From Clavelina lepadiformis (taxonomy: Eukaryota > Chordata > Ascidiacea > Aplousobranchia > Clavelinidae): 64,000 nt of DNA. The stretch spans positions 12,631,856 to 12,695,855 of the forward strand of contig NC_135246.1 of the NCBI RefSeq assembly GCF_947623445.1, read 5' to 3'. Positions 1 to 64,000 of the stretch are shown in pieces (positions within the stretch are counted from its first letter, which is position 1; each line of letters starts with the position of its first letter). The position numbers and the translations under genes are program-made. The notes beneath the pieces were generated by a model, which saw only the letters and a program-made list of their open reading frames with translations, was not told where the DNA came from and made no database searches.

Positions 1-1866
1 ATCAAAGCAGCTTCGAAGACTGGCTGCCTGACCTATTTCGATTTCGGCTGAGAGTGAAATAGTCACTTATTTTTTTTGCGGTCTATTCAATAAAATTAAA
101 GACACATTTAATTCGTGTGAATTATATGGTGGGGCTCTAGTGGACACCGATTCACTCAATACTAATAGTGTTTTGGAGTTTTCAAGAAATTTTCCATGTT
201 TATGAGGTTTAGCCACGCTACAAAACGCTGTTCAAATTTTTTTCAAGCTTGTTTGCTGACCTGGATGTCGTACATATTGGTTTGGTGGTTGTTGGTTTGG
301 TGGAGCTGCTTCGTATCCTGCTTCACCTTGTCGTGGAAACGCAGAAGAGATCGACCAATGGGCCTGGATCTAGAGATGAGTTCACTTTGAGAGATGTGCT
401 TTCATGTGATAGGGTAGAGAGCTGCAGCCAGTGCGCTCGGTCACACTGCTGTTCCTGATCTTGGTGCGCCACGTGACTCCTTAACTGCGTCGCAGACAGC
501 GCCTATTAAGGTGTCAAACACCTAAAACTAAGATCTCTATGAATTTGTTGGACGTCCTACGTAGGGCGTATATTTTATTTATTATAAATGTTTAGACCAA
601 TCAGAAGGCAGCATGGTTGGTGTTGTTTTCTAGCCTGGGAATTACCGTAGCAGTTGGCGTGCTTCAATATCCCAGCTCGCGTAAAGAATTTGGCTAAAAC
701 TAGCATGAAAGTAGCTAAAATTGGGTTTTTTAGACCAAAAATTCTAGTGTTAATTTTGGGCCTCTTAAAAGTTTGAACCATGGTTTTTTGATGGCATTTT
801 ATGGAATGGTAGTTCAAAGCATACTAAATTAACATTAAATTCACTGTATAATAAAACAAACAAAGATTTTATGGCATTTTTTGGTGTTTGACCTTAAAGC
901 GTTCAACTTTCTCTTCTGTCACGTAGCCTATGTAAGACTTCTCATTTACTAGGTTGTTTGCTTTCATTACGATTTTGTGGCAGATGCTGCGCATCGGTTG
1001 TTGGTGCTGATGACCATGACATGAGAACCTTTAGTTGTACACAAACGTTCGGGTCTAATGAGCACGATGGGCCGTCCTTGTTCTCGATACTTTTCTGGGT
1101 TAGTTGGATAGAGAAAATAAAGTCAATTGATGACCTGTTTCTATAAAGCCGCCTTATGATTCGGGATAAAAACTGTCTGCTAAGATTTATAAACGTTCAA
1201 ATTGTACACTGGCAATAACTTCGCCAACAACGCTCAGCAAAGATATCTCCACGGTTGTTACAATCTCCCTTACCAGCACTTTTTTGTTACGATATCTGCG
1301 TCTTTCATCCTTCCGTGTTCCAGCACTTGCACAGGACCGAGTAAACAAATGGAACGATGTGTTTGACACATTTCAAGGGATCAACCGGGATGCCGTCCAA
1401 ACAAGAAGCTTATCCAATAGCTGTTGTTGCCACTGCACTTTTCAGCTCCTCGAGAGTTTTCAATTGTTTAAGCTCGTGCATCAGTGGAAAACTTTGTGTT
1501 TTGCCCCCGGCATGTTTTTGTTTGCTCATTAATTTCCACTGTTCCATTTCATCACAGTGGTTATTTAAAAATTATTTGCAAAACAACGTCACACCTTTTG
1601 CTGATTTCTTCCTGCCGTGCTCAGACATTCGTCTGTTTCTCGATGCTCCGCCTACTCCCCTGTTAGAGATGTTAATGTGCAGTGGTGTTGCTATCGAGGT
1701 AGCGCTTTTAAGTTTTCTCTGGTCCAGTTAGTTTGAGGCTTTACGCAATCAACGACTAGTCCTTTTTTATTGGGCTCATACATGGATACATATTAGTTTG
1801 AGGGGAAAAGGCAGTGCTGGCAGCCAAGATAGGTTCATAGACATGTAGCTTACAGGCGTGCTAATT
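1..1866. other. Spacer without a supported gene
   Basis: Open frames of up to about 120 codons occur here, but none has flanking splice borders that link to another exon and none resembles a protein family I recognise. A stretch near 290-370 is open in several frames. I see no promoter, RNA gene or repeat that can be supported. Confidence 0.5.
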
Positions 1867-2031
1867 TTAGCCGACGTCTTCAATTAAGGTCGTGGCGGCA
1901 TCAGTAGAGACGGTGATCGGTGGATCCTCAGGAGCGGTGTCTAGTTTGCAAAAGGCCTTGATAATCCCAGCACTTAAGATTAAGGTCGGCTGGACGGGAT
2001 ATGTTTTGTACGGTGTCCATCTAATGGACGC
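1867..2031 (-). CDS. Possible terminal exon, family unknown
   Basis: On the minus strand an AATTTTAG acceptor is followed by 54 open codons and a TAA stop. The composition is protein-like, with an acidic, Thr- and Pro-rich end containing DTAPEDPPITVSTDAATT, and it stands out from the AT-rich surroundings. No upstream exon was found: the nearby minus-strand sequence is SINE and spacer. It could be the last exon of a gene, the remnant of a lost gene, or a chance frame. No function is assigned. Confidence 0.25.
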   Translation of the reverse strand, partial: ASIRWTPYKTYPVQPTLILSAGIIKAFCKLDTAPEDPPITVSTDAATTLIEDVG

Positions 2032-2189
2032 CTAAAATTTTCTATCACTAAATGGCGCCATAATAAATTTTACTGCATCTGATGCACTAGCTGGGTATCC
2101 CTCCTGGGTGTTGCTCATCCCTCCCCATTCTTGCAGGACCGTCGGTCCTACATCCTGTTTCGTGGTTTTTCACCTTCCTGTATTGCATT

Positions 2190-2272
2190 CTTTTCTACCA
2201 TGACCGGGGATCGAACCCGGAATCTCTAGCACCGAGTGCAGTGTCCAAGCACACGAGCTATGAAGTTGCACA
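2190..2272 (-). repeat. tRNA-derived SINE head, copy 1
   Basis: Read on the minus strand this holds a tRNA-like A box (TAGCTCGTGTGCTTGGACA) and, 3' of it, a strong B box (GGGTTCGATCCCCGG). The first arm does not pair into a full cloverleaf, so this is not a tRNA gene. A close relative lies about 590 bp downstream in the same orientation, which is expected of a SINE or of a local duplication. Confidence 0.55.
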
Positions 2273-2507
2273 CGTATATGATGTGGTGTAACAAATATAA
2301 CCAACGACGATGCATCAGTTGTTAAATTTTGAAAAGGGAAAGACACAGGTCATATGGCTCCACAGAGACCTGAACTCGGTAACTACACATGTTGGTTGGG
2401 TCATCCTGAGTTTAATTGTTCTAGAAGTATCTTCCTCGACTATACAGAAATTGAATTGACCTGAAACCGTTCATCAGTATCATAACACTGAGATAAAAGG
2501 ATAAGTG

Positions 2508-2582
2508 ACTCCAACGTGATTTGAACACGAAATCTTCTCATCTGGATTGAGACACCTTACTGCTGAGCCACGTAGTCGTCAT
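2508..2582 (-). repeat. Second tRNA-like segment
   Basis: The minus strand reads as an A-box-like TGGCTCAGCAGTAAGG followed by a B-box-like GTGTTCAAATCAC, spaced as in a tRNA. It is unlike its two neighbours and is probably the head of another SINE family or part of a composite element. Folding is imperfect and no amino acid identity is proposed. Confidence 0.35.
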
Positions 2583-2779
2583 GTTGACAAACGTTGTAAC
2601 AAGATAAATGATGACGCATTATGTCGTGATGTCAGAAAGCTAAGTTTATATGATCATGTTAAATACATATTTTCACTTTGCTGACTCAGTTCCAGTTTCG
2701 AAGATTACTATCAGTCGGAATTACGTTACACTTGTGACCGTGGACCTTACGTTTTATTCACGCATGAGTGGCTTACGAG

Positions 2780-2860
2780 CTTTTCTACCATGGCCGGGGA
2801 TCGAACCTGGAACCTCTAGCACCGAGTGCAGTGTCGAGTCACACGAGCTACGAATTAACT
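2780..2860 (-). repeat. tRNA-derived SINE head, copy 2
   Basis: This is nearly the same as the segment at 2190-2272 and shares the TTTTCTACCATG lead, the GGGGATCGAACC box and the GCACCGAGTGCAGTGTC stretch. Differences are scattered single bases. The same orientation and 590-bp spacing fit either two SINE insertions or a duplicated composite unit. Confidence 0.55.
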
Positions 2861-3385
2861 CATGTAAACGATGTTGTGTAACAACGATGTTTTCGATAGA
2901 TATGTTTCCCAATTCGTTTTCTTTGATGCAAAAACCATTACTCACGAAGTGACGCGCAGTGTCACTGATGAAAGCTCGTTATCAATCAATCATCGGGCGG
3001 CTACGACTAATTTATTATTTATTTACTAGGTTTAAAACGTGCACGAATAATGGTATTATTTTGCGGACGATAGCGGGCAAGTTAAGTTGATGAGATGTTT
3101 GTTTCAGCAAAAATGCCAAATACCAGCAAATAATCATGGTCGAAAATCGAGCGATTTGCTACGAACTTTGTTGCTACCGCAACTAATCGATTTGTTATAT
3201 TTATATTGTTACAAAATTCTATATTAGAATTTTGATACATTATATTTTGTTATATCGAACCAATGATATTGTTTTGCGGCCACAAGTTCGGAAACACTTA
3301 ATCCGTACGAGTATTTTTACGAACTAATATATTATTTTATCATATTACAGTGACCGTCATTGGGTCTCCAGAACACAGGAAAAAA
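2861..3385. other. AT-rich spacer
   Basis: No coding exon is seen. Phrases such as ATATTGTTTTGCGG recur here and in the following tandem repeat, so the ancestral repeat may have extended upstream to about 3040. Confidence 0.4.
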
Positions 3386-3925
3386 TGGAAATGACCTTTA
3401 TCTTGTTTCCAATCACCAATCACCAATCAGCCGAATGTCGATTTCGATTACGGTTTTTAACAAGTGACAAGTGTTGCTTCGTTATGTATCATGTTGTTTG
3501 TTTCATTTATATTGCATTAGCATTGTGTATTTTGTGTATTTTATTAAAGAAATCAAGTTACCGTGAGGCTTTATTGGTTATGAGGATGGTCAACAAAACA
3601 GTGTTTCCCAGTGATTTACTTCCAACCAATTTATATTGTTTTGTGCGGAAATATTTGGAAATGACCTTTAACCTATTTCCAGTCACCAAACAGTCATGTG
3701 GCGAATTCGATTGCAGTTTGTTGACGATTTCCATTTTATTATGTTATTATTATTATTATTATTATTATGCATAGTTCATTATTTCTAGAATTATGTATAG
3801 AACTTCCGTATTTTGTATATTTTGCGTGTTTTATTGTACGAATTAAGTTACTGTGATCTTTTAACCGATGGTAATTAGGGTAGTCTACAAGATTAGCCAG
3901 AACCTGTAACCAATAAGAGCCGAGG
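3386..3925. repeat. Diverged tandem duplication, about 270 bp x 2
   Basis: Two head-to-tail units begin at 3386 and 3656 with TGGAAATGACCTTTA and stay alignable through the GTATTTTGTGTATTTTATT and CAAGTTACCGTGA regions. They differ at many sites and by a short (TAT)n expansion at 3743-3768 in the second unit. The open frames across them are by-products of the repeat. Confidence 0.55.
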
Positions 3926-6900
3926 ACCATCAGTCAGAAATTAAGTCCATTTAGAATCGAACATGTAAGGATTTGTGACGTAATATGCAGTGCGACGTGC
4001 AATGCAGTGATGTGATAAGTGATACGTTTACACAGCAACGGTATAAACATTGCAAAGATAATATAAAACACTTTCATAGAAAGTCATGTTGTCTTCGTTC
4101 CATTAGAGAAGCTTGAGCGTACGTCTTAGGCTCAGGATCAAAAGTCGACTTGTTTTGGCTGAAAAAAATATAGAACAAAATCTTGATTAAAAGTACGAAA
4201 CCATAGAATTAAAGCTGATGTATGCCTGCTATAGCATCAACGTTAAAAACTTGTAAAAAATCTAAACAATTAATGCTGGTAAAAGTTTAAAATTGACTGC
4301 GTTTGGTGATGTTACCAAAAAGTCGACTGCTCTTAGTTTTTGAAGCCGTGCCACCGCGTCAAGGTGGCAGTCGTCGGAACGGTTCTTTGGGAACGGAAAG
4401 AATCCCCCACTTCGCTACCGATGGGTGTAGAGAAGCGGGATAAAGACCGTTGTTACAAGCCAAATGTTGAATTCTACTTTTGTATATATTATTTATTTTA
4501 TACTGTTTTAGTATAAGATTTGGTACGTTACGATGCAATCTCCTTCTCTTAAAGCCAGGGGGAGTCCCCCCAACCGTTGACCATCGTTTCATTTCATATA
4601 ATTACCTGTAACCTGTAAATAACCGTCGCAATCGCGCAAAATGAAACAACGAGGTTGGGAAGACAAGCATTTGGGGACCCAAGAAGAAATTTTTTACATT
4701 TTTTCTATAGAGGAAAAGGCAAAAACAAAACAACTCATGACCCTACCTCATCTATGAAATGTTGGAGGGACCTAGTCGGTATCGCGCGGTGTGGTGTGTT
4801 GTGATAATTTTATACAAGGCTTCAAGAGAAGGTCGCGTTAGATGTTTTGGCCTATTGTTTTTGTTGTTTTAATTTTATTTGACTGAAAATGCAGTCAACA
4901 AGACCGAAGTGCAGTCACCCTAGGATTGTTTTACTCTAATACTTTACCTGATAGCCTGAAAAAAAGGAGTTAAAGCTAACGCCGGTAACTCAAACCGGCC
5001 ATACAGTATGTGAATTATTTTTTTGAGGTTGTGTTTGTTTTAGGTTGTGTTGCGCGCGAAGGCACCGATCCGCTGCATTAGGTTGGAGTGCCAGAATAAA
5101 GGAGAGTATAGAGTCTTATGCCTAAGATTAGATACAGCATATATAAAAAATAGAAATATAACTGCACTGGAGTCGATGGACATAACGGGAATGAAACTAA
5201 ATAGAATTGTGTGGTTCCGAAAACTAAAATCCTAATTGTTTATGCGCAAGGCTGAAATAAAATAGTGCTGGATAACCTAAGCGAGCTACACCCTAGTAGC
5301 ACTATTTTATCTGGGGACCCAAAACAAACCTCATAAGCGTCGAATTGTTTGTCTGTGGCCTAATGCCCCGTCGGACCTACTTGTTTCATTCTGTGCCGTC
5401 ATCTAGGGGAGGCGCAAAATGTCGGAAGTCCCTACCCTATTCTACACGGCACTTTGTCCCCCTAGGATAAGGTTATGAGAATGCAGGCTAGTATAGGGGC
5501 GCGAAGGCAAAATGTTCATAATTTGGGCCGGGGACACTGGATCGCTTTGGGCTTGGCGAACCCAGTGCTGCATCGGGTCCTGCACTCTCCCGACGATAAA
5601 ACACAGTCAAAACACAACAATATAAGACAGAAGAACTCATTAACTATGAGAGAAATAAGACAAGCGATAAAACAATACACAACAACAATCCCATCAATTT
5701 TAAGAGATAGAGAAAGTCATTATGCCATCGACTCCAGCACCTGCACTATCTTATTGTATACAAGGTAATCCCAGTAAATTTGTTACTGGTTTTAGATAAC
5801 TGTCCTTTGGTTAAATTGCAAAACAGTTATATTGAAAAAATGTTTAAAAATTATGTTTGCAATAATGGTAAAATGTAAATGTAACAGGTATCAAAATAAG
5901 CAATAGTTAATCTGCTCCATATTATTATTGCTATTATGTTAACACCCTCAATTAATAGCAAAATTATTGTAACAAAAATATATCATTATAAACTATGCAA
6001 CATATAAAGGGCCTAAGCAAAAAAGATATTTGAAAATTCACCTCGGATCTTCCAAACTTTACTACTTTAGGTACATTTGGGATATACCCTACCTGGAAAA
6101 AAATTACCATCGCATTTGCGTTGACGCCCTCTACCGACGACAAAAATAATAGAAGGAAAGGAAGGAAGGAAGTAGAAAAACACACAAAAATACAAAAATA
6201 CGAAATGTCCCTGTCTTTCATAGAGGGGAATTTAATGAATTCTTATAGAAGTCATATTAGTCTGATAGCATAATGTCCCATTGGTATAAAATGTCCCTTT
6301 TTGCTGCACTACATGTTTAACATTTCTACACCAGGGGCGCAATGTGCGATGGTAATGCCGCCTGAACCGTAACCTACGATGCACTGGCGCGCCGGCAACT
6401 TGTCGTCGGAAGCTTCCTCTCTCTTCCGTGTTTGTCTTATCGCTACTTCTTCTCATCGTCCCTCGTTGGTTACCAGCGCGCTCCTAACATTATAATGCTC
6501 TGCGACTAAATATTGCTTTGGTTGGTTGGTTGATTGGTTGCTGGACTTCCATGACACCTTAAAAAGTAACAGAAGGGTCAACCCATGCTTACACAGCAAA
6601 GCCATCACCCATGACTAATAGCTTGACACCAGCAATTGATTAGTTTAATTCAGGAAACTAGTTGCTCAAACGAGACCTACAGATGGCGAGTTATAGCTGG
6701 GTTGAGGCTGCACCGCCAGTTCCTTGATACTGAACAAACGCTATCGAAGTTATTGAAGTAGAATTAAATGTTGGCAAAAAGTCTGAAACAATATTGTTAT
6801 TAATAGTTGACGATCGAATAAACTTGCTAAAACTTTGTAGCTTTTAATCGTAGATATGTGTGTAATAATTTTATTACTGTTTTGGTATAACCACCCATCA

Positions 6901-9188
6901 CTGAATTTTTGTAGGGTCTTGAAGCTTGTGTAAGACGTCACAATGTTTGGGAAACGTGAAAATGTTTGGTTTATATGAGAAACTATCAGGGAAATGACCT
7001 GCAAGAAATTAAAACCAGGAATGAAAATAAAATATCAACACCGATTCTCGGGAAAAGCGATATTTAACATTGTGAGAATTAGATACGGGTCCAAGAAAGA
7101 CATTACATTACCTCTTACTATGGGCGTAACCACTGTTAGTTACTGGTTGTATGGAAGTAGATGAAAATGACTAGAAGACTTGGAACTTCGAAATAGAACA
7201 TTCAGCTGATGGAGGAAATATCTTGGGAAACGAGTATGAAAACAGCAATAAAACAAACTCACCTGAGCTATAAATTATCGTAGCATGGTGACGACCCACA
7301 AAAGGGCGATGGAGAGGACACAATCATTATCAAACTTGGCTTCCAATGACATCATAATTGTATAGTTGGCAATTATTAAGGCCCTGGAACTTTTATTAAA
7401 TAGAAAAATTCCTAAAAATATTTTTAACATACCTTGCAAATTTTAATGCCGTCGTAGAATAGACGTCATGTTTACACGTCACCACTCGCGTCATCTGAAA
7501 AAGGTGAACTTTTGACAACGTGATGGTAATGTTAAATAAAGCTTAAAATACACCCCCAACACAATCTTACTGAACTGAACAAAGCCAACGCAGATTTCTA
7601 AGTTTTTATGCTGCCTACGTATACTGTAGTTCTGGTACAAATCTTGACATGTTCAGTTCACAGCAAGAAATGTGCAGATTTGCAGATTCCAGATCAGCTT
7701 TGGGGGAACAAATTGTCCTGAAACACCAGATGCCAGATATCTCGAGCTCAAATTTTAAACAGAATCCAGAGAAACTGAACATATTTAAACTGAAGGTCAC
7801 TGCATGGCCAGGACAAAATAAATCAATAAACTCCAACAAAAAAAATTCATAAAAAATCAAAAAAATCACCAATTTATAGGCTCCAAAAATACTCAACGCA
7901 AACTGTACAAACGCCAAAGCGCAGAAATGCAACAATGACCAAGACGCTAAAGTGCGCGCAGAGAGCAGTTGCAACAAAGCAGGAACAAAGGTTGACAACA
8001 AGAACATTGAAGTGTACAACAAAGGTCAAACAAATACAAAACTCAGCAACAAGCGCGAGCTGTGTTTCAGCATCAAACAAAATACAACTTGCAACCCTGA
8101 CCAAAACTCTATCGTTATTAAACAAGTCAGACAAACCGACCAACAAATATGGGCCTTAAACCAAGCAATGACGTTTCAATTCAGCATAGACAACCTGTTA
8201 CTTCAAACCAGTCACAAGGTCAAAAATATCTTACACTTGGTCTTTTTACTTACGACACCAAACTGAACTCTGCTTTTTTGTAAATCCATTGTAGGCCAAT
8301 TGTATCCATTGTATTGTAAATTCTAAACTACTCATAACCACCAACCAACCAGCCACCTCAACTACACGAGGTAAAAGAATGAAATTGTGGAACGAACACG
8401 CGCAGTGAAGATTCGACAAATCTCGCGTAAATTCCTCAGCTGATGAAATAAGCGCGAAACTTGCTTCAAGGTTAACTCGAAGCAAAAAGGTGCCAGATTC
8501 TTGCTAGAAAATTTGCGACAAGCTCTCCTATATTGCTTAACAATGCAACAGCCCTACACAATAATGTAGATTGTAGTTTATTGTTGTGAATTATGATTCA
8601 ACTGAAACGTTCGAAACTGGTTTGAGCCGAACAACAAAAGTGTTTCCGAGTTTTCAAAGTATTGAAATACTCTTGCTAACTTTAAATGAAAACCAATTTT
8701 GACAAATCATAAGTATCAGAATGACAGTGCTTATATACAGTACATCGTATTTGCTAAAGAAAATGTCCGCTAGACGATGAAGCGGAGCTGCACAAATGGC
8801 GCTGATTTATAAATGAGATAAAAGAATGACGGAGTAAAAGTTCCAGTTTTCGGGTTATTAGATTAAAATTAGCAGTTAACCCTTAAAAATTTTTTAAATA
8901 TTTTAGCTTTCGCCGAAGTCAAACCTGATGCTCTATCTTTGGCTGCTGCTTCATAATCATATCTGTTACGTCATTAACGATCAGACAATGTTTACAAATG
9001 TCATCATATTTACGCGTCTGAACACTTAAACTGAGTGTGATTATTTATTGTATTATTGTTTTGATTATTGCATATTTCATTCATTGCGGCAACAGATATT
9101 ACGTGAAAACCGAGTATCTATGTAAAATGGTGAAGTAAACTATCTCCATCAACGACAAAGTAAAAAACCACAGACAATTTTGATAAAT
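3926..9188. other. Gene-poor region, probable old repeats
   Basis: Several frames of 60-135 codons occur (for example near 5047-5235, 5475-5768, 6232-6456 and 7615-8160). They overlap on both strands, lack linked exons and match no family I recognise. GC-richer patches at 4340-4600 and 5040-5600 look like decayed repeat sequence, but I cannot name an element. No RNA gene or CRISPR-like array is present. Confidence 0.4.
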
Positions 9189-9194
9189 TTTATT
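9189..9194 (-). terminator. Polyadenylation signal of the carboxypeptidase gene
   Basis: AATAAA on the minus strand lies 30 nt beyond the TAA stop codon at 9224-9226, a normal distance for mRNA 3' end formation. Confidence 0.6.
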
Positions 9195-9223
9195 TGTTCT
9201 TTTACATCTATCGTTTGCTTTTA

Positions 9224-12200
9224 TTAGCATTGACCGTTGGCAACATAACTGGCAATCACTTTGAGGCCAGCGAAGGATTCCTCGGCTGTTGGTTGAATAA
9301 ATCTAAACCAGATAATAAACAGTTAAAGTACTGAAAAACTTACGCATGTAAGCTAATTTCTAAATCTCAGTAAATTTAATGTATTTTACAGCTTATTACA
9401 GATCGTCAGCTGTAGCCGTAAAGCAGAAAACATTTAAATTTTGTTTTGAGTTTAGTCTTAAACAAACCTCTCAGGCAAGGTAAATCCATAACGACCAGTA
9501 TCTCTCAACTCGGCTGCAAAAGCACACTTCACTCCGATTTCCTGGTACACATAGTCAGTTGTGCTTCCAGAAGCTTGGTCTAAAAATAATTTGAATGACA
9601 GCAAGTGTATCATTTGTACTTGATGTGTTTTGTTTTACTGCAAATTAATTCGGCTAGTATATAAATTTTATAACATACAGAGATTAAAAATTTATTTTCG
9701 TTGACAGTTAGTCACAGAGAGAGGAAAACACTCGAAGTATTGTTTGTTTAGGAATAAACCTTAGAAATAAGGAAGAACGATCTTATACGAGCAGGCAACA
9801 TCCATGCAGCGTTAGCCTCGTATGACTCTCGAGCAAATTTTTCATTTAGACAATTTAATCAGTTACTGTGGTTATGTGTTTGGGTTTAAGATGGAGAAAA
9901 CCGTCAAAAAATACTTTACATAAATACAAATGAAATATGAACGTTTTTTGCAAAGCGGTGGACTTTAACTCACATATTACTTCAGAAATCGGTCCGGATT
10001 GGTAAGTCATTCCATGTACAGCTTGGATTGCGCTCGCGCTCTCTGTCGCGACTGACCTCTGATCAAGGCAATTAAAGTCGATATAATTTCTATAAGCCAC
10101 AAAAGGAGTGTAGAGTATAGGGCTTTGGAAAGTATAATCTCACCAAAAAAGTGTCATCTGGACACGTTGAGTAAGAATAGGCATAAGGATACATCCAATA
10201 CTGGCTGTATGCATGCACATCAATGTAGCCTTTCAAATTGGGAATACTCCTTAAGTAATTTGCTTGTCCTTGTACTTCAACCTGAAACACATCACAACTT
10301 TACCATGACTTCACATAGTGATTGGGTAAGAATGATTTATCTCACCTCAGACATTGCAGAAGGACCATAATAGGCGTCATTGCACGATGAACTGCTGGCA
10401 CCTGGGCCTAGAGAATAAAAGTTTCAGATAATCGAAAGCAAATGGGATAGAAAAATTTGAAAACATGGCACGAAAACACACGCACTCATTAAGTGTGTAA
10501 ACATACTGTATAATGTGTTCCTGTACACTTGATACGACGACATATTTAAATATCAATATAATTTCACATACCACTCCAGTTGATGTCCCAGTTCCTGTTT
10601 GGATCTACACCAACACATACTTTATTATTGTTACTTCTTGTTTTTCTCCACATACGATCCTATGAGAAAAACATCCTTTCAGTTATAATGACTACTAGTG
10701 GTTGAATTCACGATCCACACCTATTGTATCAATAAAGACATGGTTTTGGATGTTTTACTTACACCGCTCCAGGTGTATAGGTAGCCATCTGGGTTGGCAA
10801 CGGGTACCACGTAGAAATCAATATTTTGAAGTAGATTGTATTCATCAGAACCCGATGTAGCTTCTACTAGCTATTTACAAACAAATCTTGTAAGGATTAA
10901 GTCAAAACTGATCTACAGTTGTCACAGTTGGCTTTTTGCGCTCTATAAAAGTATCCACTCTCATGTTGCAACAACGGTTTTAGCATAAACTTACATATTT
11001 GACAGCGTACATGCAGCTAGCAGGGGCGACCCACTCACGAGCGTGAATTCCGCAATCGATGAAGAAGGCGGGTCTGTTGAAGCCTCCGGTGCTGATCTGT
11101 AACGTGCAAATGAGATTGACACGCTATTTTTTTTATTTGTACTATACATGTACAATAAAATAACACATGAGTATTATCTCTATACCTTGGCATAAACCTT
11201 TAAGCATTCTTTATATGTTTACTTTGTATATATATATTTATTGCATACCTTAAGACCGTGGATTGTTTTACCTTCGTAGGTGCTACCGATATCAACTTTT
11301 GTTGCAGTGGAATAAGTACTAGCCATATCATCAATCCATCCGTTAATCTGTATTAATTACAATAATCTGATCAGGTTTAATTTATTAATAAAACCCATGG
11401 TCAAAAACGTGATGTTTCTTAGATGAAGGTGATTGCTTTAGAGATCACTGATGAGTAAGCATCAAAAAACGTGTTTTGAATTAACTTTTGCAATACAAAA
11501 ATAAGGTTGTATAGCCATACTTCATCCATAGTGTGGTAAACATTGTAATCAAATGTAGCCAAATTGAGTTGAAGAGCTCGGTCTGTGACTTGTTCGTCGA
11601 TAGATTTTTGGAGATCCTCAATAAAAATCTCAAAATTCACTCTGCAAAAACAAATATAATTGTTAGATTAATTACATGTACCACATCTGAACGTTTTATC
11701 ATATCACTTTAGACAAATATAAACTAATTTTTCGTGTATGTTTAAATTTAAGCTTAAGTTATAAATATAACATAACATTCTTTCCTATATTCCTATTAAC
11801 TAGTTTGATTAATTACCTGTTACGCCTCAGGAAGACTTTAACACGTGGAAGATATTTCTTAGGAACGTGAATATCAACTGGTTTGTTGCCATATAGGTCA
11901 GTCCAGTAGTCGATCTATGCAAAATCACGAATATTGTTACTAGAAAATGCTGAACTAAAAAGATAACGTTTAATATGCTTCTTTACCGGAAAACTCTCCT
12001 CCAGAGTAGCAATTGCTTGGAAGTGGTGATCTTCAGTAGGATGAAGTCTCAAGACTTGATCCCTGAAAGCAGAAAATCGCCTTGAACAATTGCATTGAGA
12101 TTTTGCACAATTATGAAACAGTATTTGCCATTGCTTTTTTGTTAATGCGCTTTTTGATGATAAACAAAATATGAACTAAAAACTAAAGATACTATCTTGA

Positions 12201-12289
12201 AAGAAAGTTAAGATAATTGCTTACCCGTGAAAAAACCTCTTGGCCGCAGAAAGGGCGCAGAGTGCGAGAAGAACTACGAACAATTTCAT
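9224..12289 (-). CDS. Secreted zinc carboxypeptidase, A type (M14A)
   Basis: Removes C-terminal residues from peptides, probably in gut or extracellular fluid. Exons: 12225-12289, 11987-12062, 11817-11914, 11521-11641, 11249-11347, 10995-11096, 10763-10870, 10572-10659, 10346-10407, 10166 or 10144-10281, 9974-10089, 9468-9579, 9224-9302. The model gives about 413 residues, normal for a pro-carboxypeptidase. A signal peptide ([16 protein letters not shown]) and an activation propeptide of about 100 residues come first. Zinc ligands are in HAREW and in DVHAYSQ. Substrate-binding residues sit in RMWRKTRS and DPNRNW, the Tyr in IYQASG, and the catalytic Glu in [11 protein letters not shown]. The position equivalent to 255 is Thr, not Asp, which favours A-type rather than B-type specificity. 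The exon 10/11 junction keeps frame only with a GTGTCC donor at 10160-10165; the more canonical donor (exon edge 10144) would shift the frame. All other junctions are GT-AG and in phase. Confidence 0.92.
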
Positions 12290-12340
12290 CTTTCTGAAAC
12301 AAAAGATTACTGATCATAGACTTTTCTTCTGCTGCAGTTG

Positions 12341-12350
12341 CTTTATATAC
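12341..12350 (-). promoter_or_regulatory. TATA box of the carboxypeptidase gene
   Basis: The minus strand reads GTATATAAAG about 52 nt upstream of the start codon. A transcript starting some 25-30 nt later would have only a very short leader, and this leader ends in a splice-acceptor-like TTTTGTTTCAG just before AAAGATG. Confidence 0.5.
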
Positions 12351-12699
12351 GCTACTGTAAACTACTCGAGGTGTTAAATATAGCAACAAGATACACAACC
12401 AACGTATAAGTAGATCATATATTATTGTAACCGAAAACCTATTATACGTTATGTACCTCGTCACTTGTTAATGATTAGTTTTTTCCCACGCAACTGATAG
12501 CAATCCAGATGTTATTTTCCCTGACCTATAAAAGAAAAATAAAACACTGCAACGGTGATATATTATAGTGACTTTGCACATAATTTGTAGTATTTTGGCA
12601 TTAGCAAAAGTGCAAAAAATACTGGTGAATTGCATGCAGCGATGTTTAAGGCTCATGTGACATGAAAACTGTGCATGCTACCTCATCGTTATTTGTTGT

Positions 12700-14030
12700 A
12701 AATATTCCCTTCATTTACTAAATTAAAAGTTAAATTTACTTAGGCCTATACATAGTTGTTAATGATATTATAGTTGGTACCACAAATAGCCTAATTAGCT
12801 TATATTAATTAATATTAAGGAATCTATTACGTTTTTTTTTCGGACAAAAGTTGCCTACACATTACATCGGAGATGGTTTGTTACCTTAATATTTTTTTGT
12901 TTTATTTGTATAATGGTATTATGATGCTCAGTTGCCTGGCAAAAGTATTTGATGAAAGCAACATGTGGTTCATGTCCCACTGCGCCATTTCTGACCTACT
13001 GCCTCCTAATGTTAAAACAACGTTCTCTATATTTGGCCATGGCTGACATTTTCGATATATCGTTTCGTCATCCTGGCAAGTGGTAAAGTTCAGGAATAAA
13101 TTAATTTAACTTTTCATTATTTTTGAGAAGAAATAAAATCGAGTCACAGAAAATAGCATTCTAGAAAGTGGTTTTATTTGGACCAACGCACTTCTTGTCC
13201 TAAGATATTTGAGAATATCATCTTTATAGCATTACAAACAATATCAAAATCAACACAATACAATTTTCAGCATTACTGAATAATCTACTGCATTTATGAA
13301 ACGAAAGTTTTTTATCCCCCAGATTTCGGATACCGTTAACAGCCCTATATGAGTATTGTTAATCTCATGCAACCGCACTTCTTTGAAGCTTGCTTCATGC
13401 TTTGAAACTGGCAGAAAAATGAGTCCTTAAAAAATAAAAGCATTGTGCAAAATACGCAGACTATTAAAAGTTTTATCTCCATCAATGTTAAAGGTAGACC
13501 AATTGCCTATATGTATTATTTGCCAGGCTGTAGGCTTGACGTACAGACTGGGTTGTCATACCTTATGTCCGTATTTTTAAGATTTGTCCTTATTTTGTAG
13601 GTATGTGTCATAGAAAATATTTCTACCCTTATTTCTAAGATTTGTCCTTATTTTCACTTTCGTCCTTATTTTTGTCTTATTTTTAAGGCAGAGGTTTTAT
13701 ATTTTGGGCATTTCGACACTTTTGGTTACCATTTTGTCCCAAGAGATACCAAAATTAAGAACATACATATAGTGTGTTGTTTTTTTTTTGTTACAGTATT
13801 ATTATATTAATTATACGTAGTATTCTTTAAACCGATGATAAACTTCTGGGGTGAACTTAATGCAATATTTGCTGTCACTGACGACAATTGGAACCTGCCA
13901 GCTAAGAGAAATGGAGCCGCTAAAAACTGATGCTACTTAGGCCAACACGCTTCATATGGAACCTCCAACAACCTTCTCACGCCATTGTGCAATTACATGG
14001 ATGACATTATTTTTAGATTATAATCATTCT
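12700..14030. other. Spacer
   Basis: AT-rich with no coding exon. Repeated phrases such as TTTGTCCTTATTTT at 13560-13690 suggest a short degenerate repeat. No named element can be assigned. Confidence 0.4.
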
Positions 14031-14038
14031 AGAATATT

Positions 14039-14137
14039 GCATGACACTCTAGTCTGTAGAATTAACTTTTACTTTTAATTTTAATTTAAAGTTTGTAGAG
14101 AATTTAAAAATAAAAGTTAACCCAAAAGTGTCATCCA
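14039..14137. repeat. Small foldback element (MITE-like)
   Basis: The left end ATGACACT followed by TTAACTTTTA is mirrored by TAAAAGTTAA and AGTGTCAT at the right end, so the whole of about 98 bp folds into an imperfect hairpin. The inner TTAACTTTTA/TTTTTAA stretch resembles the arms of the larger hairpin at 26671-26820, so the two may share ancestry. No clear target-site duplication was found. Confidence 0.45.
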
Positions 14138-14986
14138 ATACTGATTATACGGTCTATACTGGATTATGATGCGGTACAGACACCGTCATATTTGTTAGAA
14201 AACTTGTAGGTTATTTTGCGTTTAATTTAATTATTGTAAATATGGAGAAAGTTATCTGATATGACGAACAACATATAACTGCAATCACAAAATAAAGTTT
14301 TACTGTAGGGTATCTCGGTGTTCGTATAACACTGTCAGATGTTGTTATTCTGTTAAGGTTATACCAAGAGGTGTCGTTATAGGTGAGGTGAAACTCAACA
14401 TTGCATCTCACGGCATTTAATGGACCAAAAGAAGCAACTTTTCTTGGGGTATAAAAAGATTAGAAACCATAACTTTGTTTTTGTAATACTATTTGTACAA
14501 TGACCGTAAAATGAAAATAATCAAGGTGTTGTTAGACAGTAACATGTGTTTCATTTCCCAAAGAACCATTCTCGTGAACCTCTTTCAATATACTACCAAG
14601 TAAGTCCTTGCAGCAATAACGTTCTGTGTTCCCAGTAAACACTCCCGATAATTGCTTCGTCATAAGGACAGCTGGTGAAATTCTCGTCTGTAATTTTCCA
14701 TTATCACTGAGCAGAAATACAATCCATTTCGAAGAAAACGATGGTCTTATGTAGAAATCTAAATTGCAGCAACTAATTCAACCATATTAGACGACGTTAA
14801 GACGAAATATATGTATCAAGGATCCGAGTAAAACAAATCAGATTGCAGATCCTTGAACTAATATGCTCCTGCTGATATTGAATACAGTACACTATTGTTA
14901 CGTTGTTTTATGCTTGGTTTGACTTGCCTTTCTTTTTTCTGCCTTCGGCCAGAAGCACTGATAAATATGATTACGCCTTGTCCGTT

Positions 14987-15703
14987 CAGCGCTCTCACTT
15001 TTAGGGATTTAGTTCCAAATTGGAACTTTTAGCCCCTTTTAGGGACAAGTTTAGGGATTTTTGAAATTGTTGATACGTATAAAGTACTTATTAAGACTTC
15101 AATGTTAGTCATGCTTCCGACATGTGCTTCCTTACCAAGGAATCCTTGGTGTGCATTCTGCATTGCGATTAGAGTGTAGAGCAATGTTCCCTCTAAGCTG
15201 CGCAAATGCGCACTACTGACACGGTCTTCACGCACAGAAAATCTGTGCTGCGCCTGCGCACAAGAAAAAACTCCAACCTGAATTGAAAATAAAATAAACG
15301 CAAAATAATGGCCACAGTAAGCACATCTGATGTTGCTCACAGTGGTCCAAGGGACCACTCAGGGAGTTAATGTGTTTGCTCAGATTCGTAAAAAATTAGA
15401 GGGAACATAGGTGTAGACTGTAGAGTAGAGGATTACGGTTCTACGACAATTAACCGTAGTTAATTACCTACTTGAGTTCTTCATACGTGAAAATTTGTCA
15501 AAAAAAAGTTTTTTAATGTGACAATTTGTCAAAATTTTCAATGTTTAGGTCAAAAACTTTCGTTTTTAGGTCAAAAAACTAATCGCCCTAGTGATAAAAT
15601 AATAGTATAACGCGCTAATCATGGTTTAGGGATTTTTCATACCATCTAGGGATTTTTTGGCATAGCTTTAGGGATTTTCTGGTTTGCATTTGTGAGAGCC
15701 CTG
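14987..15703. mobile_element. Non-autonomous hAT transposon (outer element)
   Basis: The ends are inverted: CAGCGCTCTCAC on the left and GTGAGAGCCCTG on the right. They are flanked by a perfect 8-bp target-site duplication, TGTCCGTT, at 14979-14986 and 15704-15711. CAG termini with 8-bp duplications are typical of the hAT superfamily. No transposase frame is present, so it would need a helper. GGGATTT motifs recur inside both ends. A second hAT-like element (15182-15410) is inserted within it. Confidence 0.85.
15182..15410. mobile_element. Nested hAT MITE inside the 14987-15703 element
   Basis: Inverted ends of 15 bp, CAATGTTCCCTCTAA at the left and TTAGAGGGAACATAG at the right, bound 229 bp. 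The flanks GTGTAGAG (15174-15181) and GTGTAGAC (15411-15418) match at 7 of 8 bases, consistent with a hAT target duplication carrying one later change. The GC-rich inner part (GCGCAAATGCGC, GCGCCTGCGCAC) contrasts with the host element. It inserted after the outer element. Confidence 0.8.
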
Positions 15704-15711
15704 TGTCCGTT

Positions 15712-16528
15712 GTCGAACGACTGTCATTCTACCGATGCTTGTACTGTTGTGTAGACGTGCCCACTTTTCACCGTTTTGAAATACAATCCTATAGTTAACT
15801 GCAGGTCTCTTCGAACCAGCACTAGAAAAAGGCCGGTAACACTATCGTATATATATATATATCAGATAGTCAACAAAAGGAGAAGCCCCTGACTTAAGTG
15901 ATTTCAGTTAATATATGTAATATATATTGCAGCAGCTAACTTATAGAGCTTGAAGGCTGCAACGTTTTAAGTGGAAAATTTCGTTACCCGGTTTTATTAT
16001 TCTTTTAGAAAATAAACTTCTGCGGTCTACTGACGTGGTCACGACTGATTTGTTGTCTTTTTCGAACAAGTGGTCCTTAAAAAGGTAAAATTCTTAAATG
16101 AAAATTAGCACAAGGATTACTAAATCACAAGTTCAAGCGTTACTTGCCAACGCACATTAACTGCATCAAGCACAAAATACTAACAATCTTCAGCTTTTTA
16201 TTCATACAAATCTTTCTCCGGCAGGGTGCGCTAAAAAGCAGGATTAGTAAACTAATTGCAGTTTCAAAAAATCTAAATTCAAATTATGTTTTAAAATAAT
16301 ATGTTTGCAAATTTATTGTTCTCCAAATACAAGTGTTTGGTACGTTGTGTAAGACTTCAAACTTCACACTAATATATCAAGCAAAGGCAATTACTTATAT
16401 GACAAATAGTTTTATATGTGACGAAATTACTATGTCACAATTATCAAAAAATAATAATTAAACAGTTGTATTCTCCTGAAAAAGAGCCAGCAAAAGTTTG
16501 TCTTTGATAGTTTTAAGCGCAATCAACG
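15712..16528. other. Spacer upstream of the ParB-like gene
   Basis: AT-rich, with a short (TA)n run near 15848-15863. No exon is seen. The promoter of the next gene should lie here, but I see no clear TATA box. Confidence 0.4.
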
Positions 16529-18725
16529 ATGTGTAGTAAATATGAATTATCAAGATCTTTTTCTCATTCTGTTGAACCAGTCTTTATACACGTGAAGCCT
16601 TCTGACATTAGGTAAATTTTGAATTAAAATGTCATGTTATTTATAGATTTAAAATTCTTAAAATTTATAAATATTTATAACAGCTTTCAAAATTTACCAA
16701 TTTTTACTTTTATAGGAAATTTTATGAAAGTCATTTTCTAAATTTTTCTTTTTTTGCAGACCCATAAAAGGAACTGTTTCAATTCGATTGTCAAGCGGAT
16801 GTGACGTTCTTGATCTTTTGCGTAAAGTACTGTTAGGTTTTACTACGATAGAGGAAATGACATATAAAAATCACGACGTCATGACAGTCACATTTGGCGA
16901 TGAAGAATACTGGGTTTTGGATGGACACAAACGTTTGTGGGTCTTACAGGCATTAGAAACTATGAGAAAACTTGAAAAGATAAAAGTCAAAGTAAGGTGA
17001 CTATGGAACTGCTTTCATAAGCCTTCTGTAGACCTGTAAACTGATAACTTCGTAACAACCTTTGTTTTTGTTTGGTTCTAAACATATACTTAGTTTTTCT
17101 GCAATTTTCCCAAGTAATGGTCACTCTAACTATTCCCGTAGGTAAGGCAAACTAAAGCGTGTGATTTTGCCGTTAAACGTAAAAACGTTGTCGTATTTAT
17201 TAATTACTTAGAAACATCGGTATACGGTATGGTATATATCATCATCTTTATCCTTGGATTAAGGAAAGTCTTTGCACGGATTAAATTCGGCAATAATTCC
17301 TCATCCCTGGAGCCTCGGTAACCGAACCAGCTTTTTTGCAAATTCTAATTGATGGACACATATATTATTGGTTTTCTTTTTTTGAAATTTTGTATTGTTT
17401 TGCCTGACATTTTTCACTGTTCATCAGACACGAACAAAATCTTGGTTAAAACCTTGAAAATTGTTTGGAGATGTACTAATACAAGATTTGTAGCCTTTGA
17501 CAAATTCTAAATTTTGAAGTTTAACTTTGATTAGTACTTGAGCTGTATAGGTGTTAAATATAGCCTCATATGTTGCTTAGAATATTCTGAGATGATGACG
17601 TAACCAAAAACCAGCTTCCGTCATACGTCCGTGTTTCTGATAAAATGCTTTGGAGGACAGTTGCCCACACCGAAAATCTTCCTTCTGCAGAGTGATAATT
17701 GTGCTCTTTAATAATTTGGGTAGACGTTTCTGTACTAGATTGCGATTTGAAAACGTCTTTTATGGAACCCCTAAAATGTTTTTATGGAATCTACTTTGGG
17801 AAACTCTAGCTTATACCAAAAATACAGTTTCGAACACAGCAGATCTTTGGAAGAATACCAAGACCAACATAAACTGAGAAAATGCTACTGGACAAAAAAT
17901 AACAGTTCAAAATTAAATTTGATTGATAATTCTGATATTTTGAGATATTTTTTGAGATTTTGAAAAGAAGAAGTTATATTAAAGATTGCGTTTTAATAGA
18001 AAATAGCCTATAACAAAGTATTTTTAGTTGGATTTTTAATTATAAAATTGGCAGTTTGCAATTCTCGATTTCTGGATTACTGTACAGCCAACCCCTCAGC
18101 TCTATTGTATGCAGCATGCTGAGACGCCATGCGTACAATACATTTTTAATCTTGTAACATATTTTGCAGGAAAGATCACAGATGGAGGGAGCAAATGACT
18201 TGTTTGAATCGGTCTGGAAAAGTCCAACTTCGATTTTCAACCACGTTAGCCAAGAAAAACTTCCACAAAAAACTTGTTGAACTTAAACGTGAGATACTGG
18301 AAAGAAGTAAGCGTCAAAGTATTTGAAGTTAGGGGACCAAAAAATAAGTAAACAACACAATCATTGCGAAAAAAAGTGTGCAAGTTACACACTCATGGTT
18401 GCCTACTTACACAACAGATTAACAGACTGCCAAGTATCAAAACAATGATATGAGGAAGCCAATGTTGTATCATTTATTCACAGATCAGGCTGGCTCTCCT
18501 CCACCGGCACATAGCAGGTTCTTTACATTCGACCGTTTAACGGTACCAAAAAGATTGGAAGAACAAGTCGATCGTCGTGAGAGATTAACAGGGATTTTGT
18601 CTTGGAACAAAGGCCCTTACAAGATCGATTATAAAATAATTGGAATGATTTTACTTATTTTGCTTCTCATCTCCATGTCAGTCATACACAAAAACATCGC
18701 AGCCGATGAAAAGACTGATGTTTAA
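16529..18725 (+). CDS. ParB/sulfiredoxin-like domain protein with C-terminal membrane anchor
   Basis: Four exons join in phase: 16529-16611, 16760-16996, 18170-18306, 18484-18725, giving 232 residues. Residues about 18-107 read like a ParB/Srx N-terminal fold: FIHVKPSDIRPIKG, then an EYWVLDGHKRLWVLQALE segment like the ParB 'GhhR' motif, then a basic KIKVKV strand. Sulfiredoxin has a comparable GCHR motif, but its catalytic Cys is absent here. The middle is basic and helical (KKNFHKKLVELKREILER). A hydrophobic segment at about 198-217 (IIGMILLILLLISMSVI) is followed by only about 16 residues, so the protein is probably tail-anchored with the ParB-like part in the cytosol. The second donor must be AG|GTGACT; the neighbouring GTAAGG would break frame. 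The fold is inferred from motif layout only, and no function is proposed. Intron 2 is about 1.2 kb and contains a SINE fragment. Confidence 0.7.
17225..17345 (-). repeat. SINE 3' fragment, copy 1
   Basis: This aligns with 58760-58860 through the shared AGTCTTTGCAC/CTCTTTGCAC, GGCAATAATTCCTCAT/GGCGATGATTCCTCAT and GGTAACC/GGTTACC stretches and the flanking (GGTAT)n tail. It lies in intron 2 of the ParB-like gene. Only the 3' end is recognisable. Confidence 0.5.
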
Positions 18726-20290
18726 GAATAAATTTTTTTGGTTGTTGTGATGTTTTACTGAATTCTTGGCCCAATGCTTTCAGAAGTCATGTATATAAGT
18801 CATGTATATAAGTCATGTATATACATTTGTGTGCCCGTAGCCAGCAGAATGGTATAGAATATAGATGACACCTATAAGCCTATGACTTTTGTCATAATGA
18901 TACGCGTTTTGTACGAGACAATCTTTTCCACTTCATAAATATTTGCACAATATGAAACGTGACCGGTATTTTTATTACAGGTGTTTTAATGTTTAGCGAT
19001 ACCGCATATACTATGTTGCCTATTCAGTCAGTCTACACCTATAGGTGTATACATATATACACACAACAAGTATAAGTTATTACAAAACCGCTGTAAAGTT
19101 GGTTACTGGCTCCCTGGTTATTTATGCAGTTGCCAATTCAATATCGGTAAAATATCTTTAATTAAGAAGAATTAGATGAATATATAACGAAATGTAGGAA
19201 ATATGTAACCAGCTTAATCTGAAAGCAAGTAATGAAATAACATGGCAAGTAATAAAATTCCTGTTTTGAATAAGTAACTATAAATAAGTAACCAATGCAC
19301 AAAATTTGAAGTAAATTGTTTGGCACGTGAGAACGATTTGTATTTGTAGATGGAACACCTTTATCGTCAAGTATAAAATTATCATTACAAATTAGTTTAG
19401 CCGTTCCAGCGCATCTTATTACGTATTGATATTGTCGAAACTCAAATACGAATAAAGTTTAAATGAACATACAAATTTGGAAATCTCTGATTAAAAGCTA
19501 AAAGATCTTGAAACTTTTGGTGTTGATTTTGTCTTTAAAATGAAATGAACAATGTGACATGTTCTTGCGAACAAGCCTTTCGTAATAGCAAATTGCTGTT
19601 AATGGCGCCTTCTTCCTTCTGGACTCGGCTCTCGCATAAATTTCTTTTTCGTTAAATCTTCGCCTTTGTTCTCTTTATATGACAGTTGTACGGTCAAAGG
19701 GCGAAGCAGAGAAAAGAAAAGAACATCAAACAGGTGAAAAGTTTGAAATGTTCAGATTTACTCAACATAACAAGATTGATCGCGAACGATATGGGTGCAT
19801 GCTTAACGAGGAGAATTTTAGTGAAAAGAATTATCGCTCCAGCCCAGTGATCTCCCTAACGGAATATTGTTAGTCTACGCCTTAGTTATACAAATCGCTC
19901 ATCTAAATTAAACTTTGTCACAGTCTATACAACGTGTAACCCGATTTTTGATTTTCACAAGGTGCGTCAAAGAACGATTTTAAGGTTTGGTCACTTTCTC
20001 TGCAAATGAAATGCTTGCATAAGATGTCTACTGTACGACCTCAGGCATGTATTTCAGCAGATAATAAAAGATTTGCAATATAATGCAAGAGCAAACAATT
20101 CAAAAACGACAAAGTCGCAGTCGCATATAGACTACAGTGATCATCACAAGTAAAAGCTGTCAAGTATCATTCGTAGCTGAAGTAAAACAGACACATTTTA
20201 CCTACATAGTTACAATTAAGCTATTTTATGCGTGTACAGATTATTATGACATAAAAAAGTAAGTTAAATTTAGTAAATCAAAACAAAATC
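18726..20290. other. Spacer between the ParB-like and SLC22 genes
   Basis: A 13-bp unit AGTCATGTATATA is repeated three times at 18785-18823. A 64-codon plus-strand frame at 19679-19873 has coding-like hydrophilic composition but no linked exon, so it is not called. Both genes are on the plus strand. Confidence 0.4.
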
Positions 20291-23200
20291 ATGTCTTTGA
20301 AAGGAAATGTGAATGTAAAGACAAGTTTCGAAAACGATGCTTTCGATAAAGATCAAAACATGAAGCCGGATGACAGTGATGATTACGATGTCTCCGTTGC
20401 AAGCGGATCTTTTTATCGGATCGACTTCAGCGTGGTAATGGCTGAAATCGGGGCTCTTGGAAAGTATCAAATTCTCTTGGTTGCACTGGCGTATTGGATC
20501 ACCATTCCAGCAGGAATGAACCAGGTGGCATCAGTTTTTCTCGCAGCCACGCCAGATCATAGGTAAGGTCCTTTTGTAAGAATTTTCTGCTTTATCACCT
20601 CCATGGTACAGTGCCAAAACATTTATTGATAAAAGCAAACAATGGAAAAATAAAACAAATCCCGAATTTATATAGTGCATGGAATTTGTTTAGGAATTAC
20701 AGAATAAAGTTTATTGATCAATTGTTACTAAAAAAACACAAAAGTCTGTTCTACTAGAAGTATTTCATGACTAACCATACATCAGTTACATAATTAGCTG
20801 TAGTCGCGGTTGGTTATGGATTTGCGAGAATTGTTATGTTTTGTTTGCATTCGATTCCTGTATTTTCTGGTTTGTTATAAGAGAGGGTGTTAAAATTTAA
20901 GAGAGTTTACTTAACTATATTAAAACCTACTTAGAGGTCGAAATGCAACACCTTTTTATATTCGAAGTCAAACACTCTAAAGCAACTATAAGTTATAAAC
21001 CACGTTTGGAGTACACATCTATGAAATTCTTAAAATTTAAACTAAATAAACGTTTTGCTATAGTTTATAGAAATGTCTCAAAATCTACAACTTTCGCAAA
21101 ACCTTTGTGTGAGCAAATGTTTCTGTAACGCATTACGAGATATCTTTCTTCTATTTTAACTCAGTAGTTTCCGTGTTTACTTTATTTGAAGAGCGTCGAA
21201 TCCAGTATGATTTTAAGAGAATCTTTTCCACTTTTTAAGAGAAATTTTCTTCAACGATCCCAATCCAATTGTATATTTTGCTTAGATCGGCAATCGGTCT
21301 AAATTGTAAAAATCAAACTCGTCCAATCCGGTAGCTAAGGATTTGATTTCCTGTTTAAGCAAGATTTTGATTTCGTCATTGCTACACACTGGCTTTTATA
21401 AAAGTTCGTATTCATCTTTTCAGCTAATCTATTACGCAAGTATGTCACAGTTATCTTACCGGCTGCGATTTCCGGACAAGTACTAGCAATTTTGGCCAAA
21501 ATCGTTCTTTCCCACTTATGACAATGACTACATCGTTTTAGTGACGTATGAATACTGTCCGTTTACAAACATAAATAACAAAGTGAGAAAGTCTATTTGA
21601 CGTTGTGTCAATAAATATTTGGTTTGAAAAAAGGCTTCATTATTAACTAGACGGTTATATGATTGAATACTATAGATCAATATTATACTAGATGGATTTT
21701 TCTAAGTAAAAGCTTGTATACAGGCTTTATATACACAAAAGTGCTTTTAAGGTGGTAATATACGCAGATGCGCTCTTCCACCTTTGGACAATAAAACCGC
21801 GTATCCAGGTCTAAGTGAAGCTAACTTGACCGAACTTCTTCCTATAGATTCAAGAACTGGGGTAAGGTAGTGTTTGCTGGAGACATCAATTAAATTATTT
21901 TACAATAAAAGTTCGGTAAATAAGTAAACGGCAAACAGAAATCAAGTTTATTTCTATTCTCAAGAAACCTAGTTTTATATAATAGTGACTACAAATACAG
22001 TTATCTGTCTACCTCTATAAATGTATTGTTATAGGTTTAAATTAAAAAATATAGGTTTATGCAAGAGAATAATATTTTTTTTAGTTTTTAATTGTACAAA
22101 CCGGGGCAACCATCTTCGAATGCTCGATAAAATCAGTATAAAACCGTTTGAAAATGGCGCTTGACCACCATCAGTGTGAAGTTATTTTCCGGCTCCTCAG
22201 ATATTTATCTAAAACATGAATTTGGTTGCCTGTTATGTAGTTTCTTATTCAAATACTTTTTTGCAGATAAAGTTGGTAACATGCTACATAGTTACTTATT
22301 AATACAATTCTTCGTAAATAAAAATGTTTATACCTATAATGAACAATTAAGTAACCGAGTAGTGATTAAGCCACCACAAGGAAATGGTAATTATAGCATC
22401 TTCACGCCGGTCGCTTGACCTACTGTATATCCCAAAAAGTGGGTTTTATACTGAAGGTGACATGGCGCGACATAAATTACGTCCGAAATAAATGAATAGG
22501 AACAAAGGGCAGATTAATAGCGCATGCGTACTTCACGAGTTAACCTCGTGTTTAGACATACATTATACAGTGGAGCAGCAAACAGAAGACCACTGACGAT
22601 ATTTGCACGTTCCTCGACGTCAAACATACCAATTTCAAAGAAAAAATCAAACACGGGACGCAGTTAAGTGCTCGACCTGACGCAGTTGTTTTATCAGATG
22701 ATTCAAATTAAGTCATCAAGTAAACTAGCAAACAATGGAAAATTTTAAATCCAGATATCGCTTCGTCAGCGCGCAAAAGTTTTACCTATTATAGAATCCA
22801 TTTCCTCGAAATTTTTTCGATAAACCTGATTGTTGGTTTTATTGTTCAGCAAAGTCTGGATAATGACAATAATGAAAATAGTACTCTAAAACGTAGTTCA
22901 TTTGACTTAACTGTATTTTACAGAGTTATGACCAATGCAAGAGATACAACGTCAGCCTTTCATCGTGTGATGGAAGTTTAGATTGCATTGATGACGTTGA
23001 TCCAGCAACATTTGTTGCGATACCGTGCGACCACGGATACGTCTACGACACAAGTGTGTATAAGAGCACTATCGTGACTGAGGTGTGCGCATGTAAATGT
23101 GAAATTACTGTAGTATTACATCGTTTGTCATTACTGTTGTGTCAAGTTTTTGTAACATAATCCAATTCATTGGCATATTGTGTGCAGTGGAACCTTGTGT

Positions 23201-25352
23201 GCGACGATCTAATCATCGGAGCTGTTGTCAGTGCTGTTTTTTTCTGCGGCGTTCTTCTGAGTTCTTTGATAGGTGGAAACATCGCTGACATGTAAGCGCA
23301 AAAACTTCAACTAGAACTAGTTCGATTTCATTTGTAATACTCATTTGTATACTTTACTTTCAGCTTTGGTCGTTGCCCTACCATGCTGGTAGGCCAAATC
23401 TGCATGACAGCTGCTGGAATTGGATGCGCGTTTGCACCAAACCTGGTTGGATTTGCCGCTATTAGATTCATTATTGCACTCTTTCTGCAAGGAAGCTATA
23501 TTGCATGTTTTGTTTATGGTAAATCCGAACTTGTTGCTTATCACTATTTGTACAACAATTTTGAGGTCACGTCTAAGTTTTTCTGTGTGAAAAGTCTTTA
23601 ATTATATAAGCGTTTCTTTTATTGGCTTTTTCGGAATAATGAACTTGGCTAATGATTGACCTTTTTCCTTCTGGTTAGTGATGGAAATTACCGGGAAAAA
23701 ATGGCGTACTTTCATCGGCATCAACGTACAGACGGTGTTTGCGTTTGGTTACATGGCATTGTCTGGCTTTTCTTATGCTTGGAGAGACTGGAGAACGTTA
23801 CAGCTTGCAATTTCATTTGTACCTATCCCGTTTATTCTATTTTGGTTTTTCCTTCCAGAATCGCCAAGGTTCACAGCAAATATTCGTTTGGAAATGTTGT
23901 GTAACAGAAATTAATTTATATTATAGAAAGCATTCCAAATCCAGGAAACCTTGACATTTTACTGAGGTACATTGCATTGTAAGCAAATTATCTAACAATT
24001 AACACTAATTTTGTCTTGTTGTTGTAATAGGTGGCTTTTTACTAAAGGCAGAGTGGAAAAGGGAAAGAAAATAAGTGAAATAATGGCTAGGAGAAACGGC
24101 AACACGTTATCTGTAGACGTTTGGGACAGAGCTCAGAAGGCGGCAGAATTAAATGACGTATGAACTTTAAAATTGCAGCAGCAGTGAGTGAACCGTTTTC
24201 GCCCAGGATTAGTTACACTTTACTGACATCTAACGTCTAAAAATTGCTGATTTTTAAACGCTAGTATAGGTTAGCTAACCATGTCATCATTAAACTATCT
24301 GGTTTAGGAAGAAGACGATTTGGAAAACTATTCCCCAATAGAACTTTTTAGAAGACCAAGAATGAGACTTGTTACCTTCAATATGATGTTCAACTGGTTT
24401 GTTAACTCCTTGGTTTACTACGGTCTATCGTTGAACGTCGGAGAACTCGCTGGTGAGACCTAAACATTTTTAATCATGCAAAACAAATTTCTTTGGTAAA
24501 ACGTATATTTCTAAAATCATTAAGCTAACCAGACGTTTTGTGGTCAGGTGACGACTTTATCAACAACACCCTGAATGGACTAGTGGAACTGGTGGCTTAC
24601 TTTTTCATAATCTTAACGATGGACAGATGGGGAAGGCGTGTTCTACTTGTTACCTGCCTTTTGTCAGGCGGAGTAGCATGTCTAGTATCTACTACCGTCA
24701 ACACATTCAGCGGTGACAATCAAGGTCTTTAGCTTAAAAACATATCGCAACTTCGCTTGCGAAATAATTTTCGAACAATATTCGGGTTGCAAGAGATTTG
24801 CTAATGGCGACGGTCTTGCAGATATGAAGAACACTGCAACAGCATTTGCCTTGATCGGAAAGATGGCAGTGTCCGGATCCTTCGCTATTATTTACAATTA
24901 TACGGCAGAACTTTACCCTACAGTAGTGAGGTTTGTCACGACATTCAAGCTTGTTGATAACATATCAAGGTCATTAGTATAGACTGAGATACGGTTGCTT
25001 ATATATACAACAGAAGTACAGCAGTTGGACTTGGTTCGATGTCTGCAAGAGTCGGCAGCATCATTACACCATTCACGTTGCAACTACAGTACATTTTGCC
25101 CTGGCTTACTAGTGTGAGTATTAGGCTTTTAAACACGGACCAATTTAATCTTACAATCATAATTTAGCCCATCTAAGATTAACAATTCTTTATCCAAAAG
25201 GTAAAGAAAATTTCATATTTTAGGTCATCTTCGGCGTTCTGGCGCTATTGGCTGGCATTCTCTCCTTGTTATTTCCCGAAACTCTGGGAAATAGGATGAT
25301 GACGTCACTCGACGAAGCAGAAGGCTTTTACAAAGGCGTAAAAACTGAGTAA
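20291..25352 (+). CDS. SLC22-family organic ion transporter (MFS)
   Basis: A plasma-membrane carrier for organic cations, anions or carnitine-like substrates; which one cannot be told. Exons: 20291-20562, 21768-21861, 22924-23082, 23188-23291, 23364-23518, 23679-23868, 24031-24157, 24308-24452, 24548-24724, 24822-24930, 25014-25113, 25224-25352. All twelve join in phase to give 586 residues, a typical SLC22 length. The first membrane segment (YQILLVALAYWITIPAGMNQ) precedes a large Cys-rich outer loop with an LTELLPIDSRTG region and EWNLVCDD. The MFS loop motif appears as IADIFGRCP, followed by LPESPRWL, MDRWGRRVLL and the family signature AELYPTVVR before the last helices, then FPETLG near the end. 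The short acidic cytosolic C-terminus has no PDZ-type end. It is convergent with SIRT1, about 1 kb apart. Confidence 0.92.
22134..22461. repeat. Possible inverted-repeat element in SLC22 intron 2
   Basis: CAGTATAAAACC near 22134 and its inverse GGTTTTATACTG near 22450 bracket about 320 bp, with GGCGCTTGACC and GGTCGCTTGACC phrases nearby. No target-site duplication could be fixed, so this may be a degraded MITE or chance similarity. Confidence 0.25.
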
Positions 25353-26372
25353 GCGACAGTTGTTATCCAGGGTTTACATATTTTAGCGTTCGCAGTTTGC
25401 ATGGGAATAATCGCGTTATCTTCTGTGAAATTCGCGATATGTTTGCAGAATCGATCTCCATGCAGATGGAAAAGACAACGAAGAATTTCGAACCCAGCTT
25501 TGAGACTGGTCGTTCAAGTGCGATTGACAAATTTACGTGAATATAAGAAAAAACACAAAGCCACTGTTCAATATTCTGCACACAAAACATAAAATTTGAG
25601 TAATTCTTCACAGTCTGAATTAAAAATTGGCTAATGTGCACTTGCTAAACATTTTTTAACGTCTTTCAATTTTGGCTATTACCACAACAGTGAAATTTTA
25701 GAAAAAATCCATTTCAGTCTAAATGTTCTTGCAAAACATTTTATTTTTGTTTAGAAAACTAGATCAGGCAAGAGAAAGTCATATTATTCTATCGCAAATA
25801 AATTTTAGTGATACAAATTCAATTAATCTGTCAATGGTTTTTAGCACGTGTTAGTAATCTTGTATATATTCTGAAACCTTTACACTGTAGTAACAATAGA
25901 CGTCACCTTTCATACAGATGACTAATCAGTGTAAGTCAACTTCAATTAATGAAAGGGAACTTTCTATATTAAGGTTAAGCAAAGAAAATTATGATTCTTA
26001 GACACACTGTGAGATCAAGCTTTTTGTACTTCTATAAACAAATTTATACAACAGGAAATAAAAAACGCCAGTTGAGGAAACAAATTGTGTCAATTAATAA
26101 GCTTAAAACCTGTGATATGGGGTGACAATACTGATGACACACAGGTACTTTCAGTTTATCCCTTACCAATGGTCATGCCGTGCTGTCTACTTTTTAAGCT
26201 TAAGGTGTAATTAAAATTAACACTAAAATAGACAGAAGTTTGAAACCGGTTACCAGCAGCATAATACTGAATGTAGTTGCCCAGATGGAATGAACTTGAG
26301 CATTTTGTGATGTAAAAATTAATTCCTGAGGTATTCACAGAATGACAGAAAAAAACAAAAGATGACATGTTA
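25353..26372. other. Convergent 3' spacer between SLC22 and SIRT1
   Basis: This should contain the 3' UTRs of both genes. AATAAATTTTAG occurs at 25797 on the plus strand, some 450 nt beyond the SLC22 stop, and could serve as a polyadenylation signal. No other gene is seen. Confidence 0.4.
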
Positions 26373-29300
26373 TCAGGTCGATGACATCTGACTGTCAGAG
26401 TCAGAATCATTTTGCGTGGGTGCTGCTATCGAATCAGCACCATTCTGGTTGATTGTGCAAGGTGAAGAAGATAACTTTGTATCACGATTCATGAACTGAG
26501 GAAGATCGTCTCCATTGTCAGACAGCAGCAGAAGGGCAGTATGATTTTCATTTAAAGTGGAGTCTGTTGTAAGAAAAGGAATTCTAAAACTGTAAACAAG
26601 TACACATGCAATGAATAAAATTACACGAAAATTAAAGTAAAATCAAAAATAGATAAAACTGTGAACTGTGGCATTCTGAAAGTTAACTTTATTTTTAATT
26701 TTTTTATACGAGTTTTCGCAAACATAAGCTTATCTTCTTAGTATGCCAGAAGAAGCAAGCTTATGTTTGCAAAATTCGTCAAAAAAAGATTAAAAATAAG
26801 GTTAACTTTCAGAGTGCCAACCTATATCTTGTTTTTTATTTTTATTTTACAATATACTGGGTTAACACGGTTCAGCCACCATCCACTAAAATTACAATTA
26901 CACTAAAAATATTTTGCCGTTGTAGCAATTTTTTTAGTTAACCACAACCTGTGTTTGAATCTTAAAATTTACCTGATACTACCCAAAATAAGACTCTAAT
27001 CTATACCCCAACCTAACCTAAATACCTCAAACTAATTTTACTACGACACTGACTCACGTAGGTAGCATCTATCATAACATACTACAGTATTCAAGAAATG
27101 CTCGTGCTGTCCACAAAATTCTCCTTGAATAAAATATGCAAGTAAACTAACTCTTCTTTCAATACAAAAGTAGCAAAATGTTTTTATTGCTGGAATCACT
27201 GACATTGAAAAAGCATTATCAACAAACCTAGTGTCTCTTGGTCATCACTTGAATTACTTGAGCTATCATCATCAGATGAGCAATCGCTATCTTCTTCTGG
27301 AGGAACCTCTGCGCCGGGAAAGATGTATCGGTGTTCACCATCATAGTAATAGGCACCCACTGACAACATAAAAAAGCAAAGTTTTGTACTTATTTAAACT
27401 GATAAGATCAAAGAGCTTTGCAGGTACCAAAAAAGAAATTAGTTGTCAAGGCCACACTTAGCGGGGAAACCCAACTTGAATAAAAATAAATCAATCCTGA
27501 CTTACATGGAAGGCGTTTGCTGATTGACTGCTTCCATCTGCTTTTCCACAAACCACTCAACGTTTGTTCATTATTTGAAATTGAACTATCAAATTTTTTC
27601 AATTCGGAATCCATTTCGTTTCCACTTATCGTGGCAAGGTTACTCTCACTGTCGTCAGGAATTGTTTCATTTGTAGTATCAGGAGTAGGGCATTTCTCAG
27701 ACTTTCTGGTTTCAACTGACATCTCACGAACAGTGTTTGCTGATTGTGCAGCCACCTTGTTACAAGAAGATAGTTCTGACTCTTGCGTGGAATTTGATAA
27801 ACTGCTTATTTTATTTTCACTTGAGCTAACATCTAATTCAGGTTCATTTTCATATGAAGAGCCATTGGGTAGCAAAACGTCCTGATTGTCATTAATGGAT
27901 GAATCTGCTTCGCTACATTCAGGTAACTTGTCAATTTCATTTAAACTGCAAAAAGCGAACATAGGACATAATCTCAACAATCAAAGCCGGAAAGTTTAAA
28001 TGTATGTATTTGAAACTTATCTTATTTCTGGAAGATCAAACAGCTCACCTTTCTGATTCTTTACCCAGTTCAGTAAAATCCTCTCCAAGTTTTTTGCATA
28101 TTTCTGTTATAATTGTGTCACCATCGCCAAGAAGCTCCACATCAAATGACAAATGAGAGAGAGTTTCACGATTTATCAAAATTTGAGGTATCTCACCTGG
28201 AAGGGAATCTAAAAAAAATATTTATATTTTATGCTTGACGACAGCAGAAGTCAGGTAACAATAACATAATCAAAACTAAATTAAACTGGCAGCTATAAAC
28301 ACAAATTTTTTGTTTTTACTTGGTATGAGGGCAACGGGGCGAACTTTTAATGCCGAACCAATCACAATTAAGAGGTCGGCGTCATCCTTGTCAGCAGTCA
28401 TTTGTCTGTGAAAATGTTCTGGAAGGTTCTCTCCAAAGAAAACTATGTCAGGTTTTAAAATACCATTCTCGTCTGAGGAACACTTGGGACACCGTGGCAC
28501 TACCTACAAAATTGAAATCAAAAACAAGTGAAACTAACAATTAAAATGTTACAAGCATTTTCAGTAATGAAAATTAACAAAACTAACTCACTTGGTTGAA
28601 GATATTGTCTCGGATATCATCACAACCAACTTGATGCTTACATACTTGACAGCTGGCAGTAGCAAAAGAACCTAAAAGTTCACAAAAAACTATTGCACTG
28701 AAGTCAGGTTTTATCCAAACCTGACATATTATTAATTATTATCATCTAAAACCCACATACCATGACATTGTATAACTTTGGTAATTCCAGCAACTTGCTC
28801 CAGAGTATCAATGTTTTGTGTGTAATTTCGCAACAAACGATCTGTTTTCTCAAGAAGGTTTATAAATCTGTGAAATGAGGTAGGTATTTACAGAATTGAT
28901 CTTAAAGTTCATGAAAAATAATTAAAACTTTCATAATAATTAAACCATACCTGTGCACACGACTCGGTTTGTACTGTCCGGGGTAAATTTCTTTTGCAAA
29001 TTTGAAAAATGGTCGAGGGTCATGTTTAAAGTAAGTGATATCAAACATAGCCTGCAAAGTGTCACAAAAACTGCTTTATGTTTGAATGGAGGTTCTATAA
29101 CTTGTAACACTTTCTCAGATAAGTAACAGTTAGCAACGGTTAGTATAAGTACAAGAAGTTCTTTCACGTGGGCTGCAAAGCATTTTCGAATGTACAGTTT
29201 TTTATTAAATTGGAATAAAGCTGGCACTCTGAATGCTACGTTGTGTGTGAGGTTGTCTCCTATCAAACCTCGACTTGATCTTATCATATCCAATAGGCAA

Positions 29301-32300
29301 GTCCAAGTTTCGCATTAACAGTAAACTGCATGTTTTGTTGATATATTTATTTTTTCTTGTACATTATCTCATTGTGTGCCTCACGCAAAAAATGAAAATA
29401 ACAGTGAGTTGAGACTTGGAAAAGGCTGGGAAGAACTGCACTGGTGCATAGGTAATCCAATTTTCCAAAATTTTATTTGGGTAGTAGACGGATGCAGTCC
29501 AAATATTTTGTGGTCTTAAACCTGGTGTAATGAGTATTTATTTCACAAAGCATACCTCGGGGTTAGGTAAATCTGGGAAATCAACAGCTAACCTGGCATA
29601 CACTCCATCTCTGGATCGAAAGTCTGGTATACCACATGACACTGACACCTTTTTGATAAAAGATTCATTTAAGTTATAAGACAACAAGCTACGCAATACA
29701 CACTCGTATATTGCCTGCAAAAAAATGTAAAGTCTCTGCTGCATGCAACAACCATAAAAAGAGATCACCAGAAACAAACCTACCCCAGCTCCAGTAAGAA
29801 CTAATATTTTTGAAGAAGATTTAATGAGTCTGATGACATCATCAAAGGTATTCACTTGAGTCAGCTTTGTACGACGTGGTGGTTCGCTGAGCATTCGAAC
29901 AAGCTAAAACAGATTTAAGTCTTAATAAGAATAGTGCCCCAATGACATTTTTGGATGCATATAAAATGTGAGTAAATTCCAACAAAGTTGCATTGAACGT
30001 AATCCTATAGAAATGACAGCATTGCACTCAGTCATAGACTCACCAATTTCCAAACAGTCCAATTGTCCACGTGTTCAGGGATGTTTGTTATATGAGGAAA
30101 CAGCTTATAAACTATTTCCTTCGGGTCTTTGTCGTTCACTACTTGCATTTGTATCCATTCAATCAGACCTAGACAAAGAACGAAAATTATAACACCTTTG
30201 CGGAGTGGTACTGCACTAATTAAATGGAAAATTAAGGAGAAATGCGCAATTGCTTTGTCAACTGTCCATCTCTAGGAACCTTCCCGCAAACGAATAGTCA
30301 GTATAGCCAAACTTTTAACTTCTAAGAAATAAGTCAATCCCGAAAAAAAAGTAAAACCTTTCACTCATATAGGGCGAAAGAGAGAGTTTCACCTTGAAAA
30401 TGGTGGTAAGTGACTAGTCATTGTGACTGCAACAGAGTGACTAGTCATTAAGCAAAAAATGTATTGCGAGTTGTATTGCAGTTTGTTTGTGTGATTTGTT
30501 TTTAAAGCTGGTCGAGTAATACTTGTGAGTTATATTTGTGTCTGATCTCGAGATTCAATGTAGAATTACAGCAAAAAACTACAAATTTATGACCTAGTGA
30601 CTAAATGTTACAGCGAGAGTATATTTGAAATAAAAAATTTGGCATGACACAATTTCTGAATATAACTTTTGGAGATGAACTATGAGACTCAAAAGTAAAA
30701 CAATTCACCACTAGGTGTAACAGATGGTTGCCAATCGCTCTCGCTTGCTTCTGAGTAAGTTGGACTGGCAGACCCTTGCGATTTCTCAAAAGAAGAAGAG
30801 CAGTTTCCAGAGTCTTCGGTATAATTTTGGGTATCCAACCTAACAAAGTTTAATGATTTTTGATTACTAGTTCGCAAATGAGCTAAAAGAATTGTTTAGT
30901 AAAGCAATACATATTTCTAAGCTATGCTGAAACACAAGATTATGTCACATAACTACAAGAAATTTTTACACAATGCCTTCTTTATTCCACATAAAACATT
31001 ACATTAAAATGGTTTGTTCCTCAACAGCTTTGTCATCGGATTTATAGTCAATCAACTTCGAACTTTCATCTTTTTGCTTTGGTGCTGAGTATAAATAAAA
31101 ACAAAGTTTAAAATTTTCAATTAATAATTAATAACTATTGAGTAACTAATGAGATATTTGCATCATATTCAACTATCTCACTTTATTGCATCCTACCAAC
31201 AAATCCAGACGCTTTGACAAGCAATTACAACATAAAAACCTTAATAAACATATACAAGTTGTACAAAAATAAAAGTACACTCTATGTAACCATATACAGC
31301 GAGACCTCGTTTATCCGAACCCCGAACAACCGGAATCCCCGTTATCCGACACAAAACTGTCGGGAATGGATTTTTTCCTATGCATTTTACCCCTTTAATC
31401 TGGAAACACCACTGTACGACTCCGACACAAAAGTTTTGGAACAAATGTGTTAAATAAATAGCAATAAAATCCAATAAACCGGATTATTATTAGTGAAGCG
31501 AAAATGATCCACGATTGTCCTAGATACAGTAGTTAGTTGACGAAAACAACAGCCGATTATTATCTACGAATAATAATGTTGCAGTTTCACTCTTTAAACT
31601 CCTACGCATACGCATACTTTGAATTGGAGTAAGGTGCATACTGCTCTTTGAACATGGTGCTCCATTCGCAAGATTGATTGATTTTTCGCTTAATTTTTTT
31701 TCGCGATAATCCGGATACCCCGTTAAACCGATTTTTTATGACGAAACGAAGTGGACCGGATTAATGAGTTCTGACTGTACCAGTAACATAATGATTAGAA
31801 CCAAAGTTACTGTCTATGGTCGTAACTCGTACATGTTACCCTAAAACAAAGACAGGGACAACTGAATACTTTCGACAAAAGTACATTAGATACACAAAAA
31901 GAGAATTTTTTTAAATAAAACAAAATAAAATTGGTTTTAATAGATATTTGATAGTAAGGTACATTAAAAAAATATAGCTGACATATTCTATCAGAGCATG
32001 CACATGGGTAGTTTTAAAATTTTTTATTAGTAAATTCACTCTTAATCTGCAAAACTCTTCTTTAAACATCACCAGAAAATATCAGGTAAACTTAACAAAT
32101 TATCTAAGTCACAAAGTGGTTGAAGACTTCGTCTACAATGCGTAGCAAACCCAAAAACGATCGGTATAAAAGGAAGTTGCAGGATTTTTTAAACAAACCA
32201 AACAAAATAATCACATCTCGGCTAACTTCGATTAGAAATAAGTAAAAACCAACGGTACATGCAAGCTAATGTTTGTTAATACATGCAATACATGTTAATA

Positions 32301-32507
32301 CATGCAAGCTAAAGGAATGTTTTCTTAAATGGCTAAACTTATATTTAATAAACAGTGTTTGTGATTCAAGCTGCACTTACATGATAGGGATTCAACTTTT
32401 CTTTTATCGTTTTCAGAAAAGTCGTTTTTTTCCGTTTTCACACGACGTTTTTTCACAGGCGTGTCATGACCCAGTTTGTTAATGTTTTCTACTTCATATT
32501 CAGCCAT
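26373..32507 (-). CDS. SIRT1: NAD-dependent protein deacetylase sirtuin-1
   Basis: Nuclear deacetylase of histones and transcription factors. Exons: 32381-32507, 31003-31084, 30709-30839, 30044-30168, 29784-29903, 29556-29648, 28951-29051, 28761-28867, 28592-28671, 28320-28503, 28049-28208, 27506-27945, 27228-27359, 26373-26589. A basic KKRR-type N-terminus leads to the core: [38 protein letters not shown], the catalytic His in IQCHG, zinc Cys pairs CQVC and [27 protein letters not shown] and INRE. The C-terminal RYIFPGAEV matches the ESA motif that activates human SIRT1. Exon 12 adds a long acidic Ser/Asn-rich linker. Size is about 640-700 residues (human 747). The last junction is uncertain: the canonical splice gives a short tail and early stop, whereas the long acidic frame ending at 26373 needs a different donor or an unseen small exon. 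Confidence 0.93.
26671..26820. repeat. Long hairpin (foldback MITE) in the last SIRT1 intron
   Basis: Two arms of about 62 bases, running from GGCATTCTGAAAGTTAAC to CAAACATAAGCTT and back to GTTAACTTTCAGAGTGCC, are almost perfectly complementary with a loop of about 25 bases. The RNA from either strand would form a long stem. Most likely this is a palindromic MITE. The TTAACTTTATTTTTAA core resembles the smaller foldback at 14039-14137. Confidence 0.75.
31297..31777. mobile_element. Pogo/Tigger-like non-autonomous element in SIRT1 intron 1
   Basis: The left end CAGCGAGACCTCGTTTATCC and the inverted right end CAGTCAGAACTCATTAATCC match at most positions. Both are flanked by TA, the target duplication of the Tc1/mariner/pogo superfamily. 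CAG ends followed by TTATCCG-type sequence are usual for pogo/Tigger elements. The 481-bp interior has ATCCG-like repeats but no transposase frame. Arm divergence points to an old copy. Confidence 0.7.
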
Positions 32508-33608
32508 GTTCAGACTTTTAGCAAAATCTTAAAATTGCCTAAAAAGTACCTAAAACTGACGAAATCAACCAATAACTTTTCGATAAACAGAAAGTATGTT
32601 AAACGATGAACTAGGCTGCCATAACATCGCGTTGAACAGATTTAAAAATTGTTTATACAACCAACAGCAAACCTCCTTTGTGAGTAAAACTTGACGACTG
32701 AAGATTCGTCGTTGGTGATTCACCTAATAAGAATTATTTTAACACGGTTTCATACAAATGCTGTACACAAAACCAACTTTCATGCAAACTTAATTGTGAT
32801 TATATCTATCACAAAAAACAATTTTAGCATATATCAATTAAAGACTATTAAAAATAATTCTAACAGTATATCTAGTCTTTTAAATTTGTTTTTAAATTCT
32901 TTGTATTTGTATTACCGGTACGCAAAACAATGTTATGTGAAATTAAGTCCGCACCAATCGTTATAGAATATCTAGACATCTTAAATGCTTTAAGAAAATC
33001 AAAATAAGTTTTTTGGTGGGGGATTTTAAACAGTTTCTATTTTCATAATATTCCGACCGCTATTGAATATACACAAAGTAGTGTTGTAGCAAACTTTTGC
33101 TGTTTTGCTTGGCGATGATCTTGACTTCAACGGTTTGATCAAAGACTTCTTTGGCTTGGTGGTGATGCGTCACATGATTTACTGTATCATGGGGTGACCG
33201 CTTTTCACTTAACACGAAAAAATATTGTTGAAATACTAACTTAGCTTTCCGAAATACTAAAGTCAAAAACCCAAAACAGTTTGTTATTATAGTTTTTAAA
33301 CGGCACAGTACATTCACGCATTAAGTGCCAAATTGGTATCGAATAAAGATATTTTTGCACTCGAGTTGGTAAGTAAACTAGGCTACTACATATATAACTT
33401 AAAAAAACTTTTTTACATTCTTTTAATATATAATAATATTAATAATAAAAACAATAATAATATTATTCGTATAGGACCATATTTCAGTTAAAATATAGCC
33501 GCTTAAAGGCGCTTAACATACACGGGATAGATAAGTATTTTAAGAATATTATAATAGTATAACACAAATAAATTTAAGTGAAAACAGAAAAAAAACAGTA
33601 AAAACAGT
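32508..33608. other. Spacer 5' of SIRT1
   Basis: This contains the SIRT1 5' flank and an AT-rich stretch at 33390-33470. A minus-strand frame of 85 codons at 33060-33317 has no linked exon and no family match, so it is not called. Confidence 0.4.
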
Positions 33609-34120
33609 GGTAACAGCAGTAACAGCAGTAACAGCAGTAACAGCAGTAACAGCAGTAACAGCAGTAACAGCAGTAACAGCAGTAACAGCAGTAACAGCAG
33701 TAACAGCAGTAACAGCAGTAACAGCAGTAACAGCAGTAACAGCAGTAACAGCAGTAACAGCAGTAACAGCAGTAACAGCAGTAACAGCAGTAACAGCAGT
33801 AACAGCAGTAACAGCAGTAACAGCAGTAACAGCAGTAACAGCAGTAACAGCAGTAACAGCAGTAACAGCAGTAACAGCAGTAACAGCAGTAACAGCAGTA
33901 ACAGCAGTAACAGCAGTAACAGCAGTAACAGCAGTAACAGCAGTAACAGCAGTAACAGCAGTAACAGCAGTAACAGCAGTAACAGCAGTAACAGCAGTAA
34001 CAGCAGTAACAGCAGTAACAGCAGTAACAGCAGTAACAGCAGTAACAGCAGTAACAGCAGTAACAGCAGTAACAGCAGTAACAGCAGTAACAGCAGTAAC
34101 AGCAGTAACAGCAGTAACAG
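33609..34120. repeat. 9-bp minisatellite (GTAACAGCA)n, about 57 copies
   Basis: About 510 bp of head-to-tail GTAACAGCA with almost no variants; only the borders degenerate (AAAACAGTGG on the left, TAGTAAAAACAG on the right). Since the unit is a multiple of three, several frames on both strands stay open (Val-Thr-Ala repeats in one), which creates long artificial ORFs. The purity suggests recent expansion. Confidence 0.95.
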
Positions 34121-35603
34121 TAGTAAAAACAGTGATGATAGTTGGCAAAGACAAAAATCTAAGGGCTGGTAAGCACAGTGAAAGAGGTAGGCCTATGTTT
34201 TCAAGTATTTCTTGAAAGCACTAAAACAGAAAGTTTTAACACAGAAAATACATCAGCTGATGTAGAGACGCAAACAAAAGAGAAAAAATATTTTCTAATT
34301 TTCTTTGATCGAATAAAATTGTCCGGCCGCGGCGCGACGAAACAGACAATAATATCAAAGGAAACTGTGCCGCGAAGCAAGCTGATAACGATAAAAAATT
34401 GATTAGAAATGTTGTACCGTTTACATATGTACCCATTATTTTGGCGTCATTTATTCTGATATCAGATCGGAGTAATTAAGTACTAATGGAAATTAATTAG
34501 AAATTATCTTTTGTGTTTAGCAAGCTGGTATTAAGTCAATGACGCGAGTCATTGATCTAGTTCTAATCCACTAGAGTCACATTTTCGGATGACTTCACTT
34601 GACATGAGCCAAAGGTTCAAAATGACTACAATTGGCTTTGGTAAAATGCCCAAAATGATGCCATAGAATTGGAAACAACCATGAATTATCTACGGCAATC
34701 AACACACAACGCGTAGTGTGACGTTAGCAAACTTTTTCAAGTTGAACGCATTGATTTGACTAGGATTATATAATCATAAGTTCATAACTTATTCTGACTC
34801 GGCTTGACTCGAGTCAAAAATGACTTGATGTAAGTTATAACTGTACCGTGAAAAATATACGAGAAAAGGTTATAAAAATGCCCTAACGTTAATTTCATGT
34901 CTAAACATTTTTCAATAAATTTGCAATAAAATAACCAACGATAATTTTACAAGTTAAAAACATATTTTGCAAACTGAAAAATTCCGCAAAAATGAACAAA
35001 TATTTCAAAAAAGCACCAGCAAAGAAAAATATCATAGCTTTTAATACCAACAAGCAATTGAGCTATAGGTCTAAATAAGAAAAAAATTACAAACTGGTGA
35101 AAAAAAGCGGGAACGATAAAAGTTCCGGTTCCACAGTGATTGCACCACACAGAATAGCACACGACTGCAACAAACAAGTACTGTAAAACATAAGAAAAAC
35201 GCTACGTACATACCACAGAAAACAGTTAAATGATTTAGGAAAACATATTTAGTGTAAAAAGTGTGTTACACGCATAGATATAATGTGAACACTATTTTGC
35301 TTATAAATCATGATTATACTATATATTTGGTCACATGGCATCAAAATCGTTCTAAAAGGCGTTTCAAAATTGTACACTAAAAATTACCAGGTACTATTGT
35401 ACGAATAAATGTTAGATTTCATTTCATAATTTGTGCTTCACACTTTTTGGTCGGGCGACGGAGTGGCCAAACGTGGAAATCAAGCAAATTCCATTATAGT
35501 TCGGTCATTCTGTGTTCGTTGTTTTCATTTATTTTCACAAGTGGGGGAGAAAATGTTGCCTCCGTTCCCAGGCACTGAAACCCTAGGTATGCCTCTGATT
35601 CTG
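34121..35603. other. Spacer
   Basis: A 74-codon plus frame at 34178-34402 follows the minisatellite but has no linked exon. At 34530-34830 several GACTCGAGTCA- and TGACTTGA-like words recur and may be remnants of an inverted repeat. No gene can be supported. Confidence 0.35.
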
Positions 35604-35731
35604 TGTGGGTGCAATCCTGTGTAGGTGCAATCTCGTGTGGGTGCAATCCCGTCTGGGTGTAATCTTGTGTAGGTGCAATCTCGTGTGGGTGCAATCTCAT
35701 TTAGATGCAATTTCGTGTGGGTGTAATGCCG
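35604..35731. repeat. 16-bp minisatellite, 8 copies
   Basis: Eight units of the TGTGGGTGCAATCTCG type follow each other without gaps, differing from one another at one to four positions. Short ORFs on both strands here are by-products of the repeat. Confidence 0.85.
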
Positions 35732-37780
35732 TGGCCACCAGAAAGTTCCAGTATGTAAGAGAACAATTTACACCCACAAAAAAAGAAGCAACCAAATTTT
35801 AAACTTGGTGGTGGTATCGATCGAAACGTGGGAATGATAAATATGTTTTTTACTGTTTTGACTGTATAAGTGTTTGTTCTTCGTATGATTTCAATAAACT
35901 CTGCTTTGTCATGATCGATTTACCTGGTTCAGTTTTTTAGTAAACAACAACATTAGAATTTAAGTTTAGGGAACATCCTAAAAGGCAAGTGCACATTCCT
36001 GTTTTTACAATACATCGTAGATAAGGGTCTGATTTAATGTTATGATATAAAATTATTGATTATTCTTTTGTAAAGTACAGTATATGTATCCTAATATAAA
36101 GGTATAGTATAGCCTACCACACATTTATTCGAGCCATAGACCTACTTGCTCAGGCAAGGTAGGTGAGTTTAGGCCTATACCGCATAAATGCCTTTTGTTC
36201 TTATCACAACTTCTATAATTTGAAGAAGGTTTTCTATCAGAAAATATGGCTGCGTTACTTAATTTTGGTAAAAGCATTGGCATTAGTATTCAATTAGCAT
36301 GCACCCTATATAGCTATAGACTATTTAGCTTCTAAAAGTCACCAGGCTGTCAAATGTATCGGGAGAAATTTTAGACGGTCTATGCTTGTACATCCTTCAT
36401 TTATAGCGTTGCACACTAAACACAAAATTTTCTCAAAAACATCACCCCTTTATGTTATTTGGCCAGATTTATTAACGCAACTTAAATAAATCTGACATTA
36501 TAAGATGCTTTTATAGTAATTGTGACATTCGCTAATATGGCGTTAAACATATTTCAAGAAAACAACAAAAACCTTTCTGTAATTATAAGAAAATGTAAAT
36601 GGCTTTACATTACTTGCATTTACAATATGACTTTATTCCAAACATATACTTTATCATCCTAAGCCAAACAAGTACACTTTATCAAATATTTAATGTTTAA
36701 CCATAAAGGTGTTTGCCAATGACGTATTTGCTATAAACCTATTTCGTTTTCAATGATTAAACAGAATCCCAACAGTGGAGTTTTATGGGTTAGCTTTGAA
36801 CGAAAATCTAAAAATGTTAGGCTAAGTAAGAAAGAGCTCATGCCACGCTCAGTCATGTGACAATGGTAGGTTAATTGCCTAACGCAACACGAAAGTTTAA
36901 AATAAAAAATTCAGAAAGATGAAACAATATATTTCTGCATAAGACAAGGACAAAATATGTAAGGCCGCCTACAAAATTTCGTATTTTCACTTTATGTATA
37001 TCAAGGTTAGGATTGAAAAGTCGGATTGGTACCTTTTACCTTGTATTGCCACCGAAGAGGACTTTGATGGCTTAGCTTACATTGTAAAGTACTGTATGTT
37101 ATGTATTTAATAATGTCACATCAGAAAGCATCCAGGTGCCGATCAATCATATGACAATGCAAGATTAATTGCCTTATTTAACATGAAAAATTTAAAACAA
37201 GAAAATCAGAAAGATGAAACAATATCATATTGCATACAATTGAGAAAAAAATTTGGAAGACTTTTGAAAATTCTGCATTTTCAGCTTATTTGATATTTAG
37301 GTCAGGTTTGAACGATCTAGTTCTAAGACGGCACATCAATTTTCTCAGTTATTTCTTTTCGGCGAAGTTTACGTTTATTTCAAAGCAGTTATGGATAAAT
37401 GTACAAGCTGAACACCTTGCAAAAGATTAACAGGAAATAGGCCAGTATTGTATGCTATTTTACAAAACATGGGGAGCTTTGTGCGTAATCGATTTAACTC
37501 AACACAGAATACATAGTTCCCGAGGTAATTACCTGATATTCCCAAGATAAAGTCTATTTGCATCATCGTTTTTCAGTTTGAATTTATTTTATGACTCAGA
37601 TATTAACCACTTTAACAATTCTAATCACTCAATCATTTTAGGTTATCGCAAGATATAATCTGCACCAAGTGGATTAGGCTGTAATCTTTCTTACCTTGTT
37701 TACTATTTTGCCCAATCGAAATCTTTTCTTACAAGCAACGTGCCTTGAAGTAACAAGTAAATAATCAAATAGCAGACATC
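35732..37780. other. Spacer upstream of SPEC3 gene A
   Basis: AT-rich with no exon that can be linked. Similar phrases near 36840-36925 and 37140-37215 (GTCATGTGACAATGGTAGGTTAATTGCC versus ATCATATGACAATGCAAGATTAATTGCC, each followed by CAGAAAGATGAAACAATAT) show a diverged direct duplication about 300 bp apart. Confidence 0.45.
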
Positions 37781-38917
37781 ATGGAAACCACATATGAAAA
37801 CGTGAACGCTACCGAAAAAATGCAGCCTCCCCCCTACTCGCCTAATGCTAATTTTTCCCCTCAACCACCGGTAAGTGCCAGGTATTTTATCAGGTTTATT
37901 AGCAAACACTTTTTCCAATAATCAACTTATAATTCAGCAGATGATGCCAACCCCACCACAAACCCAGATGCAACCAAACCTTGTAAATCAAACAAATATT
38001 TCCATGGTCAATCCCAATCCGCCTCAGGGAGGTTACTATCCTCAACCTCCACCAAACCAAGTGACCTACGTCACTCAAACAACAACAATGCATGCTGGAT
38101 CCTTGCAGTCATCGATACCGATCATGCCCATGTGCTTAGCTATTATTTTATGCATAGTAAATTGTCTGATACCAGGGTTTGGTAAGTATAGCAATAACTT
38201 ATGATCAGCAACTGTGAAACCTTATGTGGACTATAAACAGGTTATGCAGTTTCATGGTATCGTTTCTTAATATTGCGTTGATGTCTGAAGTAACGAAAGA
38301 ATAGGTTGCAGTGAACCTAGTTAACTAAGTCCATTTTATTTAATGTGTCAAAATCAAATGTGGAGAATATCAATCAAAGTTAATTTTTAATGATTTCAGG
38401 TACTATCATTGCATCATTTACGGTTTTCTGCTGTGCAAATGTTGGACAAAGCGGATCAAGCAATTGTGGTGTATTCTGCCTAAATTTTTGGATTGGGTGG
38501 GCTCAGATGTTTACAGTATTCTTTTTCTTGGCTGGATGGATTTGGAGCATTATTTGGGGAGTTTATTTCATTTCAAACGCAAGTGCGTAACATTCAATGC
38601 AAAAACCGTAAATATCCCTTTAACGGCTTGGTATAGCCTACAGTGGGTAAATTGTTAAAAACACGATAGTTACATATTAACAAATTGTGTACGGAAATTA
38701 CGAAATTAGAAGGTAAATATAAAGGATGGTACTTGCTGTTTTTAAGTTCTCAGTACAACGTGATATGTTATACAAAGGCAAAATACAGATTTTATTGTTT
38801 GCTTACACGTTAGGTCAATATGGTAAAGGGGGAATCGTTTCGACCACAACAACGACTGCGGCAATTCCACAGCCCATCCCCCAATACACTGGAGTACAAA
38901 CCGTAACTTCATACTGA
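37781..38917 (+). CDS. SPEC3/Stum-family membrane protein, gene A
   Basis: Four exons (37781-37870, 37938-38181, 38400-38582, 38814-38917) join in phase to 206 residues. The N-terminal half is Pro/Gln/Asn-rich and cytosolic in appearance. It is followed by two hydrophobic hairpins typical of the Spec3 (Stum) domain: MPMCLAIILCIVNCLIPGFG, TIIASFTVFCCA, the Cys-bearing loop, CGVFCLNFWIGWAQMF and AGWIWSIIWGVYFIS. The short C-terminal tail is Thr/Gln-rich and ends in TVTSY. Family members act in ciliated ectoderm (sea urchin Spec3) and in Drosophila mechanosensory neurons (Stum). The same role here is an inference. A paralogue lies 2.1 kb downstream in the same direction. ATTAAA at 39000 could be the polyadenylation signal. 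Confidence 0.85.
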
Positions 38918-39249
38918 ACAGATAAAACTTATTCTGCTGGACATGCGTTACGTCTTTTAGCATTTTCTGAGAATTTCCGTATGTAAAGTGCCGTATACGA
39001 TTAAAAAACAAGGATATCTAATTTTTAAATGATTTATGCATTTATAGCATAAACCTCGTCCAATGTTTATACAGAACAAAGTCGACTTTAGCCGTTCCGC
39101 ATTAAAAGTTGCATTGTATTATAGTGCAAATGTGTTAGAAATCTCGATTGTTTTGCTGACACGACTTTATATTGGTGTTGCTTTTTTCTTAGCTACTTTC
39201 ATTCTACATGTTAGATACTCTAAGACAGTGTGTACTTGACGTTATATTG

Positions 39250-39646
39250 CAGGGGTGGGCAAACTGCGGCTCGCCGGCATGTTTTTTGTGGCTCTTCTAG
39301 TCGAATCGTAAAATTCCAAAAAAATTGTAAAGGCTACCAAGAGTACCGTTTATGAACGTTTCTGTCTATTTTTTTCTTTATTTAGGCCGCATTTGGTTTA
39401 TGATGTAACACTAGACATAGAATCCAACATTGTTTTCAGGTATAGATTCTATACTCTATGGCAAAGGTGGTCAAAGTGCACCTCGCCGACATGTTTTTTA
39501 TGGGTCTTCTAGCTGAAAAGTAATATCCCAAAATGACTACTACTAATATAATAACCAAATTGACAATCATTACTGATTTTGCGGCTCGCTGGTGTTTATA
39601 GTTTTCCGCAAGTGACTCTTTCATTGAACAAGTTTGCCCGCCCCTG
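39250..39646. mobile_element. Non-autonomous hAT element between the two SPEC3 genes
   Basis: Terminal inverted repeats CAGGGGTGGGCAAACT and CAGGGGCGGGCAAACT (15 of 16 identical) bound 397 bp and are flanked by perfect 8-bp duplications TTATATTG at 39242-39249 and 39647-39654. No transposase is encoded. A stretch at 39461-39535 repeats the left subterminal sequence in direct orientation (GGTGGTCAAAGTGCACCTCGCC versus GGTGGGCAAACTGCGGCTCGCC), so the element arose from, or later gained, a second copy of its left end. Confidence 0.9.
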
Positions 39647-39654
39647 TTATATTG

Positions 39655-40999
39655 CTTCATGATGCTGTGAAGTTCAGTTGGTAATTTTGAGCGTATGGCT
39701 GTCAATGTTTGCTTTTTTACTGTAATTACAATTTAGAATAATTGTTTGTGTGATGATGTTTTTGTATACAACAGCGAATTGTACCCTGGCCAATAAATTT
39801 ACTTCTTTGACGGCTGAGTTTGTTTTTTGTTATTGTTTTTCTCCCATCCTATCTAGTTTTTGAGCGGTAGCTTATCCTTAAACATTGACTTTTGCACTTT
39901 CTAGTTACTGCATTTGTTCGGTCTACATAACTACCGTAGGTATTAGTAGGTAGGTAGGTTGGTTGTTAGAAGTAGCTGGTAGGTGTTATGTGTTATTTTA
40001 CGTAGCGTAGGAGGTGACTATATAACTGAAAGGGGCCGATAAACTTTATTAATGCGTAGGCCTATTGTATTGCAAAGCTATGTCGTTTGCATAAGTTCAA
40101 GTGATGTCTATTTTACGGAGTCAGAACAAAATATGTGAAGTATATAGTCTATACTACTCTATGGAATAGCCTTTCTTATCACCTGCTTAGTTGAATTGGT
40201 AACCTACTTCCTTTACTTAAAATTACCGTCTTATACTCCCAATTATCTGAATAGTTTTTTGAAATGTTATACTCTAATAAGGTAGACTATCCATGTACAC
40301 TGTACTATACCGTGCGATGGTAACCAGCAGGAATTTTTGTTTGATGATGAAGTTTGTCTTACAAAAAAGGTAGAAGCATACTAAAAACGTAAACTCGATC
40401 GAACATCATAATTGATATTGAAAATTAATTTGTTAATTGCATTAAAAAAAAAGGAAGTTTTAATTCATAAAATTAGGCTATTTATATGCGTTTGTGTTCA
40501 ATTTGCGGTAAATATGCGCAAGGGAACCCTGAAATCTTAAGAAGTGTCACAAGTGGGCGGAATCGGGCACGTCAGCCATTTCAACTTTATGATTGCGATC
40601 AGGAAACTATCAATGATATTTTGCAACTAAAGACAAGTTTTGTTTTAACTGCGTTTTGCACTCGGATTTTTATTGGCAGTGCAAATAGCAATGCTGTCAT
40701 CAGTGAAATCATGGGGTTTTACCGGTAGACGTAACAGGGAAGAAGAAATGTTTAAATTAAGTCTGGCGACAAAATAGAAAAAAAGCATCTCAACTTTTTC
40801 ACAGGCATGATGAGAACGATGTTGAACTTTTGCAACAAATTGAAAAGCTTGTTTTTAAACGAACAGTTTCAGGGATCTTATTAAGCACGTTTTTATATCA
40901 GTCGTTGAAAAATTGATTACCAAGCTTACATAAGTTGTTTAGTAATTTTAAGAAGAAGAAAATATTCCGGTCCGGTCAGAACTTGATACAAGAGCAGAG
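39655..40999. other. Spacer between SPEC3 genes A and B
   Basis: Contains (TAGG)n/(TTGG)n-like simple sequence at 39945-39970 and an 80-codon frame at 40486-40728 with no linked exon. The promoter of gene B should lie near the right edge, but no clear TATA box is seen. Confidence 0.4.
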
Positions 41000-41860
41000 A
41001 TGACATCTCAAGAAAGTTGTGAGTCAGAAAAACCACATCCACTTGTGGTAAACGCCTTGTTTTTGAAATCTGTTTTATGTATCAATATAAATATAAAGTT
41101 TAAGTCCGCCTGTAGATTCAAGCGATCATCTTCAGTAATCCGCTTTTTTCCGTCTTAGCAGCAAAATCAAAGCGATACCAGGCTGCCTTTACAAGAAGTC
41201 ATCCTTGAAGAAAGGAAAATGACAGATTCTACTGACGCATCAATACCGGTTCTGCCAATGGGAGTTGCTATCAGTCTGTGTGTAGTAAACTGTCTTTTTC
41301 CTGGATTAGGTAAGTTGAAGTTTGCTGCGTCCACGTTAATGACACCAACTGATATAGTTGAACTACGTTTGTTAATAATTATACATGGCGGTAATTATGA
41401 AAGCTTATGGTGTTTCCCTTTTGTGATTGTTTTAGATCAAAATGATAGTTTTGAATTACCGCTGTGCGATACACTTTTTTCAAGGAACTATCATTGCTTC
41501 ATTTACTATTTTTTGTTGCGCAATTGTCCCCGAGGGCCATGACAAATTCAACGTGTTCTGCATTAACTTCTTGATTGGATGGGCGCAGCTCATAACCGTA
41601 CCGGTACTTTTTGCTGGCTGGATTTGGAGCATAACTTGGGGAGTACGTTTTGTTTCAATAGCCGGTAGGTTACACTATTGAATGATTATACATGCATTTA
41701 ATTCCTTTTAATAATATTTTTATTCTTTTGACGTTTGATATTTTTACCATTATAACTATTTTAAGCTAAAAGTGGCAATGTGGAAGAGTTGGTTGTCACG
41801 TCAGTTACAACACTACCATCAAAAAATGCCCGACAAACTTCGGTGGTTAGCAAAAATTAA
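41000..41860 (+). CDS. SPEC3/Stum-family membrane protein, gene B
   Basis: Exons 41000-41047, 41159-41309, 41485-41664, 41766-41860 join in phase to 157 residues. The domain matches gene A closely: LPMGVAISLCVVNCLFPGLG, TIIASFTIFCCAIV, FCINFLIGWAQL and AGWIWSITWGVRFVS. Intron positions and phases within the domain agree with gene A (Gly split before TIIASF), so the pair arose by tandem duplication. The N-terminus is short and acidic, without the Pro-rich stretch of gene A, and the tail differs. It is likely a two-hairpin membrane protein. Role inferred from family members in cilia or mechanosensation only. Confidence 0.83.
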
Positions 41861-42778
41861 CAGATGATAAAATGAAGTGCTTCAAGACTGTGCAAATATT
41901 TTCAAATGTGTACGACACGGTATCCAGGGCTACAAGACTGGTTTTTTATAATCTCATAGTGAACAATTATTTTTGTGAAGTGTTTGTCTGCCCGTTATTA
42001 ATTCGTGAAGTGGAAGGTTTTTTGAAAGTATTGCCGGTTATTGCAAACTCTTTTTTGGAGATGTTAAGCAAATTCAGTCAAGTTGATATCCAAAAGTGTG
42101 CTAATAATCGTATTTCATCTATTTTGTCCTATTTGTCGTAACGTTAACAATAGGGTAACTTGCCACTAGCAGTACTGCGCCTGTCTCATGTAGCAGTTTC
42201 ATGCGTTGTTCATTTGTCCAGAAACTTAATGTTTTTGAATATTCAACTCAATGCATAACAAATCTCGTCAATCTGTAAAAGTCATCAACGGATGATAAGA
42301 ACTGCCTTATGACACCGATGCATCATGAGTAAGCAATCAGAGCAAAAAGTTCATTAGCGCAATAGCCTATTCGATTTTGTGAACTATGTGTATTGCTATA
42401 GTTAAAATTATTATCAGAATGTTGTCTTATAGCATGTGCGCTTATCATTTCTGTGCCTTATACTGTAGTACATGCACAAGATAATTCAAATTACATTAGA
42501 ATGGATTTGTTGATGTGAAAATACAATAACTCTTGTGGTATTAGGGGCTTCATGTTTTCGTAATTAATTCTCTAACTTAAGCAGTTTAGGTAAGAAGATT
42601 TGCCTATGTAGGCAGAGGCACACACAGTCGCACCATTTTTTATTTTATTTTTTTTTTAATTATTCTGGAAACATATTGCCGAAAGAATGTTGACAAAAGC
42701 TCGATGACTTGAAATTTTTCACGGACCTGTAAGTACGAAGGCCAATTTCATGAGGATTATCTTATAATAACAACAATG
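41861..42778. other. Spacer between SPEC3 B and the astacin gene
   Basis: The 3' ends of the two genes converge here. The frame at 41872-42141 starts just after the SPEC3 B stop and is probably 3' UTR. A T-rich run at 42640-42658 is present. No further gene is seen. Confidence 0.4.
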
Positions 42779-45700
42779 TTACACACTAAAAGATGCTTTG
42801 TCCTCTCTACCAATCACAATCCCGCTTCCTTCAATTCCTTCCTCTTTATCGTCCTCGCACATGTTCGGATGAACCAGGACTTCATCAATGGCCATATCAC
42901 CTTTATAACCATTTCCGCGGCCACCCTCAAATATGATCTTTCTCACAAAACATAAAACGCATCAGATTTAACAGGTTTGGTTTGAAAATTGATTGATTCG
43001 AAAATGAGCATTGAATGAAATTTAGAGTATTCGTTAAAAGAAACATTTTTATTAATCAGTTCGTTACCTGGTATGGGTTGAGCTCATATATGGGAATTTT
43101 TACAGTAATCCAGTCGCTATTTCCATGGTCGCCGTAGTCAGTATAGATCAAAGATTTGCATCCGTCAGTTGGTTGCTAAAATAGAGTTATTCGTACTGTG
43201 AAAGTATATATAGAGTGATGAGGAGAATGTTATAGTATCTATACATTTTTTTGCAAAGATATACCTTGTACACGTTTAGTCGGTCTATGTTTTCACCAAA
43301 CATGTTGTATGAAAATTCGAGGCAGTGAACTTTATCGGGTACTGCCAACTCGGGCGTCATGATACGTGCCTTCATGCCGTTGGTTTGTGGAGATGAAGTT
43401 TCGATGTAAAGATATTGGCCTAAGATCGAGGCACGAATACTCAGGTTCATCTTTTTATTGTATCAGCAGAGTCTTCTAGTCATCCAAATATTCCGAAGTC
43501 AATTGTTCAATGATTCGTAATCCTACCTTTTGCTGTTCCAGTCGTTTTGTCAACCGCAGGACCAGTATAGTCACTAACTGTCGAACCGCGATTGAGGGCC
43601 CAGTTGAAATCAGCGTCAGCGTCGTGAGTCCATCCGCACACTTCATAACCTCCTTCGAAGTGACAAACATGTATGGGAGCTGTGATGGCTGCCATGAAGT
43701 AAAATTAGTTGAGGAGGATTACTTCAAAGCGCTTCAAGCAAACGTATAGGAGATGACTAGTTAGTTATCGAAGGACATTTAACATTACAAGAGTAATAAT
43801 CAGCCAAAAATCCTCCCATGGTCACGGAGTAATCAGAAAAGAAATTAACAGTCAGAGTGTTGCTTGTTGAGTAGATTGCGCTCGGTGTCTTTGAACCACA
43901 GAAGGTTCCAATCTGTGGAGAAGCTGTGTCACGCCCGTCGTAAATCTAAAAAATTAACAATTTAAATACGAACTCAAGTTGTCATACAGACGACAACAAA
44001 CTCTACGTTGAGATCTGTTCCTAGATTACCTTACCTTAAGCCAATCGTAATAACATATCCCCTGATAATCTTCGATTTCGAGAAACTCGAACTGCAGTTT
44101 AACAATCTCGCCAGGTGGCGCTATTATAGTTTGCACGCATTCAACGTCCGCTTTGTAGGAATAGGGGAATAAAGGTGATGATATGGTACCGTAACCGCCC
44201 GCTACAAATGGTAGGTTGCAGTCTTTGTCAGTTCCAACTGCCAATCAAAGAGTTTCAGTAAGCGGTTGAGCAAACACCGGACGCTAAGTCGTTATTATTA
44301 TAGCCGATTATTATTATTGTTACTGTCGATTAAGTTCTGGTTTGCTTCTGTTTATGCAAGCAACTCGCAAAGTTTACGACAAGTTGTAGTCGTAAAATGC
44401 ACAAACCGATGCAAAACTTATTGCAATCACTCCACTCGACTTCGCTGTCTGTTGCGCAACTGTCGCCTTCGCAGAACCTCCTGCGGTACATCCTACATTC
44501 CTTGTTGCATTCACTCCAGTCAGTCCAACGCGTCCAACCATCAATGAAGTCTATATTTAAAATAACGTAAGTATGAAATGAACAAACCAAACAAGAAATT
44601 TATTTTATTATCATTGCACTTTCAGTTATTGACTAGTTAAAGCTTCTCAGGCCTCAGGGGTAGCACTGAATATCCTATTATTCTCTAAATATGTAGGTAT
44701 ACTTTGTTATTAGGACATATCCATGCACCTGAGGGCCCTAATATCGTGTCCTAGAATCCAGGAAACACACAAAATCAAAAACAAATAAGCAACCCATTGA
44801 ACTTTCAACCCATTAAAGTCATGTAATTCAACAAACACGGTAAACCAAGGGAATCCAATATAATCATTGTACCCAGCCGAGCAAACTTAAAGGAACCGGC
44901 TTTTCAGCAGTTGAGCAAAGCAAATCATTTCGAGTAACTTTCGCTATTGCGTAGTTAGGTTATAGGAATGGGCAATTGTGAGCATATGTTGCCTAATGTT
45001 AAAAAGTGGTCTACATACGTAACCATGACGTTTTGTCAACTACACTAACACCGGCAGTGCTCACCGCAGTTGTATAATTTACGAAGTTTGTTCAAATCGC
45101 TAGTTGAAAATCCTTCTCTTTGGCCCATATTTTCACCACCAGGATAAAGAGCAACAATTGTCGGTTCACCATTTGCAGAAAATGCTGTGTCATAGTAGTG
45201 CATGATCGATGAGTAGTCATATGCTTCTCCGAGAGTCTGGATCTACGATAAATTTCCTTTAGTGAGGAGTTAAGATGTTGAAAGGTTTATGATGCGGTAT
45301 TGTTTAGTATATTTTCTGTTTTCTGCGACATAAACGTGGATCACTTGATTACTTAAGCTGTTTTGTAAACAAAAATCAAATTTTGCAAACCTCGTACTCG
45401 GTATATTTGTCAAAATTGTGTTCTTTTCCACTCTGAATGTTTTCCCATTTAATTTCTACGTAATCATCCCTGTCGTATCTATACACAGACGCATTGAACA
45501 GCGACATATTGTTAGTGCCAGCAACGCAGTGGCCTTCTGAACAAATATGAATACAAAAATACAAACCTTGACTGTTCGTGCCAAAATCCCATAGCGTGCA
45601 TTGTTTCGTGGATTATGACACCGCGCTGTTCGCAACCGGATCCGATTGAGATAGTTTGGACACCGCCAATTTGACCAACTGAAGAGAAACATCTGCAGCA

Positions 45701-47063
45701 CAAATAAGCCAAAAAAGTTTAGAAAAAAAAACAGAAACAAAAACAAAAACTTGAAAAACAGCAATTTTTAAGACATTTTTATAGCATTCATTCTCATAAA
45801 ACAAACGAAATGTGGACTTTGCAAAAATGACGAGACTTTATCGGCTACACACATTTTCCCAAACACGAAGAATGAAGGTATTTACCGTCAATAAATAAAG
45901 ACTCATACGAATACATTTTACTTTCTTTTTTAGAACTTTTAAGTCGTTTATGTTTTGAGTGATTAAGGTAAACTTTAAATGTCCCAAGAAACGTCAGGGA
46001 CAAGACATACAATGAAACTATTAATAAATCAATAACTAAATATATGATGCAAATGCTTTTCCAAACAGAGTTTTACATGACGTACCCGTTGTCCCGTGTG
46101 TACAAAATGTAGCTGGCCTCATTCTCACGGTGCACGAAGTTGACGCAAAGTCTAGCACTGTATTCGCGCAAGACGTCTTCGATGAGATCGCGTATTTCGA
46201 AACTGTACTGGGAGTGAATGACATAAGGAATATTTATGCCCCACCTACGCCAAAAAATACAAGTAGAGGTCATTACTTTTCTGTAAGACTGCTGTTTATC
46301 ATAAACAATGGTTCAACTCGCAAACATCTGGTCATTTAAACAATTGCTTGTTGCGAAGTAATCGATTGAAGGTTTGACGAAAATTTTAACATTGCCTATA
46401 GGATGTATATTATAATTAATTCAAGTTTTTGCACTAAATTTGAACAAATCAAGCAACCAGATTTCACAATGGTATAAGTACTATACTGTTTGTTTCCCTG
46501 TATATTTTGCTCGAAACTTGTGATTTAATAAAAAATTCTCATCGAGACAAAACTGCATGCAATAAATTTACTTAAGACTTTCATCCAAAATGGCGTTTTT
46601 GTTTTGTCCAGGTTCCCGGTTGGTCAAGACAATATCTCCTTGGAAGTATTCGTAACCTTGATCCCGGTTCGTTTGTAAAATCGCACCCATCGCCCCTGTC
46701 GGCAGAGAAATACTTCGGTGCATTTATTTGCTTAACTCCATTTATAAGTTATTTAGTAGGAATGAGGTATTTGCAATACTAAATCAGAAACTGTTGCATG
46801 AACAAGAGCAATATAAGCTATATAGCCTAATTATCATCCTATATTGTTTACCTTTAATTTCCTTGCGAGCTGGACCTTGCTATGTAAAATAAGAAAGGAA
46901 AAATTAATATAACGTGGAATTTTGGATCTGCGGCCAATACAAAGAATGTAACTTGACATTTCTTCAAACTTTGAAGTATATTTTGTTCAAGAATTACCTT
47001 TACGGGAAGTCCTGAAGAAACGCTCGTTAGGATCAGCAACACACCAAGTGCAATGGATTTCAT
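42779..47063 (-). CDS. Secreted astacin metalloprotease with TSP1, CUB and MAM domains
   Basis: Exons: 46998-47063, 46852-46879, 46572-46695, 46086-46244, 45567-45692, 45391-45478, 45065-45242, 44407-44550, 44035-44237, 43789-43945, 43527-43688, 43265-43419, 43068-43175, 42779-42937; 618 residues, all junctions in phase. Order: signal peptide (1-18), prodomain with YFQGDIVL, catalytic domain about 73-256 with WGINIPYVI, the zinc site [15 protein letters not shown] and Met-turn SIMHYY, a TSP1-like module (258-304, [10 protein letters not shown]), a CUB domain (about 308-424, [15 protein letters not shown] to MGGFLADYY) and a MAM domain (about 428-590, [30 protein letters not shown]). No membrane anchor follows, so it should be secreted. 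Such enzymes cut extracellular matrix, growth-factor or yolk proteins. The substrate here is unknown. Meprins combine astacin with MAM; adding TSP1 and CUB is unusual. Confidence 0.92.
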
Positions 47064-47757
47064 GGCGAAGTCTTAACGAAGTATTATCAGTCAGTAAAAC
47101 ATAAATACATACTATATACTGTAGCTATTATACCTAAAAACGGATTTTCAAAATACCATTTACTAAAAATTTCCCTACGAGCACGATATTTTAACTAAGC
47201 TTAAGTTAACAACTTCCCAGTCAAAAAAACATTGCAATTTAAAATCCAGTTTTCAGCCACGACGTTATAGCTCTGTGTTTATATTGGCTTATACTGCAGC
47301 AAACGCAGTTAACAAACTAGCTCTGAGTTCGTTCCCAACTTTATGCGCCTTTTTCAGCAGCCAACTTATATATACGGTATAAGTTATAGCAATGCAGTCT
47401 ACATGAGTTATAGCTCGTAAAATGTCATAAAGTTATGTACACAGACTGCATAGCACCTACTGGCAACCTGAGTGACGCAACCAAGCTTGTTATCCGTAAA
47501 CGTTGCATCGTCGATAGTCCAAAGTATTTCAGCAATGTGTACCATCAATATGTTGCGCCTGTAGGTAGACAAAACTAACTATCTTAATCTCAAAGCCAGT
47601 GTAGTCCAAACCTTGCAATAAGGATCCTAATAAATCGTTTAAAAACTATCCAAAAACTTTAGATCGCCAAGTTTTTATTTTTGAGCCGCTATATCTTTTG
47701 TGTGGTGAGATTATTCTGGTGTTAGTGTTTTTACGCATTGCCTAGCCCAGGGTTTCC
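47064..47757. other. 5' flank of the astacin gene
   Basis: AT-rich with no exon. Promoter elements should lie here; TATATATACGG near 47368 on the plus strand is a weak TATA candidate for either strand. Confidence 0.35.
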
Positions 47758-48240
47758 CAAACTTTTGGGCCACGGACCCCTATCGGTAAATCTTTTTTTC
47801 TCATACCCCAATCTTATGTCAAATCAATTTTTCTGCCTAACCAACGAGGAAGGATAACACAAACCCAAAAATAAATAACACTAAATCATGTTTATTAACA
47901 ACACTGACAACATCAATGCGCTGGATGAGGTTGCTTTTTACTGAACAATTTATCAATTCTCGGAGCAAATTGTGACAAGCAAACTCCTTAGTCCAAAGAC
48001 TCCACGGCAAGTCTGGACCGCCTGTGCAGTGATCACGGAGCCCAGTTTCGGAAACCTTGGCCTAACCTATGCTGACTTGGTGTATTGGTGGTGTGGTCCA
48101 CAACACCACATGCTCCTTTCCACGCTAACACTTGGGATTTTATTTGATAACACAAAATCTTTGAAATAAATTGTCTGCTATTGTACAAACAATATCACGT
48201 ATTATTTTGCGTTCTGCTGCCGTAGCAGTCAACAAAATAC
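47758..48240. mobile_element. One end of a hAT-like element
   Basis: CAGGGTTTCCCAAACTTTTG followed by GGGCCACGGACCCC is the usual terminal pattern of hAT elements of the CAGNGGTTCCCAAACT type. I could not find an inverted partner or an 8-bp duplication within the next kilobase, so the far end is missing or diverged. The right limit given is arbitrary. Confidence 0.45.
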
Positions 48241-48248
48241 GTCCGTTG

Positions 48249-48660
48249 TCAATAACTAGTCAACCTACCATAAGTAGGCGGCTGGAACGTGAACTCATAT
48301 TTAAGCAGCCACATATTGCTTGAATTCGTGCGACTCTTTACGTAAAAAGGCAAGACCTCAAAATACTTTCTCCTTTTCATGAGAGACACCACCCGCCTTG
48401 TTTGGGTAGCCATAGACATCCAACAATCAAGAAAGGATAACCTTGAGGAATCAAAACGAGCAGCAAGAAACATAATCAAGCAGCCCTGGATATTAAACAT
48501 CAGTTCAACGCGAGAACCAGAGATTTCTCTCGGAAATCTACTATTTGACAGGAATATGATCCAACCGCCGAAGACAACAAACACGCTTGTGGGATTGCGC
48601 CTCAAACCCTCAAGCCTAAACCGAGGAGTTGCGTCCGACTTAAAAGCTAAGTAGCATTTC
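48249..48660. other. Unassigned segment open on both strands
   Basis: A minus frame of 118 codons and a plus frame of 91 codons overlap here, and the GC content is higher than that of the surroundings. Neither has linked exons or a recognisable motif. It may be a fragment of a transposon adjacent to the hAT end. A host gene is not supported. Confidence 0.25.
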
Positions 48661-49229
48661 TATGTAAGACAGGTAAGTTAAATAAGCCATTTCATTTATT
48701 ATTTTTCGGTTTAAAAATATTGCACAATAGGTAGCGACATTTTGTGGCAACATTGATAGAATTAAAATGCAAACAAAACGAAACAGAAACTTGTTTCTTC
48801 ACCAAACACAGAGAATGGCGCACAAGGCGAATATATTTGAAAGTTTACTAAAAAAAAAAACAGAATACTCTTGCTATGTAAAATAAGGTTTCGCCTCAGT
48901 AATGACAAGCACTATCAGGGTTCAGACGCTACAGGGTACCAAAGAGTTTTTTCGTGTCCAGTCGTAGGTAAGAATGCGTAAATAGATTTGCCTTACAGTG
49001 AAACGAAGTGATTGCTTCGATGGACTAACTCTGTCCGAAGTTGAAAACATATAAAAAAACGTCCCGGTAGATTTGTGTGTTTTGGGACTTCGCGCGATTT
49101 TGTACGCCAAATAAATAAACTTCTTGTTAAAATATTTTGGAATGGCAAAGAAAACTAATAAATAAAGTAAACAGCACCGTGGTACAAGGCACACCCGACA
49201 ATACATCAGGCAGAGAGACGTACTTTTGT
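48661..49229. other. Spacer 3' of VPS54
   Basis: Expected to hold the VPS54 3' UTR. The minus-strand frame at 48922-49239 overlaps the last VPS54 exon in another frame and is not called. Confidence 0.4.
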
Positions 49230-52200
49230 TCAGCTCCACACGGAGCTTAAGGACAAATCGGCCTCATTCATTCCTCTTAAATTCTGAAAAAGGCAAAAAT
49301 AATTAACGTAAATACGATAAATATCAATTTTGACGGACACACTACAAAAAACCGCCTAATATTTACTTGGAACTAGAATGTCTAGCCACCTGATTGTATC
49401 AAGCAGAAAGCTACAAAATGCTGTTAATACATTCACTTGATAGTTGGTACTGCTACTGTGTTTATGAAACCATTTGGTAAATACCTTGATGTTGCTTTCG
49501 TAGAATGTGAGATCGGACGTGACCAGACCGTGTTGCGGACCGCCATCATTGCGGACGTCATACTTACGTAACAAAGCACGCAATCTTTCCTTCAGATCAA
49601 CATTTAATTTCATTAAAATGCGACAGATCTGGTTCTGCGATACATGAAAGCGGACATAAATCGTAATAGGTTGACCGGTAAATACATCATAATCGCGAAT
49701 TCGTGACGTCATCTTTACCTCGGGAAGCAAAGAACTGACGGTATCGTGAAACTTGACAATCTGCTTACAAATGTTACGAAAGGCGTAAGACGGAACTGGT
49801 GCCTTGACCTCCCACTTCGATAGATACTTGTCAACAACGCCGGCCACTATCACGGTCAGCTTAGTTTCAACTTCGTTCACGTGATCCTGCAGGTAGAGAA
49901 ATGTTTATTGCCTCTCTTTTTGTTATGTTCAACATGGTGCTGATGTTTTACAATGGAACTGATTTGGGAAATAGGTTAAAATTAATACAAGGAAGAGCAG
50001 AATTTGAGTTCAGTGGACCATCCATAACAAACAGATTTTCCAATTTTGTTATAACTTTTTATATGATACAACATACACCAGAACCGTAATATTTACTAAA
50101 AGTTTTTGTTTCTGGAACACGGAAATGTGATTCATCTAACAGAAAGCAATAAAACAAACAATTAAGCGAAACCTTGTTACAACCAGTACGTTGTTATTTT
50201 AAAGAAATATTTTCGTGTTTCGCATGTTCTGCATGGCACTTTCTTTAAATTCATTCTCTAAAACGTGCGTTGAATAACAACTGTATGAAGACACGTTGGA
50301 AAAGTATACCTGGTAGTCTTTGGTTACATGATCAAAGTGACGCAAAACGCCGAGATGTTTCGATGACTTATCCTCCCCTGATTGGCTAATTTGATTCAAT
50401 TTCTCTTCAAAATGGTGTTTAATGGCAGGAATGCAGTAAAGTACCAACTATGAGAAATATAGTAAAAAAATAGGCAGATTTTACAATTTATTGAAGCCTT
50501 TTGGTGATATGCGATCACTTGCTCAATAAACATTTTGACACAATCTTAGAGTCAAAGGAGCATTTTTACCTGCAAACAACGAGATGCAAGGGCAAGATTT
50601 TTTGTTGTTATTGTCTTCAAACCGACCAGCTGAAGTGCTCCAGCTCCCAAAACCAGCTGACATGTCCGGGAATTAAAAAGGGTAAGGAGGTCACGGAGTC
50701 GATGAACCAGGTCCGGAGTTGAAGCAGGAAGATCATCGGAACATCTGAAGAAAGAAACATGACCTTGTGATGTACGTAATTGTAGACATTGTCCGCAATC
50801 GCCTCTCTCTCGTATGTCCAGTTTGTCCATCAATCACTATTCTTAACCCCTTTCAGCAACAACCATCACATGCAATAGATTTTGCAGAAATATTGTACTG
50901 TATGTTGAATTTAAGTGCATACTTGCAATACTCAGAAACCATTTTGAGCAATATAAGAACGGTTCCAACAACAGCATACTTCTTGCCATCAAGCAACAAG
51001 TATTCACTGGTTGCCTTCTGAGCTTTGCTGTAATAAAGATATGATACTCCATAAGCGAAATTTGATTGGAACAGATAAGAATTTGCAAGGAAGTAAATAA
51101 AAAGAAATTTATTGCACAGCTGTAAGTTGTTAGCAGGCTTCTCTTATACTCACTTGCGCTCTTTAGAAAGTTTATTTTGTTCGTTGAAGTGATTTGACAT
51201 CGTCCTTCCGCCCACCATCTTCTGTAGCAAGCCTGCCAGTTCTGATGGTACTTCCGCCTAAAAGAAGGCAACTTTTTACATCTTTAAAAAATGTATGACT
51301 TGACAAGGTATTCATGAACTTTATCTTTTTTGATAAATTTAAATCAGGCGCAATCCAAGCACTTTGTTATTCTCAATGTAAAGCAGCTAGAAAAATGTGA
51401 TACCTGCTTCCAGTTCTCATTGTCAAGAATAAGTGAAAGTTTGTTTCGCCTTTCTTCATGAAACCTGGTTACAAATCTGCCAGCTTGAGCTTGGAGAGCA
51501 TTTCGAAGGGCCCCGCTCAAACTTAGTTGACCCGAACCTGTAAGCACATGGCAGTATGACAATACCAAAGATACCAAAGCATCTGTTTATGTCAAGATAT
51601 AAAACACAAAGGGATTGAAATTTCACTAAAAATGCAATCTGCCAGTTTCTAAATTATTCAAAATAGTATGTTAATAGTACTATCACAAATGCTACCTGAC
51701 GATGCTTCAGGAGACTGTTGCTTTACAACTGCTTCTGATTCACTTTGGTAACGTTCAACTGACTTGGCAAGTTGAAGGAAGTCACCAGAACCAAGTTTGT
51801 CCAATGAACTGTCTTTGCCTTTAGCAATAAGCACCTTTACACACCTGTCAAAATATTTTTGCCATAAATTTCCATTTTATGGTGTACCTTTGTGGCTGCT
51901 CAACATAACCGAATATATGACATATATTGTTGTGAAGAGTTCAGTTTTAGTAGATTGCGGTTACACAAAATAGTTTACCTATCTTGTTGAAAGTTGCACG
52001 CCCAGCAAAGGAGGTCTCTGAGACTTGATGCAATATTGTCAAACTCTTCAGAGGTCAAAACTTCGTCTGAAGTAATCTGATTATCAGAATCCACCTGCAA
52101 AATATGAACAAAATTTAGTCTTTTCAATGGACTTTCACAGCTTTTAGCAAAAAATGATGATAACTGATTACACTTAACAACTACTAGAGTACACTTAATA

Positions 52201-55200
52201 CAAAGCTTGGGTCTAAGAAAGCAAAAAAATTCAAATGTTCACAACATCAAGTGATATAAATTCGTTTTGAAAGAAGTTAGACAAAAAGCACACTAATAAT
52301 GGAACATGACAATTACCTGTTCTGATAGATCATCCGAAGATGTAACATGATTGGAATATGGTAAGACTTTCGGTGACTTTGGAACATCAGCCGGTGACAC
52401 AAAGGTATCAGCAGCAGTGCTAATCAACTCATCTTCGTAACTGGCAAGTCCGTCCATTAAGCCAATTTCATTGAAGTCACTACTTTCATTAAGGTCACCC
52501 AAAAATGGATTATTTTCGTCTGCATACCCATTAACTTTCTTGTCATTAATAGCCTTTTCTGCAGATTTGTCATCGTTTAAAAAGGGATTTGATGAATCTT
52601 GATCTAACGATGCATCTTCAAAAGGGTTCAACTTTTCATCATAATCGCTATTTGATGTGGAGTCTAAAAATGGGTTTGAAGTCCCGTTGCTCATATTTTC
52701 GTCGCCTGTCCTTTTTTCTGAAACACTTTTCAGTTTTGTTTTGATAGGAATTTTTCTTCTTGTTGACAGATAAGTTTTGGTAAATTTACTCTTGTGATGA
52801 ATTCGACAAACATCACCCCTTGTTACTGAGTCACGAGCAACACCATTCAGCAAATCTATCAACGCCTTCACTCGTCTATACAAAGCATCAGTCAGATCAG
52901 TTCTAATTGCAATCATCATAACACCAATAGCTACGGGTGGCTTCAAAAGTTACAACTTGAGTCGCAAGGATCACTACATGGACATGACTTTTTTCAACTG
53001 ATTCAGGGAAAGAAAAATTTTCTTTGAACCTACGTTTTTCTATTTCTATACTTGGGTTGTTCTTGCTATCGTTGCAGTGATCCAAGCAAACCTGTGTATT
53101 TTTGATGCACCCTGACAGGTCTAGTTATAAGATAATAATGAATAATTTCACAACTCTTCACAGTGATGATGTAACCACAGGTTTGCTAATTGTTCTTAGC
53201 ATTCAGCTAACCACTGGCTCGAACATACCTCAGCAAGACAAGAAGGTTATCAAAAAGTGTGTCAAGAAGAAGAATCCATTCTGAGAATTCGAGCGACCTC
53301 ATCCTTGATGCTAGAGTTTCAGCTTCTTCGCCAGGACCTCCAACTGCTTCCGAAACAGTCTCTCGAATGATAGTTTTAACCGCAACTTCAATTTCATTCC
53401 TTATACAAACATGAGAACACCATGTTCAATATTTGAGTGCACAACATGCAGAATGTTTGTCTAAAATTCTCTGATATGGGGTGAAAATTCATAATGACAT
53501 GAGTGGATGTAAGGATTTTTAGCATTTTGTTACAACTACTTATTTTGCCACCAAAAATGTGGAAAAATACATATTAAAATTTCACTAATCATCTTTAAAG
53601 AAAACAAACTAAAACAGATGTACAAAAATATTAAATTCCAGCTCAAACAAATGTTTACGTGTTCTCACAACAATTATATCACATAGTAATTATTCTTGGT
53701 AACTGTACCAGGACTGAAGAATCTGGACAATCTTTGTATGATTACGTACTTTCTAAATTAAGTACTGTAACTCGAGTGACAAGTAACCAATATTTTCAGC
53801 CAGCTATCATATTCAGTAAAGTACATTAGGATTAAGCCACTCTTCGCAACAGTATAGTGGGATACCTAAAATCGGGGAAAAAATCAAACTGGCCCTGACG
53901 AAGCAGTCCAAGAACAACAGCAGTGAGTCGGTGAGGATCAGCACACATGTGACCTTCATCAACACCTCTGTGGATTTCAGTTCGCAAGCATTCGTCCATT
54001 TCTTGCTTCATCATGTGACCGATCACGCGTTCCATTTCAGTCAGCTGACTGCTTAAATGCCTGCAAAATTGAGATATAAGCAGGAAGTTATGCAAATGTT
54101 TCATGTCCTTTGTCCATTCTAAAGTCAGTGATAACTGATCCAGCACAGCTTATCATTATCACAGTACAATAAATCAGTTAAAATCTTTTTTGAGATATCC
54201 ATATCCATATGTATCTCTGCAATCAGTAAAGGAGATCTAAGTTAGTCATGTCGGAAAAAGTTACTTAATATAAACAATAACAATTTTATTTTGTAATCCC
54301 TCATTTCAAAGATTAAGATCATGAATTAAACAACTTTGGCCGAAATATTAACTATACATAATTATGACATGCCTGAAGCAATGTAAACCAGCTAATTCTT
54401 GATGTAAGACATCCTGTGTGGTTCGAATGAGATCAAGAGAACCAGCATACTCGCTAGTTTGCAAAAGGAGCTGGATGGTGGGTTGAGTTTGATGTACGGT
54501 TACCATCATATGGAGTTTTTCAACCAAATGATTAGCGTTGAGATATGTACGCCTCAAATTCACCACCTAACAACAAGAAACCATATGCTTAAAAGTAATA
54601 CATAATACATATGCCTAAAAGACTTGTTTGAAGCGACAAATATGTTATTCAAAGTAATATTTAGTACTGACTCGTAATGAATTTGACACAACGTTGCTCT
54701 TCACTTGTTTGACTTTGTTGATCAATTCTTTTACACTTGTCATGGTTGCGTTCAAGTATTCCTGTTAACATATATGTTAACTTTCTGTGTACACTTTCCA
54801 TATACAGTAAAACTGCTTATTCACTGCAAATTATCTAAAATGGTTGCATGCCAATATGCTAATTGTTTCTAGTTCCAAGAGAATTGTTGATATTGCAAAC
54901 ATTGATTAAAGCTAGCATAGTTTTTGATTGTCAAGCAATTCCATTAGGTACCTAGAAATAAATTTTAATAAAACATATTACAGAGATCTGATATATTCAT
55001 TTTATCGCAACTTTTTTTGACATTAATCCAGTTGAGTATGAGCAGTTGAATGTTGAATAACATAGCTCAGGAAAATTACAACTTTCACTATTACTGTAGT
55101 TATCGTAACTTTGCTCATATGAAAAAGAATAGGTATGTATGTATATACTAAAAATAAATCGTGCTCGTTAAAAAAGATTCCAAAAAATAGCAATCAATTT

Positions 55201-57756
55201 AAAAAAGGTAAAAGTACTTACATGGAGTTCATCGTGAGACGCCATCGCTTTAAAAAACGCATCGGATTGTAAAGAGATCTGTCTGACAATGGCCATTTCA
55301 ACTCTGTCTAAGTAATGGTTCAATTTTTCTTGCAGCAACTTTGATGAAGACATTTCCCGGCGATGAATACTATGAATAAAGCAACTCACTCTATTCAAAC
55401 AATGACAACTAATCAGACATTTATTTGAAACAAACTGCCTACTTTCTAGAGATAAAAATATTGAGTAGGCCTACAAATTAACTCAGTGATGTAATCGTTA
55501 TTACATAAAACACATTTTCACATCTCTAGTATTTCTAGAATAAAACTGCTAAAACCTTGATGCATCTACTGATTTTTCAGCAACAGTAAGGACAGATGCA
55601 AAGATGTGGTGATTTCCCATGTTAAAATCTGTTCGGAGGAAAATCTTTGGAAGAGCATCCAAAGCAAGTCGAGTTTTCATAATTGCATCACGCTCTTGTT
55701 GAGCCACCAGCGCAGATTTAATGACAGTCTTGTTGCTGCTGTAAGATTAACGTAGATACGATTTTGACTATATGACTTGTAACGAGATTAGCGTAATATT
55801 CTTAACAACAACATGATTGCATTTTTTACACAGATTCACCTCACAAAGCTACTACTTTGTGCATCAGAATTTAAGTCTTGTTCTTCATCATCGATTTTGC
55901 GAAGATTTTTTGGAGACTGACTGTCATGTCGGAGCAGCTGATCAGCATTTTCAGCAAGATAATCAGCAAAATGACCACGTTGGACATTTGGGATCCATTT
56001 TGAGCGTCTGATAGATGCACCTGTAATTGCTTTTTGTTTAAGATCCGATTATACAAAAGCAGTTTTTCACTTGTAAGCTAAACTATAGTTATACTATTTG
56101 TAAAGCAAAAAAATACTAATATTGATAGCGGATTAGCAATACATAGCTTAATAAACCTGAAAAATTGAAGTAGGGGTGGACAACAAATTAGGATTACTGA
56201 AGTCAATTGCAAAACATCTTAGACATAGTAAAACCTTTGAGGTTTACCCATTAACTCCATTTCATTATTCATCTTAACAGAGTTCATTAAACATTTTGTT
56301 ACCAGTACAGCAGAAAAAGAACGATAGATGTATTTAGAAATGGAAACTTTGTGGTTGGTACACTCCGTAACACAGCTACATTCCCTTAAAGAACACGTAT
56401 CATTGAAAGACCTTAAATGGAAATGGCGAAAAGTTATGAAAATGGAAAATCCAGATTAAAATCATCATTGCTTGCTTTACTCAATCAAAAAGTAGCTTCT
56501 GCAACTGCTACACTTTATAAAAAAGGTGATATAGACTTTTATGAACTTTTAACCAGATACACAGATAGTGACATTAATGCTTTCCTGGGTCAAACTCTAT
56601 CTAAATAACTATTGTATTAATATCACTAACTACTGTTTGAGGTTGGAAAAATTATAGTTAGAAAAGTGAGGCACTGTCGGACAACTAGAGCTTAACCTTC
56701 TTATTAGCTTATCATAATGCTTAAATATAATGTGCCCTTGTTTCTAAAAGCAGATTAGTTTTATTCTGACTCCTGTTTTCTACAAAATTTCATAAGGATT
56801 GGGAGGATATCATAAAAAGACTTTTACATGAAACCATTAGTTGTACAAACCATTTTATCCAAATCTGGTTTTCCAATTATTGCTAAAACACGTAACGTGT
56901 TCTCGTGTTTAACTGTGTTATTGTTAATTGGGTCCCAAATGATTTTAGCATTACTTGTAGAAGAATAAGGAAGCCTGGAAACGAATAGCAAAATAATAAT
57001 AGCACCTTCTGTTTTTAGTAGCAATCGCACTAGTTATGAATTACTATTAATTTTGCACTAGTGATCTCACTTATGATCACCACTGCCCATAATCTTTAAA
57101 ATTCTTTCCGCATATCAAACATATTTAAGCACAAGTGTACTCAGTGACATGGTAGCGATAAAAAGTATTTAGAAATGGAAACCTTGTGGTCGGTAAACTC
57201 AGTAACACATCTACATTCCCTTAAAGGACATGCATCTTGGAAAAACTAAATCCTAGGGATATTAATGATTGCTTTGTTTTGGTTCATTGTTACCGAGGAT
57301 AGGTAAAATACTAAGGTTATTAGACAACTCAACTAAAATCTATTGCAATTTGACAACAAATTGTATCAAAATATAAATTTATAGTAGTGTCCCACACACG
57401 AAATTTCACCTTGAAATCATTATGGAGACATAAAAAAGAATGGTAAAGATGCATACATGCCACATAGTGTATAATGGCTTATCGAATATAAGTTCAAAAA
57501 TTCTCAATGAAGTATGTTATATACAGTTCTAACTTTGAATTAAACCATTATTATTATCTATATATACAAAGTCAAACTAACCTGGAGGAAGCTCCCTGAA
57601 TGTTTCACCCCAGGTTTTGGTAAAAAGATCATAATCTCGCCGAACTTTTCTGGGGTCATTAAGCAATGCAGCTAAATTTACTTTGCAGTCATGCACTGTC
57701 CACTTTCGTTTCTTAAATTCAGCCTTGTAGGGCAAATCTTCTAAAGGCGCACTCAT
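49230..57756 (-). CDS. VPS54: Vacuolar protein sorting-associated protein 54 (GARP complex subunit)
   Basis: Tethers endosome-derived vesicles at the trans-Golgi network. Exons: 57582-57756, 55840-56020, 55556-55738, 55222-55369, 54672-54761, 54373-54566, 53866-54060, 53229-53399, 52317-52902, 51979-52094, 51696-51844, 51404-51537, 51154-51257, 50923-51027, 50570-50744, 50310-50447, 49719-49886, 49485-49634, 49230-49283. These join in phase to 1071 residues (human 977). Matches to VPS54 include RKWTVHDCKVNL, SKLLQEKLNHYLDRVE, VTVHQTQPTIQLLLQTSE, FVTRFHEERRNKLSL, CQLVLGAGALQLVGLKTITT, HFDHVTKDY, KWEVKAPVPSYAFRNICKQ and NDGGPQHGLVT. The exon at 52317-52902 carries four NPF motifs (residues about 522, 538, 551, 577) in an acidic linker. 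One intron (54061-54372) uses a GC donor. The start is the first ATG before the conserved N-terminus; human VPS54 has about 60 more residues there. Confidence 0.95.
56347..56608 (+). other. Small open frames in VPS54 intron 1, opposite strand
   Basis: Within the first VPS54 intron, on the plus strand, a frame of about 39 codons starts at the ATG near 56340 and overlaps a 63-codon frame (56417-56608) that ends in TAA. The second has charged helical composition (KSSLLALLNQKVASATATLYKK). About 80 bp of the first part recur at 57160-57245 with substitutions. No family is recognised. A short nested gene, an old transposon fragment or chance are all possible. Confidence 0.25.
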
Positions 57757-58759
57757 AATTTCAAATCATTTCATTTGTAAAATCTTAGACATATTTTAAA
57801 ATGCAGACGAACTGTAATAATGGTTTGTGCATGACATAAGGATGAACGTATGGAACAAGCTTTAAATGCATTTTTCATGAACCTATTACTAAAACAACAG
57901 ACATGGTAATTTTTAAGCATATACTCGAACTGCTCAAGTTAATGTTGCACAGATAAATAAACCAACCAATTAATCAATTTGTGGTGTCTAATAAAACCAA
58001 TTGTACACAACAACAGAAAAAATTTTTTCATAAGTTGTGGTAAAAATGGTTGATGCTGTTACTGCATACCATGTTTATACCCTGAATGTTTTTTTAAATA
58101 AATGCAAAAGTGACTGCAAATTAAGAGTAAATAGCACAAAATAATGTCATTTTTGACAGCTTAGACTGCAACACTGTTTGATTCTTTGGTTTACTAAATG
58201 CAATTGCTACAATAGGGTAGGTCTAATACGTAACAAGTTTGTTTTTTCGCATTTTGCATTCTTTCTGTGGCCCAGATTGGGAAGTTTGCAGTTTTTGGGT
58301 GAGAAATCCCCCACACAACAAGACAAAACAATAGCCATTATATGTGAAACTAATTTTAATCTCTCGTGCACATGGCAAACTTTCCAATCTGATCTGCGGC
58401 CTTGTTTTGCCCACATGTAATGCAAAGTGCTGACCTTGGACACTATTGGTCACTTGTTTCTATTTTCAAAGACCAGAGTTTTTGTACCAATCGAATATTC
58501 AGTTACTGGTTATTCAATTAAATGATCAACCAACAAAAATTGACGGACATTTCAACTAAAGGATTTTTTCACAGCAACGACATCTCAACCTCTTTATGTA
58601 TAATTGCATGTATGCATATTTGTTCAATGTTCATGTATGTACTCGCGTATACCAATGGATCAAAGATGACATCAAACTACAGTGAGTAGCAATGTCATCA
58701 TATCTCTTCAAACATACTGACATAATTATCAAATAGCCTAGTAGCAACCGTTACATTGC
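57757..58759. other. 5' flank of VPS54 and spacer
   Basis: AT-rich. Short frames overlap on both strands at 58178-58453 and none is supported. No clear TATA box is seen before the VPS54 start codon. Confidence 0.4.
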
Positions 58760-59070
58760 ATGGTATGGTATGGTATGATAATCGTTATCTTCCAATTATG
58801 GAAACTCTTTGCACAATTTAAACTTGGCGATGATTCCTCATTGCTAGAGTGCTGGTTACCAAGATAGCCCTCAGGCCTTTACAGTGCCACAGAGTATCAA
58901 ACACGAACATGAACCGCATATATTGCGAGACCACCGCTCGAACCAGTCGATTGTCAGGCCAACTAATAGCAATAGCATCCGCTCTTTCGGTTATGACCTT
59001 GCCACCTGGACGCCGGTGTTTAATAGTACCTCTGTTAGGTCTACCTAACAGTCTAATGACAGAATGAAGG
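58760..59070 (-). repeat. SINE-like element, copy 2
   Basis: Read on the minus strand it has a B-box-like GACTGGTTCGAGCGG near the 5' part, a body, the 3' end shared with 17225-17345, and a simple tail (ATACC)n. A weak A-box-like region (AAGAGCGGATGC) lies upstream. Pol III-type head, unique body and short tandem tail together fit a SINE; the 5' limit is uncertain. The 133-codon minus frame across it is not a gene. Confidence 0.5.
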
Positions 59071-61049
59071 CTAAAGGCTTTACTTGAAAACATTACACGG
59101 CCAGTATAATTTAAGTATGAAGGGGGGATGTGCAATACAATACGTTTCAACAAACAAGAAAAGGCATAACCTATATTGCTAAAGACTGATAGAGCAAAGA
59201 AAACATTCTTTTCTACCAATTTTGGTCCTAACCGGTCCTAACAGCTCAACAGGGATATAACAAAAAGGGGATTTTATGTATCATATCCAGATGTCTTGAC
59301 GTCAAGACTTGATATGGTATAAAGACATCCTATATTACATAACTTACTTCATAACCACGTATTTTCGATCGAACTCCAGCTGTTAGGTAAGTTTCTGGGG
59401 TTCGTTGGAGATCAAGGCATGCACTCTGTTTGTATAATATATGTTATTTAGTTTTACCGAAGGGCTTAGTGAATGCATGTATCAAGCTTGCAGGGTTAAG
59501 TAGTCAATATATCTATCAAGTTTTGGAATCACTGCTACATAAAGAAAACCATAAATTTTTTTAACATGTACCGTTGTACATTGCACAGTGGAAAAAAACA
59601 AAAATAACAACTACACAGTTCGTATCGTAGTATCGTGCAACTTATCTTGTCAATTGCCCATTTTTAACAGAAAGTGTGATTTGTAAAACACTACAAACAT
59701 TTTTCAGGATACCTGGTAATTTTCTCTTTAAAATATTCCTATAAAAAATTAGTTTCCGAACATATCGTGTGATTTTAGATTTTTAATGGAAGGTCTATAG
59801 GCCTACTTATGTGACAGAGCTAATTAAAATTCTACATTGCAAGTTTCGCGTTAGCTTGCGGACGTAAATACTTGTTGACATATTTTTTAGATGTATTGAC
59901 ATGTAGAATTATTAATTTACAGAAGTCATATATTAATGTTCATGCATGAGCTATAAATTAACAGTTTGCTACAGTTTTGCAACTTTTGCTAAATGTACAA
60001 TTTGAAATAAACATTATTTTCTAATCAAGCAATCATAACATCAAACTTGACAAGATTAATAACCAAATTTTTGCCGGATATAGACATTTCAGTCGGACCA
60101 TTATTACTACGCCCGCCTACGAAAACGACACGCTTCCGTGATGTCATTCTGGATATTCCCCTTCGCGGATGAGTTCTTTCTGATTTAACGGCAAACTTTA
60201 TTGCAGCCAGTTTGTTAGTGGAATGTGAAGACATTTCAATACTTTAACATTTAAGTATAGGCTACGCCTGTGGCTGTGCATAACTTTAAAGATGAGCTAT
60301 TCTGCTGCAAAGTTTAGTGCTGAGTTGAGTTGAGTGAGTGCTTTGCTGTAGCTGCATTTTTGCCACTGGCTGTAAAACATAAAATGCTTGCAAAAAATGC
60401 AGATGTTAATTTATTTACAAGGCGTCATTTTCGAATGCGAATTGCCAAATACTTACAAGTTTACGAAATTTTACTGCGACGCCACAAGAGGGAGTTAATG
60501 GGCTGTGATCATTTGATTCATCTTTTCCCTTTCGTAGAAATCGCTTTTCAAGTCGCGTTTATAAGGAAAGGTTTTACAAAGAGTCACTCACGTCGAACAT
60601 AGGGTCTTAGAAATAATGATCAGTTCAATCATTTTAGTTCAATAGAAAGCCTCAAGCTGTAAGGATTAATCGAATCGAAAATTAGCAATACGGTGCTTAC
60701 CGTACTTTTCGCTCGCGTTTAGAATTTGCCGAAAAAACTAACGAGCTGCAAAGCTAATAGGGCGCGTGTCAGATTCCTTGTAATAACAATGATAATTATA
60801 ATCCCATTAATTAGGTATTGTTCTGATAAAAGTAAGAATTATTACAAATCCTGTTCTTTTCTAGAGCATAGTTTACGAGAAGGTAGATTTTTCCCGCTTT
60901 CGTCATTCTACAAATGCAGATTTCTGTCAATGTTGCTGTGAATTTACCACGAATTTACAATATCGCGTATTTTGAAAAAAGTCTGAAAAAATTTAATTTG
61001 TGCTGTTTTCTTCAGACGTATTGTTGAGTGCGAGATTATCTATTTTTTG
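59071..61049. other. Spacer left of the edge gene
   Basis: Frames at 60025-60234 (minus) and 60330-60602 (plus) are 69 and 90 codons long without linked exons or recognisable motifs. Nothing else can be supported. Confidence 0.4.
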
Positions 61050-61224
61050 ATGAAAATTATGACTATGCATTTGCATTACCAAACGTCGACTCATCCCGGA
61101 ACAAGCAACGACATTCTGCCGCAAGTTTGCCCGTCGAACTCGGTAGGTATGTACGCGGGTCACCCGGTGTCTGCTGAAACAGCGTATTATCCTTATCCAT
61201 CGGCGAGCTACAGCAATATTACAG
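61050..61224 (+). CDS. Possible first coding exon of a gene leaving the window
   Basis: An ATG at 61050 opens 58 codons that end at a good donor (ATTACAG|GTAATT). The peptide is His/Tyr/Pro/Ser-rich (NSVGMYAGHPVSAETAYYPY), a composition common in the N-termini of homeobox and other developmental transcription factors, but no domain is present. No following exon was recognised up to 64000. If real, the gene has a long first intron and continues to the right. Confidence 0.35.
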
Positions 61225-64000
61225 GTAATTTTATTACTATTGCAAGAATGTTGTATGAAAAGAGATAGTGTACGCAGTATATATACAATTTTAGGTTGTA
61301 ATTATATAATTAAAACCTACTGCTCGACTTTAGTAAATTTTCATTTTAGAGAGATTTAACTGATTATAATTATAAATCAATGAACGAGCAAAGTCGATAT
61401 AAAACGCTGTGCTATACAAACTAAATGTGTTATTACGTAAAGTAATTGCAAAACTTGACAAAGGCATTCTAAAACTATAACACTGTGGATAATGTGGAAC
61501 CAAAATGGCGATTTTCAGGAGCAAATGCCAAAACTTAGTATTTGTAAATTTGAAAAGAAGCAATTCTGCATTCCTTGCAGATTTGCAGCGAAAACCGTAT
61601 ACTGCTACATATGTATCTTCTTAAATTGATATACAAGCGTTAATATGATTAAAATATGGTCGTAAAAGTGTCTTAAACCCGCTATTCGAGTATCTGCTTT
61701 GATTTGATACGCATAAGACTATATACGCTATGAGGAGTTCTTAAGTAAAAAATTCTTCTTCTCAAACCTTATCAATGGTTTCATTGAAACCTAGATCTAG
61801 ATCCGCCTCTTCTCAAGCCAGATTCTCGCACCACAACTCAAAAAATACGTCAAACAAAGTTTACGACTTTTGCAGTATATATTCGATCCCGTCAGCATTG
61901 CTATGTTCCATCCACATTTTAATAAATATACGAGCGGGCGTAATTTCATCGAATCACCCTGGTAACATCGTCGTCACTAAAACCGCAGTTTACATTCCCA
62001 AATTTTCAAAAACCAGAGAATTTAAAATCTAATTTTGGATCTTATTGAATTTTATCTCGGTAAATTATTATTGCTGTTAAAAACGTTAACAACATATCAT
62101 GGATTAGCATACAGTGTGGGTTGTATAACGGCAATAGAGCTTTGATTGACCTGAAGCTGTTGGAAAATTTAATTATCCAAACGTGAGATTTTTATGTTAA
62201 TGCACTGTCATTTTTATTAATTTAGTATTATTGTGTTTAATACTCATCATCAATTTAAGCAAATGTTTGAACGGAACTACTAATCAATCAACTAAAACTT
62301 TATTTTCAATGTTGTTAATGCGATTTTCATGGCTATAGTGAAAACGTGAAGCGGGTATCCAGTTTCATATTACAGCTAACGTTGTTATAAACATAACGTT
62401 TTAAAAAAGTGCGTTAAACTGATAGATATCAGTGGTCGTTATATACGACCAGGCTATTATCATTGCGGCGACTCCAATTTTTGCGTCGTCATGGGCAATA
62501 GGTTAAAAATATGTCTTACCTGATTTCGGTAACCTGAAGCCATCAGCTGTGTGTGACAATATGTGCCAAATATTGTTACAAACAAATGTGGTAATCCGCT
62601 TTGACGTGACTTCAGAGCAAGGATAGATACGAAAATATTGAAAGATATAGGGTTAAATCATTCTGCAGTCGATGCATTTAGTTGTGACGCCACTCAGTTA
62701 TAGACGAAGAATAATTACGTAACCAAATAGCTTCGTGATGTATTTGTGCAAATTTGGCAGGAAACGGATAGAAAATCACGTCACGATGGTACTCTCGTCT
62801 ATATAGTATTCGTAACGATCTGTCCTTGCGTACGGCACCGTATAGTAATTGCACATGTGCTGCGTAGGGGCTGAAATGCGGTTTCGGAAAGTATGGGTTC
62901 AATTCTTTTTTGCTTTTATTTAAATCGGCAGGCTTACTGCTTCAATATATCAAATATTAAATCGTCAAAATCATGAAAAAAACCTTCAGTGACAAAAATT
63001 TCATACTGCCAAACCATTCACGATCAAACTGATGGCAATTGCTAAACGCGGATGTGAAACGTATATCTCAGAAAGAATAGAAAAGCGTGATCTAAATCCA
63101 CAGTATGTCGCATGTGGTATTCTTTAGTTTTAGCTGTAGATGGAAGTCAACAGAGGAATATGAAAGACGATGCGTTGCTGCAGTGCAGTTTGTTTGGTAA
63201 CTGAAAATTTATTCCTTAATTTCTACGAATCATAAAACAAAGCCTTGATGCAAATCATGAGTTCCTAACCTCGTAAACTACAAGAGACGTGGGAAAGCGT
63301 TTCCGTACAGCCTTCACACAATATATATTACTAAAGCCTTCGCCATTTTCGAGGAGTCAATTGAATCAAAAATTACTTCGTTTGTATACAATCATCTCTT
63401 TCGCTTTCTACAAACTGTAATTGCAACGATGAACAAACTAGGTTTCATTTCCTTATTAAGATTCGCTGCAAAAACAACTGACCACCAGACCTGTCGAATT
63501 TATTCACAGGGGCCCGGGTGCTTCCTATATACTTCATGCTCGTTTAAATATATCGTTGTTGGATTTAATCGTAAGCCATGGAGTGATTTATTATAGAGAA
63601 ACATGATCACCTTGTAGTTTTTTGGAGAGTATTTGGGAATATGTCAGTGTTGATGAATCTATTCATACTAATTCTGATCAAGATTATAAATAGGTTTTGC
63701 ATAATATATCAAGTTTGCTGATTGAAGAAATAAATTTTTAAAATAAAACGCATCAAGCATATTTACATATCATTGTTTGCATTTGAAGCGAAGGGTGTTG
63801 GAAAACAAAATGCGATTATAGCGCATTACGCACAGCAATTAACTCGTTATTATCTGCCGGCAAGGTAAACCAGAGCGCCAGTGCATAATGGTAGGGTATC
63901 AATAGAAACTTGTCATACTATGACAATTATAATATAACGTTGTAGGTACTATATAGTTACGGCTTCAATTTTCCGTCATCGTGATCAAATATCACAAAGA
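61225..64000. other. Spacer or long intron at the right edge
   Basis: No exon, RNA gene or repeat can be supported. The frame at 61775-62032 has no splice borders that fit the preceding exon and resembles no known protein. Confidence 0.35.

Follow-up and report, generated by a model that had tools for sequence, protein, structure and literature searches.

A diverged ParBL1-related gene with a predicted C-terminal membrane segment in the ascidian Clavelina lepadiformis

The ParBL1 family received its name in 2012, yet the literature searched yielded no paper in which a eukaryotic member had been studied, and among the three papers using the term "ParBL1", judged by title and the start of the abstract, the domain itself was the subject only in PMC3482391. 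In the parts of that paper used here, Tox-ParBL1 is reported from bacteria and several metazoans, its tabulated motif is [NT][RT][RT] with the latter two mostly R, the motif of classical Tox-ParB is given as DGHHR, and nuclease activity is put forward as a possibility for such toxins (Zhang et al., 2012). A 2025 survey of the fold names sulfiredoxin as the commonest eukaryotic form, states that Noc also works at the membrane and gives the ParA-binding motif of ParB as (L/F/I)G(K/R)G(L/F/I); in a term search, the words "transmembrane", "metazoa" and "animal" were absent from its main text (PMC12704722).

The gene described here lies in a 64,000-nucleotide stretch, called the window throughout (C7:12631856-12695855 of the 209-Mb genome). 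Its features, in window positions, are:

Exon 1: 16529..16611, + strand, residues 1-28 (VFIHVKPSDIR), donor GTAAAT
Exon 2: 16760..16996, + strand, residues 28-107, ParB-like core, donor AAG/GTGACT (alternative AAA/GTAAGG after 16991)
Thr33: 16773..16775, + strand, under the Ser of bacterial "FTQDSI" in the alignment
DGHKR motif (residues 82-86): 16920..16934, + strand, aligned with the family's DNRR and one residue longer
Exon 3: 18170..18306, + strand, residues 107-153; MTCLNRSGKVQLR aligned with the family's FTTxNxGxxxxxR, not significant alone
Exon 4: 18484..18725, + strand, residues 153-232, basic stretch followed by the membrane segment, stop at 18723-18725
Predicted membrane segment (residues 202-220): 18630..18686, + strand

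The four in-phase exons of the initial annotation are present in the sequence, and their predicted splicing yields 699 bases and 232 aa with AG/GT exon borders. The modelled frame is the sole open frame of six in each exon. The ParB-like layout it described (VEPVFIHVKPSDIR, DGHKR and KVKV), with the ParB-like part at residues 18-107, was likewise found in place, and the basic middle was borne out by a net charge of +12 over residues 108-200. Among 118 other open frames in the window (at least 75 aa, satellite and the gene's own stretch excluded, some of them possibly coding), 3.4% reached the codon score of exon 2 and 3.4% that of exon 4, while 19% reached that of exon 1 and 13% that of exon 3; the test is a rough one, its codon frequencies having been derived from 11 open frames of paralogues. 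Elsewhere in the window there is a 9-base unit, GTAACAGCA, repeated in 57 copies at 99% matching and open in several frames (33610-34126). An open frame at 29538-29900 (- strand) matched SIR2/DUF592 (sirtuin), with SIR2 at 23.6 bits against a cut-off of 24, another at 41159-41539 (+ strand) matched the Spec3 ciliogenesis protein (27.5 against a cut-off of 27), and an Rfam tRNA match of 38.4 bits at 2506-2577 (- strand) had no ARAGORN call.

When the whole window protein was searched against the rest of the genome, two weak places appeared, L006 (E 0.27, 27% identity, residues 18-133) and L007 (E 6.3). Each of them is one open frame, 134-135 aa long and arranged as IRF...YYSxDNRRLYxxRVL...FTTxNxG, and they belong to an expanded in-genome family of ~130-aa proteins with "IRFTQDSI...YYSLDNRRLYVFRVL...FTTxNxG". 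With L007 as query, the family was found at 37 places (L007 itself among them), spread over seven contigs; of these places, 20 had E <= 0.001, 24 extended to query residue 110 or further and many lay in tandem clusters; these are tblastn places and not genes, two-exon members being counted twice.

Family places L006-L037 and L053-L067: contigs C1, C2, C3, C4, C5, C6 and C9, in tandem clusters

ParB-fold proteins had been taken to be few in animals, a view that does not agree with 37 places in one genome and with the occurrence of ParBL1 in several metazoans (PMC3482391). The dN/dS values were 0.33-0.44 in all four comparisons among five close paralogues, of which three share genes. This is a gene family of known kind in animals, constrained where tested. 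It appears to correspond to ParBL1, judged by motif and kinship and not by the 2012 authors' own alignment. A Pfam scan of 16 members gave no Pfam family matched by more than one, and the 15-member family profile found no chain in the PDB. One subfamily (L017, L019, L021-L023, L025, L026, L029-L031 and L036) carries an additional, possibly metal-binding Cys motif of the type GCH...HCxC, and in most of its members an intron seems to lie immediately ahead of the DNRR strand.

The kinship of the window protein to this family is seen in profile comparison. A profile of 15 aligned family places, from which the window row was left out, matched residues 18-133 in hhalign with a probability of 92.9 and E 3.7e-7. 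The score was 48.4, against a mean of 12.1 and a maximum of 17.8 for 60 shuffles in which residues 1-195 were permuted and the remainder kept; residues 1-107 alone scored 44.9, nearly all of the profile score, and residues 108-232 alone did not match the profile. The libraries searched offered no confident match. Exon 2 searched in its own genome retrieved, besides its own place, one other at E 0.32. Its alignment with five ParBL1-like rows (four bacterial and one from a viral contig) begins at FTQDSI and runs through the strand that follows the motif, and nine positions were common to all: G41, V44, L47, G54, D75, L81, D82, R86 and L87. The profile made of these five rows alone scored the window protein at 16.1, within the range of shuffles (up to 23.3). 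In the tree, the window row sits on a branch of 3.11 without a supported neighbour. The introns of the window gene are apparently placed differently from those of the two-exon paralogues, as judged from frame breaks in the latter.

These data also bear on whether the gene is a ParBL1-family pseudogene in decay. The very long branch, the altered motif and the imperfect donor would fit such decay, yet the four exons are still open and in phase, and exon 2 has kept the nine positions common with distant rows. We consider decay quite improbable.

The bacterial relatives of the animal family are found at the ends of polymorphic-toxin-like proteins. The AlphaFold2 model of one of their domains (L042) had a pLDDT of 80.8 and a pTM of 0.75, and the first 35 Foldseek rows obtained with it were ParB, Noc, KorB, sulfiredoxin, SbnI, free serine kinase and 1vk1, so that it resembles ParB, Noc, sulfiredoxin (6ky4, 1xw3) and SerK structures. 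For window exon 2 alone, which is not the spliced protein, the pLDDT was 46.8. The ParB/sulfiredoxin-like domain proposed for the window protein is accordingly upheld by the family profile and the relative's modelled fold and not by the poor model of exon 2; on these grounds of sequence and modelling, membership of the ParB/sulfiredoxin superfamily is supported. Next to the ParBL1-like frames, a DUF7660 gene lies directly 3' in L038, L042 and L043, its product being a candidate immunity protein, and similar frames of ~83-102 aa, recognised by eye, follow in L039, L040, L044 and L045. Scans with a hand-made consensus gave 10 pattern stretches in viral_contigs and 79 in genome_contigs, and an exon 2 scan of viral_contigs gave 30 stretches; none of the stretches in these three scans was confirmed. 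The window protein had no match in plasmids, exon 2 had none in PADLOC, and the L042 domain had none in phages up to E 0.01; 10 phage records found with L007 at E 8 were discarded.

Compared with Tox-ParBL1, the window protein shares the predicted ParB-type core, an N-terminal Ser/Thr, the last Arg of the motif and, in the sequences found here, a C-terminal FTTxNxG-like stretch. Thr33 stands under the Ser of FTQDSI, which is probably the conserved Ser/Thr meant in the part of PMC3482391 used here. However, the protein differs in its four exons, its basic middle, its predicted tail anchor and the absence of a toxin delivery part, and in place of [NT][RT][RT] it has H84-K85-R86. It matches the animal ParBL1-like profile statistically. 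Because the motif is odd, the bacterial/viral profile does not detect the protein, exon 2 is poorly folded in the model and the tree leaves it unplaced, we place it in the ParB/sulfiredoxin superfamily as a protein related to ParBL1 rather than a canonical ParBL1.

The motif DGHKR is closer to the DGHHR given for classical Tox-ParB (in the same part of PMC3482391) than to DNRR, and PHROG 4715 (ParB-like) matched residues 75-111 at E 0.046. Both would suit a classical ParB or sulfiredoxin relative that was acquired separately and not via ParBL1. However, the ParB_N profile PF02195 gave no row at E 10 against the protein and no match in the genome, where the search may be insensitive because no sulfiredoxin was shown there either; PDB sequences gave no match, the motif has no Cys, and the animal ParBL1-like profile scores far above shuffles. 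On these comparisons separate acquisition is improbable, and we keep to the ParBL1-related assignment. Whole-protein searches of Pfam, NCBIfam, PHROGs and PDB sequences gave nothing reliable; an SLT_beta row in Pfam (E 0.13) fell under the cut-off and was dismissed.

With ParB and Noc the protein would share the fold, and it has a GH[HK]R-like motif as they do. The ParA-binding motif was not seen by eye in the 232 aa, and the libraries recognised no HTH. Sulfiredoxin, whose catalytic Cys stands in a GGCHR-like motif, belongs to the same fold superfamily through the bacterial relative, but the window protein lacks a motif Cys and has a predicted membrane tail. Its Cys residues are only at 2, 42 and 118, in agreement with the earlier statement that it is not a simple sulfiredoxin. 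The SerK/SbnI free serine kinases are alike in the fold of the bacterial relative and unlike in sequence (5-12% identity to the bacterial model), and they are not known to have such a membrane tail.

The best 19-residue hydropathy of the protein is 2.46 at residues 202-220, with a 12-residue tail after it, so that one predicted membrane segment stands near the C-terminus, where a tail anchor would be expected. A Phlebo_G2_C row of Pfam over this segment (E 0.053) was under the cut-off and was dismissed. Whether the segment belongs to the protein depends on the splicing. The modelled exon 2 donor, AAG/GTGACT, has AAA/GTAAGG five bases upstream, which leads to a different frame in exon 3. The family profile favours the modelled exon 2/3 junction modestly (48.4 vs 43.2-43.8) and did not distinguish five candidate exon 3 ends (46.9-48.8), among which two include the membrane segment (products of 232 and 226 aa); it is also included by two joins from the donor after 16991 (220 and 202 aa).

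The same region could instead encode a soluble ParBL1-like protein without anchor, either with the GTAAGG donor and a stop in exon 3 or with another exon 3 end, the hydrophobic frame at 18423-18725 being separate or meaningless. The donor after 16991 can in fact yield a 141-aa protein of nearly equal profile score (43.8), and products of 142-160 aa that lack the membrane segment result from some of the exon 3 ends. In the whole-protein search the exon 4 part matched solely its own place. Of 12 two-exon paralogues searched for a tail exon, 11 could be parsed (L028 being without a parsed frame), and these had none in common. Furthermore, hydrophobic frames occur at scattered offsets in the 1.3-1.4 kb downstream of 7 of the 11 parsed paralogues, indicating that such frames arise often. 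Against this, the modelled junction carries the family alignment on to residue 133, exon 4 is joined in phase via AA/GTAAGC and a CAG acceptor, and both its codon score and its hydropathy (4 of 118 frames) are reached by 3.4% of the other window frames. We regard a soluble product as rather unlikely. The tail anchor is plausible from the sequence; it depends on the predicted exon 2/3 donor and on exon 4, and none of the examined paralogues has it.

The best overall explanation, to which we give a probability of about 0.6, is a protein akin to the eukaryotic ParBL1 family but strongly diverged, which would be cytosolic, tail-anchored to an endomembrane and a nucleotide/phosphate-binding effector. 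ParBL1 is a domain of predicted ParB/sulfiredoxin fold common to eukaryotes and bacterial polymorphic toxins. The domain would face the cytosol, and the C-terminal anchor, following the basic linker, would tie the protein to an endomembrane, the ER or another one; the strong hydrophobicity of the segment and the net charge of -1 over its 12-residue tail would suit the ER better than mitochondria. Thr33 and the G83-H84-K85-R86 region may bind nucleotide or phosphate, by analogy with ParB, SerK and sulfiredoxin, and the action may be that of a membrane-bound NTP-dependent switch or a phosphotransfer/nuclease-like effector, and not peroxiredoxin repair. The anchor would limit the site of action, like the membrane binding of Noc, which is N-terminal. 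A more specific and decidedly unlikely scenario is that a bacterial polymorphic-toxin domain was expanded in a chordate and that one member, with a classical ParB-like motif, became a tail-anchored endomembrane effector or switch, for example in membrane self-defence.

Clavelina belongs to the kin of laboratory ascidians, and with many ParBL1-like copies there, some of them measurably constrained and one apparently bound to a membrane, the function of the family is testable. A tail-anchored ParB-fold protein, if true, would be a counterpart in eukaryotes of NTP switches that are linked to membranes, Noc being an example.
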